Origin: Alphaproteobacteria bacterium | GTDB taxonomy: Bacteria; Pseudomonadota; Alphaproteobacteria; JAAEOK01 | Length of the DNA: 64,000 bases | Assembly: GCA_024244705.1 (NCBI GenBank) | Contig: JAAEOK010000032.1 | Location: 1-64,000, forward strand | Reading direction: 5' to 3' | Shown: positions 1-64,000 of the stretch, one piece after another | How the letters are laid out: every line of letters begins with the position of its first letter | Numbering within the stretch: the stretch's first letter is position 1 | Made by a program: the position numbers and the translations under genes | The notes under the pieces: generated by a model | What the model was told of the DNA's origin: nothing | The model's database searches: none | What the model saw: the letters and a program-made list of their open reading frames with translations, nothing else

Positions 1-140
1 AGATGGTGATGCCGGGGGACAACATCTCGATGGCGGTCGAGCTGATCGCGCCGATCGCCATGGACAAGGGCCTGCGTTTCGCCATCCGAGAGGGCGGCCG
101 AACCGTCGGCGCCGGCGTCGTCGCCGATATCATCGAATAG
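1..140 (+). CDS. tuf: Elongation factor Tu, C-terminal end (partial)
   Basis: This is the 3' end of EF-Tu, the GTPase that delivers aminoacyl-tRNA to the ribosome. Reading from base 3 it gives about 45 residues of beta-barrel domain 3, including [23 protein letters not shown] and the terminal VVADIIE before TAG at 138–140. The N-terminal GTPase domain lies upstream of the window. Its position directly before rpsJ is the usual str–S10 junction of alphaproteobacteria. Confidence 0.97.
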
Positions 141-153
141 AAAGGCAGAAAAA

Positions 154-185
154 TTCGGCGCCCGGTAATGGGCGCCGGAGTTTTT
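154..185 (+). terminator. Hairpin plus T-run between tuf and rpsJ
   Basis: A perfect 8-bp stem (CGGCGCCC at 156–163, GGGCGCCG at 170–177) with a GGTAAT loop can be lengthened by T·G and T-A pairs at its base. It is followed by GAG and five Ts (181–185). This is the form of a Rho-independent terminator or attenuator. The GGAG at 177–180, the only good Shine–Dalgarno-like stretch before rpsJ, overlaps the 3' arm, so the hairpin could also affect rpsJ translation. Confidence 0.6.
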
Positions 186-198
186 GTGGATTACGGCC

Positions 199-507
199 AT
201 GGAACAACAAAACATACGAATCCGATTGAAGGCGTTCGATCACCGTGTGCTCGATTTGTCGACGAATGAGATCGTCCATACGGCGAAGCGCACCGGCGCC
301 GAAGTTCGGGGGCCGATCCCGCTGCCGACCAAGATCGAGCGTTACACGGTATTGCGCTCGCCGCATATCGACAAGAAATCGCGCGAGCAGTTCGAAATTC
401 GCACCCATCGCCGACTCTTGGACATCATTGATCCGACGCCCCAAACGGTGGACGCGCTCATGAAGCTCGATCTTGCCTCGGGCGTCGACGTGGAAATCAA
501 GCTGTAG
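199..507 (+). CDS. rpsJ: 30S ribosomal protein S10
   Basis: S10 (102 aa) sits in the 30S head and, in the NusE role, takes part in transcription antitermination. The sequence opens [15 protein letters not shown] and contains GPIPLPTK, the usual S10 signatures, and the length matches the family. I use ATG 199. An in-frame TTG at 184 would add five residues and lies closer to the GGAG at 177–180, so the start is not certain. It is the first gene of the S10 operon. Confidence 0.96.
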
Positions 508-516
508 GGCCGAGTC

Positions 517-1320
517 ATGCGTACGGGAATTATCGCACGAAAAGTCGGCATGACCCGAGTCTTCACGGATGAGGGCCGGCACGTACCGGTTACCGTTCTC
601 GAAGTTTCCGGTTGCCAGGTGGTCGCCACCCGGACGACGGAGCGTGACGGATATTCGGCGGTGCAACTCGGCTTTGGCAAGGCCAAGGCCAAGAATGTCA
701 CGCGCGCCGTGCGCGGGCATTTCGCAAAGGCGAAGGTGGAGCCCAAGGGCAAAGTCGTTGAATTTCGCGTTAGCGAAGATGCGGTCCTGAATGTAGGCGC
801 CGAGCTGGCGGCCAGCCATTTCGCGATCGGCCAATATGTCGACGCGACCGGCACTTCGATCGGCAAGGGCTTTGCTGGCGCCATGAAGCGGCACAATTTT
901 CGGGGCCTGCGCGCATCACATGGCGTTTCCGTCTCCCACCGGTCCCATGGGTCTACCGGCCAATGCCAGGATCCCGGCAAGGTCTTCAAAGGCAAGAAGA
1001 TGGCGGGACAAATGGGCAATAGCCGCGTGACTACACAGAACCTGGAAGTGGTTTCGACGGACGACGAGCGCGGCCTTGTCTTGATCCGGGGCGCCGTACC
1101 GGGAGCCACCGGGGGCTACGTCCTGTTGCGGGACGCAGTGAAGAAGGACATGCCGGAGGGTGTGCCGTTCCCCGCCGGATTGCGCGATGCCGGTGCCGCG
1201 GCGGTCGAGACAGCGAACTCCGCAAGTGACGCACAATCTGAGACCGCTTCCGAGCCGGCGGAGGATGCCCAAGCCGGTGACGGGTCCGCTTCCGAAGACG
1301 TCGAAGAGAAGGACGCCTAG
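517..1320 (+). CDS. rplC: 50S ribosomal protein L3 with long acidic C-terminal tail
   Basis: L3 is an early-assembly 23S rRNA binding protein near the peptidyl transferase centre. The core carries the family loop [20 protein letters not shown] around residues 145–164, which includes the Gln region methylated by PrmB in enterobacteria. At 267 aa it is longer than the roughly 210-aa E. coli form. Residues about 225–267 form a low-complexity tail of Ala, Ser, Glu and Asp that looks disordered. Tailed L3 proteins are known in alphaproteobacteria, but this tail is long. It starts 9 bp after rpsJ. Confidence 0.97.
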
Positions 1321-1323
1321 GTC

Positions 1324-1944
1324 ATGAAATGCAACGTCGTGACGCTCGAAAACAAGGAAGCCGGAGAGATTGATCTCGACGACGCCGTTTTTGCGTTGCC
1401 GGCCCGCAAGGACATACTCGCCCGGATGGTGAACTGGCAGCTCGCCCGTACGCGTGCAGGGACCCACAGCACCAAGGGACGCGGCGAGGTAAGGGGTGCC
1501 AATCGTAAACCATGGCGTCAAAAGGGAACCGGACGTGCGCGTGCGGGTAACACCAAGATCAGTCAGTTCCGGGGCGGCGGTGTGGTCTTCGGTCCGACGC
1601 CGCGCGACCATGGCACCAAGCTGCCCAAGAAAGTTCGGCGCCTGGCGTTGAAGACGGCGCTGTCGGCGAAAAGCGCCGAAGGCAAGCTGGTCGTGATTGA
1701 CAGCGCCAGTCTCAATGAGGCCAAGACAAAGTTGTTGGCGGGAGCCTTGCGAAAGCTCGGCATTCGCTCGGCGCTCGTTATCGATGGCCCCGAGCTCAAT
1801 GAGAACTTCGTGCGTGCGGCCTCGAACATCGTTGGCATCGACGTCCTGCCGCAGCAGGGTGCGAATGTCTACGACATTCTCCGCCGGGATGTCTTGGTCT
1901 TGACCCGGGACGCGGTCAGCCACTTGGAGGCGCGACTCAAATGA
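1324..1944 (+). CDS. rplD: 50S ribosomal protein L4
   Basis: L4 (206 aa) binds 23S rRNA and its extended loop lines the exit tunnel; in E. coli it also represses the S10 operon. The loop region reads [20 protein letters not shown], followed by ARAG and a conserved [17 protein letters not shown] segment. The gene begins 3 bp after rplC and ends inside the rplW start codon (ATGA overlap at 1941–1944), which suggests translational coupling. Confidence 0.97.
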
Positions 1945-2264
1945 GCCGGAAGATTATGGCAAAACCCTCGGTAAGCCGCGAACGGATGTACGACATCATT
2001 CGCAGCCCGTTGATCACCGAAAAATCGACCCTCGGCGGCGAACACAATCAGGTGACATTTCGCGTGCCCCTGGATGCGACCAAGCCAGAAATCAAACTGG
2101 CTGTCGAAGGCCTATTCTCCGTCAAGGTGAAGGCAGTCAACACCTTGCGTCAGCGCGGCAAGGTGAAACGGTTTCGGGGCGAATTGGGCCGTCGGCCCGA
2201 CCTGAAGAAAGCGATCGTTACCCTCGAGGACGGGCATTCGATCGACGTAACGACAGGGGTCTAG
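1941..2264 (+). CDS. rplW: 50S ribosomal protein L23
   Basis: L23 lies at the tunnel exit and docks trigger factor and SRP. The core [14 protein letters not shown] and the [24 protein letters not shown]-like loop are typical. From ATG 1941, overlapping the rplD stop, the protein is 107 aa. An internal ATG at 1956 would give 102 aa and removes only a non-conserved MSRKI leader, so either start is possible. Confidence 0.95.
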
Positions 2265-2268
2265 GACA

Positions 2269-3099
2269 ATGGCATTGAAGACCCATAAGCCGGTGACGCC
2301 TGGGCGACGACAGCTTGTCTTGGTCGATCGTTCCCGATTGTGGAAAGGCCAGCCGGTCAAGGAATTGACCGAAGGTCTCAGCAAGAAAGGCGGCCGTAAC
2401 AACGCCGGCCGTATAACCGCGCGTCGGGTCGGCGGTGGCCACAAGCGACGCTACCGGATCGTCGACTTCAAACGTCGGAAGTTCGATGTTCCGGCCAAGG
2501 TCGAGCGCCTCGAATACGATCCGAACCGCTCGGCGTTTATCGCATTGGTCACCTACGAAGACGGCCAGCAAGCCTACATCCTGGCGCCCCAGCGGTTGCA
2601 GCCGGGCGATACAGTGGTGTCCGGCGATCGCGTCGACATCAAGCCCGGTAACGCCATGCCGATGAAGAACATGCCGATCGGGACGATTATCCATAACGTC
2701 GAAATGAAGGCCGGCAAGGGTGGCCAAATCGCGCGCGCCGCGGGAACCTATTGCCAGTTGATTGGCCGTGATTCCGGGTATGCGCAGCTGCGGTTGGGGT
2801 CCGGGGAAATGCGCATGGTGCGAGCGGAATGCATGGCCACCGTCGGCGCGGTCTCGAATTCGGACCAGCAGAACACGAACCTCGGCAAGGCAGGGCGCAA
2901 GCGCTGGCTGGGCAAGCGGCCATCGGTGCGCGGCGTTGCGATGAACCCGGTCGACCACCCGCACGGCGGTGGCGAGGGGCGAACGTCGGGTGGACGCCAT
3001 CCAGTAACACCATGGGGCAAGCCCACCAAGGGCAAGCGGACCCGCCGCAAGAAACCGTCGGATCGGCTGATTATCCGCCGTCGCCACAAGAAGTCGTAG
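2269..3099 (+). CDS. rplB: 50S ribosomal protein L2
   Basis: L2 (276 aa) is a core 23S rRNA binding protein needed for subunit association and peptidyl transfer. The C-terminal signature [20 protein letters not shown], with the functionally important histidine, is intact, followed by a basic [12 protein letters not shown] tail. Length equals the family norm. It begins 4 bp after rplW. Confidence 0.98.
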
Positions 3100-3114
3100 A
3101 GAAGGAGTAGTCCT

Positions 3115-3393
3115 TTGGCGCGTTCAGTTTGGAAGGGCCCATTCGTTGATGGATATCTGCTCAAAAAGGCAGAGACATCACGCGCTTCGGGGCGCAACGA
3201 CGTGATTAGAACATGGTCGCGGAGATCGACGATCCTGCCGCAATTTGTTGGTTTGACGTTCGGTGTTCATAACGGCCACAAGTTCATACCCGTGCTGGTG
3301 ACCGAGAACATGGTCGGGCACAAATTTGGCGAGTTTGCGCCGACACGTACCTTCTACGGCCATGCCGCCGACAAGAAGGCGAAGCGAGGTTAG
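3115..3393 (+). CDS. rpsS: 30S ribosomal protein S19
   Basis: S19 (92 aa) contacts the A-site region of the 30S head and binds S13. The start [20 protein letters not shown] and the later [13 protein letters not shown] and [12 protein letters not shown] blocks are diagnostic. Translation starts at TTG 3115; the family N-terminus fits this, and a strong GAAGGAG sits just upstream, compensating for the rare start codon. Confidence 0.96.
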
Positions 3394-3395
3394 TG

Positions 3396-3776
3396 ATGGG
3401 TAAGCCGAAGGTCGACCGCAGGTTGAAAGACAATGAGGCGCGGGCCTATTTGCGTACGATTCGCACCAGCCCGCAGAAGCTCAACCTCGTGGCTCAGATG
3501 ATTCGCGGAAAGCGGGCAGACACCGCTTTGGCGACCTTGACATTTTCGAAGCGCCGTATCGCGCGTGACGTCAAAAAGGTGCTCGAATCGGCGATTGCCA
3601 ATGCCGAAAACAACCATCAGCTCGACGTCGACCGCCTCTTTGTTGCGGAAGCCTTTGTCGGCAAGAGCTTTGTAATGAAACGATTTCGGCCCAGGGCCCG
3701 TGGCCGGGTCGGACAGATTCAAAAGCCGTTCAGCAATCTTACCGTGGTTGTTCGGGAACGTGAGGAGACAGCCTAA
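3396..3776 (+). CDS. rplV: 50S ribosomal protein L22
   Basis: L22 (126 aa) forms part of the exit-tunnel constriction. The motifs [17 protein letters not shown] and the C-terminal [17 protein letters not shown], which forms the tunnel hairpin, are present. I prefer ATG 3396; a GTG immediately before it (3393) is also in frame and overlaps the last base of rpsS. The stop overlaps the rpsC start by one base. Confidence 0.96.
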
Positions 3777-4453
3777 TGGGCCAGAAGGTCAATCCAATCG
3801 GACTGCGCCTCGGCATCAATCGTACCTGGGATTCGCGGTGGTACGCCGAAGATGACTATGGTGACTTGCTGCACGACGATCTGCGGATTCGCGAATACTT
3901 GCGCGAACGGCTGAGTCAAGCGGGTGTGAGCCGCATCGTCATCGAGCGCCCGGCGAAAAAGGCCCGAATTACCATTCATACGGCGCGACCCGGCGTGGTC
4001 ATTGGCAAGAAGGGCCAGGACATCGAGAAATTACGTGCCGATCTTTCGCGGATGACCAAGAGCGACGTCCATCTCAATATCGTTGAGATTCGCAAGCCGG
4101 AAATAGAAGCCCGGCTGGTCGCGGAGAACGTGGCACAACAGTTGGAACGGCGCGTCGCATTCCGGCGTGCAATGAAACGGGCCGTGCAGTCCGCCATGCG
4201 TCTTGGGGCCGAAGGCATCAGGATCAATTGCGGCGGGCGTCTGGGTGGCGCGGAAATCGCGCGCATGGAGTGGTACCGCGAGGGCCGCGTGCCGCTTCAC
4301 ACCTTGCGCGCGGACATCGACTACGGTGAGGCGACCGCCAAGACGACCTATGGGACCTGTGGGGTCAAGGTTTGGATCTTCAAGGGTGAGATTTTGGCTC
4401 AGGACCCGATGGCGCAGGATAAGCGCGCCGCCGAGCAACAGCCGGCGCGCTAG
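3776..4453 (+). CDS. rpsC: 30S ribosomal protein S3
   Basis: S3 (225 aa) lies at the mRNA entry site and has helicase-like function with S4 and S5. The KH domain loop VVIGKKGQD is at residues 74–82 and the C-terminal domain carries [20 protein letters not shown] and LRADIDYG. The TAATG junction with rplV gives a one-base overlap. The last dozen residues are a short basic/Gln-rich tail. Confidence 0.97.
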
Positions 4454-4475
4454 AAGACGAAAGAGGATTTGGGTC

Positions 4476-4892
4476 ATGCAAGCCCCGAAACGGACCAAAT
4501 ATCGCAAGCAGCACAAAGGCCGGATTCACGGTGCGGCCAAGGGTGGCACGACACTGAATTTCGGTGCGTACGGTCTCAAGGCGATCGCGCCCAATCGTGT
4601 AACAGCCCGGCAGATCGAAGCTGCGCGCCGCGCGATTACACGGCACATGCGCCGCGCGGGACGTGTCTGGATACGGATTTTTCCGGATATTCCAATCAGT
4701 TCCAAGCCGGCGGAAGTACGCATGGGAAGCGGCAAGGGGACACCGGAATTCTGGGCCTGTCGCGTGCATCCCGGTCGGATCATGTTCGAGGTCGACGGCG
4801 TATCGCGAGATGTCGCCAAGCGGGCGATGGAACTGGCCGCTGCGAAATTGCCACTAAAGACCAAGTTCGTCAGCCGGTTGGGTGAGGACTAA
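4476..4892 (+). CDS. rplP: 50S ribosomal protein L16
   Basis: L16 (138 aa) helps position the aminoacyl-tRNA acceptor arm. ATG 4476 gives [19 protein letters not shown], the standard N-terminus. The internal blocks [21 protein letters not shown] and [17 protein letters not shown] match the family. The open frame continues upstream inside rpsC but has no family similarity there, so the start is clear. Confidence 0.97.
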
Positions 4893-4896
4893 ACGA

Positions 4897-5103
4897 ATGA
4901 AGATCGAAGATTTCAGGTCCAAGTCGGACGACGAATTGAAAAGCCAGCTTCTTGGCCTCAAGAAGGAAGCCTTCAATTTACGCTTTCAGCGGGCCAGCGG
5001 CCAGCTCGAGAACACCGCGCGAGTGCGCCAGGTGCGACGCGATATCGGGCGCATCAAGACGGTCATCAATGAGCGGCATCGCGCCGTCGGTCAGGAGGGA
5101 TAA
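4897..5103 (+). CDS. rpmC: 50S ribosomal protein L29
   Basis: L29 (68 aa) is a two-helix protein at the tunnel exit next to L23. The sequence [18 protein letters not shown] followed by [20 protein letters not shown] is typical. An in-frame GTG at 4882 would overlap rplP, but the family N-terminus corresponds to ATG 4897. It lies 4 bp after rplP and 3 bp before rpsQ. Confidence 0.95.
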
Positions 5104-5106
5104 GCC

Positions 5107-5358
5107 ATGCCGAAGCGAGTCCTTCGCGGCACGGTCGTCAGTGACAAAGGCGATAAGACTGTGATCGTCAAAGTTGAACGTCGGGTCATGCACCCGATGT
5201 ACAAGAAATTCATTACGCGTTCGAATCGATTCGCGGCGCATGATGCCGACAACAAGTACAAGATCGGCGATGTCGTTCACATCGAGGAATGTCGCCCGAT
5301 CTCGAAGCGCAAGACTTGGCAAGTATTGGGATACGTCGGCGAAGTGGCCGCGCAGTAG
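5107..5358 (+). CDS. rpsQ: 30S ribosomal protein S17
   Basis: S17 (83 aa) is an OB-fold primary binder of the 16S rRNA 5' domain. The sequence [19 protein letters not shown], the HPMYKKFI block and the terminal [15 protein letters not shown] are characteristic. The length is normal. Confidence 0.96.
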
Positions 5359-5369
5359 GAATGTAAGCA

Positions 5370-5738
5370 ATGATCCAGATGCAGACACGGCTCAGCGTGG
5401 CCGACAATTCCGGCGCCCGAAAAGTCCAATGCATCAAGGTCTTGGGCGGGTCAAAGCGCAAGACCGCGGGAGTTGGCGACGTCATTGTTGTCTCCGTCAA
5501 GGAGGCGATCCCGCGTGGTCGGGTCAAAAAGGGCAACATTCATCGTGCGGTCATCGTGCGGACGGCAAAGGAAATCCATCGTGACGATGGTACGTCGATT
5601 CGGTTCGATCGAAATGCTGCGGTGCTGATCACTGCGCAGGGCGAGCCGATTGGTACTCGCATTTTCGGCCCGGTGACCCGTGAGCTGAGACAGAAAGGGT
5701 ACATGAAGATCATTTCCTTGGCGCCGGAGGTCTTGTGA
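5370..5738 (+). CDS. rplN: 50S ribosomal protein L14
   Basis: L14 (122 aa) forms part of the inter-subunit bridge with 16S rRNA and is the docking site of Rsf[20 protein letters not shown] and the C-terminal [10 protein letters not shown] and [11 protein letters not shown] are near the bacterial consensus. It opens the spc-type gene group. Its TGA overlaps the rplX start by one base. Confidence 0.97.
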
Positions 5739-6061
5739 TGGCCGAAAAATTCAAGATCAAAAAAGGCGATCAGGTCGTCGTTCTGACCGGTCGCGATGAA
5801 GGCAAATCAGGCGAGATTCTCGAGGTGCGTCGCGGCGAGAATCGCGTCGTCGTGCAGGGCGTCAACATGATCAAGCGGCATCAGAGTGCGACTGCCCAGA
5901 ATGCCGGTGGAATCATCGAGCGGGAAGCGTCGATCCATATATCCAATGTCTCCCATCTCGACCCGAAGGATAAAAAGCCGACCCGCGTCGGCTACAAGTT
6001 TCTCGAAGATGGACGGAAGGTGCGCTTTGCCCGGCGGTCCGGCGAAGTGATTGATCGATAG
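5738..6061 (+). CDS. rplX: 50S ribosomal protein L24
   Basis: L24 (107 aa) is an assembly initiator of the 50S subunit with a KOW domain. [20 protein letters not shown] at the N-terminus is the KOW motif. I choose ATG 5738; a GTG at 5735, also in frame, would add one residue. It overlaps the rplN stop, suggesting coupled translation. Confidence 0.96.
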
Positions 6062-6072
6062 GCGTACGAGCA

Positions 6073-6612
6073 ATGGCAAGATTGCAGGAACATTACAATT
6101 CAGTCGTCAAACCGGCGCTTCGCGAGGAGTTCAAGTACGAGAACCCTATGGAAGTGCCGCGCCTCGACAAGATCGTGGTCAATATGGGTGTCGGTGAGGC
6201 GGTCCAGGATTCGAAGAAGATCGACATCGCCGCGGCCGAACTGATGCAAATCACGGGGCAGAAACCGATCATCATTCGAGCCAGGAGATCCGTGGCGACG
6301 TTTAAGCTTCGTGAGGGAATGCCGGTTGGTGCGAAAGTCACCCTGCGACGGACCCGCATGTACGAGTTTCTCGACCGGCTGGTTACGATCGCCCTGCCGC
6401 GCGTTCGAGATTTTCGCGGGATCCGCGGCAAGAATTTCGATGGCCAGGGCAACTTCGCCTTGGGCCTGCGGGAACAGATTGTTTTTCCGGAAATCGATTA
6501 CGACAAGATCGATGATATTCGGGGAATGGACATTGTTATTGTGACAACGGCGAAGACCGACGCGGAAGCGAAGGCGCTCCTGCGCGGTTTCGACATGCCG
6601 TTTGCCAACTAA
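6073..6612 (+). CDS. rplE: 50S ribosomal protein L5
   Basis: L5 (179 aa) binds 5S rRNA and contacts the P-site tRNA. The blocks [44 protein letters not shown] and [16 protein letters not shown] are strongly conserved, and the protein ends in GFDMPFAN. The length equals that of the E. coli protein. Confidence 0.98.
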
Positions 6613-6635
6613 CGCTGAAGGCGGAGATAGCTACA

Positions 6636-6941
6636 ATGGCGAAAAAGAGTGCCATCGAAAAAAACAAGCGGCGCAAGCGTTTAGTGATGAAATACGCTGA
6701 CCGGCGCAACGCTCTCAAGGCGATCGCGCGGGATGACAACGTGCCGGCGGAAGAGCGGTTTGCAGCACGCCTGAAACTCGCCAAGATCGCGCGAAACTCG
6801 GCACCCAACCGGGTTCGAAATCGCTGCGAGGTGACCGGACGGCCGCGCTCTTTTTACCGCAAGTTCAAGATGTCGCGTATCGCACTGCGTGATCTTGCAT
6901 CGACCGGACAAATTCCGGGCATGGTCAAGTCGAGCTGGTAG
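6636..6941 (+). CDS. rpsN: 30S ribosomal protein S14 (zinc-free form)
   Basis: S14 (101 aa) assembles late into the 30S head. This is the long form without the two CxxC pairs of zinc-binding S14: only one cysteine is seen, in [20 protein letters not shown]. The C-terminus IPGMVKSSW is canonical. It is the only rpsN in the window. Confidence 0.97.
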
Positions 6942-6955
6942 GGGGGACAGACAAG

Positions 6956-7354
6956 ATGTCGATGAGCGATCCTCTCGGTGATTTGCTGACGCGCATTCGT
7001 AACGGACAGCGCGCGCACAAGATTACCGTCATAAGCCCCGCGTCAAGACTCCGCGCCAATGTGCTCGAGGTCCTGAAGCGAGAAGGCTATATCCGCGGCT
7101 ACAGCTATGCGAACGACCGGCCTGGCGTGGATAAGTTGAACATCGAGCTCAAGTATCTCGACGGTGAACCGGTGATACGTGAAATCTCACGGGTTTCGAA
7201 GCCGGGCCGCCGCGTCTATTCGAAAATCAGGGACCTGCCGCGACAATATGGCGGTCTCGGAATCTCCATCCTGTCTACGCCGCGAGGCGTCCTATCGGAT
7301 GCGGAGGCCCGGGATCAGAATGTCGGCGGCGAAGTCCTGTGTAAGGTCTTCTAG
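6956..7354 (+). CDS. rpsH: 30S ribosomal protein S8
   Basis: S8 (132 aa) is a primary binder of the 16S central domain and, in E. coli, the translational repressor of the spc operon. [20 protein letters not shown] and the C-terminal [21 protein letters not shown] identify it. An ATG two codons in (6962) is possible, but the longer form is usual. Confidence 0.97.
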
Positions 7355-7362
7355 GGGGCGGC

Positions 7363-7896
7363 ATGTCTCGAATTGGAAAAAACCCGGTACCGATTCCGGA
7401 TGGGGTCGACGTCCAAGTTGTGGGTCAGACCATGACCGCTAAGGGCAAGCTCGGAGTCCTTGAGCTTCCTCTAAGCGACAATGTCGAAGTCAAAATCGAG
7501 GACAACGAGATTCGTGTGCGGCCGGTTGGCGAATCGAAACGGGCGCGGCAAATGTGGGGCACCATGCGAAGCCTGGTCGACAACATTGTCACTGGCGTCT
7601 CGGAAGGCTTCACCGTGAACTTGGAAATACATGGCGTCGGCTATCGCGCGTCGGTCGAAGGCGATGCTTTGAACCTTCAACTCGGTTATAGCCACGACGT
7701 CCGGTACACCATCCCCGACGGCATCACGATCAAGTGTGAACGGCCGACCCTTATTTCGGTGTCGGGTGCCAACAAGCAACGGGTCGGGCAAGTCGCCGCC
7801 GAGATTCGCGCCTACCGAAAGCCCGAGCCTTACAAGGGCAAAGGCGTGCGCTACGCAAACGAGTACATACTCCGCAAGGAAGGCAAGAAGAAGTAA
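7363..7896 (+). CDS. rplF: 50S ribosomal protein L6
   Basis: L6 (177 aa) binds near the sarcin–ricin loop and is needed late in 50S assembly. The start [17 protein letters not shown], the GVGYRA turn between its two domains and the terminal [16 protein letters not shown] region are family hallmarks. Length is normal. Confidence 0.97.
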
Positions 7897-7900
7897 GACA

Positions 7901-8263
7901 ATGGCTAAGTCAATTGACCTGTTCTCGCGCCGAAAAGTGCGTAATCGAGCCAAAATGAGGCGGGTTGCCGGCGACCGCGTCAGGCTCTCCGTGTTTCGTT
8001 CAAGCAAGCATATCTATGCCCAGATAATCGATGACCGCGCAGGGCGGACATTGGCGTCGGCATCGAGTTTAGAAGCGGACGTGCGCAAAGCACTGAAGAC
8101 CGGCGCCGACATCGAGGCCGCCAAGGCGGTCGGGCGAGTGATCGCTGAGCGCGCGACCCAAGCCGGTATCAAGGAAGTGTATTTCGATCGAGGCGGCTAC
8201 ATTTACCATGGCCGCATTCAAGCATTGGCCGAATCCGCCCGCGAGGGCGGATTGCAGTTCTAA
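7901..8263 (+). CDS. rplR: 50S ribosomal protein L18
   Basis: L18 (120 aa) binds 5S rRNA together with L5. From ATG 7901 the protein begins [18 protein letters not shown] and carries [18 protein letters not shown], then [20 protein letters not shown] at the C-terminus. The open frame extends upstream into rplF, but the conserved start is 4 bp after the rplF stop. Confidence 0.97.
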
Positions 8264-8274
8264 AGGAACGTTCG

Positions 8275-8826
8275 ATGGCAGCTCGTCACACACCGCGCGG
8301 CTCGGATTCACGCGAAGACAGCGACATAATCGAAAAGCTGGTCGCCATCAACCGCGTGGCAAAGGTGGTCAAAGGCGGCCGTCGATTTGGATTTGCGGCA
8401 TTGGTCGTCGTTGGCGACGGCAAGGGTCATGTCGGCTACGGCCATGGCAAGGCCCGCGAAGTTCCCGAGGCCATCCGCAAGGCTACCGAGCAGGCGAAGG
8501 GGAACATGGTCCGCGTGCCGCTGCGGGAAGGGCGTACGCTTCACCATGACATCAACGGCCGATTTGGAGCGGGACACGTAACATTGAGAGCTGCGCCACC
8601 CGGCACCGGCATTATAGCTGGGGGGCCGATGCGCGCTGTTTTTGAGAGCCTTGGCGTTCACGACGTGGTTGCGAAGTCCATCGGCACATCAAACCCCTAC
8701 AATATGGTCAAAGCGACCTTTGACGCGTTGCAGCGGGTAAATTCGCCGCGCCAAGTTGCCGCCCGACGCGGCAAACGGGTTGGCGATATCGTCGGCCGCC
8801 GCGAGTATGCAAGCGATAAGGAATAG
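8275..8826 (+). CDS. rpsE: 30S ribosomal protein S5
   Basis: S5 (183 aa) acts in decoding fidelity and mRNA entry. The N-terminal double-stranded RNA binding domain carries [20 protein letters not shown] and [15 protein letters not shown], followed by [18 protein letters not shown]. About 15 extra N-terminal residues precede the core, as usual in alphaproteobacteria. Confidence 0.97.
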
Positions 8827-8831
8827 TTGCC

Positions 8832-9020
8832 ATGGCAACCGAGAAAAAGACCGTCAGGGTAACGCAAACCGGCAGCGCGATCGGACGATATCGAGAACAG
8901 CGTGAGACCCTTATCGGACTCGGCCTCAACAAGATCGGCCGTACCCGGGAGCTCGAGGACACGCCGGCCGTACGCGGCATGATCGCCAAAGTGAGCCATC
9001 TCGTTCGGGTCGAAGACTAG
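8832..9020 (+). CDS. rpmD: 50S ribosomal protein L30
   Basis: L30 (62 aa) is a small late-assembly protein. [21 protein letters not shown] and [21 protein letters not shown] match bacterial L30. It sits between rpsE and rplO as in most proteobacteria. Confidence 0.96.
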
Positions 9021-9057
9021 ACGCCGCGGCGGCTCCGGTAACGCAAGGATCTATGTG

Positions 9058-9579
9058 ATGCGACTAAACCAAATTTCCGACAATCCTGGTGCTCGGCGAT
9101 CGCGAAAGCGGGTCGGGCGCGGTATGGCGTCCGGCACCGGGAAGACGGCCGGAAAGGGCCAGAAGGGTCAAAAATCCCGTTCCGGTGTTAGCCTTGTGGG
9201 CTTTGAAGGCGGTCAGATGCCCCTCTATCGCCGATTGCCGAAACGCGGATTCAACAACATCTTCAGGCGCACTCTGGAGGTCGTCAATCTTGGCCGTCTT
9301 CAGCAAGCGATCGACGCGAAGAAGCTCGATGCTGGAAAGACCATCGATATTGCCGCCCTGCAATCGGCCGGTTTGATCACGAAGCCGCGGGACGGCATTA
9401 AGCTTCTTGCAAAAGGCGAGTTGAAGGCCAAAGTAACGATTGAAGTGCATAGCGCATCCAAGACCGCGATTGCGGCCGTGGAGGCGGCAGGTGGGAAGGT
9501 GGTTCTGTTGGCGGTCTCGACAACCGGGGCCGAAGAGAAATCCGCTGTTTCGTCGACCAAGGATGCTGTGGACGCCTAA
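9058..9579 (+). CDS. rplO: 50S ribosomal protein L15
   Basis: L15 (173 aa) organises 23S rRNA domain II. The glycine/arginine-rich N-terminus [20 protein letters not shown] and the [19 protein letters not shown] block are diagnostic. The protein is longer than the 144-aa E. coli form because of a C-terminal Ala/Thr/Ser-rich stretch of about 25 residues. ATG 9058 is preferred over the adjacent in-frame GTG 9055. Confidence 0.96.
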
Positions 9580-9599
9580 CGGCGAGAACGGAAGCCCCG

Positions 9600-10943
9600 A
9601 TGGCCTCAGCTGCCGAACAACTTGCGGCAAACATCAACTTTGGCGCGATCGCGAAGGCGACCGAGCTCAAGAAACGTATTTGGTTTACGTTGGGCGCGCT
9701 GATTATCTATCGCTTGGGCACCTATATCCCCGTGCCTGGCATAGATCCTGGAATTCTCGAAGATATTTTCCAGCAGAACGCCGGCGGGATTCTTGGCATG
9801 TTCGACATGTTCGCCGGCGGAGCGCTGGGGCGGATGACTATATTTGCGCTCAATATCATGCCGTATATCTCCGCCGCCATCATCATGCAGCTGATGACGG
9901 CTGTTTCGCCGCACCTGGAGCAGCTCAAGAAAGAGGGCGAGACGGGCCGCAAGAAGATCAATCAGTACACCCGATATGGCACTGTCTTTCTCGCCTTCAT
10001 CCAAGGCTACGGGCTGGCCTCCGGGCTAGAGGGACTGACCGGTTCGCAGGGCTCCGCGGTCATCGATCCGGGCATGTTCTTTCGTCTGACGACGGCCATG
10101 ACCTTGGCCGGTGGAACGATATTCCTGATGTGGCTGGGCGAACAGATCACCGCACGGGGCGTGGGCAACGGCATATCGTTGATCATTTTCTCCGGCATCG
10201 TGGCTAATTTGCCGGCGGCGATTGCGAGCACGCTGGAGCTTGGGCGCACCGGCGCCCTGTCGCCGTTATTCATCATTTTCCTGATCGCGATGTCGGTTCT
10301 CGTGATTGCCTTCATCGTCTTCATGGAGCGCGCCCAGCGACGGATCGTCATCCAGTATCCGAAGCGGCAACAGGGCAACCGGATGGTTGGCGGCGATTCA
10401 TCGTTCCTGCCCCTGAAGCTCAATACTGCCGGTGTTATTCCGCCAATTTTCGCTAGCTCATTGTTGCTGATGCCGTTGACCGTCGCCAGTTTCAGTGGTG
10501 GTACCGGACCTGGTTGGCTGTCCGAACTGACCGCGCTGGTCGGTCGCGGTTCGCCGCTGTTTCTCGTCGTGTTCTCTGCCCTGATCATCTTTTTCTGTTT
10601 CTTCTATACGGCGATCGTCTTCAATCCCGAAGAAACGGCCGACAATTTGAAGAAATACGGCGGATTCGTTCCCGGTATTCGCCCGGGTAAGAATACGGCC
10701 GAATATTTGGATTACGTGCTTACACGCCTGACTTTTGTCGGTGCGGCCTATCTGACCCTCGTGTGCCTGCTGCCGGAGATTTTGATTTCCCGATTCGCGG
10801 TCCCCTTCTACTTCGGCGGTACCAGTCTGCTGATCGTCGTTACGGTCACGATGGACACGGTCGGACAGGTTCACGCCCATTTGCTGTCCCACCAGTATGA
10901 CGGGCTGATCAAAAAGGCCAAGTTGAGAGGCCGGCGCGGATGA
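9600..10943 (+). CDS. secY: Preprotein translocase subunit SecY
   Basis: SecY (447 aa) is the ten-helix channel of the Sec translocon, exporting or inserting proteins with SecE/SecG and SecA or ribosomes. Visible are [28 protein letters not shown], the plug-region [12 protein letters not shown] and the cytosolic loop [20 protein letters not shown]. It follows rplO by 20 bp and overlaps adk by 4 bp (ATGA). Confidence 0.98.
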
Positions 10944-11590
10944 ACCTGATCCTGTTGGGCCCACCGGGCGCCGGCAAGGGCACCCAAGCCAAACGCCTGG
11001 AGGACAAGTACGACCTCGTTCAGCTCTCGACCGGCGACATGCTGCGCGCGGCGGTCGCATCGGGCAGCGATATCGGGCGCAAAGCGAAGGCGGTAATGGA
11101 CGCCGGGCAATTGGTCTCGGACGATATCATTATTGCCATGATCGCCGATCGAATCGATCAGCCCGACTGCGCCAATGGATTCATCCTCGACGGGTTTCCG
11201 CGCACGACGGCGCAGGCGGAGGCGCTCGACACGATGCTGGCGGAGAAGAGTCTTGCCCTCAGCTATGTTATCGAGCTCCGGGTCGACGACGGGGCACTGG
11301 TACGCCGCATAACCGGGCGCTATACCTGCGCGGCCTGTGGGGCCGGCTATCACGACGATTTTAAGCGGCCACAGAAAGACGGTATCTGCGACAAATGCGG
11401 CGGGACCGAGTTTACGCGTCGTGACGACGACAACGAAGAAACCGTCAGGGCGCGGCTCGAGGCTTATCACGAGCTTACCGCTCCCATACTGCCCTATTAT
11501 GCGGAAAAGGGCATTCTCAAGGTCGTCGACGGGATGGCCGATATCGATGAAGTGGCGCGCCAAATCGATGGGGTCATGCAGGCCGCTTGA
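10940..11590 (+). CDS. adk: Adenylate kinase, zinc-LID type
   Basis: Adenylate kinase (216 aa) interconverts ATP + AMP and 2 ADP in the cytosol. The P-loop GPPGAGKGT is at residues 7–15. The mobile LID has two CxxC pairs (CAAC near 131 and CDKC near 150), the zinc-binding type common outside enterobacteria. [13 protein letters not shown] and ARLEAYHE further support the call. Its position after secY is the common alphaproteobacterial arrangement. Confidence 0.98.
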
Positions 11591-11594
11591 GCGG

Positions 11595-11622
11595 TTGACT
11601 TCGCACTGGCGCGGCCTATAAT
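11595..11622 (+). promoter_or_regulatory. Near-consensus sigma70-type promoter before rpsM
   Basis: TTGACT at 11595–11600 is separated by 16 bp from a perfect TATAAT at 11617–11622. It lies 5 bp after the adk stop and 95 bp before rpsM, so it should start a separate rpsM–rpsK–rpoA–rplQ transcript in addition to read-through from spc. Expected +1 is near 11629, inside the first leader hairpin. Confidence 0.75.
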
Positions 11623-11624
11623 CC

Positions 11625-11650
11625 GGCCACCTTGGGTGGCCCCTCAGGGG
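11625..11650 (+). promoter_or_regulatory. Two tandem leader hairpins upstream of rpsM
   Basis: A perfect 7-bp stem (GGCCACC 11625–11631, loop TTG, GGTGGCC 11635–11641) is followed by a second, CCCC/GGGG around TCA at 11640–11650. They share one or two bases and would lie at the very 5' end of the rpsM transcript. No T-run follows, so they are not an intrinsic terminator. A 5' stabiliser or a ribosomal-protein binding site is possible. Confidence 0.45.
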
Positions 11651-11717
11651 CGTATTGTCGTGTCCGAATGGACGGTTGCCGACTTAGCACTCCCCGGAAA
11701 TACAAGGAGTTACTGGC

Positions 11718-12089
11718 GTGGCGCGTATTGCTGGCGTGAACATTCCGACTCAGAAGCGGGTCGAGATCGGGTTGACCTATATTCGCGGGATTGGCCGGAC
11801 AAAGGCCAAGCAAATATGCGACTCCGTCGGCATTCCAATCGAGCGCAGGGTCAACGAATTAAGCGAGGATGAGGTCATCCGTATTCGCGAGCTTATCGAC
11901 CGCGATTTTCGTGTCGAAGGCGACCTCCGGCGCGAGGTCGCGATGAATATCAAGCGACTGATGGACCTCGGCTGCTATCGCGGCTTGCGGCACCGGAAAG
12001 GGTTGCCGGTACGCGGGCAACGGACACACACAAATGCGCGGACGCGCAAGGGCAAAGCGCGGCCTATCGCTGGTAAGAAGAAGGCGTAG
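11718..12089 (+). CDS. rpsM: 30S ribosomal protein S13
   Basis: S13 (123 aa) sits in the 30S head and forms bridges to the 50S subunit. [22 protein letters not shown] is the conserved start, read from GTG 11718 with AAGGAG 9 bp upstream. The C-terminus [20 protein letters not shown] contacts P-site tRNA. It is the first gene of the alpha-type operon behind its own promoter. Confidence 0.97.
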
Positions 12090-12113
12090 CGCCACTACTT
12101 CGAAGGACAAAAT

Positions 12114-12509
12114 ATGGCGAAACCTGCTGCAACCGGGCGCGTTCGGCGCCGCGAGCGAAAAAACATTACTTCCGGCATCGCCCACGTGAACGCGACCTTC
12201 AATAACACGAAGATCACGATTACCGACGTGCAGGGAAATGCTATTGCATGGTCTTCGGCCGGCGGCCAGGGCTTCAAGGGTTCGCGAAAATCGACCCCCT
12301 ATGCGGCGCAGATGGCGGCAGAGGATGCCGGACGCAAGGCACAGGAGCATGGCGTGAAGACGCTTGAGGTCGAAGTCAAGGGACCGGGCGCGGGACGTGA
12401 ATCCGCCTTACGGGCACTGCAAGCAGTGGGATTTACGATTACGGCCATTCGCGACGTGACGCCGATTCCGCACAACGGGTGCCGTCCACCCAAACGCCGC
12501 CGCGTGTAG
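12114..12509 (+). CDS. rpsK: 30S ribosomal protein S11
   Basis: S11 (131 aa) lines the platform and the mRNA exit. [22 protein letters not shown] and [19 protein letters not shown], then [20 protein letters not shown] at the end, match the bacterial family. A 99-bp spacer to rpoA contains a 12-bp palindrome (12574–12585) for which I can propose no role. Confidence 0.97.
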
Positions 12510-12608
12510 GCGCTATCGAGGACGAATTTGCGGCGCAATAGTTCGCCGCCAAGCAAAATTGAGCAAACGATCGCGGCAATTGCCGTGATAACGACATGAG
12601 GTCAGCGC

Positions 12609-13628
12609 GTGTTACAGAAAAATTGGACAGACATGATCAAACCCAAGGGCCTCAAAGTAGAGGCGGGTGATGATCCGGAGCGGGTTGCGACGATTACCGC
12701 AGAGCCGTTGGAGCGTGGCTTCGGGCTGACGCTCGGCAATGCGGTCCGTCGGGTCCTGTTGTCTTCGTTACAGGGCGCGGCGGTCACCTCCGTGCAGATC
12801 GAGGCCGTGCTCCATGAATTCTCCTCGATTCCCGGCGTGCGCGAGGATGTCACCGATATCGTTCTCAACATCAAATCGATCGGTCTACGCATGCATGGCG
12901 AGGGCCCGAAGCGCATGACATTGCGGTCGGTCGGTCCTGGCGAGGTCACCGCCGGAATGATTGAAACCGGCCACGACATCGAGATCATGGATCCCGATCT
13001 TATCATTTGCACATTGGACGACGGCGCCAAGCTCGACATGGAAATGACGGTCGAGTCGGGCAAGGGTTACGTCCCTGCGGCGCAGAACAGGGCCGAGGAT
13101 GCGCCGATCGGATTGATTCCGGTTGACGCCATCTACAGCCCGGTCAAGAAGGTCACTTACCGGGTCGAAAATGCTCGTGTCGGGCAAGTGACCGACTACG
13201 ACAAGCTGATTCTGAGTGTCGAAACCAATGGCGCGGTGACACCCGAAGATGCGGTCGCGCTGGCGGCGCGCATTCTTCAGGATCAGCTACAGTTGTTCAT
13301 CAATTTCGAAGAGCCGAAGGCCGCCGAGGAGCACAGAGAAGAAGCCGACCTGCCGTTCAACAAGAACCTGCTGCGAAAGGTCGACGAACTCGAACTGTCG
13401 GTACGCTCGGCGAATTGTTTGAAGAACGACAATATCATTTACATTGGCGATCTCGTTCAGAAGACCGAGGCCGAAATGCTGAGGACTCCCAATTTTGGAC
13501 GCAAGTCGCTCAACGAGATCAAAGAGGTTCTCGAGGGCATGGACCTGAGCCTTGGCATGGAGATTCCCAATTGGCCGCCGGAAAATATCGAGGAACTCGC
13601 CAAACGGCTCGAAGATCCGTACCAATAG
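12609..13628 (+). CDS. rpoA: DNA-directed RNA polymerase subunit alpha
   Basis: RpoA (339 aa) dimerises to nucleate RNA polymerase assembly and binds activators and UP elements through its C-terminal domain. The N-terminus [15 protein letters not shown] is standard, read from GTG 12609. The N-terminal domain has [20 protein letters not shown], and the C-terminal domain has [17 protein letters not shown] and [15 protein letters not shown]. Length is normal. Confidence 0.98.
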
Positions 13629-13666
13629 ACGCCCAGAAGAATCGGCTAGTGTGAAGAGAGGCAGTT

Positions 13667-14098
13667 ATGCGTCACCGTAAGAGCGGCCGGAAATTCAGCC
13701 GCAGCCCCAGCCACCGTAAGGCCATGTTTTCGAATATGGCGGCGGCACTGATCAAGCACGAACAGATCACGACCACTCTGCACAAAGCCAAGGACCTGCG
13801 GGGCGTTGTGGATCGATTGGTGACCTTGGGCAAACGAGGCGACCTTCATGCCCGTCGGCAAGCGCTTTCGGAATTGGGCGGTGACCGAGCCATTACCCAA
13901 AAGCTGTTCGATGCATTGGCCGATCGATATAAGGACCGGCAAGGCGGATATACGCGTGTTTTGCGGTCCGGCTTCCGGTACGGCGACTCGGCGCCGATGG
14001 CGGTGATCGAACTGGTCGATCGGGATCCCGACGCAAAGGGTCAGGACTCGGGGCCGGTTATCGTCGACGAAGAAGCGGAGACCGCCGCAGAGGCTTGA
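13667..14098 (+). CDS. rplQ: 50S ribosomal protein L17
   Basis: L17 (143 aa) closes the ribosomal array. [20 protein letters not shown] and [21 protein letters not shown] are conserved. The last 25 residues form an acidic tail ([10 protein letters not shown]), as often seen in alphaproteobacteria. A terminator follows directly. Confidence 0.97.
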
Positions 14099-14126
14099 AC
14101 ATAGCTGTGGTTGGCACCAGAATCGG

Positions 14127-14158
14127 AGGGCAGCCAAAATGGGCTGCCCTTTGCATTT
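14127..14158 (+). terminator. Terminator after rplQ
   Basis: A perfect 9-bp stem (AGGGCAGCC at 14127–14135, GGCTGCCCT at 14142–14150) with a six-base loop is followed by a T-rich but interrupted tail. It lies 28 bp past the rplQ stop and marks the end of the ribosomal superoperon. Confidence 0.75.
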
Positions 14159-14205
14159 GCGACGGCCTTTATCTTGGCATTCGGATGATGGTTGGGATCG
14201 GGGAA

Positions 14206-15624
14206 ATGCGGAAAGCGCTGCTGTCGGCCATGGTCATCGTTTTGGCCTGCGGAATCGGTCCCGGATCGTTTGCCGACAGCCGCGCGGTGCCGAAATCTCG
14301 ATCGCAGATCACCCTCTCTTTCGCGCCGGTCGTGAAGCAAGTTGCTCCCGCCGTCGTCAATATCTTCGCGCGCAAAAGCGTCAGGCAGAGACATGTCTCG
14401 CCGTTCTTCAATGATCCTTTCTTCCGACGTTTCTTCGGCGATGAGTCCCCATTCTTTGGCGTTCCGCGCCAACGGATAGAACGCGCTCTCGGATCCGGCG
14501 TCCTGATCCGTGCGGACGGTATCATTGTCACCAATCACCATGTCGTCGATGGCGCCGATGAGATCACCGCCGTCCTGTCCGATCGCAGGGAATTCGATGC
14601 CAGACTCGTCGGCTCCGACGAAAGGACCGACCTCGCGGTGCTGGCTATCGATACCGCCGGCGAAGCAATGCCCTTTCTCGATCCTTCGGATTCGGACGAT
14701 GTTGAGGTCGGCGACCTGGTCATTGCGGTGGGAAATCCCTTTGGCGTGGGGCAGACGGTGACCAGCGGCATTATTTCGGCGCTGGCACGGACCAACGTCG
14801 GAATAACCGATTTTCAATCCTTCATTCAAACCGACGCGGCCATCAATCCAGGCAATTCGGGCGGCGCATTGGTCACCGTCGACGGCCGCCTCATCGGGAT
14901 CAATTCGGCCATCTTCACGCGCGGTGGGGGTTCGATCGGCATTGGCTTCGCCATCCCGTCGGACATGGTCGTCGCCGTGGTTCGAGACATCCTCAGCGGT
15001 GGCAAAGTCGCCCGCCCGTGGCTCGGCGCGTGGGGGCAGGAGGTTACCGCGGAGATCGCATCCTCGATGGGCCTCCACCGGCCAGTCGGCGTCATGGTCA
15101 ACAAGCTGCATCCCGCCGGACCGGCGGCCATGGCCGGAATCGAGGTTGGCGATATCATTCAGACCGTCGACGGCCGCGAGGTGGCCGACAACGAGTCGCT
15201 GGAATACCGGATTGCCACCGCCAATATTGGCGATACCGTGAAATTCACCGGCATTTTCGGCGTTGGCCGCGACCAATTGTCTGCGGTATTGATCGCGCCG
15301 CCGGAAATCCCGGCCCGCGATACGGCGATTCTCGAGGGTCGCCATCCCCTCGACGGTGCCACGGTGGCCAACTTTTCGCCGGCGCTCGCGGAAGAAGTCG
15401 GTTTCGAGGACGCCTTCGCCGAAGGCGTCATTATTCTCGACGTGAAAGGCCGGACTCAGGCTGCGCGGCTCGGTTTCCGTCGGGGTGATTTCGTTGTCAG
15501 CGTGGCCGGCCGGTCCGTCGATGACGTTCGCGGGCTGAGACGACTGATCTCGAAGCCGCAACGGACCTGGAAGATCTCGATCAAACGGGGGGGACAAGTC
15601 ATTTCCGTTGTGGTGCAGGGGTGA
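14206..15624 (+). CDS. Periplasmic serine protease, HtrA/DegP-like
   Basis: A trypsin-like envelope protease with PDZ domains, likely degrading or refolding misfolded periplasmic proteins. From ATG 14206 (472 aa) there is a signal peptide (residues 1–23, cut near SFA|DS). The catalytic triad is His112 in TNHHVV, Asp142 in TDLAVL and Ser218 in NPGNSGG. Two PDZ-like regions follow (about 290–380 and 390–470). In-frame ATGs at 14185 and 14188 would add six or seven residues. It begins after the rplQ terminator, so it should have its own promoter, and it heads a coupled operon with rarA. Confidence 0.88.
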   Translation: MRKALLSAMVIVLACGIGPGSFADSRAVPKSRSQITLSFAPVVKQVAPAVVNIFARKSVRQRHVSPFFNDPFFRRFFGDESPFFGVPRQRIERALGSGVLIRADGIIVTNHHVVDGADEITAVLSDRREFDARLVGSDERTDLAVLAIDTAGEAMPFLDPSDSDDVEVGDLVIAVGNPFGVGQTVTSGIISALARTNVGITDFQSFIQTDAAINPGNSGGALVTVDGRLIGINSAIFTRGGGSIGIGFAIPSDMVVAVVRDILSGGKVARPWLGAWGQEVTAEIASSMGLHRPVGVMVNKLHPAGPAAMAGIEVGDIIQTVDGREVADNESLEYRIATANIGDTVKFTGIFGVGRDQLSAVLIAPPEIPARDTAILEGRHPLDGATVANFSPALAEEVGFEDAFAEGVIILDVKGRTQAARLGFRRGDFVVSVAGRSVDDVRGLRRLISKPQRTWKISIKRGGQVISVVVQG

Positions 15625-16916
15625 ACACACTCTTCGAATCGCAAGCTCCGCGGCCGTTGGCGGACCGGGTCAGGCCGACGGAGATGGGCGATGTCGTCGG
15701 GCAAGCCCACCTAATCGGCACCGCCGGCCCGATTGGCCGCATACTCGAATCGGGGCGTCTCTCGTCGATCATTCTATGGGGGCCGCCCGGAACCGGGAAA
15801 ACGACAATCGCCCGTCTTCTGGCCGACGCAACAGCGCTCGAGTTCGTCTCGTTGTCGGCGGTTTTCTCCGGCGTGGCGGATCTGCGAAAGATTTTCGATG
15901 CGGCCCGCCGTCGGCGCGAGGAGGGTCGAGGCACGCTCCTGTTCATTGACGAGGTCCATCGATTCAACCGCGCTCAGCAAGATGGGTTTCTCCCCTATGT
16001 CGAGGACGGCACGGTAACGTTGGTCGGCGCGACGACCGAGAACCCGTCATTTGAGCTGAACGGCGCATTGTTGTCCCGGTGCCAGGTTCTGATCTTGAAC
16101 CGGCTCGATGATGCGGCGCTGGAACTCTTGCTGGCGCGTGCCGAAAATGCCGAATGCCGAGTGCTGCCGCTTTCTCCAGACGCGCGCGCGGCGCTTCGTG
16201 CGATGGCCGACGGCGATGGCCGGTACCTGCTCAACCTGGCCGAGGAGCTTTTCGCCCTTGGTTCCGATGAGCCCTTGGAGGTCAACGATCTCGTACAGGT
16301 CGTCCAGCAGCGCGCACCGCTCTACGACAAGAGCCAGGAGGGCCACTACAATCTGATTAGCGCATTGCATAAGTCTTTGCGCGGCTCCGACACTGATGCG
16401 GCGCTGTATTGGCTGGCGCGGATGTTGGTTGGCGGGGAGGATCCGCGCTACATCGCACGGCGGCTGACCCGGTTCGCCATCGAAGATATCGGTTTGGCCG
16501 ACCCGAATGCCCTCAATCAGGCTATCGCGGCTTGGCAAGCCTATGAAAGGTTGGGCTCACCCGAGGGCGACCTGGCACTGGCCCAGCTTGTCATCTATCT
16601 CGGAACCGCGCCGAAATCCAATGCGGCCTATCGCGCATTCGGCGAGGCAAGGAACGCGGCCACGGAGACGGGTTCGCTGATGCCGCCCAAACATATCCTC
16701 AATGCGCCGACACGGCTGATGAAGGATATCGGCTACGGTGCCGGCTATCGTTACGATCACGACACGGCCGAGGGGTTTTCCGGTCAGAACTACTTCCCCG
16801 ATGATCTGCCGCGCCAAAGTTACTACGCACCCGCGGACCGAGGATTCGAACGTGAAATCCGCAAGCGCCTGACATATTGGGAGAAATTGCGTCAACAACT
16901 CGTCGAGCAGCAGTAA
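15621..16916 (+). CDS. rarA: Replication-associated recombination protein A (AAA+ ATPase)
   Basis: RarA/MgsA (431 aa) is a clamp-loader-like ATPase that acts at stalled replication forks with SSB. The Walker A motif GPPGTGKTT is at 54–62, Walker B LLFIDEVHRF near 107–116, with sensor 1 VGATTENPSF. The C-terminal MgsA region includes DPRYIARRLTRFAIEDIGLADP and GAGYRYDHD. It starts at GTG 15621, overlapping the protease stop by 4 bp (GTGA). Confidence 0.94.
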   Translation: MNTLFESQAPRPLADRVRPTEMGDVVGQAHLIGTAGPIGRILESGRLSSIILWGPPGTGKTTIARLLADATALEFVSLSAVFSGVADLRKIFDAARRRREEGRGTLLFIDEVHRFNRAQQDGFLPYVEDGTVTLVGATTENPSFELNGALLSRCQVLILNRLDDAALELLLARAENAECRVLPLSPDARAALRAMADGDGRYLLNLAEELFALGSDEPLEVNDLVQVVQQRAPLYDKSQEGHYNLISALHKSLRGSDTDAALYWLARMLVGGEDPRYIARRLTRFAIEDIGLADPNALNQAIAAWQAYERLGSPEGDLALAQLVIYLGTAPKSNAAYRAFGEARNAATETGSLMPPKHILNAPTRLMKDIGYGAGYRYDHDTAEGFSGQNYFPDDLPRQSYYAPADRGFEREIRKRLTYWEKLRQQLVEQQ

Positions 16917-16948
16917 TCGGGCATGATGGCGGAGGGAAAGGTGGAGCC

Positions 16949-17329
16949 ATGAAAATGGTACTTGCCGTCGCGGCCGGCGGGGCGGTGGGCGCGCTTGCCC
17001 GATACGCGGTCATGATCGGCGTAGGCATGATGACCACGACTCATTTCCCGCTCGGGACGATTGCGGTCAACATCTTGGGCTCTTTTGTTCTCGGTGCGCT
17101 GGTTGAACTTTCCGCGCTGGTTATTTCGCTCACGCCGGAGCTTCGTGCCTTCCTGGTCGTCGGCGTGTTGGGCGCGTTTACGACATTCTCGACGTTTTCC
17201 ATGGACGTGGTGGCGCTGGCCGGGCGCCACGACATGGCGCAGGCGGGATTGTACATCGCGGTATCGGTCGTCTTTGGGGTCATCGCATTCGTCGGCGCGA
17301 TGCGTATCGTCCGGTGGCTGGTCGGGTGA
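16949..17329 (+). CDS. crcB: Fluoride ion channel CrcB/Fluc
   Basis: CrcB (126 aa) forms dimeric fluoride-exporting channels in the inner membrane. Four hydrophobic segments are visible, and the family motifs GGAVGALARYAVM, FPLGTIAVNILGSFVLG and the pore GAFTTFSTFSMD are intact. ATG 16949 follows a GGAG. The 32-bp gap after rarA leaves no room for a fluoride riboswitch, so expression probably follows the operon. Confidence 0.93.
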   Translation: MKMVLAVAAGGAVGALARYAVMIGVGMMTTTHFPLGTIAVNILGSFVLGALVELSALVISLTPELRAFLVVGVLGAFTTFSTFSMDVVALAGRHDMAQAGLYIAVSVVFGVIAFVGAMRIVRWLVG

Positions 17330-18273
17330 CGGGCGTTCGAACAATTCGGGTCGCATCGGATGAGACGGATTTGCGGCTCGATCGCTGGTTTCGGCGCCAT
17401 TTCCCGAACCTGAAGCACGGGGAATTGGAGCGTCTGCTGCGGACCGGCCAGGTTCGGGTCAACGGCCGGCGGGTCAAATCCGGCCATCGGCTCACTGCCG
17501 AGGATGCGGTTCGTATTCCGCCACGCGCCGCCGCGGCGCCCGGATCGTCGCCAGCCGATGATCGACGCCATCTTTCCGACATCGACAAGGCCTTCGTTCA
17601 AGGCCTGGTCTTGCACCGCGACGATCATGTCATCGCACTCAACAAGCCCTCCGGTCTCGCGGTTCAGGGAGGGACCGCGACCCTTCGCCATCTCGATGCG
17701 CTTCTGAATGGCTTGAAGTACGATAAGGACGTGCGCCCTCGATTGGTCCACCGATTGGACAAGGATACGAGCGGCGTCCTTTTGCTGGCGCGATCCGCAA
17801 ACGCCGCCGCCGGCTTGGCGGAGGCGTTTCGCGACAAGTCCGCGCGCAAGTCTTATTGGGCGTTGGTGGTCGGTGTTCCGGAGCCTCAGACGGGCATTGT
17901 CGAATCGGCCCTCGCGAAAGGGGGCGGTGCGGGCCGCGAACTCATGGCGGTCGTGGAGCACGGGCGGCACGCACAAACGCGATACCGGGTGGTGGATACG
18001 GCAGATGGATTTGCGTGGCTGGAGATGATGCCAATTACTGGCCGTACACACCAACTTAGGGTTCACGCCCTGCAATGCGGAACCCCGATTGTCGGCGACC
18101 GAAAATATGGCGGTTCCCGTGCGGTGCCCGAACGCGACGATATCGGACCGAAGCTGCATTTGCATGCGCGTGCGATCGAAATACCGCACCCGGCGGGCGG
18201 GCGTCTGAAAATAACCGCGCCGCTGCCGGCGCACATGGTTACGAGTTGGCAGGCTTTGGGGTTCGAGACTTGA
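17326..18273 (+). CDS. rluC: RluA-family pseudouridine synthase (RluC-like)
   Basis: A 23S rRNA pseudouridine synthase of the RluA family (315 aa). An N-terminal S4 RNA-binding domain (RLDRWFRRHFP, GQVRVNGRRVKSGHRL) precedes the catalytic domain. The catalytic aspartate lies in VHRLDKDTSGVLLLAR, and GRTHQLRVHALQCGTPIVGDRKYG is also conserved. The RluC assignment (over RluD) rests on overall look and is less sure. It starts at GTG 17326, overlapping crcB by 4 bp; an in-frame GTG at 17314 would be four residues longer. Confidence 0.88.
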   Translation: MTGVRTIRVASDETDLRLDRWFRRHFPNLKHGELERLLRTGQVRVNGRRVKSGHRLTAEDAVRIPPRAAAAPGSSPADDRRHLSDIDKAFVQGLVLHRDDHVIALNKPSGLAVQGGTATLRHLDALLNGLKYDKDVRPRLVHRLDKDTSGVLLLARSANAAAGLAEAFRDKSARKSYWALVVGVPEPQTGIVESALAKGGGAGRELMAVVEHGRHAQTRYRVVDTADGFAWLEMMPITGRTHQLRVHALQCGTPIVGDRKYGGSRAVPERDDIGPKLHLHARAIEIPHPAGGRLKITAPLPAHMVTSWQALGFET

Positions 18274-18962
18274 CCGCGACAGAGCTCAAATTGGTGGTGT
18301 TCGATCTCGACGGCACGCTTGTCGACAGTCTCGCCATGATCCAACAGGCGATGACCGGCGCCGCGCAAGGCGTCGGCGTCGCGTCGCCAAATCGGGAATC
18401 CGTGCGCAATGTCATCGGATTGCCGCTGCGTCAGGCGGTAGCAAATGTATTCCCCGGCCTGACCGAGCAACATTGGGACGAGTTGACCGCCGGCTACAAG
18501 CGAGTCTTTTCCGACCTGATTGCGGGGGGCGGCGACGGAGAATCGCTTTATCCGGGTGCGGTCGAGTGTCTTGAAGAATTGAATTTGGCAGGCTTCTTGC
18601 TGGGGATCGCAACAGGCAAAGGACGACGTGGGCTTGACGACGTGCTCGACCGGCATGGGTTAGGTCATCATTTCGCCACCCTCCAGACCAGCGATTTCGG
18701 TCCCGGAAAGCCGCATCCCGATATGCTCAACCGGGCAATGGCAGAGGCGGGCGTTTCACCAAGCGACACCATCATGGTCGGTGACACCTCCTTCGATATG
18801 GAGATGGCCAAGGCCGCGGGTGCCGGCGCCATCGGTGTCGACTGGGGCTATCACGCGGTAGCCGGGCTGCATCGATGCGGCGCCGACCAAATTGCCTATC
18901 GTTTCGACGAAATCGTTCCGGCCGTGGGCCGGCTTTTCAACGATAGGGGTGCGAACGGTTGA
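18270..18962 (+). CDS. HAD-superfamily phosphatase (phosphoglycolate-phosphatase-like)
   Basis: A haloacid-dehalogenase hydrolase (230 aa), likely acting on a small phosphate ester. Motif I is FDLDGTLVDS (nucleophile Asp near residue 12), motif II region is GIATGKGRRGL, and motif IV is GDTSFDMEMAKAAG. The cap domain resembles Gph/PpaX. The TTG start at 18270 overlaps the pseudouridine synthase stop (TTGA). Substrate is not readable from sequence. Confidence 0.85.
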   Translation: MTATELKLVVFDLDGTLVDSLAMIQQAMTGAAQGVGVASPNRESVRNVIGLPLRQAVANVFPGLTEQHWDELTAGYKRVFSDLIAGGGDGESLYPGAVECLEELNLAGFLLGIATGKGRRGLDDVLDRHGLGHHFATLQTSDFGPGKPHPDMLNRAMAEAGVSPSDTIMVGDTSFDMEMAKAAGAGAIGVDWGYHAVAGLHRCGADQIAYRFDEIVPAVGRLFNDRGANG

Positions 18963-19657
18963 GGCGTTTCTACAAGACCGCCACCGTGGCCGAAGACGAC
19001 GGTGTGTTCGCCGTCGCACTCGACGGCCGAACGATCCAAAGCCCGGCTCGAAACCGATTTGTTGTTCCCAGTCGCGCCCTCGCCGAAGCGATCGCCGACG
19101 AATGGCGCTGTCAAGACGAGGAAATCGACTTCTATCTCATGCCGCTGATGCGGTTGGCGGGCATCGCGATCGATGACGTATCACCCCGACTGGATTCGGC
19201 GATCGACGATATTATCGATTATGGCCATACCGACCTGACCTGCTATCGCGCCGATAGCCCGGCGGACCTGGTCGATCGGCAGCACCATCAGTGGCAGCCC
19301 TTGTTGGATTGGATCGGCCAGAACCATGGTGTCCGTTTCCTGCCGACCACCGGCGTGACCCCTGTGCCGCAACCCGAGCAATCGCTGGCCGCGTTGCGCA
19401 AAGCCATAGCCACGACCGATCCGTTCATCGTTGCCGGGTTGAACGCGGCCACCAAAGCCTGCGGCTCCGTTGTCATCGCGCTGGCGCTGCGTGACCGCAG
19501 AATTGATGCGGAAACCGCCTGGGAAGCCGCGCAACTCGACGAAAATTTTCAGATCGAGAAATGGGGCGTTGACGACGAGGCCGCGGAGCGCCGGGCGAGC
19601 ATTCGGGCCGACCTTGGCACCGCCGCGCGATTTCTCGAGCTCTGTACCAGCGGCTAA
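18959..19657 (+). CDS. ATP12-family F1-ATPase assembly chaperone
   Basis: ATP12 (232 aa) binds the F1 alpha subunit during ATP synthase assembly in mitochondria and alphaproteobacteria. The sequence has RRFYKTATV, the central VALDGRTIQSPARNRFVVPS and the aspartate-rich DLTCYRADSPADLVDRQ, followed by LNAATKACGSVVIALAL. The TTG start at 18959 overlaps the HAD gene by 4 bp. This family is a good marker for an alphaproteobacterial host. Confidence 0.92.
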   Translation: MRRFYKTATVAEDDGVFAVALDGRTIQSPARNRFVVPSRALAEAIADEWRCQDEEIDFYLMPLMRLAGIAIDDVSPRLDSAIDDIIDYGHTDLTCYRADSPADLVDRQHHQWQPLLDWIGQNHGVRFLPTTGVTPVPQPEQSLAALRKAIATTDPFIVAGLNAATKACGSVVIALALRDRRIDAETAWEAAQLDENFQIEKWGVDDEAAERRASIRADLGTAARFLELCTSG

Positions 19658-19710
19658 CGGAATTTGCCGCTACGCGCCTTTCGCTCTAACAAGGTGCGGC
19701 GGTGTGGGCT

Positions 19711-19716
19711 TATAAT
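19711..19716 (+). promoter_or_regulatory. Candidate -10 element upstream of pccB
   Basis: A perfect TATAAT stands 33 bp before the pccB start and after the ATP12 stop. No convincing -35 is present 16–18 bp upstream (AACAAG region), so an activator or extended element may be needed. Confidence 0.4.
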
Positions 19717-19748
19717 CGACGGTAGCAACCGCTAGCCGGGGGAGAGAT

Positions 19749-21281
19749 ATGCAGGAAATCATCCATCAGTTGGAAGTAATGAGGAAGGGCGCCCGTGCCG
19801 GTGGTGGCGAGAAACGCATCGCCGCTCAGCATGGCAAGGGCAGGTTGACCGCGCGGGAGCGCATCGAACTGCTCTTGGATTTTGATAGCTTCGAGGAATA
19901 CGACATGTTCGTGACGCACCGCTGTACCGATTTCGGCATGGCGGATCAGACGGTGCCCGGTGACGGTGTGGTTACCGGTTGGGGCACCATAAACGGGCGC
20001 ATGGTGTTCGTATTCAGCCAGGATTTTACCGTCTTCGGCGGGTCGCTTTCGGAGACCCACGCCGAGAAGATTTGCAAGATCATGGACCAGGCGATGAAGG
20101 TGGGGGCCCCGGTTATCGGCATCAACGATTCGGGCGGTGCCCGTATTCAAGAGGGGGTTGCATCCCTGGCCGGTTATGCGGAGGTATTTCAGCGGAACGT
20201 GCTCGCCTCAGGCGTCGTGCCGCAGATTTCGCTGATCATGGGGCCATGCGCGGGCGGGGCCGTATACTCGCCGGCGATGACGGACTTCATCTTCATGGTC
20301 AAGGATTCGTCCTACATGTTCGTGACCGGGCCCGACGTCGTAAAAACCGTGACCCACGAAAATGTGACGCATGAAGAACTTGGCGGTGCGATAACCCATA
20401 CCTCCAAATCGGGTGTCGCCGATCTGGCCTTGGAAAACGACATCGAGGCGTTATTGGAGCTGCGCCGATTCATGGACTTCCTTCCCGCATCGAATCGCGA
20501 AGCCCCGCCCGAACGGATGTGCGATGACCCGATTGATCGCGCGGAAATCTCGCTCGATACCCTTATTCCTCCCGACCCGAACAAGCCATACGACATGAAG
20601 GAGTTGATCGAAAAGGTCGTCGATGAGGACGACTTCTTCGAAACCCAGCCGAACTATGCCAAGAACATCGTTACCGGATTCGGCCGCATTGAAGGCTCGA
20701 CGGTTGGTGTCGTGGCCAATCAGCCGATGGTCCTAGCGGGATGTCTTGACATAGCCTCTGCGATCAAAGGAGCGCGGTTCGTCAGGTTTTGCGATTGTTT
20801 CAATATTCCCATCTTGACCTTCGTCGATGTGCCGGGATTTCTGCCCGGGACCGCGCAAGAGTTCGGCGGGATCATCAAGCATGGCGCCAAACTCCTCTTC
20901 GCCTACGCCGAGGCGACCGTTCCCAAGGTCACCGTGATTACCCGCAAGGCCTATGGCGGTGCTTATGACGTCATGAGTTCCAAGCATTTGCGAGGCGACG
21001 TTAACTATGCATGGCCGAGTGCGGAGATCGCGGTGATGGGCCCGAAAGGCGCGGTCGAAATCATTTTTCGTGCCGATATCGGAGAAGACTCCAAGATCGC
21101 GGAACGGACCGAGGAATATCGGCGCAAATTCGCCAATCCCTTCGTGGCCGGTTCTCGCGGCTTCATTGACGACGTCATAATGCCGCGCAATACGCGGCGA
21201 CGGGTTGCCAATGCATTGGCGATGCTGCGGGACAAGCAGCTCGAAAATCCGTGGAAAAAGCATAGCAACCTTCCGCTCTAG
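19749..21281 (+). CDS. pccB: Propionyl-CoA carboxylase beta subunit
   Basis: The carboxyltransferase subunit (510 aa) moves CO2 from biotin to propionyl-CoA, giving methylmalonyl-CoA. Signatures include [15 protein letters not shown], the oxyanion-type [15 protein letters not shown] and the carboxybiotin-site [15 protein letters not shown] with [11 protein letters not shown]. It ends in EHRK-like WKKHSNLPL, typical of PccB. It is preceded by GGGGGAGAG. Partner gene pccA is 420 bp downstream. Confidence 0.95.
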
Positions 21282-21299
21282 AAAGGATCGATCAAGAGC

Positions 21300-21491
21300 A
21301 TGGCAAACCGGAGAATCCGAGGTTTCCGGGTGCATCTCCTCATATATGGAGTCATTGCCGTGTTTGCGGTCCTGATCAATCTGGTCCTTGATGGTACGTT
21401 GTCATGGGCACTATTCGTGATTGTTGCGTGGGGGGCACCGCTTGCCGTCCATTGTGCCTATGCGATGAACCTTTTCGGCGGCTCGGAATAG
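21300..21491 (+). CDS. Small two-helix membrane protein (2TM domain)
   Basis: A 63-aa protein with a short basic N-terminus (MANRRIRGFRVHLLIYG) and two hydrophobic helices, about 11–29 and 34–55, resembling the 2TM domain family of unknown function. A GAAAGGATCG ribosome site precedes ATG 21300. It lies 18 bp after pccB in the same operon; whether it has any link to the carboxylase is unknown. Confidence 0.75.
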   Translation: MANRRIRGFRVHLLIYGVIAVFAVLINLVLDGTLSWALFVIVAWGAPLAVHCAYAMNLFGGSE

Positions 21492-21703
21492 CCTGGACAC
21501 GATGTGACCCTATCGCTCGGATCACGCGGTACACGCTGATTGCGGACTCAAGAATCCGCCGTTCGTCTTAGGTCGTCAACGCCGCCCCTGGCGGGTTGTT
21601 AAGGTTAGGCAGTGGACGGCCCAAAACCGGTCTGATAAACGAGTGGGCGGGGAAGGCAAACTTTTGGGACAACGGCATCCAGTGGCGGAAGGGGATCGGT
21701 TGC
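21492..21703 (+). other. Intergenic spacer between the 2TM gene and pccA
   Basis: A 212-bp stretch without a coding call. A short hairpin (CCGCC, loop CCT, GGCGG) around 21584–21598 followed by GTTGTT could act as a weak terminator or pause site. No strong promoter is seen. The open frame of pccA extends into this area but has no biotin carboxylase similarity before 21704. Confidence 0.4.
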
Positions 21704-23689
21704 ATGTTTTCAAAAATCTTGATCGCCAACCGCGGTGAAATCGCGTGCCGGGTCATGGTTACGGCGCGGCGGCTGGGAATTGCGACCGTGGCCGTTTACT
21801 CGGAGGCCGATCGCGACGCGTTGCACGTGCAGATGGCCGATGAAGCCGTATTGATCGGGCCGGCTCCGTCAGCCGAAAGCTATCTCGTTATCGATCGTAT
21901 CGTCCAAGCCGCACGGGATACGGGCGCAGAAGCGATCCATCCGGGATACGGTTTTCTATCTGAAAACCAAGAATTTGCCAGAGCTCTCGAGGGTGCCGGA
22001 ATTGTCTTCATCGGTCCCAATGTCGGTGCGATCGCCGCGATGGGCGACAAGATCGAATCGAAGAAGCTAGCCCTGGACGCGAACATCAATACGGTCCCGG
22101 GTCACGCCGGTTTGATCGAAGACGCGGATGCCGCAATCGAAGTCGCACGCGACATCGGGTATCCGGTAATGATCAAGGCTTCCGCTGGGGGCGGGGGTAA
22201 AGGCATGCGAGTCGCATACACAGACGACCAGGCCCGCGACGGCTTTCGTTCGGCCCAGAGCGAGGCTAAGTCAAGCTTTGCGGACGACCGCATATTCGTC
22301 GAAAAATTCATCGAAGAACCGCGTCATATTGAGATTCAGATACTCGCCGACACCCACGGCAACGTCATTTATCTCGGTGAGCGTGAGTGTTCCATTCAAA
22401 GACGCCATCAAAAAGTCATCGAGGAGGCGCCGTCGCCATTCTTGGACTCGGCGACCCGCGAAGCTATGGGTGCGCAGGCCGTCGCTCTGGCGCGCGCCGT
22501 CGACTATCAGTCCGCCGGCACGGTGGAATTTATCGTCGATCGCGATCGCAACTTCTACTTTTTGGAAATGAATACGCGGCTGCAGGTGGAGCATCCTGTA
22601 ACCGAATTCATCACCGGACTCGATCTCGTCGAGCAAATGATACGGGTCGCCGCGGGCGAAAAGCTGGAGTTGCAGCAGAATGAGGTGACCTATTCGGGAT
22701 GGGCCGTCGAGACCCGCGTATACGCTGAAGATCCGCTGCGAAATTTCCTGCCTTCCATTGGGCGCCTAACTCATTATCGGGAGCCAGCCGGCGAGGACGG
22801 CGTACGGGTCGACACCGGGGTCTTTGAAGGTGGTGAGATCAGCATGTACTACGATCCGATGATCGCCAAGGTCATTACCCACGGGGTGGATCGTGAGCAG
22901 GCTATCGAACGGATGCGGGGTGCCTTGGATGCGTTTTATATCCGTGGCGTGTCGCACAATATTCCGTTCTTGAGCGCACTCATGGCCCACCCGCGATTCG
23001 TCCAGGGCGACTTGTCGACCAACTTCATCGCAGACGAATTTCCCGATGGGTTTGCCGCGGTCGAATTGAGCGAGGAGGATCTGCAGCGTTTCATCGCCGT
23101 ATTGGCCGCGTTGCATCGCATGGAGACCGAACGCGCGACCCACCTGGGCGGGCAGCTCGATGGCCGGGAAGTTCGAGTCGCGGAAGATTGGGTCGTCATT
23201 GCTTTGGGTCGGCAATTTCCGGTCCGAACACATCGAAATGGCGACGCTATCAATGTCGAAATTGCCGGAACACAATATGCTGTCGATGGAATCTGGCGAC
23301 CTGGCCTGCGGCTCTTTCGGGGGCTCCTGAATTCGCACGAAGTTTGCTTCCAAGTCGACAAGGTCGGGCTTGGCCACCGACTGACGGGGAACGGCGCGTC
23401 GCTAGAGGCCCGGGTCGTCACCCCGCGTGTCGCCGAGCTTTCCCAATTCATGCCTGTGAAAGAAGCGGCAGACCTATCGAACTATCTACTATCGCCGATG
23501 CCTGGCCTGCTCATATCCGTCGCCGTGGAAGTGGGTCAGGATGTCAAAGCCGGCGAGGAGCTGGCCATCGTCGAGGCGATGAAGATGGAGAACGTGCTGC
23601 GCGCCGAGCGCGATGGCGTGGTCAAGGAACTCCATGCCACGCCGGGAGAAAGCCTGGCTGTCGATCAAGCGATCGTCGAGTTCGAATGA
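21704..23689 (+). CDS. pccA: Propionyl-CoA carboxylase alpha subunit (biotin carboxylase + BCCP)
   Basis: The alpha subunit (661 aa) carboxylates its own biotin using ATP and bicarbonate. MFSKILIANRGEIACRV opens the biotin carboxylase domain; ATP-grasp residues lie in KASAGGGGKGMR, with RRHQKVIEEAPSP and MNTRLQVEHPVTE. A PCC-type middle domain follows, and the biotinylated lysine is Lys627 in EAMKMEN. Its stop overlaps the acylphosphatase start by 4 bp. Confidence 0.95.
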   Translation: MFSKILIANRGEIACRVMVTARRLGIATVAVYSEADRDALHVQMADEAVLIGPAPSAESYLVIDRIVQAARDTGAEAIHPGYGFLSENQEFARALEGAGIVFIGPNVGAIAAMGDKIESKKLALDANINTVPGHAGLIEDADAAIEVARDIGYPVMIKASAGGGGKGMRVAYTDDQARDGFRSAQSEAKSSFADDRIFVEKFIEEPRHIEIQILADTHGNVIYLGERECSIQRRHQKVIEEAPSPFLDSATREAMGAQAVALARAVDYQSAGTVEFIVDRDRNFYFLEMNTRLQVEHPVTEFITGLDLVEQMIRVAAGEKLELQQNEVTYSGWAVETRVYAEDPLRNFLPSIGRLTHYREPAGEDGVRVDTGVFEGGEISMYYDPMIAKVITHGVDREQAIERMRGALDAFYIRGVSHNIPFLSALMAHPRFVQGDLSTNFIADEFPDGFAAVELSEEDLQRFIAVLAALHRMETERATHLGGQLDGREVRVAEDWVVIALGRQFPVRTHRNGDAINVEIAGTQYAVDGIWRPGLRLFRGLLNSHEVCFQVDKVGLGHRLTGNGASLEARVVTPRVAELSQFMPVKEAADLSNYLLSPMPGLLISVAVEVGQDVKAGEELAIVEAMKMENVLRAERDGVVKELHATPGESLAVDQAIVEFE

Positions 23690-23967
23690 ATGCAGTGCCG
23701 GCGAAGTCCGTCCGTGTTCTTATCCGCGGACGTGTCCAAGGAGTATGGTTTCGCGGCTGGACGGTGGAGCAGGCGCGGTCGAGGGGGCTCTTCGGCTGGG
23801 TTCGAAATCTGCCCGACGGGACGGTCGAAGCTCTGTTTTCCGGCCCGGTACCGCAGGTTGATGACATGACTAGGGCCTGTCACCAGGGTCCGCGATTTGC
23901 TCGAGTCGATTCGGTTGGCGTCGAGTCGGCAAAGGCGCCGGTCGAAGAAGATTTCCATGAAATATGA
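23686..23967 (+). CDS. Acylphosphatase
   Basis: A 93-aa acylphosphatase, which hydrolyses carboxyl-phosphate mixed anhydrides. The phosphate-binding loop IRGRVQGVWFRGWT and the later GWVRNLPDGTVEALFSG contain the family's key arginine and asparagine. ATG 23686 overlaps the pccA stop. It may salvage carboxyphosphate-type by-products of the biotin carboxylase, but that link is inference. It ends 5 bp from the convergent lipB stop. Confidence 0.92.
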   Translation: MNAVPAKSVRVLIRGRVQGVWFRGWTVEQARSRGLFGWVRNLPDGTVEALFSGPVPQVDDMTRACHQGPRFARVDSVGVESAKAPVEEDFHEI

Positions 23968-23972
23968 AGCCA

Positions 23973-24665
23973 CTAGCGACCGGGCGCCGATACCGCTCGC
24001 CGGGTTGGTTGAATTTCGTCCGGCCCAATTTCACCAAAGACCGAGTGGTAGGTCGAAATCAATGCCACATCCAGATCCGCCATGGTCACCGGAAGTCCGA
24101 GGTCGATGAGCGAGGTGACGCCATACCTCTCGGTATCGATCCCGCACGGGACGATACCTCCGAAATGACTGAGATCGGGCTCAACATTGATCGCAATACC
24201 GTGGAAGGTGACCCATCGACGGATACGAACGCCGATCGCCGCGATCTTATCCTCGCGCCCGCCGCCACGTGAAATCCAGATGCCGACACGGCCCTCTCGC
24301 CGCTCTCCCCGCAGGTTAAACTTGTCCAGCGTTCGAATGATCCATTCTTCAAGGTCGTAGACGAAACAGCGAACGTCATTGTCGCGGCGGGTCAGGTCGA
24401 GCATCACATAGACGACCCGTTGCCCGGGGCCGTGATAGGTGTACTGCCCACCGCGTCCGGTGCGATAGACCGGAAAACGATCGGGATCCAAGAGGTCGGT
24501 ATCTCGTGCGCTTGTGCCCGCGGTATAGAGCGGGGGGTGTTCGACAAGCCAGATCAACTCCGATTCCTGGTGCGCCCGGATTCCTGCGACGCGCCGCTCC
24601 ATTGCCGCGATGGCGGCCTCGTAGTCGACCAAGCCGTCGCTAGTCTGCCATTCGATGTCGGCCAT
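23973..24665 (-). CDS. lipB: Octanoyltransferase LipB
   Basis: LipB (230 aa) transfers octanoyl from acyl carrier protein to lipoyl domains, the first step of lipoate synthesis. The catalytic cysteine is Cys174 in GIVPCGI and the partner lysine is Lys140 in [10 protein letters not shown], with [12 protein letters not shown] and [10 protein letters not shown] also conserved. It supports 2-oxoacid dehydrogenases, including the branched-chain type missing here. Transcribed away from the tRNA-Leu gene. Confidence 0.95.
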
Positions 24666-24703
24666 GCCGCAACCCTAGCGTTTCGGCCATACGCCGTGAA
24701 CCC

Positions 24704-24732
24704 TTGATAACATTGCACTGATTTGCTATCTC
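24704..24732 (+). promoter_or_regulatory. Promoter of tRNA-Leu
   Basis: TTGATA at 24704–24709, a 17-bp spacer and TATCTC at 24727–24732 put the expected start near 24739, 8 bp before the tRNA. The segment between the -10 and the gene is C/G-rich (CCCCCCGGG), a discriminator type often found at stringently controlled stable-RNA promoters. It lies in the lipB upstream region on the opposite strand. Confidence 0.6.
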
Positions 24733-24746
24733 CCCCCGGGAATTCA

Positions 24747-24834
24747 GCGGTCGTGGCGGAATTGGTAGACGCGCAGCGTTGAGGTCGCTGTGGGGTAATA
24801 CCCCGTGGAAGTTCGAGTCTTCTCGACCGCACCA
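24747..24834 (+). tRNA. tRNA-Leu, anticodon GAG
   Basis: An 88-nt class II tRNA with encoded CCA. The acceptor stem pairs GCGGTCG (24747–24753) with CGACCGC (24824–24830), followed by discriminator A and CCA. The anticodon stem CAGCG/CGCTG encloses loop TTGAGGT, giving anticodon GAG at 24781–24783 (reads CUC/CUU). The T arm contains GTTCGAGTC, and the long variable arm (TGGGG…CCCCG) is typical of leucine tRNA. Confidence 0.97.
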
Positions 24835-24843
24835 TTGGTTCAC

Positions 24844-24876
24844 GGCCCGTCGCGGACGCGGCGGGCCTTTGTTGTC
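24844..24876 (+). terminator. Terminator after tRNA-Leu
   Basis: A 10-bp GC-rich stem (24844–24853 with 24858–24867, one T·G pair) with a GGAC loop is followed by TTTGTTGT. It begins 9 bp after the tRNA 3' end and separates it from maeB. Confidence 0.8.
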
Positions 24877-24931
24877 TCCCGCAATGGGCCCGCGTATCCT
24901 GCGGATTCAAATGAACCCACAGGGGGCACCC

Positions 24932-27229
24932 ATGGCCGACGAACTCCGCGAAAGTGCTTTGCAATACCATCGGGCTGCACCCGCTGGAAAGCTTGCAATC
25001 CAGGCGACCAAGCCGCTGGCCAATCAGCGCGATTTGGCACTTGCATACTCGCCTGGCGTCGCCGCGGCCTGCGATGCTATTGCGGAGGATCCAAGTGAAG
25101 CGGCGACGTTAACGGCACGCGGCAATCTGGTCGCAGTGATTTCGAATGGCACGGCGGTGCTCGGCCTTGGCGCAATTGGAGCCCTAGCGGCCAAGCCGGT
25201 GATGGAGGGAAAGGCGGTCCTATTCAAGAAATTCGCCGGCATCGATGTCTTCGATATCGAGGTCGATGAACGCGACCCCGACAAGCTCGTTGACATAATC
25301 GCCAGCCTCGAACCGACCTTTGGTGGAATTAACCTCGAGGATATCAAGGCGCCGGAATGTTTCGAGGTCGAGGGACGACTCAAGGAACGCTGTGGAATTC
25401 CGGTGTTTCACGATGATCAGCATGGTACGGCGATCATCGTCAATGCGGCGATCTTGAATGCGCTTCGCCTGGTCAAGAAGCCCATCGAATCGATCAAATT
25501 GGTCGTCTCGGGAGCCGGTGCCGCGGCGCTTGCCTGCCTCGATCTCCTGCGGCTCCAAGGCGTGAAGCTTGAAAACATATGGGTAAGCGACGTCGAAGGC
25601 GTGGTCTACAAGGGCCGCAAAGTTCTGATGGACCCGCGTAAATCTCAATACGCCCAGAAAACCGATGCCCGCACGCTCGACGACATCATCGATGGCGCCG
25701 ATATATTCCTCGGACTTTCCGCCCCGAACGTCCTGAAACCGGACCAGGCCAAGCGCATGGCCAAAAGGCCTATCATCCTCGCGCTGGCCAATCCGGTGCC
25801 GGAAATTCTCCCGGAGGAGGTTGCCAAGGTTCGCAAGGACGCGATCATGGCCACCGGACGGTCGGACTATCCGAACCAGGTCAACAACGTGCTTTGCTTT
25901 CCCTACATCTTTCGCGGTGCGCTGGATGTCGGTGCAACGACGATCAATGAAGAAATGAAACTCGCCTGCGTTCGCGCCTTGGCCGATCTCGCTCTCGCCG
26001 AGCCATCGGATGTCGCCGCCCGCGCCTATGGTGGTCAGAGCTTGATGTTCGGTCCCGATTACCTGATCCCGCGGCCTTTCGATCCCCGGCTCATCGTCAA
26101 TATCGCCCCGGCGGTCGCGAAAGCGGCCATGGAAACCGGCGTCGCGACCCGCCCGATCGAGGATTTCGACGCCTACGAAGAGCGCCTCAACCAGTTCGTA
26201 TTCCGCTCCGGGCTTGTCATGAAACCGGTTTTCGAGCTCGCCAAGACCGATCCCAAGCGGATCGCCTTCGCCGAGGGCGAGGAGGACCGCGTGCTTCACG
26301 CGGTGCAGGTCCTGATCGACGAGGGACTAGCCAAGCCGATCCTGATCGGACGACGGTCGGTGGTCAAAAGCCGTATCAAGAAATTGGGGTTGCGTTTTCG
26401 TCTCGATCGCGACGTCGGTCTCTGCGACCCCGAGGACGATCCGAGGTATGCCGATTATTCGCAGCTCTATCACGGCATCATGTCACGCAAGGGCGTTTCT
26501 CCCGATTTCGCGCGCACCGTGGTGCGCACCGATACAACGGTAATCGCGGCCCTTATGGTCAGGCGCGGTGAGGCCGATGGGTTCTTGTGCGGCACCATTG
26601 GACGTTACCGGGACCACCTCGACGACGTCCTTGATGTCATCGGGAAAGCTCCGGGAATTCGCGATTTATCGGCCCTGTCGCTGATCATCTTGCCGCAGGG
26701 CACCTATTTCATTTGCGACACCTATGTCACCCCCGATCCGTCGGCGGAGGAACTCGCCGAAATGGCGATATTATCGGCTCGGCATATGGAGCGTTTCGGT
26801 ATCGTGCCAAAAATCGCCCTCGTATCGCACTCGAATTTTGGCAGCCGCGATACGCAATCGGCTCGCAAAGTCCGCGAGGCCGCGCAGATCCTCACCGAGC
26901 GGGCGCCCGATCTTGAGGCCGACGGTGAAATGCACGCGGACGCGGCCTTGAACGAAGAGATTCGCAACCGCATTTTCCCCGATTCGCAATTGAAGGGTCA
27001 GGCCAATCTCTTGGTCATGCCCGACCTGGACGCGGCCAATATCGCCTTGAACATGCTCAAGACGATCGGTGACGCTCTATCGGTTGGACCAATTCTATTG
27101 GGAACGGACATGACCGCGCACATCTTGACGCCGTCGGTGACCGTGCGTGGAATTGTCAACATGGGCGCGATGACCGTAGTCGACGCGCAGAGCCGGACCA
27201 GGGCCGACAACGACAGGGATGCCTCGTGA
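24932..27229 (+). CDS. maeB: NADP-type malic enzyme with phosphotransacetylase-like domain
   Basis: MaeB (765 aa) oxidatively decarboxylates malate to pyruvate. The N-terminal malic domain contains [12 protein letters not shown] and [15 protein letters not shown], then a Rossmann domain with [12 protein letters not shown]. From about residue 430 a phosphotransacetylase-like domain follows, probably regulatory (acetyl-CoA sensing in family members). ATG 24932 has AGGGGG in front; an in-frame ATG 24911 is possible. It could turn C4 acids from the PCC pathway into pyruvate. Confidence 0.94.
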
Positions 27230-28620
27230 CCGAGGAAGCGGCCGAAATTCAGGACGCCGACGACGGGCCGGACGTCGACTACGACCTGACACAGGAATTC
27301 ATCGACGAGGTGTCGGCCGCGATCGAGGCGAACGATGGCGGCCGCTTGCGGGAACTCGTTGCGCCACTGCACTACAGTCAGACGGGCGACCTCGTTCAGG
27401 AACTCGATACCGAGAGTCGCCGCAGGCTGATCGAAATTGCCGGCGATGTCCTCGATCCGGAATTTCTGACCGAACTCGATGAAGACACTCGTGAACAAGC
27501 CATCGAGGCGTTGGGCAAGGAAGAGTTCGCCAAGGCCCTGACCGCGCTCGATTCGGACGACGCCGTCGACCTGATCGAAGATCTCGACGAACACGAACAG
27601 CGCGAAGTCCTCGATGCCATTCCCGCCGAGGAACGGGCTTACGTCGAGGACAACCTGCGCTATCCGGAGGACAGCGCCGGCCGCATGATGCAGCGGGAGG
27701 TCGTGGCGATTCCGTCTTATTGGACGGTCGGCGAGACCATCGATTACATGCGCGAGACCGACGACCTGCCGAATGATTTCTACGATATCTTCCTGGTCGA
27801 CAAGGACGAGCAGCCGGTCGGCACATTGCCGCTGAACAGGGTCCTGCGGACGAAACGGTCGGTGATTGTCAGTGAGATCATGGAAACCGAATATTTGCGA
27901 CCCATTCCGGCGGAACTCGATCAGGAAGAGGTTGCCTACCTGTTTCGGCAGTTGGACTTGATCTCGGCACCGGTCGTCGACACGACCGGTCGCCTCGTGG
28001 GAACGATTACGATCGACGACATTGTCGACGTTATCGATGAGGAAGCGGAAGAAGATATCCTGCGTTTGGGCGGTGTGACGGGGATCGATCTGTACCGTGC
28101 CGTTCTCGACACCACGCGGGCACGGTTTTCTTGGCTCTTCGTCAACTTGCTCACGGCCATCTTGGCGTCCGTCGTCATTGCCTTTTTCGAAGGCACCATC
28201 GAGCAGATCGTTGCGCTGGCGGTGCTCATGCCGATCGTCGCGTCGATGGGGGGCAATGCCGGGACCCAGACTCTGACGGTCGCCGTGCGGGCGCTGGCGA
28301 TGCGGGAGCTGACCCCGCTCAATCAACTCGGCTTCATCGGCAAGGAGTTTGTGGTCGGCATGATCAATGGCGTTTTGTTCGCCGTGCTGATCGCTGTCGT
28401 CGCCGGGCTCTGGTTCGACAGCGTCGCGCTGGGACTGGTGATCGCGCTTGCCATGATCATCAATTTGATCGTTGCCGGGGTCGCCGGAACCATGGTTCCC
28501 CTTGCTTTGGGGCGGGTCGGCATCGATCCGGCGATTGCGTCCGGTGTATTCGTAACGACGGTTACCGATGTCGTGGGGTTTCTGGCCTTTCTTGGACTGG
28601 CCGCGCTGATCCTTCTCTAG
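27226..28620 (+). CDS. mgtE: Magnesium transporter MgtE
   Basis: MgtE (464 aa) is a homodimeric Mg2+ channel gated by cytosolic Mg2+. The acidic N domain (about 20–150) is followed by two CBS domains, with SAGRMMQREVVAIP and SAPVVDTTGRLVGTITIDDI, and five C-terminal membrane helices. The pore region has PIVASMGGNAGTQTLTV and TVTDVVGFLAFLGLA. The GTG start overlaps the maeB stop by 4 bp. Confidence 0.95.
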   Translation: MTEEAAEIQDADDGPDVDYDLTQEFIDEVSAAIEANDGGRLRELVAPLHYSQTGDLVQELDTESRRRLIEIAGDVLDPEFLTELDEDTREQAIEALGKEEFAKALTALDSDDAVDLIEDLDEHEQREVLDAIPAEERAYVEDNLRYPEDSAGRMMQREVVAIPSYWTVGETIDYMRETDDLPNDFYDIFLVDKDEQPVGTLPLNRVLRTKRSVIVSEIMETEYLRPIPAELDQEEVAYLFRQLDLISAPVVDTTGRLVGTITIDDIVDVIDEEAEEDILRLGGVTGIDLYRAVLDTTRARFSWLFVNLLTAILASVVIAFFEGTIEQIVALAVLMPIVASMGGNAGTQTLTVAVRALAMRELTPLNQLGFIGKEFVVGMINGVLFAVLIAVVAGLWFDSVALGLVIALAMIINLIVAGVAGTMVPLALGRVGIDPAIASGVFVTTVTDVVGFLAFLGLAALILL

Positions 28621-28702
28621 ATCGCGACGATCGCGGTGGTCGCCGTGCGTACCGTGGGTCCGGAGGTGTTTGCTCGGCCGCCCAACACAATCAAAGTTAT
28701 CG

Positions 28703-28718
28703 TTTACGTTTACGTAAA
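28703..28718 (+). promoter_or_regulatory. Candidate LiuR-type operator upstream of merR
   Basis: The stretch TTTACGTTTACGTAAA contains the 10-bp palindrome TTTACGTAAA at 28709–28718. The same core lies at the centre of the 44-bp palindrome after the regulator gene. It ends 42 bp before the regulator start, a good place for autoregulation. No clear -35/-10 pair can be set with confidence. Confidence 0.6.
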
Positions 28719-28760
28719 GGGCAAATACAGTGCCGTCCGTCGACGCAAGATCAAGACGCC

Positions 28761-29147
28761 ATGACAGAGACCTTCTCCATCACCGATCTGGCCAAAGAGT
28801 TCGATATTACGACTCGGACGATTCGATTCTACGAGGACGAGGGTTTGTTGGCCCCCGAACGGCGGGGCCAGGCCCGGGTTTACAAGGCGCGTGACCGCGT
28901 CCGATTGAAGCTTATTCTGCGCGGCAAGCGCCTCGGGTTCTCGCTGAAAGAGATCGCCGAGATCATCGATTTGTACGATTCCGAGCCGGGGGAGGTCGGT
29001 CAGCTTCGCCACTTCCTGGAAAAGATTGCCGAGCGACGCGCAGTGTTGATGCGGCAGCGCGAGGATATCGATGTGATCTTGACCGAACTCGACGCCGTGG
29101 AGGCGCAATGTATGGCGCGCCTCGTGACCAAGGGCGGCGCGACTTAG
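28761..29147 (+). CDS. MerR-family regulator, LiuR-like
   Basis: A 128-aa MerR-family activator/repressor. The winged helix-turn-helix is at about 5–70 (FSITDLAKEFDITTRTIRFYE, then AEIIDLY), followed by a coiled coil and a short C-terminus MARLVTKGG without a metal-binding cysteine cluster. LiuR proteins of this type control leucine/isovalerate genes in proteobacteria, and IVD, MCC and HMG-CoA lyase follow here. The effector is not shown by sequence. Operator-like palindromes sit on both sides. Confidence 0.85.
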   Translation: MTETFSITDLAKEFDITTRTIRFYEDEGLLAPERRGQARVYKARDRVRLKLILRGKRLGFSLKEIAEIIDLYDSEPGEVGQLRHFLEKIAERRAVLMRQREDIDVILTELDAVEAQCMARLVTKGGAT

Positions 29148-29158
29148 GGCCAATTCTT

Positions 29159-29202
29159 ACCCAATTTACTTGACGTTTACGTAAACGTCAAGTAAATTGG
29201 GT
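29159..29202. promoter_or_regulatory. 44-bp perfect palindrome with bidirectional promoter-like core
   Basis: Bases 29159–29180 are the exact reverse complement of 29181–29202. The left arm includes CAATTTACTTGACGTTTAC. On each strand the element reads TTGACG, a 17-bp spacer, TAAATT (plus strand: 29170–29175 and 29193–29198). The spacer is centred on TTTACGTAAA, as at the site before merR. It lies 11 bp after the regulator stop and 50 bp before the thioesterase. MerR regulators bind spacer palindromes, so this is the probable operator/promoter of the isovalerate operon. Confidence 0.8.
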
Positions 29203-29252
29203 CGGCTGGCTTCATTCGGAAACTGGGCCGCGACGCTCTTGGACGCGATGGC

Positions 29253-29720
29253 ATGAGCAAAACCACTACATTTCAAACGCGTAACCCGGACTTTGCGGAA
29301 CGGGTCCGCGACAGTTTTGGCCGCCAGGGCTTCATGGGCTTTTTGGGAGCCGAGATGACTCGGGTAGAGCCTGGATTCGTTGAAATCCGACTGGAATTCC
29401 GCGATCAGTTGGGGCAGCAGCACGGTTTTTTCCACGGTGGAGTGACTGGAACGCTTGCCGACAATGCGGCGGGCTATGCGGCATTTACATTATTTGACGC
29501 CGACTCGAGTCCATTGACCGTGGAGTACAAACTGAGCCTGTTGGCGCCGGCCCGGGGCACGAGCATGATCGCTCGCGGCCAGGTGATCAAACCGGGCTCC
29601 CGGTTGAGCGTTGTCCGTTCCGATGTTTTTGCGCTCGGCGACGGGAATGAGACGCAGTGCGGAGCCGCCCTGGTCACGATCATGCGCATGGCCGGTATGT
29701 CGGACCAGCGCGTCGCCTGA
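29253..29720 (+). CDS. PaaI-family acyl-CoA thioesterase (hotdog fold)
   Basis: A 155-aa single-domain hotdog thioesterase, probably hydrolysing an acyl-CoA. The family core [26 protein letters not shown] has the HGG turn and the catalytic acidic residue (Asp of LADN). It is the first gene after the 44-bp palindrome and may relieve accumulation of branched acyl-CoAs. The substrate cannot be read. Confidence 0.88.
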
Positions 29721-29785
29721 TATTCTTCGCAAATTCGGTAGTGTCGCATTACGCTGTTTTCGCGCGCCGGCTAAAGGACGATTCA

Positions 29786-30958
29786 ATGATTCCCAACCAG
29801 TTGCCATCCCTGAACTTTGATCTCGGCGAAATCGCGGACATGCTTCGCGACACGGTGATGAGCTTTACCGCCGACGAGATCGCACCGCTCGCCGGGGAGA
29901 TCGACTCGAGCAACGAGTTCCCGATGCATCTCTGGCGCAAAATGGGCGATCTCGGAATTCTCGGGATCACCGTGGAGGAAGAGTATGGCGGTGCCGGTAT
30001 GGGCTATCTGGAGCATTGCGTGGCGATGGAAGAGGTCAGCCGCGGCTCGGCCTCGGTGGGTCTCAGTTACGGCGCACACTCCAACCTTTGCGTCAATCAG
30101 ATCCGCCGAAACGGAGATGCCGAACAGAAACAGCGCTATCTTCCGAAGCTGGTATCGGGCGAGCACGTTGGTGCGCTGGCGATGAGCGAACCCGGCGCGG
30201 GTTCCGATGTCGTCGGGATGCGCACCCGCGCGGACAAGATCGGCGACCGATGGGTCCTGAACGGCAGCAAGATGTGGATCACGAACGGCCCGGATGCGGA
30301 TACGATGGTCATTTATGCCAAGACCGACCCGGATGCGGGCCCCCGGGGAATAACCGCGTTCTTGGTCGAAAAGGGGTTCAAAGGATTTTCCACGGCGCAG
30401 AAACTCGACAAACTCGGCATGCGCGGATCGAACACCGGTGAGCTGGTTTTCGAGGATTGCGAGGTGCCGGAGGAAAACGTGCTCGGCGAGGTCAATAAGG
30501 GCGTTCACGTTCTGATGAGCGGTCTCGATTATGAGCGCACCGTCCTTGCCGCGGGACCGCTCGGCATCATGCAAGCCTGCATGGATGTGGTGGTCCCGTA
30601 TCTCCACGAACGCCAGCAATTCGGCCGGCCCATCGGCACCTTTCAGCTTATGCAAGGAAAGATCGCCGATATGTACACGACGATGAATGCGGCGAAGGCT
30701 TACGTCTATGCCGTCGCGAGAGCCTGCGACCGTGGCGAGACAACCCGAAAGGATGCCGCCGGGGCGATCCTGTTCGCGGCGGAAAAGGCGACCTGGATGG
30801 CGCTCGAGGCCATCCAGAGCCTGGGCGGAAATGGCTATATCAACGATTATCCGACCGGCCGACTATTGCGCGATGCGAAGCTTTACGAAATCGGCGCCGG
30901 GACCAGCGAGGTCCGCCGCATGTTGATCGGCCGCGAATTGTTTGAGGAGACGGCGTAA
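29786..30958 (+). CDS. ivd: Isovaleryl-CoA dehydrogenase
   Basis: IVD (390 aa) oxidises isovaleryl-CoA to 3-methylcrotonyl-CoA with FAD, passing electrons to ETF. Glu250 in [15 protein letters not shown] is at the position of the IVD catalytic base (not near the C-terminus as in other acyl-CoA dehydrogenases). [35 protein letters not shown] and [30 protein letters not shown]-type segments match. AAAGGA precedes ATG 29786. The stop overlaps the cupin start by one base. Confidence 0.95.
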
Positions 30959-31455
30959 TGTCAGGCGCTGGTGCTGCCCAGGGGCCGACCATTGTCGCGG
31001 TCGACACGCTCGCTCTCGAGGGACGGCGCGGAACCGGATATCCTGCACCCTTCGATGCGATCGTAGGGGAGCGGCTAAAACGTGTGCTTGGCGACCCGTT
31101 CGGCCTGACCCAGTTCGGTGTCAATCTGGTTCATTTGCCGCCGGGCGCGGGCTCGTCGCAGCGGCACTGGCATAGCAACGAGGATGAGTTTGTCTACATT
31201 TTGGAGGGCGAGCTCATCTTGGCCACCGACGCCGGTGAAACCAAGCTGACCGCCGGCATGGCGGCAGGCTTTCCAGCCGGCCACCCGGACGCCCATCATC
31301 TCATCAACAAATCGGAGTCGATGGCGATCTATATCGAAATCGGAACGCGCGCCGCCAAGGATGCCTGCGAATATCCGGGCATCGACCTGCAGTATCGCCA
31401 TACCGGCGGCCGAGGAGTTTTCGCCCACAAGGACGGGACCCCCTATGAGAAATAG
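30958..31455 (+). CDS. Cupin-domain protein
   Basis: A 165-aa single cupin. The two cupin motifs are visible: HWHSNEDEFVYILEGELIL (His, His, Glu metal ligands) around residues 63–81 and GFPAGHPDAHHLINKS around 103–118. Residues after the cupin end in RGVFAHKDGTPYEK. Translation is likely coupled to ivd (TAATG). The function in the pathway is unknown; a sugar-phosphate or CoA-related role cannot be chosen. Confidence 0.8.
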   Translation: MSGAGAAQGPTIVAVDTLALEGRRGTGYPAPFDAIVGERLKRVLGDPFGLTQFGVNLVHLPPGAGSSQRHWHSNEDEFVYILEGELILATDAGETKLTAGMAAGFPAGHPDAHHLINKSESMAIYIEIGTRAAKDACEYPGIDLQYRHTGGRGVFAHKDGTPYEK

Positions 31456-31494
31456 GTATCTTCGTATTCCTGTCGGGATGAAGGAGCGACGACA

Positions 31495-32685
31495 ATGAGT
31501 GACGCCGATCCGATCGTAATTACTGGTGCAGCGCGGACGCCAATGGGCGGGTTGCAAGGTTCGTTGAAGGACGTGTCCGCGCCGGAGCTCGGCGCCGTTG
31601 CCGTCCGCGGCGCCTTGGTCGGCTCCGGGGCCAAACCGGAGGATGTCGAAGAGGTCCTTATGGGCTGCGTCCTGCCTGCCGGGCAGGGGCAGGCGCCCGC
31701 GCGCCAAGCGGCGCACGGTGCGGGTATTCCGTGGCAGGCCGGATGCACGACAGTCAACAAGATGTGCGGCTCGGCAATGAAGGCGACGATGCTGGCCCAC
31801 GATCTGATCGCGGCGGGAAGCAATGAGATCATGGTTGCCGGCGGGATGGAGAGCATGACCAACGCGCCGTACATTCTTGATCGCGCGCGCGGAGGTTACC
31901 GGCTCGGCCATGGCAAGATCGCCGACCATATGTTCCTCGATGGGCTCGAGGACGCCTACGATAAAGGGCGTCTCATGGGCACATTCGCGGAAGATACGGC
32001 GCAACATTATCAGTTTACCCGCGAGTCTCAGGACGAATTCGCCATCACCTCGCTGACGCGGGCGAAAGAGGCGATTGTAGATGGGACATTTGCCGCTGAG
32101 GTGGTGCCGGTAACGGTCAAATCACGCAAGGGCGACGAAATCGTCGAAACCGACGAACAGCCGCTCGCGGCCGACCTCAATAAGATTCCGCGCCTTAAGC
32201 CGGCATTTCGCGAGAACGGGACGGTTACGCCGGCCAATTCGAGCTCGATATCCGATGGCGCGGCAGCATTGATCTTGATGCGCATGTCCGAAGCCGACAA
32301 GCGTGGGATCAACCCGCTTGCGGTGATCAAGGGCCACGCGACCTACGCCAACGAGCCGGCATGGTTCACCACGGCGCCGATCTTCGCCATGCGTCAACTG
32401 CTCGAAAGGGTCGATTGGTCGGCCGATGACATCGATTTATTCGAGATCAATGAGGCCTTTGCGGTGGTGACAATGGCCGCGATGCGGGATCTCGACCTCG
32501 ACCACGCCAAGGTCAATATCCACGGCGGTGCCTGTGCCCTTGGTCATCCGATCGGAGCGTCGGGCGCCCGGATCGTGGTGTCGCTCCTCAACGCTCTTCA
32601 AAAGTACGACCTCAAGCGCGGCGTGGCCTCGCTCTGTATCGGTGGCGGTGAGGCGACCGCGATCGCCGTTGAGCGCGTGAGCTAG
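31495..32685 (+). CDS. Acetyl-CoA C-acetyltransferase (thiolase)
   Basis: A type II thiolase (396 aa) joining or cleaving acetoacetyl-CoA. The acylated cysteine is Cys91 in NKMCGSAMKA; the C-terminal catalytic parts are NEAFAVVTMAAM, GGACALGHPIGASGAR and the second cysteine in SLCIGGGEA. It can finish the pathway by splitting acetoacetyl-CoA formed from HMG-CoA lyase product. A GGAG-like site precedes ATG 31495. Confidence 0.93.
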   Translation: MSDADPIVITGAARTPMGGLQGSLKDVSAPELGAVAVRGALVGSGAKPEDVEEVLMGCVLPAGQGQAPARQAAHGAGIPWQAGCTTVNKMCGSAMKATMLAHDLIAAGSNEIMVAGGMESMTNAPYILDRARGGYRLGHGKIADHMFLDGLEDAYDKGRLMGTFAEDTAQHYQFTRESQDEFAITSLTRAKEAIVDGTFAAEVVPVTVKSRKGDEIVETDEQPLAADLNKIPRLKPAFRENGTVTPANSSSISDGAAALILMRMSEADKRGINPLAVIKGHATYANEPAWFTTAPIFAMRQLLERVDWSADDIDLFEINEAFAVVTMAAMRDLDLDHAKVNIHGGACALGHPIGASGARIVVSLLNALQKYDLKRGVASLCIGGGEATAIAVERVS

Positions 32686-32707
32686 GGCAAGCTGGCGCCA
32701 ATAAGAT

Positions 32708-33397
32708 ATGGCGATGTCCACCGTCTTGATCACCGGCGCGGGACGTGGCTTGGGCCTGGAGTTCGCGCGCCAATATGCCGGTGCGGGATGGAATGTCATC
32801 GCGACTTGTCGTGATGACGCCGGCGAAGCCGCTCTGCGTGCTATCCGAGGGAATATCGAGATATTCGACCTCGACGTCGCGCGCGCCGATGCGGTCGCCG
32901 CCTTGCAGGCGGCGATGGCCGATCGCGCCATCGATGTCCTGATCAACAACGCCGGCGTCCTGCATGCCGGCGATGGCGGATTGGGTACTGTCGACGAGGA
33001 GATGTGGGATAGTGTGGTGTCAATTAACGCCTACGCGCCTTTCAATATTGTCGGAGCGCTGTGGCCGAACGTGGCAAAGAGCACGACCCGCAATATCGTT
33101 GCGATCAGCAGTGATATGGCAAGCATGGCAATGAACGATTCCGGTGGAATGGCGGCATATCGGGCAAGCAAGGCCGCCCTTAATTCGTTGATGCGGACTG
33201 TATCCGTTGAATTGGCGCCGCACGGCATCACGACCGTGATGATCCACCCGGGATGGGTGCGGACCGACATGGGCGGGGCGGGAGGCGACTTGGAGGTGCA
33301 CGAGAGCGTGACCGAGATGCGTGCCGTGATCGCTAGCCTGACGCCGCATATGAATGGGCGCTTCTTTAGGTATGATGGGCGCGAATTGGAGTGGTAG
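32708..33397 (+). CDS. Short-chain dehydrogenase/reductase
   Basis: A 229-aa classical SDR with the cofactor motif TGAGRGLG at 9–16, NNAGV near 81 and the active-site Tyr/Lys in YRASKAALNSL. The final MNGRFFRYDGRELEW resembles carbonyl-reductase/sniffer-type SDRs. The second codon pair offers an alternative ATG at 32714. Substrate unknown; a 3-hydroxyacyl or carbonyl compound would fit the neighbourhood. Confidence 0.88.
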   Translation: MAMSTVLITGAGRGLGLEFARQYAGAGWNVIATCRDDAGEAALRAIRGNIEIFDLDVARADAVAALQAAMADRAIDVLINNAGVLHAGDGGLGTVDEEMWDSVVSINAYAPFNIVGALWPNVAKSTTRNIVAISSDMASMAMNDSGGMAAYRASKAALNSLMRTVSVELAPHGITTVMIHPGWVRTDMGGAGGDLEVHESVTEMRAVIASLTPHMNGRFFRYDGRELEW

Positions 33398-33402
33398 GAG
33401 AG

Positions 33403-33873
33403 ATGACGGATTTTCACCTTGCCCAGTTCAATATCGCTCGCGCGATGGCGCCAATGGACGATCCGGTGATGGCCGAATTTGTCGCCAAGTTGAATAAAAT
33501 CAACGCGCTGGCCGATCAAGCACCAGGGTTCGTTTGGCGCCTCCAGGACGACAGCGGCAACGCAACGACAATACAGGCCTTCGACGACCCGAGGCTGTTG
33601 ATCAACATGTCGGTTTGGACCTCAGTCGATGCCCTTTTCGATTATGTCTACAAGTCGGGTCACGCCGCCGTCATGGCGCGCCGCAAGGAATGGTTCGAAC
33701 GCTTCGGTGACCGCCACATGGTGTTGTGGTGGGTGCCGGCGGGGCATATTCCGAACCTCGGGGAAGCCAAAAAAAAGCTGGGATCATTGCAAACCCTAGG
33801 TCCGACCGTTCATGCTTTTACCTTCAAGCAGCGGTTCACCGCGCCGGCCGGAAAATCAGGAGAGGCGGCTTAA
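33403..33873 (+). CDS. DUF3291-like protein
   Basis: A 156-aa protein resembling the DUF3291 (dimeric alpha-beta barrel) group. It begins [20 protein letters not shown] and has [17 protein letters not shown], then [20 protein letters not shown], the recurring patterns of that family as I recall them. Such folds are often monooxygenase-like, but no function is known. TAGGAG precedes ATG 33403; it lies inside the catabolic operon. Confidence 0.75.
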
Positions 33874-33877
33874 CCCA

Positions 33878-35014
33878 ATGATTCTAAATGAAGAACAAAT
33901 AATGATCCGCGACATGGCGCGGAGCTTTGCGACTGACAAGCTCTTGCCCAACGCGGCTGATTGGGACCGTGAATCGGCCTTTCCCCGTCAGGCGATTACC
34001 GAAATGGGAGAGCTTGGGCTCCTTGGCATGTTGGTCCCCGAGGACTGGGACGGTGTTGGCGCCGACCACGTTTCGTATGCCTTGGCGTTGGAGGAAGTGG
34101 CGGCCGGCGACGGGGCCTGCTCGACAATCATGTCGGTGCAGAATTCCGTTGTCGCGATGGCGATCAATGGATTCGGCACTCTCGATCAGAAAGAGCGCTT
34201 CCTCCGGCCATTGGCGCGAGGCGAAATGCTCGGTGCTTTCTGTCTGACGGAGCCCCATGCCGGCTCCGACGCCGGGGCGATTCGTACTCGTGCAAAAAGG
34301 GTCGGCAATCAGTACGAGCTTTCCGGCACCAAGCAGTTCATTACTTCGGGCCGGAATGCCAATATTGCGATCGTGTTTGCCGTTACGGATCCGGAGGCTG
34401 GACGCAAGGGAATCAGCGCTTTTGTTGTCCCGACCGATACGCCCGGCTACGAAGTCGCCAGGGTCGAAAGCAAGCTCGGACAGCGCGCGTCCGATACCTG
34501 TCAGATCGTGTTCGACGATTGTAAATTAACGCCTGATCTCTTGCTTGGCGATGAGGGCCAAGGCTACCGCATCGCGCTCAGCAACCTCGAAGGTGGGCGT
34601 ATCGGGATCGCGGCTCAGTCGGTCGGGATGGCGAGGGCGGCTTTCGAGGCGGCGCGGGTTTACGCGACCGAGCGGGAGAGCTTCGGAAAGCCGATCATCG
34701 AGCACCAGGCCGTTGGGTTCCGTCTCGCCGACATGGCGACCCGAATCGAGGCGGCTCGGCAACTGTTGTTGCACGCGGCCGCCCTTCGCGATGCCGGCCG
34801 GCCCTGTTTGCAAGAGGCATCGATGGCCAAGCTGTTTGCCTCGGAGATGGCGGAAACCGTCTGTTCCGACGCGATCCAGATCCATGGCGGCTACGGCTAC
34901 CTGGACGACTTTCCGGTCGAACGCATCTACCGGGATGTTCGCGTGTGCCAGATCTATGAGGGCACCAGCGACGTACAGCGACTGGTCATCAGCCGCGCAT
35001 TGGCGGCGGAATAG
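33878..35014 (+). CDS. Acyl-CoA dehydrogenase (short/branched-chain type)
   Basis: A second FAD acyl-CoA dehydrogenase (378 aa). Unlike the IVD upstream, its catalytic glutamate is near the C-terminus: Glu361 in [35 protein letters not shown] and [20 protein letters not shown] form the flavin/substrate site. It is most like short or 2-methyl-branched-chain dehydrogenases, which would handle isobutyryl- or 2-methylbutyryl-CoA, but chain-length preference cannot be read. Confidence 0.92.
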
Positions 35015-35024
35015 AGGGCATAGC

Positions 35025-36221
35025 GTGCGTAGCCTGCGGGCCGCCCCAAGCGCTTTCAAGCGTAATATTCCCCTGTTGGTGGTCTGCTGGTCCCTGGCGA
35101 CCAGCGTATCGATGACGATGGTGACAATCTCGGCGCTGACCGGCAGCATGCTTGCCGAGGACAAGAGCTTCGCCACCTTGCCGATCATGCTGCAATGGAT
35201 GGGTACCGCCGGTGCGACGCTGCCGGTGTCGTTCTTCATGCAGCGGTATGGCCGCCGCGCAGGTTTCCTTCTCGGCGCAGCACTGATCGTCATTGGTGCG
35301 GCGCTGGCCGTCAACGCAGTCTATCAACAGAGCTTCGTTCTTTTCTGCCTGAGCACGCCGTTTGTCGGCGCTGGTATTGGGTGCAATTGGTACTATCGGT
35401 TCGCGGCGGCCGACGTCGCCGATGACGACTATCGCAGCCGCGCGATCTCTTTTGTACTGGCCGGCGGAATTCTTGCCGCTTTTATCGCACCGAACGTGGC
35501 CATGTGGTCGCGGGACCTTTTGGCTCCCGTGGTGTTCGCCGGGACCTTCGTCTCGGTCGCCGTGTTTTCCATACTGATCATGCTGATCGTGGCGTTCATC
35601 GATATACCGCCGCCGCCGCGCGAGGATTTGCATGGCGGTCGACCTTTCGTCGCGATCGCTCGTCAACCGGCTTATCGCGTTGCCCTGCTTGGTGGCATCG
35701 TCTCCTACAGCGTCATGGTGTTGATGATGTCGGTGTCGCCGTTGGCCATGATGGGGCACGGACTGGGCTTCGAAGACGTTGCGTTCGTCATTCAATGGCA
35801 CGTGTTGGGCATGTATTTGCCGTCGTTTTTCACCGGATCGCTTATTCATCGCCTTGGAACCCTAAGGGTCATGCAGGTCGGCGCGATGTTGATCGTGGTT
35901 TGCATTCTATTGGCGATCAGTGGCCTCACCCTGACCCATTTTTGGGTCTCGATGTTCCTGCTCGGTGTCGGTTGGAACTTTCTGTTTGTCGGCTCGACCA
36001 CATTGCTGACCGAAACCTACACGAACGCGGAACGCGCCAAAGCGCAGGGTGTGAACGACCTTATGATATTCGCCGTGACGGGGACTGCGACGTTCCTGTC
36101 CGGGAGTCTGCTGCATCAGATAAGTTGGACGGCGGTCGGATTGTTGGCGCTGCCTGCGGTCGTGCTGGTGCTTGTTTCGATTTTTTGGCTGGCGGCCTAT
36201 CGCCGCCGCGTCGCGGCTTGA
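35025..36221 (+). CDS. MFS transporter
   Basis: A major facilitator permease (398 aa) with about 12 hydrophobic helices. The loop after helix 2 has the variant motif MQRYGRRAGF. LGVGWNFLFVGSTTLLTETYTNAERAKAQGVNDLMIF lies in the C-terminal half. The GTG start at 35025 follows GAGGG, 10 bp after the acyl-CoA dehydrogenase, so it is co-transcribed. Substrate unknown; uptake of a branched-chain acid or efflux of one is possible. Confidence 0.85.
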   Translation: MRSLRAAPSAFKRNIPLLVVCWSLATSVSMTMVTISALTGSMLAEDKSFATLPIMLQWMGTAGATLPVSFFMQRYGRRAGFLLGAALIVIGAALAVNAVYQQSFVLFCLSTPFVGAGIGCNWYYRFAAADVADDDYRSRAISFVLAGGILAAFIAPNVAMWSRDLLAPVVFAGTFVSVAVFSILIMLIVAFIDIPPPPREDLHGGRPFVAIARQPAYRVALLGGIVSYSVMVLMMSVSPLAMMGHGLGFEDVAFVIQWHVLGMYLPSFFTGSLIHRLGTLRVMQVGAMLIVVCILLAISGLTLTHFWVSMFLLGVGWNFLFVGSTTLLTETYTNAERAKAQGVNDLMIFAVTGTATFLSGSLLHQISWTAVGLLALPAVVLVLVSIFWLAAYRRRVAA

Positions 36222-36414
36222 TGCGAAAGGTGCGGATCGGATCGGTAATGAATCGGTGCCAATTCGGATAAACTGGATGAAAGGCGTATTCGCTAAATGT
36301 TCACATTAACATATATTGTAAATAGATTTTCACCTCTATGTGATTGTAGTTCAATGAAAATTGATTGCTCTGTAATAAGCTGCCGCAGATGGGGGCGGTG
36401 AGGGAAGGCCGGAT
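36222..36414 (+). promoter_or_regulatory. AT-rich regulatory gap upstream of mccB
   Basis: A 193-bp gap whose middle (about 36285–36380) is far more AT-rich than the rest of the window. TTCAAT (36350–36355), 17 bp and TAATAA (36373–36378) make a modest promoter candidate 37 bp before mccB. No TTTACGTAAA site is visible, so this half of the leucine genes may respond to a different factor. Confidence 0.4.
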
Positions 36415-38022
36415 ATGACGCGAATCGTTTCGACACTGGACACGCGGTCCGACATTTACCAGCACAATACCGAGGCGATGGGTCGGCTGGTCACGGATCT
36501 CGGTCATCAAGTTGCCAGAATAAAGACGGGCGGTGGCGAAAGAGCGCGTGAGAAACACTTGTCGCGCGGTAAGCTGTTACCGCGGGATCGGGTGCGGACG
36601 TTGCTCGATGTCGGATCACCGTTTCTCGAATTCTCCCAACTTGCCGCCCATGGCATGTACGACGACGAGGTGCCGGCTGCTGGTGTGATTACTGGTATTG
36701 GCCGCATCGCGGGATGCGAGTGTGTCGTCGTCTGCAATGATGCCACTGTGAAGGGCGGCACCTACTATCCGATGACTGTGAAAAAGCATCTCCGCGCCCA
36801 GGAGGTCGCGCAGGAGAACCGACTACCCTGCATCTACCTTGTCGATTCCGGTGGGGCGAACCTTCCCAATCAGGATGATGTTTTTCCGGATCGCACTCAT
36901 TTCGGCCGCATTTTTTACAACCAAGCCAACATGTCTGCGATGCGCGTACCCCAGGTCGCGGTGGTCATGGGCTCCTGCACCGCCGGCGGCGCCTATGTTC
37001 CGGCGATGAGTGATGAATCGATCATCGTGCGCCAGCAGGGAACGATTTTTCTCGGCGGCCCGCCGTTGGTCAAGGCGGCGACCGGAGAAATCGTCACCGC
37101 CGAGGAACTTGGCGGCGCGGATGTCCATTCGCGGGCGTCCGGTGTCACCGATCACTATGCCCTCAACGACACCCACGCCTTGTCGATTGCGCGGGGAATT
37201 GTCGGGAACCTGAACAAACGAAAAGATGTACCGCTCAAACTACGCGAACCGCGTCCGCCGCTTTACGATCCGAAGGAGATTTACGGCGTCGTCCCCGATG
37301 ATGTCCGCCAACCCTACGATGTTCGGGAAGTGATCGCACGCGTCGTCGACGGCAGCGAGCTTGACGAGTTCAAGCAAACCTATGGTACCACGCTTGTTTG
37401 CGGGTTCGCCCATATCTGGGGCTATCCCGTTGGCATTATTGCCAACAACGGTATCCTGTTCTCGGAATCGGCGCTGAAGGCCGCGCACTTTATCGAGTTG
37501 TGCAGCCAGCGGGACATTCCGCTGATCTTCCTGCAGAGTATCTCCGGATTCATGGTCGGCAAGAAGTACGAATCGGGCGGTATCGCGAAGGACGGGGCCA
37601 AGATGGTCACAGCGGTCGCGACTGCCCGGGTGCCGAAATTCACAATCATCATCGGCGGAAGTTTCGGCGCCGGAAACTATGGCATGTGCGGTCGCGCCTA
37701 TTCGCCACGATTTCTTTGGATGTGGCCGAACGCCCGCATATCGGTCATGGGCGGAGAGCAGGCGGCGAGTGTCTTGGCCACGGTCAAGCGGGACAACCTC
37801 GAAGCTCGCGGAGACACCTGGTCAGCCGAGGACGAAGCCGTGTTCAAACAGCCAATTCTGGATCAGTACGAGCACCAGGGGCACCCATATTATGCGAGCG
37901 CGCGAATTTGGGATGACGGCATCATCGATCCGGCCGACACGCGGATGGTCCTCGCCCTCGGCCTCTCGGCGGCGTACAACGCACCGGTCCAGGAACCGAA
38001 ATTCGGCGTCTTCAGGATGTAG
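36415..38022 (+). CDS. mccB: 3-Methylcrotonyl-CoA carboxylase beta subunit
   Basis: The carboxyltransferase subunit (535 aa) of MCC, making 3-methylglutaconyl-CoA. It has MCC-type segments not seen in Pcc[37 protein letters not shown] and the C-terminal [21 protein letters not shown] with [15 protein letters not shown]. It pairs with mccA 1.8 kb downstream. Confidence 0.95.
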
Positions 38023-38024
38023 CC

Positions 38025-38819
38025 ATGAAAGAATTGGGGTACCTCTCCAAATTGGACGATCGGGGTATTGCGAGGATTTGCCTCAATCGTCCCGATGTGC
38101 ATAACGCATTTGACGACGCACTAATCGCCGGCCTCACCGGGGAATTGGAGAGAGTTGGTGCGGACGCGGCCGTCCGCATGGTCGTGATCGCGGCGATGGG
38201 CAAGAGCTTTTGCGCCGGCGCCGATCTCAATTGGATGAAGCGCATGTCGGGCTATGGTCGAGCCGAAAACGAGGCCGACGCCGTTGCATTGGCTGGTTTG
38301 ATGCGAACGCTGAACGACGTGCCGAAACCAGTCATCGCGTTGGTGCAAGGCGCCGCGCTCGGCGGCGGCGTTGGCGTCGTCGCTTGCTGCGATATCGCGA
38401 TCGCCTCCACGCAGGCCGTCTTTGGTCTTTCGGAGGTGCGGCTCGGCCTCATTCCGGCGGTGATCAGTCCCTACGTCGTCCGCGCCATCGGCGCTCGCGC
38501 GGCGCGGCGATATTTCCTTACCGCCGAGCGCTTCGACGCCGCCGAGGCGGCACGTCTCGGGCTGGTTCACATGGTCGTTGCCCCAGAGGACCTGGAAGAC
38601 GCGGGAGTTAAGACTGCTGAGGTCATACTCACCGGTGGCCCGCACGCGCAAGCGGTCTCGAAGGACATTATTGCCAGCGTTCAGTCCGGGCCCATCGACG
38701 ACGCGATGACGAATTTGACTGCGCGGCGGATCGCCGATGTCAGGGCATCGGACGAGGGCAAGGAAGGGATCGCGGCATTCCTCGAAAAACGAAAACCGTC
38801 ATGGCGGCGAGACCCTTGA
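38025..38819 (+). CDS. liuC: Enoyl-CoA hydratase, methylglutaconyl-CoA hydratase type
   Basis: A 264-aa crotonase-fold enzyme. Between mccB and mccA this position is typical of 3-methylglutaconyl-CoA hydratase, giving HMG-CoA. The oxyanion-hole motifs are KSFCAGADLNWMKRM and VQGAALGGGVGVVACCDIAIA, with the catalytic acidic residues in the FGLSEVRLGLIPAVIS segment. It begins 2 bp after mccB. Specificity is from context. Confidence 0.9.
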   Translation: MKELGYLSKLDDRGIARICLNRPDVHNAFDDALIAGLTGELERVGADAAVRMVVIAAMGKSFCAGADLNWMKRMSGYGRAENEADAVALAGLMRTLNDVPKPVIALVQGAALGGGVGVVACCDIAIASTQAVFGLSEVRLGLIPAVISPYVVRAIGARAARRYFLTAERFDAAEAARLGLVHMVVAPEDLEDAGVKTAEVILTGGPHAQAVSKDIIASVQSGPIDDAMTNLTARRIADVRASDEGKEGIAAFLEKRKPSWRRDP

Positions 38820-38862
38820 CAAGCATCTATGGCCCTTCTCCCTATCGGATTTGGGGACAGCA

Positions 38863-39789
38863 ATGAGCAGCCGAGCGCGGCAATGGGCCGGGCCGGCGGT
38901 GTTCACGCTGGTCCTTATTCTGCTGGTCTCGGTGGCCAGCGCCGAGGGGTTCTCGCTGTTCAATCTGGCGGTTGTCGGCGTGGCCGCGCTCGGCGTTGGC
39001 TTCTTCTATGCGCTGTTTCCCCACAGCCAGGTTCTTGGCGTCGCTTTGGCCAACTCGCTTGCGGTGTATGCATGCGTCTATATTTTTATCGTCAAGAATA
39101 ACTTTCCGCTTGTCGACTATCGCCTCTATCCGATTTTCTTTGCGCTACCGTTGGTCGCGTTTCTCGTTGGGGCGTTGCGACAGAAGGACGCTATCCGGAG
39201 AATCATCATCGAGGGGGCACTCCCCGACGAACGCAAGCTTGGCCACAGTGTGCGGTGGTTGATACCGAGTGGAGCGATAGCGATTTCGACGTTCCTGGTG
39301 CCGGGGCTGGGACTCGGGCGCGAGGCATCGGATATCGTCTTCGTCGTCGCGATGACGGTCACGTCGGTCTTGGTCTACGCCGCGAGTCCCGGTGTCACGG
39401 CATTTCTCGTCGATACCGGCGCCTTGTTCCAGGACCTGATCACCCGTATCCGACAATTGGCGGCGCCGGCCTTTGCGTTTCTTACCTTCTATTCGCTCAA
39501 CGTAATCGTTTTTGCCTGCATCTATCAGATCATCGATACCTTCACGGTCAGGCACATGTTTCTGATTCACGACACCTTGCAGTCAATGACGTTTACAGAC
39601 AGCTTGTACTTTTCGATCATTAGTCTGAGTACCGTGGGGTACGGCGACATCGTCCCGGCAAATGATGCGGTGAGAGTCGTCGTGGCGATTCAGGTCGTGT
39701 TTGGAATTCTGCTCCTCTTGTTCGGCTTCAACGAGATAATCAGTCATTCGCGCCGACAGGGAAAGCGGGACTTGCGGGAGCGGGAGTGA
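38863..39789 (+). CDS. Potassium-channel-like membrane protein (ion channel domain)
   Basis: A 308-aa membrane protein. The C-terminal part (about 203–293) is a pore module: helix, pore loop with the K+-selectivity signature TVGYGD at 257–262, then a second helix. The N-terminal 200 residues hold about five hydrophobic segments (13–28, 33–52, 58–78, 90–105, 134–180). No RCK or cyclic-nucleotide domain follows. It begins 43 bp after liuC, with GGGGA before ATG 38863, and its TGA overlaps the in-frame GTG of mccA. Physiological link to leucine breakdown is unknown. Confidence 0.82.
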   Translation: MSSRARQWAGPAVFTLVLILLVSVASAEGFSLFNLAVVGVAALGVGFFYALFPHSQVLGVALANSLAVYACVYIFIVKNNFPLVDYRLYPIFFALPLVAFLVGALRQKDAIRRIIIEGALPDERKLGHSVRWLIPSGAIAISTFLVPGLGLGREASDIVFVVAMTVTSVLVYAASPGVTAFLVDTGALFQDLITRIRQLAAPAFAFLTFYSLNVIVFACIYQIIDTFTVRHMFLIHDTLQSMTFTDSLYFSIISLSTVGYGDIVPANDAVRVVVAIQVVFGILLLLFGFNEIISHSRRQGKRDLRERE

Positions 39790-39794
39790 AGGCC

Positions 39795-41801
39795 ATGTTC
39801 GACAAAATATTGATCGCTAATCGTGGCGAGATCGCCTGCCGTGTCGTCAAGACGGCGCGTCGACTGGGAATTCGCACCGTGGCCGTGTTTTCGACCGTGG
39901 ATCGCGATGCGATGCATGTCGAGATGGCCGACGAGGCCGTGTTGATCGGACCGGCGCCGGCCCGCGAAAGCTATTTGAACGCCTCAGCGATTATCGACGC
40001 GGCCCAACAAACCGGCGCCCAGGCGATTCATCCGGGGTACGGCTTCCTTAGCGAGAACGCGGATTTCGCCGAGGCATGCGGGCAGGCGGAAATTGTGTTT
40101 ATCGGTCCGCCCGTACAGGCGATCCGGGCGATGGGATCGAAGAGCGCGGCAAAGGCCATAATGTCCGAAGCCGGAGTTCCCCTGGTGCCGGGGTATCACG
40201 GCGACAATCAGGACGTGCGCCTACTGGAGGCCGAGGCCCGGAAGGCAGGTTATCCCGTTCTGATCAAGGCATCCGCCGGGGGCGGCGGGCGCGGCATGCG
40301 AATCGTTGAACGCGAGGTCGACCTCGCAGCGGCCTTGGAGAGCGCGCGGCGCGAATCGATGAACGCCTTTGGTGACGATCGGATCCTGATCGAGAAATAC
40401 ATCACCCGACCCCGCCACATCGAGTTTCAGGTGTTCGCCGACGGGCACGGCGACGCGGTGCACCTATTCGAACGCGATTGTTCCGTGCAACGCCGTCATC
40501 AGAAGGTGATTGAAGAGGCCCCGGCGCCGGGTATGGACGAGGCGCGAAGGGGCGAAATGGGCGCAGCGGCGATCGCCGCGGCCCAGGCCATCGGCTATGT
40601 CGGCGCGGGCACGGTCGAGTTCATTGTCGATCAGAGCGGTGCATTCTTTTTCATGGAAATGAATACCCGGCTGCAGGTCGAGCATCCCGTTACCGAGATG
40701 ATAACCGGTCATGACCTGGTCGAATGGCAGTTGCGGGTGGCATTTGGCGAGGCGCTGCCGTGCCGCCAGGACGACTTAGAGATCGTTGGCCATGCGGTGG
40801 AGGCGCGAATCTACGCCGAAGATCCCAAGCGCGATTTTTTGCCTCAGACCGGTCGCCTCGCGCATGCGGATTTTCCGCTGGAATCAGAAGGGCTACGGGT
40901 CGATCGGGGCTTTCGCCAGGGCGACGAAATTTCGATCCACTATGACGCGATGATCGCGAAGATCATCGCTTACGATCGAGATCGGAATTCGGCGCTTCGA
41001 ACCTTGCGTCGGGGCTTGGACCAAACAGTGGTGGTCGGGTTGTCCACCAATATCGAATTGGTCTCCGCTGTGGCGGCGCACCCAAATTTCGTCGCCGGCG
41101 ATTTTGATACCGGTTTTATCGCGGCCAATATCGACACTCTTATTCGTCCGACCGAACCAGCACCCGATGGAATATTGGCCCTTGCGTCGCTTTTCCTACT
41201 CTTGGAACGTGCCGAAGCCGCAATGACCGCGGCGGCACGATCGAGCGACCCGTACTCCCCCTGGCACCGGACAGATGGTTGGCGTTTGAACGACGACAAT
41301 CACCAAGTGCTCGCATTTCAGGATGGTGACCGCGAGGTTTCGGTGATGGTTCATTATCGCCCTTCGGGCTTTGCGATGGACCTGCCGTCCGGACGGGTGC
41401 AAGTCGATGGAAGAATGGAGACGTCGGGTGCGCTGTATGCGGATTTGGACGGGCTCCGCGTTCGCGCCAAGGTCTTCCGTCAAGACCGGACGCTCACTGT
41501 CATTACGCAAGACGTCCGCCATCAGTTGGTTCTTGTCGATCCGATGGCGGATATCGCCGATGAGCAAATAGCAGGCGGGGGGCTGACTGCGCCGATGCCC
41601 GGCAAGATTATCGATGTTCTCGCGCGGACCGGACAACAGGTTAAGCGCGGAACGCCGCTCGTTATTCTGGAGGCGATGAAGATGGAACATACGATTTCGG
41701 CGCCCGCCGACGGCACTGTGGATGCGATAAAATTCGGAGTCGGCGAACAGGTCCCGGAAGGTGCAGAATTGATCGTTTTTGCCGTCGGCGAGCCGTCCTA
41801 G
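39795..41801 (+). CDS. mccA: 3-Methylcrotonyl-CoA carboxylase alpha subunit
   Basis: The biotin carboxylase/BCCP subunit of MCC (668 aa). MFDKILIANRGEIACRVVKTA, ATP-grasp KASAGGGGRGMR, RRHQKVIEEAPAPG and MNTRLQVEHPVTEMITG mark the carboxylase; the biotin lysine is Lys629 in EAMKMEH. ATG 39795 is chosen; GTG 39786, which overlaps the channel gene stop, would add three residues. It is a clear paralogue of PccA in this window. Confidence 0.95.
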   Translation: MFDKILIANRGEIACRVVKTARRLGIRTVAVFSTVDRDAMHVEMADEAVLIGPAPARESYLNASAIIDAAQQTGAQAIHPGYGFLSENADFAEACGQAEIVFIGPPVQAIRAMGSKSAAKAIMSEAGVPLVPGYHGDNQDVRLLEAEARKAGYPVLIKASAGGGGRGMRIVEREVDLAAALESARRESMNAFGDDRILIEKYITRPRHIEFQVFADGHGDAVHLFERDCSVQRRHQKVIEEAPAPGMDEARRGEMGAAAIAAAQAIGYVGAGTVEFIVDQSGAFFFMEMNTRLQVEHPVTEMITGHDLVEWQLRVAFGEALPCRQDDLEIVGHAVEARIYAEDPKRDFLPQTGRLAHADFPLESEGLRVDRGFRQGDEISIHYDAMIAKIIAYDRDRNSALRTLRRGLDQTVVVGLSTNIELVSAVAAHPNFVAGDFDTGFIAANIDTLIRPTEPAPDGILALASLFLLLERAEAAMTAAARSSDPYSPWHRTDGWRLNDDNHQVLAFQDGDREVSVMVHYRPSGFAMDLPSGRVQVDGRMETSGALYADLDGLRVRAKVFRQDRTLTVITQDVRHQLVLVDPMADIADEQIAGGGLTAPMPGKIIDVLARTGQQVKRGTPLVILEAMKMEHTISAPADGTVDAIKFGVGEQVPEGAELIVFAVGEPS

Positions 41802-41899
41802 ACACGGCAGGCTGTTGCCATTTATAGGGGGTGCCACCTATTTCGCGGTTCGGCGTTTCAGTGATCGTCGCCAGACAATAGCCGGTTTGAGGTAGTCCA

Positions 41900-42829
41900 A
41901 TGTCGCTTCCGGTGCAGGTGAAAATTGTCGAGGTCGGTCCGCGTGACGGACTTCAAAACGAATCCCAAACGGTTCCTACCGCGATCAAAGTCGAGCTTAT
42001 AGCTCGGCTGGCAGATGCGGGATTGACGACGATCGAAGTGGGTAGCTTCGTATCTCCCAAATGGGTCCCGCAAATGGCGGATACGAAGGATGTTATGGGA
42101 CTGATCGACCGTCGTCCTGGCGTTTCATATCCGGTGCTGACGCCGAATATGCGCGGTTTCGACGATGCGGTCGCCGCCGGCGCCGGCGAAATTGCGATTT
42201 TCGGTGCCGCGTCTGAATCCTTCTCGCAGAAGAATATCAACTGTTCGATTGCGGAAAGCCTCGACCGTTTTCGGCCGGTGGCCGCGGCAGCGGCGGAGCG
42301 CAATATTCGGGTGCGGGGATATGTTTCCTGTGTGCTCGGTTGTCCCTATGAGGGATCGATCGCGCCCGCAGCCGTGGCGCGTGTCGCCGCGGCCCTGTTC
42401 GACATGGGCTGTTACGAGGTGTCGCTCGGTGACACAATCGGTGTGGGCACGCCGGGGAAAGCCCGCGCGATGATTGGGGCCGTCGCCGAAAGCGTACCCC
42501 TCGATCAATTGGCCGTGCATTATCATGATACCTACGGCCAAGCCTTGGCCAACCTGCTTGCCTCGCTGGAAGTGGGCATCGCCGTTGTCGATAGTTCGAT
42601 TGCTGGGCTAGGCGGGTGCCCTTACGCCGAGGGAGCGTCGGGCAACGTCGCGACCGAGGACGTTCTCTACATGTTGGACGGCCTCGGGATCGTTACTGGG
42701 GTGGATTTGGCCAAGTTGGTTGAGACGGGCTGGTTCATTTCTGATTTTCTTGGCCGAGATCCGGTTTCGCGCGTTTCGCTTGCGCTTAAAGGCAAGGCGG
42801 CCTATGTCGCCAGCAGTCTCGGCCGATGA
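41900..42829 (+). CDS. Hydroxymethylglutaryl-CoA lyase
   Basis: HMG-CoA lyase (309 aa) cleaves HMG-CoA to acetyl-CoA and acetoacetate, the last specific step of leucine breakdown. The N-terminal [11 protein letters not shown] holds metal and catalytic residues; [11 protein letters not shown] and [12 protein letters not shown] follow, and the C-terminal [17 protein letters not shown] carries the catalytic cysteine. It lies 98 bp after mccA. Commonly named liuE, mvaB or hmgL. Confidence 0.95.
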
Positions 42830-42882
42830 ACGGCGCAGGATGCTGGATAACGAAGCGTCATGGCAGCGATGGTATCGGGGAA

Positions 42883-43308
42883 ATGACAATCCATTTGCTC
42901 AGAATGGCAGTCGGCATAGACGATGTGGAGCACTTGCGCCGATTTCAAAAGAGCCGAATGCAAACCAGCGAGGACGGCCGGCTTCACATTTTCACGCGCA
43001 ACACGCCGCGTCGCGCCGCCGAACTCCTCGATGGCGGCTCTGTCTATCTCATCATCCGAGGCTATGTACGTGTGCGCCAACGTATCCTCGGCATCGAGCG
43101 GCGTACCGACAACGAGGGCCGCGGATTTTGTGCGATCGAGCTTGACCCGACCCACGTCCCGACGGTGCTTCAAGCGCGACGGCCTCAGCAAGGGTGGCGC
43201 TACCTCGAATCCAGCGACGCGCCGATTGACCGGCCAGTGGCTTCGGCCGCCGACGATGATATGCCAGCCGCACTCATGGCCGAGTTGCGGGACTTGGGTC
43301 TCTTATAA
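42883..43308 (+). CDS. DUF1489 family protein
   Basis: A 141-aa soluble protein of the DUF1489 family, known mainly from alphaproteobacteria, without assigned function. Conserved-looking parts are MTIHLLRMAVGIDDVEHL, FTRNTPRRAAELLDGGSVYLI and a C-terminal GWRYLESSDAP. I chose ATG 42883 because it matches the family N-terminus; ATG 42826, overlapping the HMG-CoA lyase stop, would add 19 residues. Confidence 0.8.
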   Translation: MTIHLLRMAVGIDDVEHLRRFQKSRMQTSEDGRLHIFTRNTPRRAAELLDGGSVYLIIRGYVRVRQRILGIERRTDNEGRGFCAIELDPTHVPTVLQARRPQQGWRYLESSDAPIDRPVASAADDDMPAALMAELRDLGLL

Positions 43309-43329
43309 GACGACCGGCCGCGCGCTGCA

Positions 43330-43357
43330 AAAAGCGGCCCGGACAGAGCCGGGCCGC
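43330..43357 (-). terminator. Terminator of the solute-binding protein gene
   Basis: A perfect 9-bp stem (GCGGCCCGG 43334–43342, CCGGGCCGC 43349–43357) with a six-base loop. On the minus strand it is followed by CTTTTTGC (AAAAA at 43329–43333 on the plus strand), as expected for an intrinsic terminator of the leftward gene that ends at 43411. It also lies 26 bp after the convergent DUF1489 gene and may serve both. Confidence 0.75.
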
Positions 43358-43410
43358 AAGTACGATTTTGGAGAGACCGGCCGCCTCGGTCACTAGGTAC
43401 GGCCGACCCG

Positions 43411-44475
43411 TTATCGCCAACCGGCTCGGTCGGCAATCCTCACCGCCTCGGCGTTGTTTTCACCAAGGGTCGACAGATTAAGGTGATCGGCCTTGAATTG
43501 GCCCCAAGATGCTACCAGCTCGGACCACGGTACATCGTCTTTGACGGGATACTCGTTGATGCTCTCCGTGTAGATCTTCTGTGCCCGGTCACTAACCAGG
43601 AACTCCAGGAAACGGATTGCGTTGTCCCTGTTCTCGGCGCTCTTGGTTACGCCCGCCCCGCTGATATTCACGTGGACACCGCGGTCGTCCTGATTGGGCC
43701 AAAACACCGCGACTTTATCCGCCGCCGCTCGATCGTTTGCTTTGCCGGATTGCATCAGCTGACCGAGATAGTATGTGTTCGCCAGAGCCAGGTCACACTG
43801 TCCAGCGGCAACCGCATGCAGCTGGTCACGATCGCCGCCTTGCGGTTTTCGAGCAAGATTTGCGACGAATCCCTTCGTCCACGCCTCGGTCGCTTCGGCG
43901 CCATCGTGTGCGATCAAGCTGGCCAGGAGGGATTGGTTGTAGATGTTATTCGAGGAGCGGACGCAAATGCGTTCCTTCCACTTTTCGTCGGTCAACGCTT
44001 CGTAGGTCGACAATTCTTCCGGACTGACGCGGTCCCTGGCGTAGAAGATCGGCCGCGCGCGGACCGACAAGCCATACCAATAGCCGTCCGGATGTTGGTA
44101 CTGGGGCGGCACCGTTGATCGCAATTGTGGGGTCGTAACCGGTTGCAGCAGGCCGGCTTGTTCGGCGCGATGTAATCGGCCGGCATCTACGGTTAGCAAT
44201 ATGTCAGCCGGGCTATTTTGACCCTCATTCTTGAGGCGTTCGAGGAGCGCGTCGGCTTTCCCGCTGACCAAATTCACCTCGATTCCGGTTTCCTCTGTGA
44301 AGGCCTCGAGGAGCGGACGCAGCAAGACTTCCTGGCGATATGAATAGACGTTGACCTCTTCGGCGGCATGGGCGCTTTGAATAGGGCCGAAGCCCGTCAA
44401 TGCGACAACCATTGAAAAAAGAGCCGCTTTATGACGGGGAAATTTCAGAATCAAGCAGGTTTTAGAGATCGACAT
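43411..44475 (-). CDS. Iron(III) ABC-transporter-type solute-binding protein (orphan)
   Basis: A 354-aa periplasmic binding protein of the FbpA/FutA type. A signal peptide ends near QSAHA|AEE, followed by VNVYSYRQEVLLRPLLEAF and later NIYNQSLLASLIAHDGAE. The tyrosine pair in ALANTYYLGQL is a typical ferric-iron ligand site. I use ATG 44475; a TTG at 44484 adds three residues. No permease or ATPase gene is adjacent. An iron-box-like operator 36 bp upstream supports an iron role. Confidence 0.88.
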   Translation of the reverse strand: MSISKTCLILKFPRHKAALFSMVVALTGFGPIQSAHAAEEVNVYSYRQEVLLRPLLEAFTEETGIEVNLVSGKADALLERLKNEGQNSPADILLTVDAGRLHRAEQAGLLQPVTTPQLRSTVPPQYQHPDGYWYGLSVRARPIFYARDRVSPEELSTYEALTDEKWKERICVRSSNNIYNQSLLASLIAHDGAEATEAWTKGFVANLARKPQGGDRDQLHAVAAGQCDLALANTYYLGQLMQSGKANDRAAADKVAVFWPNQDDRGVHVNISGAGVTKSAENRDNAIRFLEFLVSDRAQKIYTESINEYPVKDDVPWSELVASWGQFKADHLNLSTLGENNAEAVRIADRAGWR

Positions 44476-44505
44476 CGTTGCCAAAAGCCTTCCGTTAGCT
44501 GCAAT

Positions 44506-44544
44506 TCATATTGAGAATAGTTCTCATTAGCATTTTCAATATGA
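44506..44544 (-). promoter_or_regulatory. Iron-box-like operator before the binding-protein gene
   Basis: TTGAGAATAGTTCTCAT (44511–44527) contains a perfect 6-3-6 inverted repeat, TGAGAA/TTCTCA. It resembles the Irr (ICE) box and, loosely, Fur boxes of alphaproteobacteria. A second inverted repeat, TCATATTGA (44506–44514) and TCAATATGA (44536–44544), overlaps and encloses it. The position suits repression of the leftward gene by iron status. Confidence 0.65.
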
Positions 44545-44607
44545 TCGTTTCGAATTTGGAGCGCAAGCGATTTTTTTTGGCGCGGGCGATGCCGAAGAAC
44601 CGGCATC

Positions 44608-45639
44608 TCAGACTTTCGCGAAACGCTCCTCGGCGAGGCGGTCGGCGATTACATTTGTTGGCCGCCCCTCGGCCTCGGCACGCGCAAAGATCTCCATGAG
44701 CGTATCGTAGATCCCTTCGATGAGGTCTGGCACATCGGATTTGTCGACCCTCGGTCCCTCGCTCGCCACCGATATGACGCCGCCGGCGTTCAACACATAG
44801 TCGGGAGCATAAAGGATGCCGAGATCCGCCAGTGCTTGTCCATGCCGATCCGCGGCAAGTTGATTGTTCGCCGCTCCGGCGATGATTTTAGCTTTGATAT
44901 TGTGGAGGGTATCGTCATTGATCACCGCTCCCAGGGCGCAGGGTGCATAGATATCGACGTCGAGACCATAGATATCTTCCGGCGCGACGGCGGTGGCGCC
45001 GAGCTCTTGCACTGCGCGCGCGATCGATTCCTCCTTGATATCGGTGACAAAAAGTTCGGCGCCTTCAGCGGCGAGATATTCGCAAAGCGCGTAACCGACG
45101 CTTCCCAACCCTTGTACCGCGACCTTGAGTCCCTTGAAACTGCTGCGATGATGTCTGAAGGCGAGGGCCGCGCGGATGCCGAGAAAAACTCCATAGGCGG
45201 TGGACGGGCTTGGATTGCCGGAGCCGCCGCTGTGGCCGGCGGCGTAACGGGTCTGGGAGCGAATGATGTCGATATCCTCGACGCTGATCCCGACGTCCTC
45301 AGCGACAATATAGCGACCGCCGAGACTGTCGACGAAACGTCCCATGGCTTCAAACAGCTGGCGCGACTTGTGCTTCTGCGGATCGCCGATGATGACCGAC
45401 TTGCCGCCTCCGAGGGGAAGATTGGCGATCGCCGATTTGTAGGTCATTCCACGGGAAAGCCGAAGCACATCTGCGATCGCATGCTCTTCGCTTTCGTAGG
45501 GCCACATTCGGCAGCCGCCGAGGGAAGGGCCCCGGTTCGTATTGTGGATCGCGATTATTGCACGCAGACCACTCTCATGATCGCAGCAGAATACGACCTG
45601 TTCGTGGTTTTCAAAGTGATCAGAACTGAATGTAGACAT
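44608..45639 (-). CDS. Leucine dehydrogenase (Glu/Leu/Phe/Val dehydrogenase family)
   Basis: A 343-aa NAD-dependent amino-acid dehydrogenase that deaminates branched-chain amino acids to 2-oxo acids. Lys68 in GMTYKSA, Lys80 in PLGGGKSV and Asp115 in VAEDVGIS sit at the numbering used for Bacillus leucine dehydrogenase. The nucleotide-binding [15 protein letters not shown] follows. It could feed the leucine pathway to its right. A 186-bp gap separates it from the alcohol dehydrogenase, suggesting its own promoter. Confidence 0.9.
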
Positions 45640-45825
45640 TAGAGGATTCCGTTGGAAACTCTAAGGCGCCAGTCTCGTATATCCTATATTTCCGGCTCCG
45701 GTGCCGTCATTTCAATCGCCATTCGTGGTGGCACAGAAAATAACAACAACCGGTGCTTGGCTCGGTTCCAATTGAATGAATGAAACCACCGGCAATTCCA
45801 CGATGAAACAATGATACCCGCTTCT
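45640..45825 (-). other. Intergenic gap upstream of leucine dehydrogenase
   Basis: A 186-bp spacer that should hold the promoter of the leftward leucine dehydrogenase gene and the end of the alcohol dehydrogenase transcript. I see no strong promoter pair, no clear terminator hairpin, and no TTTACGTAAA operator. Confidence 0.3.
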
Positions 45826-47004
45826 TCAGGGCAGATTCCCGTCAAGTGCATCGACCAACATGGTTTTTAACTCTGTCGCCGTAACCGGCGTCGGATTGCT
45901 GGCCGCCGACGGGTCGCGTTCGGCCATCGCCGATATTTCATCGACCCGGTCGTCTCCAACCCCGAGGTCGCGAAGCGTGTGGGGAATTCCAATCTTAGCG
46001 CGGAGATCGAGGATCCATTCCAGCACGGCGTCGAACGAAGTATTCGGCAATCCAAGATACCCGGCGAGGCGAACCATGCGCTCTTCGATCGCCGGTCGGT
46101 TGGCGGACAGGACATAGGGCATGAAAACCGCATTGGTCAGGCCGTGGTGGGTATCGTAGAGGGCGCCGACCGGGTGGCTTAGCGCGTGTATCGGGCCGAG
46201 GCCCTTTTGGAATGCCGTGGCGCCCATGCTCGCCGCCGCCATCATATTGGCCCTCGCGGTCAGGTTCCCGCCGTCCTCGACGGCCAAATCCAGCCAGTCC
46301 TTGACCAAACGCGTGCCTTCGACGGCAATCCCGTCCGCCATCGGGTGAAAGCCGGGTGCGCAAAGCGCCTCGAGGTTGTGCGCAAGCGCATCCATGCCGG
46401 TGGCCGCGGTGATATGCGGTGGTAGGCCGATCGTAAGCTCCGGGTCTGCGATCACGATTTTGGGCAGCATCAGAGGATGGAAAACAATCACCTTTCGATG
46501 GTTGTCTTCGTCCACGATTACCGTAGCTCGGCCTACTTCCGAGCCGGTGCCGGCGGTCGTTGGAACGGCCACGACCGGGACAATGGCGTCCGCGTTTGCA
46601 CGCGTCCAGTAATCGCCGATGTCTTCGAAGTCCCAGATCGGTCGTGTCTGCCGGGCCATCAGGGCGATTGTCTTGCCGGTATCGAGAGCGCTGCCACCGC
46701 CGAAGGCGATAACGCCATCATGTTCGCCGGATCTGAACGTCGCGGCGCCGTCGGAGACATTTCGTCCAATCGGGTTCGGGCGGAGATCGGAGAAAACGGC
46801 CGTGGGCAGACCGGCGGCATCGTTATTCGCCACCGCGTCCGCGATCATGGGAAGTCGCGCGAGACCGGGGTCGGTGACCAGAAGCGCACGGGTCATGCCG
46901 GTCGCGCGGCAGGCGGCCGGAAGTTCCGAAATACGCCCCGATCCGAACCACATCGTGGTTGGGTAGTTCCAATTGCCGCGCAACGCCGCGCCATTGTCGC
47001 TCAT
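45826..47004 (-). CDS. Iron-containing (class III) alcohol dehydrogenase
   Basis: A 392-aa Fe-type alcohol dehydrogenase. The nucleotide loop FGGGSALDTGK is near 101–111, and PTTAGTGSE is conserved. Metal ligands are probably Asp205 and His209 (GMDALAHNLEAL), His273 (GPIHALSHPVG) and His286/287 (YDTHHG). It is last in a three-gene unit after the ALDH (12-bp gap), so it may interconvert an alcohol with the aldehyde used by that enzyme. Confidence 0.92.
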   Translation of the reverse strand: MSDNGAALRGNWNYPTTMWFGSGRISELPAACRATGMTRALLVTDPGLARLPMIADAVANNDAAGLPTAVFSDLRPNPIGRNVSDGAATFRSGEHDGVIAFGGGSALDTGKTIALMARQTRPIWDFEDIGDYWTRANADAIVPVVAVPTTAGTGSEVGRATVIVDEDNHRKVIVFHPLMLPKIVIADPELTIGLPPHITAATGMDALAHNLEALCAPGFHPMADGIAVEGTRLVKDWLDLAVEDGGNLTARANMMAAASMGATAFQKGLGPIHALSHPVGALYDTHHGLTNAVFMPYVLSANRPAIEERMVRLAGYLGLPNTSFDAVLEWILDLRAKIGIPHTLRDLGVGDDRVDEISAMAERDPSAASNPTPVTATELKTMLVDALDGNLP

Positions 47005-47016
47005 GATGGCACTCTC

Positions 47017-48408
47017 TTAGATCGTCGTTTTGAGGTGATAGGATTTGGGCCGAGTCAGGTGCTCGAACCCAACCCTCGAAAGCGTGCAGCCGCGCCCAGA
47101 ATCCTTGACCCCGGTCCACGCCAGGGCGGGATCGAGATAGTCGCATCGGTTCATGAAGAACGTGCCGGTTTCAATGCGATCGCCGATTGCTATGGCGGCG
47201 TCCGGATCGGCCGTCCAAACCGACGCGGTCAAGCCGAATTCGCTGTCGTTCATCAGCTCGACGGCGGCGTCATCGGATCGTACGTGCATGATGCCGACAA
47301 TCGGTCCGAAGCTTTCTTCGGTCATGACCTTCATCGAATGGTCGACATCGACCAAGACCTGGGGCGCTAGATATGTCGAGCCGGGCCTATCCTTAGGGAA
47401 CGAAGCTGAATCTATGAGTGCTCGCGCGCCTTTTCGCATGGCCTCAGCGGCCTGTTCGCGAACAAAATCCGCCGCACTTGGTTTGACCACGGGCCCCAGG
47501 TTGGTATCCCTGTCGGTAGGGTCGCCGAGTCGGTATGCCGACGCTTCGGTGACGAATCCGTCGATGAAGCGATCGTAGACATCTTCATGAACGTAGATTC
47601 GCTCGATACCACAGCAAGATTGGCCACTGTTGAAGAACGCACCGTCGACCAAGTTCGTGACGGCGTTGTCGATGTCGGCATCGGCCCTGACATAGGCCGG
47701 ATCCTTGCCGCCGAGCTCGAGGCCGACGCCTAGGAAGCGTTGGGCCGCGGTGCTCTGAATCGAACGGCCGGCCGGCACCGAGCCGGTAAAATTGACGAAA
47801 TCGATGTCGGGGTGTTCGATCACAAGTTCGGTCGCCGAATGGCTGAGATAGAGGTGTTGAAAGACACCGTCGGGCAGGCCCGCGGCGGCAAAGGCGTCGG
47901 CAAATCGCTCGGCTGTTAGGGGCGTTTGTGCGGACGGTTTGAGAATCAAGGAATTGCCGGAAAGAATGGCTGGCGCGATCGAATTGACGGCGGTGAGATA
48001 GGGATAGTTCCACGGCGCTATCGTAAGCACCACGCCGAGCGGCTCCCGGCGAATGAAACGCGAGAATCCCTGTTTCGGCTCGACTTCAATATCGGTGAGC
48101 GCACCAGCGGCGATCGTCGCCATATAAGAGGCGCGTTCCGCGACTCCGCTCACCTCTCCCGGTCCCTGTGTAATCGGCCGCCCCATTTGCCAAGCCAGTT
48201 CCTCCGCGATGCGGTCGCTCTCAGAGGTAAAGGCGGCGACAAACCGGCGGCAGATCTCTGCCCGATCCGTAACCGGTACATGACGCCATTCGCGTTGCGC
48301 GGTTTTGGCGGCGGCAACCGCGTGGTCGATTTCGGCGGGCGTTGCAAGCGGCAGCTCGACGTAAACATTTCCGTCGACCGGACTGACGCATTTCAGAGTG
48401 TCGGACAT
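47017..48408 (-). CDS. NAD(P)-dependent aldehyde dehydrogenase
   Basis: A 463-aa ALDH. The catalytic cysteine is Cys265 in SGQSCCG, the general base Glu231 in LELGGKD, and the cofactor motif VNFTGSVPAGR. Oxyanion Asn lies in TIAPWNYPY. The C-terminus KDSGRGCTLSRVGFEHLTRPK resembles the group that includes gamma-glutamyl-aldehyde and succinate-semialdehyde dehydrogenases. It lies between a GS-like gene and an Fe-ADH. Confidence 0.92.
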   Translation of the reverse strand: MSDTLKCVSPVDGNVYVELPLATPAEIDHAVAAAKTAQREWRHVPVTDRAEICRRFVAAFTSESDRIAEELAWQMGRPITQGPGEVSGVAERASYMATIAAGALTDIEVEPKQGFSRFIRREPLGVVLTIAPWNYPYLTAVNSIAPAILSGNSLILKPSAQTPLTAERFADAFAAAGLPDGVFQHLYLSHSATELVIEHPDIDFVNFTGSVPAGRSIQSTAAQRFLGVGLELGGKDPAYVRADADIDNAVTNLVDGAFFNSGQSCCGIERIYVHEDVYDRFIDGFVTEASAYRLGDPTDRDTNLGPVVKPSAADFVREQAAEAMRKGARALIDSASFPKDRPGSTYLAPQVLVDVDHSMKVMTEESFGPIVGIMHVRSDDAAVELMNDSEFGLTASVWTADPDAAIAIGDRIETGTFFMNRCDYLDPALAWTGVKDSGRGCTLSRVGFEHLTRPKSYHLKTTI

Positions 48409-48435
48409 GATCGCATTCTCTATCGAATCGTTCGA

Positions 48436-49803
48436 TTAAATGACTTCAAAGTAGCGTTCCATTTCCCAGTCGCTGATGTGTTTGCGGAATTCCCGTTCCT
48501 CCCATTCCCGCGAAGCCGCGAAATGGTCGACGAACGCGTCGTCGAAAAGCGCCCGTGCCGCTTTCGACTTCTTGAAGCGCTGCGCCGCGTCCCAGAGCGT
48601 CGCCGGCAACCGCCATCGTTGCGGGAATTTTTGATCATAGGCATTGCCGCGAATCGGTTGCGGCGGCTCCAAACCGTTTTCTATGCCGTAAAGGCCGGAA
48701 GCGATCGCGGCGGCGAGGGCCAGGTAGGGGTTGGCATCCGCCGCAGCGACGCGGTACTCGACCCGTTGCGACTTGGTGCTGCCGGGAATGACACGAAGTG
48801 CCCCGGTTCTATTGTCGATCCCCCAGGTCGAATCTGTCGGCGCCCAGAATCCGGGAATGAGGCGGCGATAGGAATTTACCGTTGGCGCGACCATGGCCAG
48901 AAATTCCGGCATCAAATCCTGCTGTCCGGCGACGAATTGGCGCATGGTTCGCGACATGCCATCGGGCGCCGCAGAATCATGGAATGCCGACTTGCCCTTC
49001 TTGTCGGTCAGAGAGATATGGATATGGCCACTTTGTCCGGGCCAATCGGGAGACCATTTGGCCATGAAAGTCGCGATGCGATCGTGCTTCTGTGCGTAGA
49101 TCTTGGCAAATGTCTTGAACAAGGCGGCCCGATCCGCCGCCTCGATGGCATCGGTGACCTGGAGCGCCGCTTCCATGACGCCGGGGCCGGTTTCTTCGTG
49201 GAGACCCTCGATCGGGAAATCCATCTTTTCGCCAAGCTTGAGCAGGCCCTGGTAGAAATCTGAATATGCGGAGTTACGCAGGACCGAATAGCCGAAGAAC
49301 CCAGGCGCCATGGGTGAGAGGTCGCGATACCTCTTGTCGCGGATCGACTTGGCGGTTTCATCGAAGACAAAGAATTCATACTCCAAGCCCGCTTTGACAC
49401 GGTACCCCATGTTCTCGGCCTTCGCGATGACGCGACGAAGAACTCCGCGCGGGCAAATCGCCTCCGCGCCATCGGCAAATTCGCCCACGAAGAGAAGCGA
49501 ATCTTCTTCCAGCGGCAATTCACGGCAGCTGTCCGGGAGGATGCGCACTGGGGCATCGGGAAAGCCGGTATGCCAGCCGGTGTAGTCGACGTTGTCATAG
49601 AGTTGATCGTAAGAATCCCAACCCAGGACGACGTCGCAGAACCCGAATCCCTTGTCCAGCGCCGAGACGAATTTCTCACGCGCCATGAACTTGCCCCGCA
49701 TGATCCCGTCCATGTCAAAGATCCCGACCTTGACGTGGGTGAGGCCTTTCTCTTCGACAATTTTGCGCGCGTCCGCCGCGCTTGTGACCTTTCGTGCGTC
49801 CAT
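48436..49803 (-). CDS. Glutamine-synthetase-like gamma-glutamyl ligase
   Basis: A 455-aa member of the glutamine synthetase fold, of the GlnA-like/PuuA/IpuC group rather than nitrogen-assimilating GlnA. The N-terminal beta-grasp (VKVGIFDMDGIMRGKFM) is followed by a catalytic barrel with GLEYEFFVF, ETGPGVMEAALQ, GQSGHIHISL and RVEYRVAAADANPYLALAA. Such enzymes join glutamate to an amine. With the ALDH and ADH downstream (27- and 12-bp spacings) it suggests catabolism of an amine or amino alcohol. Confidence 0.9.
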   Translation of the reverse strand: MDARKVTSAADARKIVEEKGLTHVKVGIFDMDGIMRGKFMAREKFVSALDKGFGFCDVVLGWDSYDQLYDNVDYTGWHTGFPDAPVRILPDSCRELPLEEDSLLFVGEFADGAEAICPRGVLRRVIAKAENMGYRVKAGLEYEFFVFDETAKSIRDKRYRDLSPMAPGFFGYSVLRNSAYSDFYQGLLKLGEKMDFPIEGLHEETGPGVMEAALQVTDAIEAADRAALFKTFAKIYAQKHDRIATFMAKWSPDWPGQSGHIHISLTDKKGKSAFHDSAAPDGMSRTMRQFVAGQQDLMPEFLAMVAPTVNSYRRLIPGFWAPTDSTWGIDNRTGALRVIPGSTKSQRVEYRVAAADANPYLALAAAIASGLYGIENGLEPPQPIRGNAYDQKFPQRWRLPATLWDAAQRFKKSKAARALFDDAFVDHFAASREWEEREFRKHISDWEMERYFEVI

Positions 49804-49903
49804 GGTTCCTTCCCTTGGATTGAACGGGTACCGGTCCCCCTAAGTCAGCTGCCGCAGTTTATAGGAATCGTGGCTGCCGCAGGAGAGCAATGATCCTTCG
49901 AGA

Positions 49904-52090
49904 TCAGTTCGGTTGTTGCTTGATTTCACTGGCGATCTTGTCGCCGAAGGTCTTTTGCAGATCGTTGACGCAGGGATGGTGGTGACCGGCGCCGAGGCTC
50001 GCGAACGGGACCAAGAAGCCCGCGGGCCCAAGCAACAGCACGCCGACGACAGCCTCCGCGACTTCACCGACGACCGACAATGCGTCTGGCGCGACCGTCG
50101 GGTCCGACAGCGTCCCGCCGACCCGAAGATCGGTCGCCAAGCTGAACAGGCTTGGGTCCTTGGGTCGCGGCGACAGAAAGAAGTCGATCTTCTCGGTCTG
50201 CAAATTTATCGAACCTTTTCCAGTCATCGTCATGTCGCGCGTGTCGAACAGCAAGGAGGTTGTCTTTGCCAGGCCTTTCGTGATTTCGAACTGGGCCAAG
50301 GCGCATTTGATCTTTGCATCGTCCACGCCCTTACGCCATGGCATAAGAAATTTGGTCAGATCGACGGCAATGAGATCAATGTATTTACTCGCGATTTCGC
50401 CCTCTCCCATGACCAGCCCAACATGACCGTCGAGACCGCCGACCATGTCCTGTACCGATCGGCCTCGCCCCGTGACGTCGGCACCAACGTCGACTTCCCC
50501 CTTCACGAGATCGGTGACCTTGGTTTCGGAGAGGAGCTGTCCGAGGTCGAAGTCCTGCAGCAACAGCTCGATCCTCGTTTCGGGAGTCTCGCCGAGCGTA
50601 ATCCCAATTCTCGCGGTCGCCGTGGATTTCAGGTAGTCGATTTCGAGGGGATCGACCCTTAGTGAACCCTTGTTCAGGTCGATCCTGGTGTGAGCCAAAT
50701 CTATCCTTGCGTCTCGGATGACGAGGCGGTTTACATTGAGGCTGATGTCGGCGTCGACCTTGCCGAGAACATCGAAGGGTAAATCTCGATCTGAGAAAAT
50801 CCGACCGCTCTTTGTCGTGTCTTGCGACGGCGCCTCGACATCGCGGTCTATCTCGGGCAGGAACGGGGTGACGTCGACGACCGCGGACGTCAGATCGACC
50901 GATATCCTGGGCACGGTCCCGTACCGCCATGAAACCGAGCCGCTGGCGTCACTTTGACCGAGAGTCGCCGAAACGGCCTTGGCATTGAGCTCGGTCTTGG
51001 ATCCGCCAAGCTTCGTCGATAATTTGAGCGGTCCGGCCTCCAACATGTTGATGCCCAGGATCGGGCCAAGGCGGGAAAACTCCGGCGCTGCCGCGGCGAC
51101 ATTCAAATCGAAATCCTGGAATGTCAGAATTTCGGAAACCCGACCTTGGGCAGTTAACGAAGCCGCGCTTTCCGTTAACTTAACCTCAAAGTCGACATCG
51201 TAGCCCTTGCCACTGCTGCCCATCAGGGTCGCGGTGGCGTTGAAGGGGCCGGTATCAGGCATTGCGATATCAGTCAATTCGAAGAGGTCGGCCATGCCCG
51301 GCCCTGAAGCGGCAAGCTTGAAGTCGACGCCGGCAAATCCGATGAGGTCTTCGGCTTGTCCGTCAACCGATAGCGCGGCGCTGCCGATCTCGGCATTTGC
51401 CTTGAACCGAACCTTCTGACTTTGGGACAGCTCCCTCAGAGAACCGGTCTTTGCTTCCAGGCGCCATTGTTGGCCCTCGACTTTGCCGTCGAATTGTAAC
51501 GTAAGGTCTTGATTCGGAGCCGACGCGGAGAGTTCCAAAGTTTCAACGTCTCCCGACGCTATGGCGCCGGTCTCCCCGTCACGGAACTCGACATTCATAT
51601 TTTCGATGCGGGCGGCGGCGAAGCTTTGATATCTGAGTTCGATATACTCATCGCCCTCGTCGATCACATCGTCCGCATTCTTGATGTCCCAATTTCCGCG
51701 CCCCTCAGCGTCTGTTTCCAATCTGATTTGGCCGCCGGATAGGGTCAGGCGTTCGACTTGGAATGTCCCGAAAATCAATGGCCAAAGGCTGAACGCGGCA
51801 GTCAGGTGATCAACCTTCACCATGACCGGAGCCGTCCCCCACGACGCGTTGCCGAAAGTAATATCGCGGGCGGAAATCTCCGGGCTGAGGCTCAACGACG
51901 CATCGATGTGTCCCGCGATTTGAAACTCGCGGCCGGTTGTTTCCTTCATGAAACCGGCGATCTCGTCCTTGTAGCGGGTGAGGTCGAGATTGTGGAGGAT
52001 AAGCAGCGCCGCCGTAACGGGCGCCGCGATACAGACCAGGACAACCAGCCCAATAATCAGACGGCGCCTGCCGCGTCGTCGTCGGAACAT
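49904..52090 (-). CDS. AsmA-family envelope protein
   Basis: A 728-aa protein with a basic N-terminus and one signal-anchor helix (MFRRRRGRRRLIIGLVVLVC onward, to about 35), then a long beta-rich periplasmic region. LDLTRYKDEIAGFMKETTGREFQIAG is the AsmA N-terminal motif, and the C-terminal third has VDVGADVTGRGRSVQDMVGGLDG. AsmA-like proteins are proposed to act in lipid transport or outer-membrane assembly. I use ATG 52090; an ATG at 52174 would add 28 residues before the anchor. Confidence 0.87.
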   Translation of the reverse strand: MFRRRRGRRRLIIGLVVLVCIAAPVTAALLILHNLDLTRYKDEIAGFMKETTGREFQIAGHIDASLSLSPEISARDITFGNASWGTAPVMVKVDHLTAAFSLWPLIFGTFQVERLTLSGGQIRLETDAEGRGNWDIKNADDVIDEGDEYIELRYQSFAAARIENMNVEFRDGETGAIASGDVETLELSASAPNQDLTLQFDGKVEGQQWRLEAKTGSLRELSQSQKVRFKANAEIGSAALSVDGQAEDLIGFAGVDFKLAASGPGMADLFELTDIAMPDTGPFNATATLMGSSGKGYDVDFEVKLTESAASLTAQGRVSEILTFQDFDLNVAAAAPEFSRLGPILGINMLEAGPLKLSTKLGGSKTELNAKAVSATLGQSDASGSVSWRYGTVPRISVDLTSAVVDVTPFLPEIDRDVEAPSQDTTKSGRIFSDRDLPFDVLGKVDADISLNVNRLVIRDARIDLAHTRIDLNKGSLRVDPLEIDYLKSTATARIGITLGETPETRIELLLQDFDLGQLLSETKVTDLVKGEVDVGADVTGRGRSVQDMVGGLDGHVGLVMGEGEIASKYIDLIAVDLTKFLMPWRKGVDDAKIKCALAQFEITKGLAKTTSLLFDTRDMTMTGKGSINLQTEKIDFFLSPRPKDPSLFSLATDLRVGGTLSDPTVAPDALSVVGEVAEAVVGVLLLGPAGFLVPFASLGAGHHHPCVNDLQKTFGDKIASEIKQQPN

Positions 52091-52258
52091 TGGTCTAGCC
52101 AAAAGTCTTCCTCGCCGCGCGCAAAGTGGACTTCCTAGTGGTCCTGGTAATGGGCACACGGGGCATGGCCGCACGGAATTCGCAGTGCTTGGTTACCGAC
52201 CACGTGTCGGTCGCGCTCGCCATGCTCGCTTCAAATGGATCAATACACACGTCGGCGG

Positions 52259-52855
52259 CTAGCCTTCCAGCTTGCGTTCCACAAAACCCAACCGGTCCTG
52301 ACCCCAGAACAGCTCACCGTCGACGATATAGGTCGGCGATCCGAAGACCCCGGCCTCGATCGCATTGTCGGTATCGGCATCGTAAATGCCGGGGATCGCC
52401 GGATGGCCCGCCGCGCCCAGGAGCGATTGGTCGTCCAAACCGGTCTCCTTCGCGATCGTGGCCAAAGTGTCGTTCTCCGCGATGTCGCGGTCTTCGGCCC
52501 AGACTGCGCGCAGGATGGCATTACTGAGCGCGAGGGTGTCCTGACCATTGTCACGGGCAGCGATAACGAGACGGGCAGCACTCTCCTCGGCGGCGGGAAA
52601 GAATTTGGGGCTCATATTGAGCGGAATACCGCGAAAATCTCGCCATCTCGCCAATTCGAGCAAGCGGTAGTCCCGACGTTGCTTGGCTCGTTTGGGCAGC
52701 GGCAGACCACCCGATGCTGGGAATATTTTGGCTAATTGGATGGGGTAGACGTTGACCGATGCCTGATGACGGGCGGCGATGCTGGCCAACTCCTGACCGC
52801 CCAGATAGGCAAAGGGCGAAATCAGCGAGAAATAGTAATCGATCACCTTGGACAT
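52259..52855 (-). CDS. DsbA-fold 2-hydroxychromene-2-carboxylate isomerase-like protein
   Basis: A 198-aa kappa-class GST/HCCA-isomerase-like protein. It begins IDYYFSLISPFAYLGGQELA with the serine-containing active-site turn SPFAYLG in place of a CxxC, and ends GVFGSPTYIVDGELFWGQDRLGFVE, both hallmarks. The real substrate is unknown; the name comes from the naphthalene pathway, which is not present here. ATG 52855 is preferred over an adjacent GTG. Confidence 0.88.
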   Translation of the reverse strand: MSKVIDYYFSLISPFAYLGGQELASIAARHQASVNVYPIQLAKIFPASGGLPLPKRAKQRRDYRLLELARWRDFRGIPLNMSPKFFPAAEESAARLVIAARDNGQDTLALSNAILRAVWAEDRDIAENDTLATIAKETGLDDQSLLGAAGHPAIPGIYDADTDNAIEAGVFGSPTYIVDGELFWGQDRLGFVERKLEG

Positions 52856-52968
52856 CACTGCGAACGCCGCTCCTCGACGACTGGTTTCGACACGCCATCC
52901 TAGCGCTACGGTGCGCCCAAGCCTATGCTATATCGTTTCGCGGAATACCTAATCGCCAGGGGGACGTG

Positions 52969-53214
52969 ATGAATCTTATTCTATTCCTAATTATTGGGCT
53001 ATTGGCCGGATGGATTGCCGGGCAACTCATGAAAGGGCGCGGATTCGGCCTCATCGGCAACCTCATTGTTGGCGTTCTGGGTGCGTTTATCGGCGGCTAC
53101 GTGGTGGGAGTGCTCGGTTTCCAGGGCGCAGGCCTCGTCGCCGAACTCGTCATCGCGGTGATCGGCGCGGTCGTGCTACTTTTCGTCGTCGGAGTTCTCA
53201 AGAAGGCGACATAA
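52969..53214 (+). CDS. GlsB/YeaQ/YmgE family membrane protein
   Basis: An 81-aa, glycine-rich, three-helix inner-membrane protein of the transglycosylase-associated (GlsB/YeaQ/YmgE) family. MNLILFLIIGLLAGWIAGQL, then GNLIVGVLGAFIGGYVVGVL and a last helix AVIGAVVLLFVVGVL. Family members are often stress-induced; function unknown. A GGGGGA site precedes ATG 52969. Convergent with hsp20 across a shared terminator. Confidence 0.88.
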   Translation: MNLILFLIIGLLAGWIAGQLMKGRGFGLIGNLIVGVLGAFIGGYVVGVLGFQGAGLVAELVIAVIGAVVLLFVVGVLKKAT

Positions 53215-53230
53215 ATCTTCCCAATCGGCA

Positions 53231-53272
53231 AAAAAACGAGGGCCATCCCTAGGTGGATGGCCCTGTCTTTTT
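53231..53272. terminator. Bidirectional terminator between GlsB-like gene and hsp20
   Basis: A perfect 10-bp stem (AGGGCCATCC 53239–53248, GGATGGCCCT 53255–53264) with loop CTAGGT. On the plus strand it is followed by GTCTTTTT (53265–53272); on the minus strand, the As at 53230–53236 give CGTTTTTT. It can stop both convergent transcripts. Confidence 0.88.
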
Positions 53273-53287
53273 GGGAACCCGCCAGCC

Positions 53288-53797
53288 TTATGCGGTCTTG
53301 ATTTCGATTTGCTTGGATTTCTCCTGACGGGCCTCCGTCTTGGGCAGCGAAATCGTCAGCACGCCGTTCTTGAATATCGCCTTGACTTTGTCGTCATCGA
53401 TGCCGTCGCCGACCGGGATGACCCGACGGAAGGCGCCATAGGACCGTTCGATAAGGTGATAGCGTTTGGCCTCATTCTTGTCCTCGGTCTCATTCTTGCG
53501 CTCGCCCTCGATCGTCAAAACGCCATCATGCAAGGTGACGTTGACGTCCTTCTCCTCGAGCCCCGGCAACTCGGCGGTGATTTCGACTTGCTTGTCGTCT
53601 TCGCTGATGTCGATTTTGGTCGCGGTTATATTCAAGCCGCTGCGGCCACTATCGGTCGGCAATCTGGCCGTCCCCCAGAATTCGTCGAAGACACGGTCCA
53701 TTTCGCGCCTAAAGGCAGCAAAGGGATCGCCTGAGTCGCGGCGGGCAAGGTTGCCTGTTGGGGTATGTTGGGGAGTGGGAATCAAATTTCGAAACAT
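53288..53797 (-). CDS. Small heat shock protein, Hsp20/alpha-crystallin family
   Basis: A 169-aa small heat shock protein that holds unfolding proteins. The alpha-crystallin domain (about 60–155) has KQVEITAELPGLEEKDVNVTL-type strands, GVLTIEGERK, and the signature FKNGVLTISLPKT, followed by a short tail. ATG 53797 is chosen because GGAGG lies 8 bp before it; ATG 53803 is only 2 bp from that site. It stands behind a heat-shock-type promoter and a structured leader. Confidence 0.92.
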   Translation of the reverse strand: MFRNLIPTPQHTPTGNLARRDSGDPFAAFRREMDRVFDEFWGTARLPTDSGRSGLNITATKIDISEDDKQVEITAELPGLEEKDVNVTLHDGVLTIEGERKNETEDKNEAKRYHLIERSYGAFRRVIPVGDGIDDDKVKAIFKNGVLTISLPKTEARQEKSKQIEIKTA

Positions 53798-53808
53798 CTC
53801 CATATCCT

Positions 53809-53864
53809 CCTTCAAAGCGACATGGTGTGAGGGTGATTCGAAGGCCGAAGAGCCTTTCATCACC
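53809..53864 (-). promoter_or_regulatory. Structured hsp20 leader, candidate RNA thermometer
   Basis: Two exclusive folds are seen in the minus-strand mRNA. One pairs 53837–53844 (CCTTCGAA) with 53809–53816 (TTTGAAGG, one G·U), hiding part of the AAGGAGG ribosome site. The other is a hairpin with outer stem GGTGAT/ATCACC (53859–53864 with 53832–53837) and inner stem AAGGC/GCCTT, which uses the same bases. This layout resembles ROSE-type leaders of small heat shock genes but is not an established match. Confidence 0.5.
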
Positions 53865-53906
53865 ACGGTCAAAACCCTACCATAGGCGCTTCAACCATCT
53901 GTTTCG

Positions 53907-53936
53907 TATATGGTTTCTCTCGCTTCCCGTTCAAGG
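53907..53936 (-). promoter_or_regulatory. Heat-shock (RpoH/sigma32-type) promoter of hsp20
   Basis: On the minus strand CCTTGAA (53930–53936) is followed after 16 bp by CCATATA (53907–53913). Both match alphaproteobacterial sigma32 promoters. The expected start near 53899 gives a leader of about 100 nt before the hsp20 ATG at 53797. Confidence 0.75.
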
Positions 53937-54121
53937 TCCCAAGGGCCGAAATTGGACCTCTCAATGTCGAATGTTTGGGCCCCGCCACCGCTCCGGATAT
54001 GGCATCCCGTAGAATTTGTGGCGACGGCGTAGTTCGGAACACTTACCTGGCAGGTAATTGCAGCCGTCCCGGTGCTCATCCTATGACTGCCATCATGTTC
54101 ATTTGTCCAAAGGATCGAGCG
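53937..54121 (+). promoter_or_regulatory. Upstream region of the 4TM–SRPBCC gene with a 15-bp palindrome
   Basis: TTACCTGGCAGGTAA at 54043–54057 is a perfect inverted repeat of 7 bp around one base, 64 bp before the gene. This is the size and place expected of an operator for a dimeric repressor, but the factor is unknown. No strong -35/-10 pair is apparent; together with the hsp20 leader this makes a 324-bp stretch without coding sequence. Confidence 0.45.
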
Positions 54122-55084
54122 ATGAAACTTCACCAAGCCAACGATACCCTGTTGCGCCGCGTCCTGGTGGCGAACGCGCTGTCTTCGGCTTCGTCCGGTC
54201 TGCTATGTCTTCTCTTTCCGCAAGCCGCCGCGACGCTGTTGTTCGAAAACACGTTTTCGGTACTGGGAATTTCTCCGTCAGGTCTCTTGTTGGCGCTCGG
54301 GATCGGACTTCTCATCTTCGCTATCTTTGTCCTTGTGACCGCTCGGGAGGAGACTCTCGCAATGGGTCGGGCGCGGCTGGTCTGCCTCGCCGATCTGCTG
54401 TGGGTCGTGGATAGTGTCGCGCTGCTCCTGGTATTCCCCGACACCTTCTCGCCGATCGGATTCGAGATCGTTTCGGTGGTGGCGCTTTGCGTCTTGCTCT
54501 TTGCTCTCGGGCAACTGGCGGGCATTGCCTTGGTTTATCAGGGTCGGAGCGACGTTCGGGTGAGCGCCCGAAAGGATGGCTGGATGACCGTCACAGCCAG
54601 CATAGAAACGACGGCATCTGCGGCGCGCGTTTGGCAGGTCATGCGCGATCAGAAATGCTACGCCGATGTGGCGGACAATCTCAGCAAGGCCGAAATCATA
54701 GCCGGGCAGGGCGAAGGCATGGTCCGGCAATGTACCGACACCGCAGGTCGGAGTTGGCGGGAAACCTGTTCCCGCTGGGAGGAAGGCCAGGGTTTCGCCT
54801 TCCGCGTCCATACCGAAGCCGCGGACTATCCTTATCCTATCGCTCGAATGACCGGAGAGTGGACCCTTTCGCCCACGAAGCGGGGAACGCGAATCAGCAT
54901 GACTTTTGGCATCCAGGCAAAATCCGGCTTTACCGGTCGCCTGATTTTCAATGTGATGGCAGCCTCATTCCCCCGGATCTGCGACCGCTTGTTGCGCAAC
55001 TGGACGCGGGTCATGGAAGATCGGGAGAATTCCGCGGTTTGCCGACCGCCGTTGGCGGCGCCAGCCGCAAATCCCGGCGCTTGA
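54122..55084 (+). CDS. Four-helix membrane protein with SRPBCC (polyketide-cyclase-like) domain
   Basis: A 320-aa protein with two parts. Residues about 10–145 form four hydrophobic helices (LVANALSSASSGLLCLLFP, SGLLLALGIGLLIFAIFVLV, LADLLWVVDSVALLLVF, VVALCVLLFALGQLAGIAL). From about 160 a START-like SRPBCC domain follows (MTVTASIETTASAARVWQVM, CSRWEEGQGFAFRVHTEA, GEWTLSPTKRGTRISMTF), which usually binds lipids or hydrophobic ligands. AAGGATCG precedes ATG 54122. The last 74 bp overlap the convergent acyl-CoA synthetase gene. Confidence 0.75.
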   Translation: MKLHQANDTLLRRVLVANALSSASSGLLCLLFPQAAATLLFENTFSVLGISPSGLLLALGIGLLIFAIFVLVTAREETLAMGRARLVCLADLLWVVDSVALLLVFPDTFSPIGFEIVSVVALCVLLFALGQLAGIALVYQGRSDVRVSARKDGWMTVTASIETTASAARVWQVMRDQKCYADVADNLSKAEIIAGQGEGMVRQCTDTAGRSWRETCSRWEEGQGFAFRVHTEAADYPYPIARMTGEWTLSPTKRGTRISMTFGIQAKSGFTGRLIFNVMAASFPRICDRLLRNWTRVMEDRENSAVCRPPLAAPAANPGA

Positions 55085-56663
55085 TCTTTCCGGTTGTCGT
55101 CATCGGCAGGCTGTCGACAAAATCGATCAGGCGGGGATATTCGTGGGCCGCGAGCCGGGATTTGACATGGGCCTGGATCGCGGTCCGCAAGGCATCGTCG
55201 GCAACGATGCCCGGCTTGACCACGATGAACGCCTTGACGACCTCGGTGCGTATTTTGTCAGGCACGCCGACGACTGCCGCCAAACTGACCGCCGGGTGCC
55301 GCATCAGGCAGTCCTCGATCTCGCCGGGCCCGATGCGATAGCCGGCGCTGGTTATGACGTCATCGTCGCGGCAGACGAACCAGAAATAGTCGTCCTCGTC
55401 CTGCCACCCGGTATCGCCGGTTATCAGCCAGTCGCCGACATATTTGTCGCGGGTCGCGTCTGGGTTGCGCCAGTATTCGAGCATCATGACCGGGTCGGGA
55501 CGGCGCACCGCAATCTGCCCCTTTTCGCCGCGCGGCAGCACGCTGCCCTCGGCGTCGATGATGGCGAGCCGATGGCCGGGCGCCGGCCGGCCCATGGAGC
55601 CCGCCCGCACCGGATAGAGCGACGAACAATTGGCGACGACCAGATTGCACTCCGTCTGGCCATAGCCCTCGTTGATGGTGCAGCCAAGTGCGTCTCGGCC
55701 CCACGCCAGCAATTCCTCCCCCATCGGTTCGCCACCCGTGAAGCAGGTGCGAAGGCTGCCCGGAAATGGGCGCTTCGGGTCCTCGATCTGGCGCATCAAT
55801 TTGAGGGCGGTCGGCGGGAGAAAGGTATTATGAACTCTATGGGCTTCCATCATTGCGAAAGCCTGCTCGGGGTCGAACTTCGGTGCCCGGAAGACCAAAA
55901 CAGGCACGCCGTGGAACCACGCCGGCATGAGCAGGTCCATCAGCGCGCCAATCCACGCCCAGTCGGCCGGAGTCCAGAACAGGTCGCCTGGCTGGGGGTA
56001 GAATTCATGGAAGAATTCGTTGCCCGGCATATGGCCGAGCATCGTGCGATGGGCGTGGAGCGCGCCCTTGGGTGGGCCGGTGGTCCCGGACGTGTAAATG
56101 AGAAGGCATGGGTCATCGGCCTTTGTCGGAACCACCTCGAAATCGTCTGACGCGCGTTCGAGGAGTCGTGTCCACCCGTCCGCACCGGGCTCATCGATGA
56201 CGATGACGCGAGCCAGGTCAGGTAGGCGGTCCTGGATCGCGTCAATTTTGTCCGCATTCGACCTATCGGTTACCAGGATCTTGGCGCCGCTGTTGTGCAG
56301 TCGGTACTGCAGGGCCTCGTCGCCGAACAACGCGAACAAGGGCAGGGCGATCGCACCCATCTTGTAGGCCGCAACGTGGGCGATGGCCGCCTCGGGGCAT
56401 TGCGGCAACAGGATCCCCATCCGGTCGCCGGGTACCACGCCGAAGGACTTCAGGACGTTGGCGAGCCGGTTCGACAGCTTCTTGAGGTCGCCAAAGCCAT
56501 AGCGTTCGACGCGGCCGTCGCCGTCGACATAGATAAGCGCCGGCGGGTTCCCTGTCGCATGGCGATCGCACACGGCGGCGCCCATGTTGTAGCTGGCCGG
56601 CACCTGCCAGCGAAACGCTGCATAGATTTCTTCATAGGTGTCCCCGGGCGGGAGGAAGCGCAT
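55011..56663 (-). CDS. Acyl-CoA synthetase (AMP-binding)
   Basis: A 550-aa adenylate-forming enzyme that activates a carboxylic acid to its CoA thioester. The ATP loop is IYTSGTTGPPKG; INEGYGQTECNLVV and WLITGDTGWQDEDDYFWF follow, and the C-terminal catalytic lysine is in TTTGKIKRRDLR. It resembles acetyl/medium-chain-type synthetases; a role in acetoacetate or fatty-acid activation is open. It is divergent from the SDR gene (86-bp gap). Confidence 0.92.
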   Translation of the reverse strand: MRFLPPGDTYEEIYAAFRWQVPASYNMGAAVCDRHATGNPPALIYVDGDGRVERYGFGDLKKLSNRLANVLKSFGVVPGDRMGILLPQCPEAAIAHVAAYKMGAIALPLFALFGDEALQYRLHNSGAKILVTDRSNADKIDAIQDRLPDLARVIVIDEPGADGWTRLLERASDDFEVVPTKADDPCLLIYTSGTTGPPKGALHAHRTMLGHMPGNEFFHEFYPQPGDLFWTPADWAWIGALMDLLMPAWFHGVPVLVFRAPKFDPEQAFAMMEAHRVHNTFLPPTALKLMRQIEDPKRPFPGSLRTCFTGGEPMGEELLAWGRDALGCTINEGYGQTECNLVVANCSSLYPVRAGSMGRPAPGHRLAIIDAEGSVLPRGEKGQIAVRRPDPVMMLEYWRNPDATRDKYVGDWLITGDTGWQDEDDYFWFVCRDDDVITSAGYRIGPGEIEDCLMRHPAVSLAAVVGVPDKIRTEVVKAFIVVKPGIVADDALRTAIQAHVKSRLAAHEYPRLIDFVDSLPMTTTGKIKRRDLRLAPPTAVGKPRNSPDLP

Positions 56664-56749
56664 CTCGACCTCGTGGTTTGACCGCGGAATTCATGATACC
56701 CAATCCGGCCGTGTCGCGGTAAGAGCGGTCTACATCTTGGGAGAATGGC

Positions 56750-57589
56750 ATGTTTCGAGAGGATCTTCTGAAAGGCAAGCGAGTCCTCATAACCGGAGGC
56801 GGCAGCGGCCTCGGCAAGAGTATCGGCCGGCGCTATCTGGAATTGGGCGCCGACCTTTTCATCTGCGGCCGCCGCAAATCGGTTCTCGAACAGACTGCAG
56901 ATGAGTTCCATGCCGCGTTCGGTGCAGGCCGGGTCGGCTACAAGTCCTGCGATGTGCGCGATGCGGCCGCCGTCGATGAAATGGTAGCCGCGGCTTGGAC
57001 GGCGGGGCCAATCGATATCTTACTCAACAATGCCGCCGGTAATTTCATCGCGCGCTATGAAACATTGTCGCCGCGGGCGGTCGACGCCGTTATCGATATT
57101 GTCCTCAAGGGTTCGGCTTATGTCACGCTCGCGTGCGGCAAGCGCTGGATCGGCAACGAGCCCGGCGCGGTGGTGCTCAGCATCGTCACCACCTACGCAT
57201 GGACCGGGTCGCCCTACGTGGTGCCGTCGGCCATGGCCAAAGGCGGCGTATTGGCAATGACCCGGAGCCTTGCCGCCGAATGGGGCCCCCACGGCGTGCG
57301 GCTTGTCGCGGTCGCACCGGGCCCGTTCCCGACCGAGGGGGCATGGGAGCGATTGGTGCCGCGCCCCGACCTCGCGAAACGGTTCGAGACCGGAAATCCG
57401 CTCGGACGGCCGGGTGAACACATCGAACTGGCCAATCTTTGCGCCTATTTGGTTTCCGATGAGGCGGGATATATCAATGGCGATGTAGTGACCATCGACG
57501 GTGGGCGCTGGGTCAAGGGCGCGGGCTCGTTCGACTTCCTCGATCAACTGACCGATGACGAGTGGGCGTCGATGCGCTCCAACGACTAG
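56750..57589 (+). CDS. SDR oxidoreductase, 2,4-dienoyl-CoA reductase-like
   Basis: A 279-aa short-chain dehydrogenase. The cofactor motif TGGGSGLGKSIG is near 15–26, with CGRRKSVLEQT and LLNNAAGNFI typical of the peroxisomal 2,4-dienoyl-CoA reductase branch. Instead of the usual YxxxK it has YVVPSAMAKGGVLAMTRSLA, also seen in that branch. NGDVVTIDGGRWVKGAG closes the fold. With the divergent acyl-CoA synthetase this points to unsaturated fatty-acid oxidation. Confidence 0.87.
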   Translation: MFREDLLKGKRVLITGGGSGLGKSIGRRYLELGADLFICGRRKSVLEQTADEFHAAFGAGRVGYKSCDVRDAAAVDEMVAAAWTAGPIDILLNNAAGNFIARYETLSPRAVDAVIDIVLKGSAYVTLACGKRWIGNEPGAVVLSIVTTYAWTGSPYVVPSAMAKGGVLAMTRSLAAEWGPHGVRLVAVAPGPFPTEGAWERLVPRPDLAKRFETGNPLGRPGEHIELANLCAYLVSDEAGYINGDVVTIDGGRWVKGAGSFDFLDQLTDDEWASMRSND

Positions 57590-57678
57590 CGGTCGGTGTC
57601 GGGTTTCACGCGAATGTGACCGGCATTGTGTTGCGCGGCGCAGCAGGTCGCCCGAGACTTGATGATGGAGGAATTCCC

Positions 57679-58680
<1,002 letters not shown>

Positions 58681-58771
58681 ATTCGAGCAACCGGCGCGGA
58701 ATGGCTTTTCGGGGCGGACGGATTAACCTATATCTGTGCCACCGGATTTCTCCCGCAGAGGGCCGAAAGCC

Positions 58772-60832
58772 ATGCCATTGGATATCGTTCATTCCGCCTG
58801 TCCCCATGATTGCCCGAGCACCTGTGCGCTCGAGGTCGAACGCCTCGATACCCAGCGAATTGGCAAGGTCAGCGGCGCGGCGGATAACACCTACACGTCG
58901 GGAGTCATTTGCGCGAAAGTCAGCCGCTACGCCGAGCGAGTCCATCACCCGGACCGGCTCGACCGGCCGCTCCGTCGGGTAGGTGAAAAGGGTATTGGAC
59001 GCGACGCTTTCGAGGCCATCGAATGGGATGATGCGCTCGATATCGTCGCCGATGCTCTGGCACAGGCGGGCCAGCGCCACGGCTTGGAAGCGGTGTGGCC
59101 TTATTTTTACGCCGGCACCATGGGGCTGGTCCAACGCGATGGCATCGAGCGCTTCCGCCATGCACTGAAATATTCGCGACAGTACAGCACGATTTGCAGC
59201 ACGCTCGCCGATGCCGGATGGATTGCTGGAACCGGCATCAAGCGGGGAACCGATAGTCGCGAGATCGGGGAGTCGGACCTGATCGTGATATGGGGCGGCA
59301 ACCCCGTGTCGACCCAAGTCAACGTCATGACCCATATCTCGAAGGCACGGAAAGAACGCGGCGCGCGATTGGTTGTGGTCGATCCGTATCGCACCGGCAC
59401 CGCCGCGGTTGCCGATCTCCATTTGCCGTTGCGACCCGGCACCGATGCCGCGCTGGCCTGCGCGGTCATGCATGTCGCATTCGCGGAAGGATATGCCGAT
59501 CGCGACTACATGGCCGAGTACACCGATGCGCCGGACGAGTTGGAGCGCCATGTCGCGACGCGGTCGCCTGAATGGGCCGCCGACATTACCGGCCTGGATC
59601 CAGAGACCATCAGAGAATTCGCGCACCTCTACGGGCGCACGAAACGCAGTTTCATTCGGATCGGCTATGGTTTTTCGCGAAGCCGCAACGGCGCCGCCAA
59701 TGTTTTTGCCGTGACTTGCTTGCCGGCGGTGACCGGCGCGTGGCAACAACGCGGCGGCGGGGCGCTCTATAGCAATGGCGGCCTGTATGCGCTGGACGAT
59801 ACTCTGATCCAAGGCCTCGATGTACGGGACAAATCGATTCGCTCACTAGATCAATCCCGCATAGGGCCGATTTTAACCGGCGATTCCACAGACATCGGCG
59901 ACGGTCCGCCGGTCACCGCGTTGTTCATCCAGAATACCAACCCGCTTGTCGTGTGTCCGGATACCACGAAAGTGCGGCAGGGGTTCCTTCGTGACGACTT
60001 GTTTGTCTGCGTTCACGAGCAATTCATGACCGAGACGGCGGCGATGGCCGATATCGTGCTGCCGGCGACGACGTTCCTCGAGCACGACGATATGTACGTC
60101 GCCAGTGGGCATAGCCACTTGCAGGTAACGCGTAAAGTCATCGAGCCACTGGGCGAATGCCGCTCCAACCATCGAGTCATTTGCGCGCTGGCGAAGCGTC
60201 TCGGCGCCGACCATCGCGGATTTGACATGACGGAGTGGGAGATCATCGATTGGACGCTCAAGGCGTCGGGAAAACCCGGCGCCGACGTCGCTCATTCACA
60301 GCATTGGATTGATTGTGCACCCCCCTTCGAGACGGCGCATTTTCTCGATGGGTTCGCCTGGGAAGATCGCCGCTTTCATTTCAAGCCGGATTGGTCACGG
60401 GTGGGTAAGGCTCACGAGGCCATGCCGGCACTGCCCGATCATCTCGGAAATTATGATGCGGCGGACGAGGCGCATCCGTTTCGGCTTGTCGCCGCTCCAG
60501 CGCGCCAGTTCCTGAACTCCAGCTTTACCGAGACGCCGACCGCTCGCAAACGCGAGGGTCGGCCGACAGCGTTGATACACCCCGCCGATTGTACCGAATT
60601 GGGGCTGGTCAACGGTGATCGTGTACGCCTAGGCAACCGGCTGGGTTCGGTGGTTGTCCATGCCAAGCTTTTTGATGGCCTGCAGCGCGGTGTCGTTGTG
60701 GTCGAGAGCATTTGGCCCAATGCGGATTTCGAAGAGGGTGCCGGCATCAACACATTGGTGAGCGCGGATGCTGGCCCGCCGAGAGGCGGCGCGGTTTTCC
60801 ACGACACCGCGATTTGGATGCGCCCGGCCTAG
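58772..60832 (+). CDS. Molybdopterin-dependent oxidoreductase (DMSO reductase superfamily)
   Basis: A 686-aa Mo-bis-MGD enzyme. A [4Fe-4S] site is formed by Cys10, Cys14, Cys18 and Cys47 (SACPHDCPSTC, then GVICAK). Cys142 in YSTICSTLADAG is a candidate Mo ligand. LIVIWGGNPVSTQVNVM and a C-terminal molydopterin-dinucleotide-binding domain (NGDRVRLGNRLGSVVVHAK) follow. No twin-arginine signal is seen, so it is probably cytosolic. No FeS or membrane subunit is adjacent; the substrate is unknown. Confidence 0.88.
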   Translation: MPLDIVHSACPHDCPSTCALEVERLDTQRIGKVSGAADNTYTSGVICAKVSRYAERVHHPDRLDRPLRRVGEKGIGRDAFEAIEWDDALDIVADALAQAGQRHGLEAVWPYFYAGTMGLVQRDGIERFRHALKYSRQYSTICSTLADAGWIAGTGIKRGTDSREIGESDLIVIWGGNPVSTQVNVMTHISKARKERGARLVVVDPYRTGTAAVADLHLPLRPGTDAALACAVMHVAFAEGYADRDYMAEYTDAPDELERHVATRSPEWAADITGLDPETIREFAHLYGRTKRSFIRIGYGFSRSRNGAANVFAVTCLPAVTGAWQQRGGGALYSNGGLYALDDTLIQGLDVRDKSIRSLDQSRIGPILTGDSTDIGDGPPVTALFIQNTNPLVVCPDTTKVRQGFLRDDLFVCVHEQFMTETAAMADIVLPATTFLEHDDMYVASGHSHLQVTRKVIEPLGECRSNHRVICALAKRLGADHRGFDMTEWEIIDWTLKASGKPGADVAHSQHWIDCAPPFETAHFLDGFAWEDRRFHFKPDWSRVGKAHEAMPALPDHLGNYDAADEAHPFRLVAAPARQFLNSSFTETPTARKREGRPTALIHPADCTELGLVNGDRVRLGNRLGSVVVHAKLFDGLQRGVVVVESIWPNADFEEGAGINTLVSADAGPPRGGAVFHDTAIWMRPA

Positions 60833-60887
60833 AAGCCGTTTTTCAAGAGTCTGGAACCGGCCGGTCACAATCCTTATCTTTGAATCA

Positions 60888-61592
60888 ATGGGTAAGGACG
60901 ACAAGCTACCGACAAAAGCGACCGATCGGGATATCGACGATTTCCTGAAAAAAGTCGCGTCGACATCCGTGATAAAGGCCGCCGGCAAGCGCGGACGGCT
61001 GATTTTTGCACTCGACGCGACCGCCAGCCGTGAACCGACTTGGGACAGGGCCTGCCACCTTCAGGGAGAGATGTTCGCGGAAACCGCCGCGCTCGGCGGG
61101 CTCGATATTCAGCTTGTCTACTACCGGGGGTTTGGCGAATGCCGCGCCTCCAAGTGGACCCGGCGATCCGAGGATCTCTTGCGTATCATGACCACCGTGT
61201 TCTGTCTCGGGGGCCACACCCAGATCCGGAAGATCCTGAAACACGCGATCAAGGAAACCCAGAATGAGAAAGTCGATGCGGTCGTTTTCATCGGCGATTG
61301 CATGGAAGAAGACGTCGATGCGCTCTGTCACCTCGCCGGCGAATTGGGGCTGCTCGGTGTGCCCGTGTTCATGTTCCATGAAGGTGGCGAGCCGATAGCG
61401 GCCAGGACGTTTCGCCAAATCGCTCGATTGACCGGCGGCGCCTATTGCCGTTTCGACGAGGGGAGCGCCAAACAGTTGCGCGAACTATTGAACGCGGTGG
61501 CGGTCTATGCCGCCGGCGGGCGAAGGGCCCTTGAGGATCTGAGCAAGAAACGCGGCGGTATGGTTCTGCAACTCACCCATCAGGTGCGATAG
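60888..61592 (+). CDS. VWA-like domain protein
   Basis: A 234-aa soluble protein that looks like a von Willebrand A fold. RLIFALDATASREPTWDRA (Asp43, Thr45, Ser47) is a DxTxS variant of the metal-site motif DxSxS; VDAVVFIGDCMEEDVDAL is a later strand/turn of the same fold, and MFHEGGEPIAARTFRQIARLTGGAY follows. It lies 10 bp before a membrane J-domain gene, and both are probably co-transcribed. Function unknown. Confidence 0.78.
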   Translation: MGKDDKLPTKATDRDIDDFLKKVASTSVIKAAGKRGRLIFALDATASREPTWDRACHLQGEMFAETAALGGLDIQLVYYRGFGECRASKWTRRSEDLLRIMTTVFCLGGHTQIRKILKHAIKETQNEKVDAVVFIGDCMEEDVDALCHLAGELGLLGVPVFMFHEGGEPIAARTFRQIARLTGGAYCRFDEGSAKQLRELLNAVAVYAAGGRRALEDLSKKRGGMVLQLTHQVR

Positions 61593-61602
61593 CGATCGAC
61601 CG

Positions 61603-62310
61603 ATGATCGCATATTTTGTCCTCGGAATTGCTCTACTTGCGGGGTTCCTGCTCCTCGCGCAGTGGTTCGTCAACGCCCAACCCACCGCCGTCATTCGCGC
61701 ACTTAGATGGCTCGCGGTCGCGTTCGCCATCGTATTTCTTCTCGTCCTCGCCTTCACCAAGGCTTGGCAATATCTGCCGGCTTTGATCGTGTTTCTGTTG
61801 CCGTGGCTTAACCGTTTAAGGGCTGTCGCCAACCTGGCCAAGGCGGCACGCGGCCCGACGCGGGGACAGAAGTCCTCGGTAGATACTTCGTTTCTGCAAG
61901 TGTCGCTCGATCACGACACCGGCGAGATGCAAGGCTACGTGCTTCAAGGAGCCTTTGAAGGCCGATCGCTCGAGTCGATGGACCTCGATGAGTTATTGGT
62001 CCTGTACGCCGAATGCCGATCCCAAGACGAACAATCGGCGGCCGTACTGGCGGCATATCTTGACCGCCTTAACCCCGAGTGGCGCGAACGCACGACCGAC
62101 GGCGGCCCCACGGCGAGCGCCGCCTCGGACGGCAAGATGACCTTGAATGAGGCCCGCAAGATTCTCGGACTCGGCGAGAATCCGACGGAGGCGGAAATCA
62201 AAGCTGCCCATCGCCGCCTGATGAAGCAGTTTCATCCTGATCAGGGTGGGTCCTCCTATCTCGCGGCCAAAATCAACGAAGCCAAAGAACTGTTACTTGG
62301 CAAGAATTAG
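61603..62310 (+). CDS. Membrane-anchored J-domain protein
   Basis: A 235-aa protein with two or three N-terminal hydrophobic helices (about 3–24, 35–52, 57–70), an acidic middle part (SLESMDLDELLVLYAECR) and a C-terminal J domain with HPD at 211–213 (HRRLMKQFHPDQGGSS). The layout is like Tim14/DjlA-type co-chaperones that recruit DnaK to the membrane. It follows the VWA-like gene by 10 bp. Confidence 0.85.
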   Translation: MIAYFVLGIALLAGFLLLAQWFVNAQPTAVIRALRWLAVAFAIVFLLVLAFTKAWQYLPALIVFLLPWLNRLRAVANLAKAARGPTRGQKSSVDTSFLQVSLDHDTGEMQGYVLQGAFEGRSLESMDLDELLVLYAECRSQDEQSAAVLAAYLDRLNPEWRERTTDGGPTASAASDGKMTLNEARKILGLGENPTEAEIKAAHRRLMKQFHPDQGGSSYLAAKINEAKELLLGKN

Positions 62311-62409
62311 AGGTGCTCCGAGAGGCCGTCAAAAATCGATGTAGGCCCCGCTTGCGCGGCCCTGTCCCGGTGTGGCACAAACGCCTTGCTCCGCGACCGC
62401 TTTATGGGG

Positions 62410-62436
62410 TTGGCAGCGGAGCTCCTGCGCTATTAT
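62410..62436 (+). promoter_or_regulatory. Candidate promoter of galU
   Basis: TTGGCA (62410–62415) and TATTAT (62431–62436) are good hexamers but only 15 bp apart, shorter than optimal. The element ends 19 bp before galU ATG, so a leader would be very short. Confidence 0.3.
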
Positions 62437-62455
62437 TTGGCTAACACGGCCCTCC

Positions 62456-63337
62456 ATGAGCAAGAAAGTCAGGAAAGCGGTTTTTCCGGTGGCTGGTCTT
62501 GGTACTCGGTTCTTGCCGGCGACCAAGGCGATCCCCAAGGAAATGTTGCCCGTGGTCGACAAACCATTGATCCAGTATGCGGTCGAAGAGGCCCGCAGCG
62601 CTGGAATCGAGGACATTATCTTCGTCACCGGCCGCGGGAAATACGCCATAGAGGACCATTTTGACAAATCCGATCAGCTTGAGGATGTGCTGCGCGCTCG
62701 CGGCAAGCACGATCTCTACAGCTCGGTTGCGGAAATGCTGCCCGGTCCCGGCCGTATCGCCTATACCCGGCAGCCCGAGCCTTTAGGCCTCGGTCATGCG
62801 GTTTGGTGCGCCCGTTCGTTGGTGGGAGAGGAGCCATTTGCGGTATTGCTGGCCGATGATCTGATCATGGCTGAGCCGCCGTGCCTCAAGCAAATGGTCG
62901 ATGTTCACGCCGAGACCGGCGGCAATGTTGTTGCCGTGATGGACGTTCCCCGGGAACAGACCGATCGCTACGGAATTCTCGATATCGATTCCGACGATGG
63001 ACGCCTGGTAACGGTCACGGGTTTGATCGAAAAGCCCGACCCGTCGGTCGCACCCTCGAACCTGTCGATCACCGGTCGCTACATTCTTGATCCCACTGTG
63101 CTTGATGAACTCGGCGCACAGCAAAAGGGGGCCGGCGGCGAAATTCAATTAACCGATGCCATGGCGGCAACGATCGGCCGCGTTCCTTTCCATGGGCTCC
63201 GTTTCGAGGGCCGGCGTTTCGATTGTGGTGACAAGGCGGGGTATGTCTTGGCCAACGTCGCCTTCGGCCTCGCCCGTGACGATTTGGCCGTTGATTTGCG
63301 AGCCGCGCTGGCGGCAGTCCTCGAGACCTACGAATAG
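62456..63337 (+). CDS. galU: UTP–glucose-1-phosphate uridylyltransferase
   Basis: GalU (293 aa) makes UDP-glucose from UTP and glucose-1-phosphate for polysaccharide and envelope synthesis. The nucleotide-binding VFPVAGLGTRFLPATKAIPKEML, then DKPLIQYAVEEA, and AVLLADDLI, VIEKP-like GLIEKPDP and GGEIQLTDAM all match. The UDP-glucose dehydrogenase starts 10 bp downstream, giving a UDP-glucuronate-forming pair. Confidence 0.95.
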   Translation: MSKKVRKAVFPVAGLGTRFLPATKAIPKEMLPVVDKPLIQYAVEEARSAGIEDIIFVTGRGKYAIEDHFDKSDQLEDVLRARGKHDLYSSVAEMLPGPGRIAYTRQPEPLGLGHAVWCARSLVGEEPFAVLLADDLIMAEPPCLKQMVDVHAETGGNVVAVMDVPREQTDRYGILDIDSDDGRLVTVTGLIEKPDPSVAPSNLSITGRYILDPTVLDELGAQQKGAGGEIQLTDAMAATIGRVPFHGLRFEGRRFDCGDKAGYVLANVAFGLARDDLAVDLRAALAAVLETYE

Positions 63338-63347
63338 GAGCGCCGCA

Positions 63348-64000
63348 ATGCGCATTGCAATGATAGGTTCGGGATATGTTGGCCTCGTTTCGGGGGCCTG
63401 TTTTTCCGAGTTCGGGGTCGAGGTCGTATGCGTCGACAACGACAAGGACAAGATCGCCGCGCTCGCCGCCGGACGCATCCCGATCTTCGAGCCGGGGCTG
63501 GACGGACTCGTCGAAACCAACCGCACGGCCGGGCGGCTGTCCTTCACCACCGATCTTGACGGTGCAGTTCGCGGTGCCGATGCGGTTTTTATCGCGGTTG
63601 GGACGCCGAGCAGACGCGGCGATGGCCATGCCGATCTCTCATACGTTTTCGAGGCCGCCAAAGCTATTGCCAAAGCCATCGACGGATACACCGTCGTGGT
63701 GACGAAATCGACGGTTCCGGTGGGAACCGGCCGTGACGTTGCGCGAATTATTCATGAGACGCGGCCAGAGGCGGATTTCGATGTGGTTTCGAATCCCGAA
63801 TTCCTACGCGAGGGGTCGGCCATCAACGATTTCATGCACCCTGACAGGGTCGTCATCGGAGCAGAGAGTGACCGCGCACGAGATCTGATGCGGGCGCTGT
63901 ATCGGCCGCTTTATCTGATTGAAACGCCGATCCTGCAGACCGATCTGGAGACAGCGGAACTCACGAAATATGCCGCCAACGCCTTTCTCGCTACCAAGAT
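63348..64000 (+). CDS. UDP-glucose 6-dehydrogenase, N-terminal part (runs off the window)
   Basis: The first 217 codons of a UDP-glucose/GDP-mannose dehydrogenase, which oxidises UDP-glucose to UDP-glucuronate with two NAD+. MRIAMIGSGYVGLVSGACFSE-type Rossmann start, FIAVGTPS, TKSTVPVGT, VSNPEFLREGSAI and the helix ETAELTKYAANAFLATK are diagnostic. The catalytic cysteine lies beyond the window end. A TAGGAG ribosome site precedes ATG 63348. Confidence 0.94.
   Translation, partial: MRIAMIGSGYVGLVSGACFSEFGVEVVCVDNDKDKIAALAAGRIPIFEPGLDGLVETNRTAGRLSFTTDLDGAVRGADAVFIAVGTPSRRGDGHADLSYVFEAAKAIAKAIDGYTVVVTKSTVPVGTGRDVARIIHETRPEADFDVVSNPEFLREGSAINDFMHPDRVVIGAESDRARDLMRALYRPLYLIETPILQTDLETAELTKYAANAFLATK

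Follow-up and report, generated by a model that had tools for sequence, protein, structure and literature searches.

A 44-bp perfect palindrome at a predicted LiuR-type operator-promoter ahead of a thioesterase–isovaleryl-CoA dehydrogenase operon

LiuR, of the MerR family, is described as repressing the use of branched-chain amino acids in proteobacteria (PMC3223726, PMC5343134). Bidirectional promoters of the type reported by Warman and Grainger have one common -10 element, and their transcription starts are typically 10, 18 or 23 bp apart (PMC12825309). In E. coli, template switching at imperfect inverted repeats makes these more perfect (PMC7202029), and it has been inferred that template switching is able to create perfect stems in a single event (PMC8794818).

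The DNA analysed here (the window) is a stretch of 64,000 nucleotides from an alphaproteobacterium. As judged from the sequence, its positions 29159-29202 are a LiuR-type operator which overlaps the promoter of a thioesterase–isovaleryl-CoA dehydrogenase (Ivd) operon. The locus resembles the LiuR regulon (PMC3223726, PMC5343134; for liuR of P. aeruginosa see PMC8871633) in that a short MerR-family protein adjoins ivd/liu-type genes. It also shares the repressor logic and the presence of palindromic operators with ACGT, both ahead of ivd operons and ahead of the regulator gene. The features discussed below are collected in Table 1.

Table 1. Features of the palindrome and of its surroundings (positions in the window).
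Feature	Position	Strand	Details
Second LiuR-type dyad, upstream of merR	28703-28718	.	TTTACGTTTACGTAAA; TACAGT at 17 bp
MerR-family regulator, LiuR-like, 128 aa	28761-29147	+	PF13411 4.8e-18, PF09278 2.7e-15
Whole element, 44-bp perfect palindrome	29159-29202	.	ACCCAATTTACTTGACGTTTACGTAAACGTCAAGTAAATTGGGT
Left outer arm	29159-29169	.	ACCCAATTTAC; exact inverted copy of right arm; lineage-specific
-10 hexamer TAAATT, sequence-predicted leftward promoter antisense to merR	29163-29168	-	-35 at 29191-29186; not kept in relatives
Conserved LiuR-type double-operator core, 22 bp	29170-29191	.	TTGACGTTTACGTAAACGTCAA
Left 16-bp dyad TTGACGT-TT-ACGTAAA	29170-29185	.	pattern TTKACGTWWACGTMAA, 0 mismatches
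-35 hexamer TTGACG, predicted rightward thioesterase-ivd promoter	29170-29175	+	core position common to relatives
Right 16-bp dyad TTTACGT-AA-ACGTCAA	29176-29191	.	axis 6 bp from that of the left dyad
Right outer arm	29192-29202	.	GTAAATTGGGT; contains rightward -10
-10 hexamer TAAATT, predicted rightward promoter	29193-29198	+	17-bp spacer; TAnnnT here in most syntenic relatives
Hotdog-fold thioesterase, first gene of the controlled operon	29253-29720	+	PF03061, TIGR00369
Isovaleryl-CoA dehydrogenase (Ivd)	29780-30958	+	phmmer: 4kto 7e-207, human 1ivh 2e-164; also 4o5m

The palindrome, its promoters and its regulator

The palindrome lies between the stop codon of the MerR-family gene and the thioesterase start. 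It is real and far beyond chance. A sequence-only reading of the window had described it as symmetrical at every one of its 22 pairs, and a check of the sequence found all 22 to be exact, the element being identical to its own reverse complement. The runner-up among the perfect palindromes of the window has 18 bp, and about 8e-9 perfect palindromes of at least 44 bp are expected per window from base composition. The 11 extra matched pairs outside the 22-bp core correspond to p ~2e-7 at local composition. Beyond ±22 the symmetry breaks off sharply, with 4 of 18 pairs matching, which is about chance level.

The same reading had placed TTTACGTAAA at the centre. This is indeed the middle of the element, but the unit common to relatives is the surrounding 22-bp core. 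Taken as an operator core in its own right, TTTACGTAAA was rejected: its four genomic copies are the two LiuR sites of the window, a site at C112:54550 and one copy on an apparent plastid contig. Contig C103 of the window's assembly (G000; loci L003 and L126) codes for look-alikes of FtsH, an elongation-factor-Ts-like protein, AtpI, ribosomal protein S5 and SecY, and it is AT-rich with a plastid-type gene order. From a reading of its translations, it is probably algal plastid DNA binned into this assembly.

The claim that TTGACG-17-TAAATT can be read on both strands holds, at 29170-29198 and at 29191-29163. On each strand the -10 box sits just outside the 22-bp core, and the -35 hexamer and most of the 17-bp spacer lie within it. 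The left dyad is inside the spacer of the leftward promoter and over the -35 of the rightward one; the right dyad occupies the spacer of the rightward promoter and lies over the -35 of its mirror image. Since each dyad thus falls in one spacer and over the -35 of the other promoter, one bound dimer should block both. This geometry fits the earlier proposal that the MerR product binds in the spacer and switches both promoters at once; the protein is the likely regulator, and its binding here is predicted. The leftward promoter, antisense to merR, is likewise a prediction and may fire. Any leftward transcript from the palindrome would traverse a 147-codon open frame antisense to merR (28710-29153, - strand), which simple coding scores take for a gene.

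MerR-type activated promoters have a spacer of 19-20 bp with the operator inside. The 17-bp spacer found here argues for plain repression and not for activation of this type.

Downstream of the palindrome the gene order is thioesterase-ivd-cupin-thiolase, with Ivd as the third feature. That the element is an operator/promoter ahead of an isovalerate operon, as had been proposed, is borne out by the phmmer matches of Ivd to 4kto and 1ivh. The MerR protein scores under all NCBIfam metal/redox equivalog cut-offs, and its nearest solved structures are CueR and MerR, with weak scores. Its relatives (55-71% identical) are found in Alpha-, Beta- and Gammaproteobacteria, many of them beside ivd. An Ivd of at least 60% identity is present in 34 of the 109 loci of these relatives, for which short flanks were considered; among them are Idiomarina, Pseudoalteromonas and Vibrio.

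We call the product of 28761-29147 LiuR-like from its context and motif. It is a short protein with a MerR-type N-terminal winged HTH, and it is linked to ivd/liu genes in the window and in relatives. A common palindromic operator occurs at its presumed targets and at its own gene, the three strong sites of this genome being 28703, 29170/29176 and C112:54550. The last of these separates thioesterase and enoyl-CoA hydratase genes that are read divergently. The site at 28703-28718, which is overlapped by a weaker dyad (28709-28724, 2 mismatches), is probably the autoregulation site of merR.

Conserved core and variable arms in relatives

Sites of the TTKACGTWWACGTMAA type were found near merR or ivd in nearly all relatives. 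In most of these, a pair of such dyads shares 10 bp, the axes lying 6 bp apart, which results in the 22-bp core TTGACGTTTACGTAAACGTCAA. Of 385 genomes of the class, 32 contain this core with at most one mismatch, as do 35 of 398 genomes drawn from the phylum; a reversed control pattern of the 22-mer gave no match in either set. By sequence comparison, the predicted operator core is conserved across Alpha-, Beta- and Gammaproteobacteria beside ivd-linked merR genes. In Photobacterium and Vibrio (L077, L082, L103, L108) paired operators 29 bp apart precede merR-ivd, an arrangement which is absent among the Alphaproteobacteria examined.

The side on which the -10 box lies was analysed by scoring TAnnnT at a distance of 17 bp from the -35, to the left and to the right, in 38 one-way sites, including the two of the window. 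Neighbouring genes were assigned via cross-locus protein similarity. Codon-position gene calling, in part also cross-locus BLAST, called the antisense frame of merR. Some site contexts were corrected by hand beforehand, so the following counts carry manual judgement: TAnnnT was found towards the target at 47% of the sites vs 8% away from it, with 16 vs 1 discordant sites (p = 0.0003). The 8% are three sites, of which the window is one. Shuffled flanks gave ~2% towards and ~1% away. The one-sided -10 boxes of the relatives thus indicate that the LiuR core, which offers -35 and spacer to either strand, is direction-neutral, and that the -10 outside it decides in which direction it is read.

Outside the core the picture is different. 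Seven relatives of similar gene order (merR, operator, thioesterase and/or ivd) match at 9-10 of 11 core pairs but at 2-5 of 11 arm pairs. The sequence-only reading had treated the long symmetry as a kept, designed feature, and this does not agree with the seven syntenic relatives, which hold the 22-bp core and drop the outer symmetry. It had also named in advance an alignment in which relatives keep the central core and lose the outer arms as an outcome that would speak against it. The arms are indeed lost, but the kept core is 22 bp long and not 10. A function as a symmetric promoter is disfavoured by this pattern.

Long arms are not unique to the window. Among 88 flank-deduplicated operators, seven have at least five extra matched pairs, where 0.23 are expected from re-paired flanks, and five have at least seven (0.0 expected). 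Leaving out the window does not remove the excess: six operators remain, a number reached in 0 of 20,000 permutations. The long-arm operators match over 5-11 bases, and their arm sequences vary by lineage (ACCCAATTTAC; AAGCTACC; ACGGTAG; GCGATAC; TCACTAC). Perfect outer arms are lineage-specific, as far as sequences tell, and are found in a small, clearly non-random share of LiuR-type operators. Over the 88 operators their distribution is all-or-none, which favours copying of a flank over gradual selection.

Genus g175 has an operator ahead of an SDR gene whose orthologues carry perfect 8-bp arms in four species, while five sister species and the outgroups lack these arms. On the left, which is the side facing away from the SDR gene, TATAGGGT-GCG was swapped in place for GGTAGCTT-GCG (read outward), and the replaced patch of eight bases has conserved bases on either side. 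In the operator of the SDR gene at L212-L215, the core centre TTTACGTAAA is changed to CTTACGTAAG (or CTTACGTTAG) in sister species, the changes being matched across the axis. Relatives in the L011 family carry the core without the arms of L011. For the L194 arm, no DNA match was obtained in 60 genomes of the family.

How the outer arms may have arisen

We consider it likely, though by no means assured, that the element is a LiuR-type operator-promoter repressed via its core, that its arms are a recent addition by quasipalindrome template switching, and that the leftward promoter is a by-product. In detail, we infer binding, repression, the ligand, the mutational mechanism, the template arm and the leftward transcript as follows. 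A dimer of the MerR/LiuR-like protein on either dyad would cover a -35 hexamer and a spacer and so repress transcription; an isovaleryl- or branched-chain acyl-CoA signal would lift this repression. As the 17-bp spacer is already optimal, the protein would repress transcription and would not activate it by twisting the spacer in the manner of MerR. The ancestral site would have had a -10 box on its right side only, next to a direction-neutral core. Being quasi-palindromic, this core would allow the nascent strand to fold back, so that one flank is copied onto the other. Such copying would have duplicated the -10 side in inverted orientation, with a leftward promoter as the outcome.

The right arm is the likelier template because it bears the -10 required by the operon; the left arm, beyond the stop codon of merR, would then be the copy. 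In genus g175 the template arm is not certain, since both arms changed there. We infer the ancestral state of the window site from other orders, compared with which the window site is more symmetrical; the nearest compared genome is of the same class. The sister-operator case in g175 is a comparison within one genus, in which the sites with arms exceed their relatives in symmetry and differ from them by a multi-base change equal to an inverted copy of the opposite arm. A repeat or mobile element that brought the arm was considered and rejected: ACCCAATTTACTTGACG was found only as the two arms, all other matches having three mismatches.

Alternatively, the symmetry might have been selected as a two-way promoter, with LiuR switching thioesterase-ivd together with an antisense RNA that runs leftward over merR and tunes repressor synthesis. 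The identical TTGACG-17-TAAATT on both strands and the interlocking of the dyads with both promoters would be explained in this way, and E. coli commonly has bidirectional promoters with pseudo-symmetrical sequences (PMC12825309). Some of the long-arm relatives (L132/L133, L011, L194) are located between divergent genes, where two-way use makes sense, but the one-way cases (the window, L006 and L009) do not fit. That long arms are commoner between divergent genes is not shown: roughly one half of the long-arm sites have such a context, but this also holds for many other sites. In g175 the left side faces a gene, so that the arms there could stem from selection for a two-way promoter. In the window, however, the arms continue past the -10 (GGGT/ACCC), more than a second promoter requires, and a leftward promoter that fires strongly would disturb both the transcription of merR and the rightward promoter, with which it overlaps. 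Relatives with one target do without a second -10, and syntenic relatives do without the arms. We thus regard this explanation as doubtful.

It is quite unlikely that the arms serve at the RNA level, as a 20-bp hairpin which ends, processes or protects the merR mRNA on read-through from the merR promoter. The stem is stable (-29 kcal/mol, z = -9.2), and terminators downstream of liuR have been reported in Pseudomonas aeruginosa (PMC8871633). However, similar-order relatives lack the extended stem, and several long-arm relatives are located between divergent genes, where no transcript crosses. For the element itself no Rfam match was obtained. With intrinsic terminators the window shares the long stable stem but not the T-run, which is absent from both strands at the site; the search for terminators found 0. 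A G+C-rich stem followed by a T-run is present in L006, where the extended operator is followed by eight T. This locus has the same mgtE-merR-thioesterase-ivd order as the window, and its 36-bp perfect palindromic LiuR operator (with the T-run, L006 1200-1243) resembles a terminator of the upstream gene and an operator of the next in one.

Very unlikely, in our view, is a role of the arms as extra LiuR contacts, with outer degenerate half-sites (TTTACT/AGTAAA) at which further dimers would bind cooperatively. By eye the arm prolongs the 6-bp rhythm of the half-sites (TTTACT TGACGT TTACGT), and in the strongest class of operators the symmetry is slightly raised at ±11 to ±15 (0.31-0.52). Over 54 core operators, however, it is at background beyond ±15, and the arms of the other long-arm relatives do not look like half-sites. 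Finally, an artefact of assembly or amplification is extremely improbable even though the assembly is fragmented and has some contamination, including the apparent plastid contig: the inverted repeat is short and stops abruptly on both sides inside unique sequence, it is at the functionally expected place, and comparable long arms occur in independent genomes.

Returning to template switching, a broader claim can be formulated: that LiuR operators are a natural hot spot of this process, which time and again rewrites one promoter flank as the inverted copy of its counterpart and so turns one-way into symmetrical two-way promoters in one step, and that the antisense promoter directed against the repressor gene is functional here. 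We think this improbable. If flank copying as such is right, mutation at operator palindromes could make a promoter of opposite direction in one step, which would offer a testable way for new antisense or divergent transcription to arise. As a caution, long perfect symmetry of an operator need not imply function over its whole length.

Comparison with described systems

Quasipalindrome template-switch mutations (PMC7202029; PMC8794818) turn an imperfect inverted repeat into a more perfect one, as would have happened here. The exact inverted-copy arm with its sharp end is a further likeness, as is the lineage-specific and recurrent occurrence. The difference is that the case described here is an evolutionary footprint only, and that it is located at a transcription-factor operator.

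Bidirectional promoters (Warman, Grainger; PMC12825309), which include the SoxR-controlled PsoxS/soxR, are also built on pseudo-symmetrical DNA where polymerase may proceed in either direction. At PsoxS/soxR a MerR-family protein is bound within such promoter DNA, and the corresponding binding is predicted for the window; the SoxR promoter has a spacer of 19 bp vs 17 bp here. Divergent starts around or within one -10 are the hallmark of the Warman type, whereas the boxes at 29163-29168 and 29193-29198 are separate. In the window it is the -35/spacer region that is shared, the two -10 boxes face outward, and the predicted starts are ~49 bp apart.

In contrast to the LiuR regulon, the operator of the window is stretched to a 44-bp perfect palindrome, and its core consists of two dyads which overlap by 10 bp. 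The genes following it are thioesterase, ivd, cupin and thiolase instead of the full liuABCDE set.

Follow-up and report, generated by a model that had tools for sequence, protein, structure and literature searches.

The window examined here, a stretch of 64,000 nucleotides from an alphaproteobacterial genome of 4.5 Mb, carries on its minus strand a gene for a small heat-shock protein of the Hsp20/alpha-crystallin type (hsp20; Pfam HSP20, E=1.8e-24), directly preceded by a leader with the features of a ROSE-type RNA thermometer and by a heat-shock promoter (Table 1). The ATG at 53797 was taken as the start of this gene because an in-frame alternative at 53803 lies very near the Shine-Dalgarno (SD) sequence and because some relatives (L102 and L113) begin with MFRSLIP-type sequences. 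The upstream ATG (MEMFRN...), placed within the hairpin that covers the SD, could mislead automatic start calling.

Table 1. Features of the hsp20 locus and its control region in the window.
Feature	Position	Strand	Basis
-35 element CTTGAA of a sigma32 (RpoH)-type promoter	53930..53935	minus	sequence; genome pattern count
-10 element CCATATA	53907..53913	minus	sequence; genome pattern count
Hairpin I, with bulged G (..GC-G-CC.. / GG-G..)	53865..53898	minus	fold, -14.4 kcal/mol at 37 C
Hairpin II (GGTGAT..ATCACC, AAGGC..GCCTT), contains CCTTCGAA	53832..53864	minus	fold, -14.5 kcal/mol at 37 C
Hairpin II arms GGTGAT / ATCACC	53864-53859 / 53837-53832	minus	
Hairpin II arms AAGGC / GCCTT	53856-53852 / 53845-53841	minus	
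CCTTCGAA, segment within hairpin II	53844-53837	minus	
TTTGAAGG, partner proposed by an earlier note at the ribosome site	53816-53809	minus	
ROSE core hairpin CCAUGUCGCUUUGAAGGAGGAUAUGG, covers the SD	53800..53825	minus	fold; Rfam ROSE alignment; covariation
Anti-SD motif U(U/C)GCU, here UCGCU	53816..53820	minus	sequence; motif defined for ROSE in PMC3669281
SD sequence AAGGAGGA	53805..53812	minus	sequence
hsp20, class B small heat-shock protein (MFRNLIP...), start ATG 53797-53795	53288..53797	minus	Pfam HSP20 E=1.8e-24; class B by tree

Promoter and protein class

An earlier note on this DNA, all of whose quoted strings were found on the minus strand, had described a sigma32-type promoter followed by a leader of about 100 nt. 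The promoter is confirmed: CCTTGAA (53936-53930) is followed, after a 16-nt spacer, by CCATATA, and the genome holds just two exact copies of the pattern CTTGAA-N16-CCATAT, each ahead of an hsp20 gene (that of the window and one on contig C98). With one mismatch allowed, 11 matches on both strands were obtained compared with 1 for the reversed pattern. This is far above chance expectation and the promoter is genuine. The length of the leader agrees as well (about 104 nt), on the assumption that transcription starts at about 53901.

In a tree of 57 Hsp20 proteins two groups, class A (15 proteins) and class B (41), are separated with full support; the window protein falls in class B and the protein encoded on C98 in class A. 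These names are those of the rhizobial scheme (PMC3989490, PMC11784457), and, in a tree built without rhizobial reference, the two groups would correspond to the rhizobial classes on the basis of IbpA-like starts and longer N-terminal parts. A protein scan of genome contigs returned six distant loci, the sole alphaproteobacterial one being in Defluviicoccus (45%), where neither the Rfam ROSE model nor our own model R1 (see below) found a match.

Fold of the leader and cover of the ribosome site

The minimum-energy fold of the leader at 20-50 C comprises hairpin I (53898-53865), hairpin II (53864-53832) and a core hairpin (53825-53800), all separate, and its energy lies well below that of dinucleotide shuffles (z = -3.3). 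Hairpin I, with its bulged G, matches the first hairpin of ROSE elements and its consensus covaries (28 leaders), and hairpin II is the GGTGAT/ATCACC structure that the earlier note had recognised. Both are predicted to be stable, and their role is probably that of a scaffold. The ribosome site is masked in the fold by CCATGTC.CTTT paired with GGAGGATATGG, a pairing which that note overlooked; within it UCGCU pairs over AAGGAGGA, leaving the G at 53818 unpaired.

The mechanism that had been suggested for this leader is a different one: CCTTCGAA would alternate between pairing inside hairpin II and covering the ribosome site through TTTGAAGG, temperature or folding kinetics deciding between the two. 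Complementarity between these segments does exist, but it is no better than chance and it is energetically unfavourable: a helix of at least 8 pairs joining the upstream leader to the region of the ribosome site arose in 470 of the 1000 dinucleotide shuffles made, and the CCTTCGAA:TTTGAAGG pairing, when forced, raises the folding energy by 13.0 kcal/mol at 37 C, where the pair probability is <1e-9, and by 11.8 kcal/mol at 42 C, the probability staying <1e-8 throughout. The two-state model is therefore unsupported and the switch was rejected as barely credible. In the predicted fold hairpin II occurs together with the hairpin over the SD, and the two draw on different bases. What stands of the earlier proposal is the heat-shock promoter and the ROSE-like character of the leader, without CCTTCGAA as a switching segment.

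Likeness to ROSE elements and compensatory change

A search of 601 bases around the leader against Rfam gave two matches, both sub-threshold, one to ROSE and one, upstream of it, to a microRNA family; the latter was taken as chance. The ROSE match (RF00435) spans the full length of the model (1-94) at 53893-53791 and scores 18 bits against a gathering cut-off of 45. Genome-wide, ROSE was matched at E<=10 just twice, in the window (E 6.2) and, at 24.3 bits, on contig C36; both matches adjoin hsp20 genes, the one on C36 being of class A. A covariance model (R1), constructed from 43 leaders with the window excluded and the C36 paralog (L001) included, gave the window leader a score of 27.7 bits (with rough E-values of 0.016 over the genome and 2.3e-4 over the window) and ranked it second in the genome after that paralog (72 bits). 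The runner-up of R1 within the window (59464-59648, minus strand, 15.7 bits, E 0.1) is probably a chance match. A genome-wide DNA pattern for the core was uninformative (19 matches versus 21 for the reversed control, the window not being among the matches listed).

The strictness of the curated model can be judged from the 385 genomes of the class, in only 3 of which the 45-bit cut-off was passed, with matches at E<=0.5 in 79. R1 gave matches at E<=0.02 in 155 of the same genomes, and when 20 matches found by R1 only were chosen across scores down to 34.8 bits, 19 of them lay directly before a class A hsp20. The Rfam cut-off consequently recognises very few of the ROSE-type leaders of the class (3/385 versus 155/385 with the broader model).

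Compensatory change was examined in 72 ROSE matches (71 of the 87 listed in the 385 genomes and the window's own), of which 67 are followed directly by an hsp20 gene by an automatic test and one more (L029) on recheck. Three loci with good ROSE cores (L246, L039, and L048) are followed by no recognisable Hsp20 frame, possibly because the genes are frameshifted, truncated or different. Alignment A1 holds 67 of the 72 matches, after removal of L040, L051, L084, and L090 (no motif by regular expression) and of L061 (a duplicate), whereas alignments A2 and A3 hold 28 and 43 leaders picked by hand from the same matches. Of the core-helix cells in A1, 94.1% are paired, compared with at most 60.9% in slid controls, and 42 carry changes on both sides, where shuffles average 13.2. 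Because the rows of A1 came from a structure-based search and had been selected for the motif, which is invariant there by construction, the test was repeated on leaders chosen by protein similarity alone (29 class A loci, the best-scoring of a longer match list, without L252, which is the paralog; of these 29, L271 was dropped for a misassigned start). U(U/C)GCU is present upstream of the start codon in each of the 28 class A leaders whose start could be used. With the window added, pairing extends to 92.8% of core cells, a level that no slid control approaches beyond 61.5%, and both sides have changed in 24 cells, compared with 9.3 on average after shuffling. Counting instead the pairs that differ on both sides gave no clear excess, as 69 and 121 of 500 shuffles reached as high a value in the two tests. 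Covariation in homologous leaders, the check that the earlier note had named, thus supports the SD-covering core hairpin, and it weighs against the pairing proposed by the same note, which would unfold that hairpin.

The window leader has the marks by which ROSE elements are defined in PMC3669281, namely U(U/C)GCU paired over the SD in the 3'-proximal hairpin and a 5'UTR location ahead of a small heat-shock gene. With three hairpins it lies within the range of two to four given in PMC4166951, and its core helix shows compensatory change, the relatives being class A leaders and not class B. It is therefore ROSE-type by the published definition, and is not a member of RF00435 by the Rfam cut-off.

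Among characterized systems it most recalls the ROSE elements of rhizobial class A genes (RF00435; Bradyrhizobium hspA ROSE1) in position, length and alignment over the full model; the earlier note had already pointed to position and length, and the likeness is now borne out by the Rfam alignment, the fold, R1 and the covariation. Both have U(U/C)GCU against the SD, a bulged G, a hairpin I with a bulged G and a heat-shock gene downstream; the window leader differs in its low Rfam score, in an atypical hairpin II and in preceding a class B gene. In Mesorhizobium loti, according to PMC3989490, ROSE precedes all class A genes. The short ROSE-like thermometers of Pseudomonas ibpA likewise combine a sigma32 promoter with a 3' hairpin in which U(U/C)GCU covers the SD; however, they are described with two hairpins (PMC3669281), whereas three are predicted here, and they control another class of small heat-shock protein. 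FourU thermometers, in which four uridines pair with the ribosome binding site (PMC4166951), share a uridine-rich anti-SD strand in a leader hairpin; the window leader lacks four consecutive U opposite the SD, and its U(C)GCU with a bulged G is the ROSE pattern.

Probable two-layer heat control of a class B gene

The promoter sequence, the fold, the family-wide covariation and the position directly ahead of hsp20 are observed features of the locus, and melting in the heat range and translational control may be attributed to the leader by analogy with studied ROSE elements. We consider it likely, with a probability of roughly 0.84, that 53935-53798 is a two-layer heat-shock control region consisting of an RpoH promoter and a divergent ROSE-type RNA thermometer leader. 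The promoter would give rise to the leader of about 104 nt, in which the 3' hairpin, pairing CCAUGUC-[G]-CUUU with GGAGGAUAUGG, would keep the SD covered below heat-shock temperature; its imperfect pairs (the bulged G, a G-U and two U-G) would melt on warming, and ribosomes could then start at the ATG at 53797. Such a leader would act as ROSE elements do, by melting, the 3' hairpin opening with heat, and not by a switch between competing pairings. A vague observation on a leader is thereby turned into a specific and testable thermometer candidate.

Several points count against this reading. The score is far under the Rfam cut-off and its genome-wide E-value is high. With a predicted energy of -9.9 kcal/mol the core is more stable than the 10th percentile of 68 leaders (-9.6), and may therefore melt at high temperature or repress tightly; ViennaRNA, with a nearest-neighbour model applied to the window leader alone, predicts that most SD bases open little at temperatures up to 50 C. 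This stability and limited opening are what would be expected if the hairpin reduced translation at all temperatures and heat control were exerted by RpoH alone. We regard constant repression as improbable, as the bulged G and the wobble pairs are retained and the structure matches that of ROSE, five Pseudomonas examples of which conferred thermal control in a reporter (PMC3669281).

The gene downstream sets the thermometer candidate apart, for among 68 ROSE matches with an identified hsp20 the window alone has a protein nearest to class B, all the others preceding class A genes. Examination of 101 other class B loci (41 + 60, from a longer match list) found ROSE directly upstream of none, so no close relatives support this copy; one of them (L106) matched the regular expression, without an R1 match. 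In six of the 101 (L010, L115, L136, L145, L157, and L177) the order ROSE, class A, class B occurs on one strand. The six genomes belong to six different families.

The absence of the element ahead of the other class B genes, together with the low Rfam and R1 scores, would also fit a ROSE that formerly preceded a class A gene, now precedes one of class B and is losing its function. Decay of this kind would usually break the pairing first, yet the core hairpin, the motif, the SD and the spacing to the ATG are all intact and the folding energy keeps its distance from the shuffles; we hold it to be very improbable. The thermometer reading remains preferred, and for its origin the arrangement suggests that a ROSE-class A-class B operon lost its class A gene. 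That a working ROSE passed from a class A to a class B gene, most simply by such a loss, is a tentative proposal to which we give less than even odds. The 57-protein tree puts the window hsp20 in class B without a closer position inside it. If the proposal is true, all three hsp20 genes of this genome would stand under ROSE-type leaders of very different divergence, and ROSE would be a portable module, not bound to the class A lineage. The window would in any case offer one example of a candidate thermometer directly ahead of a class B gene, which bears on the movement of RNA elements between genes. A literature search found no ROSE on class B genes; older ROSE papers lay outside its scope and priority is not claimed.

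The third hsp20 of the genome (L095, contig C98, ATG near 1899, minus strand) is the one with the other exact CTTGAA-N16-CCATAT promoter. Its leader has a short ROSE-like hairpin, ACUCGCUC..GAGAGGAGU, over the SD (R1 13.3 bits, E 0.83) and may be a further diverged thermometer.
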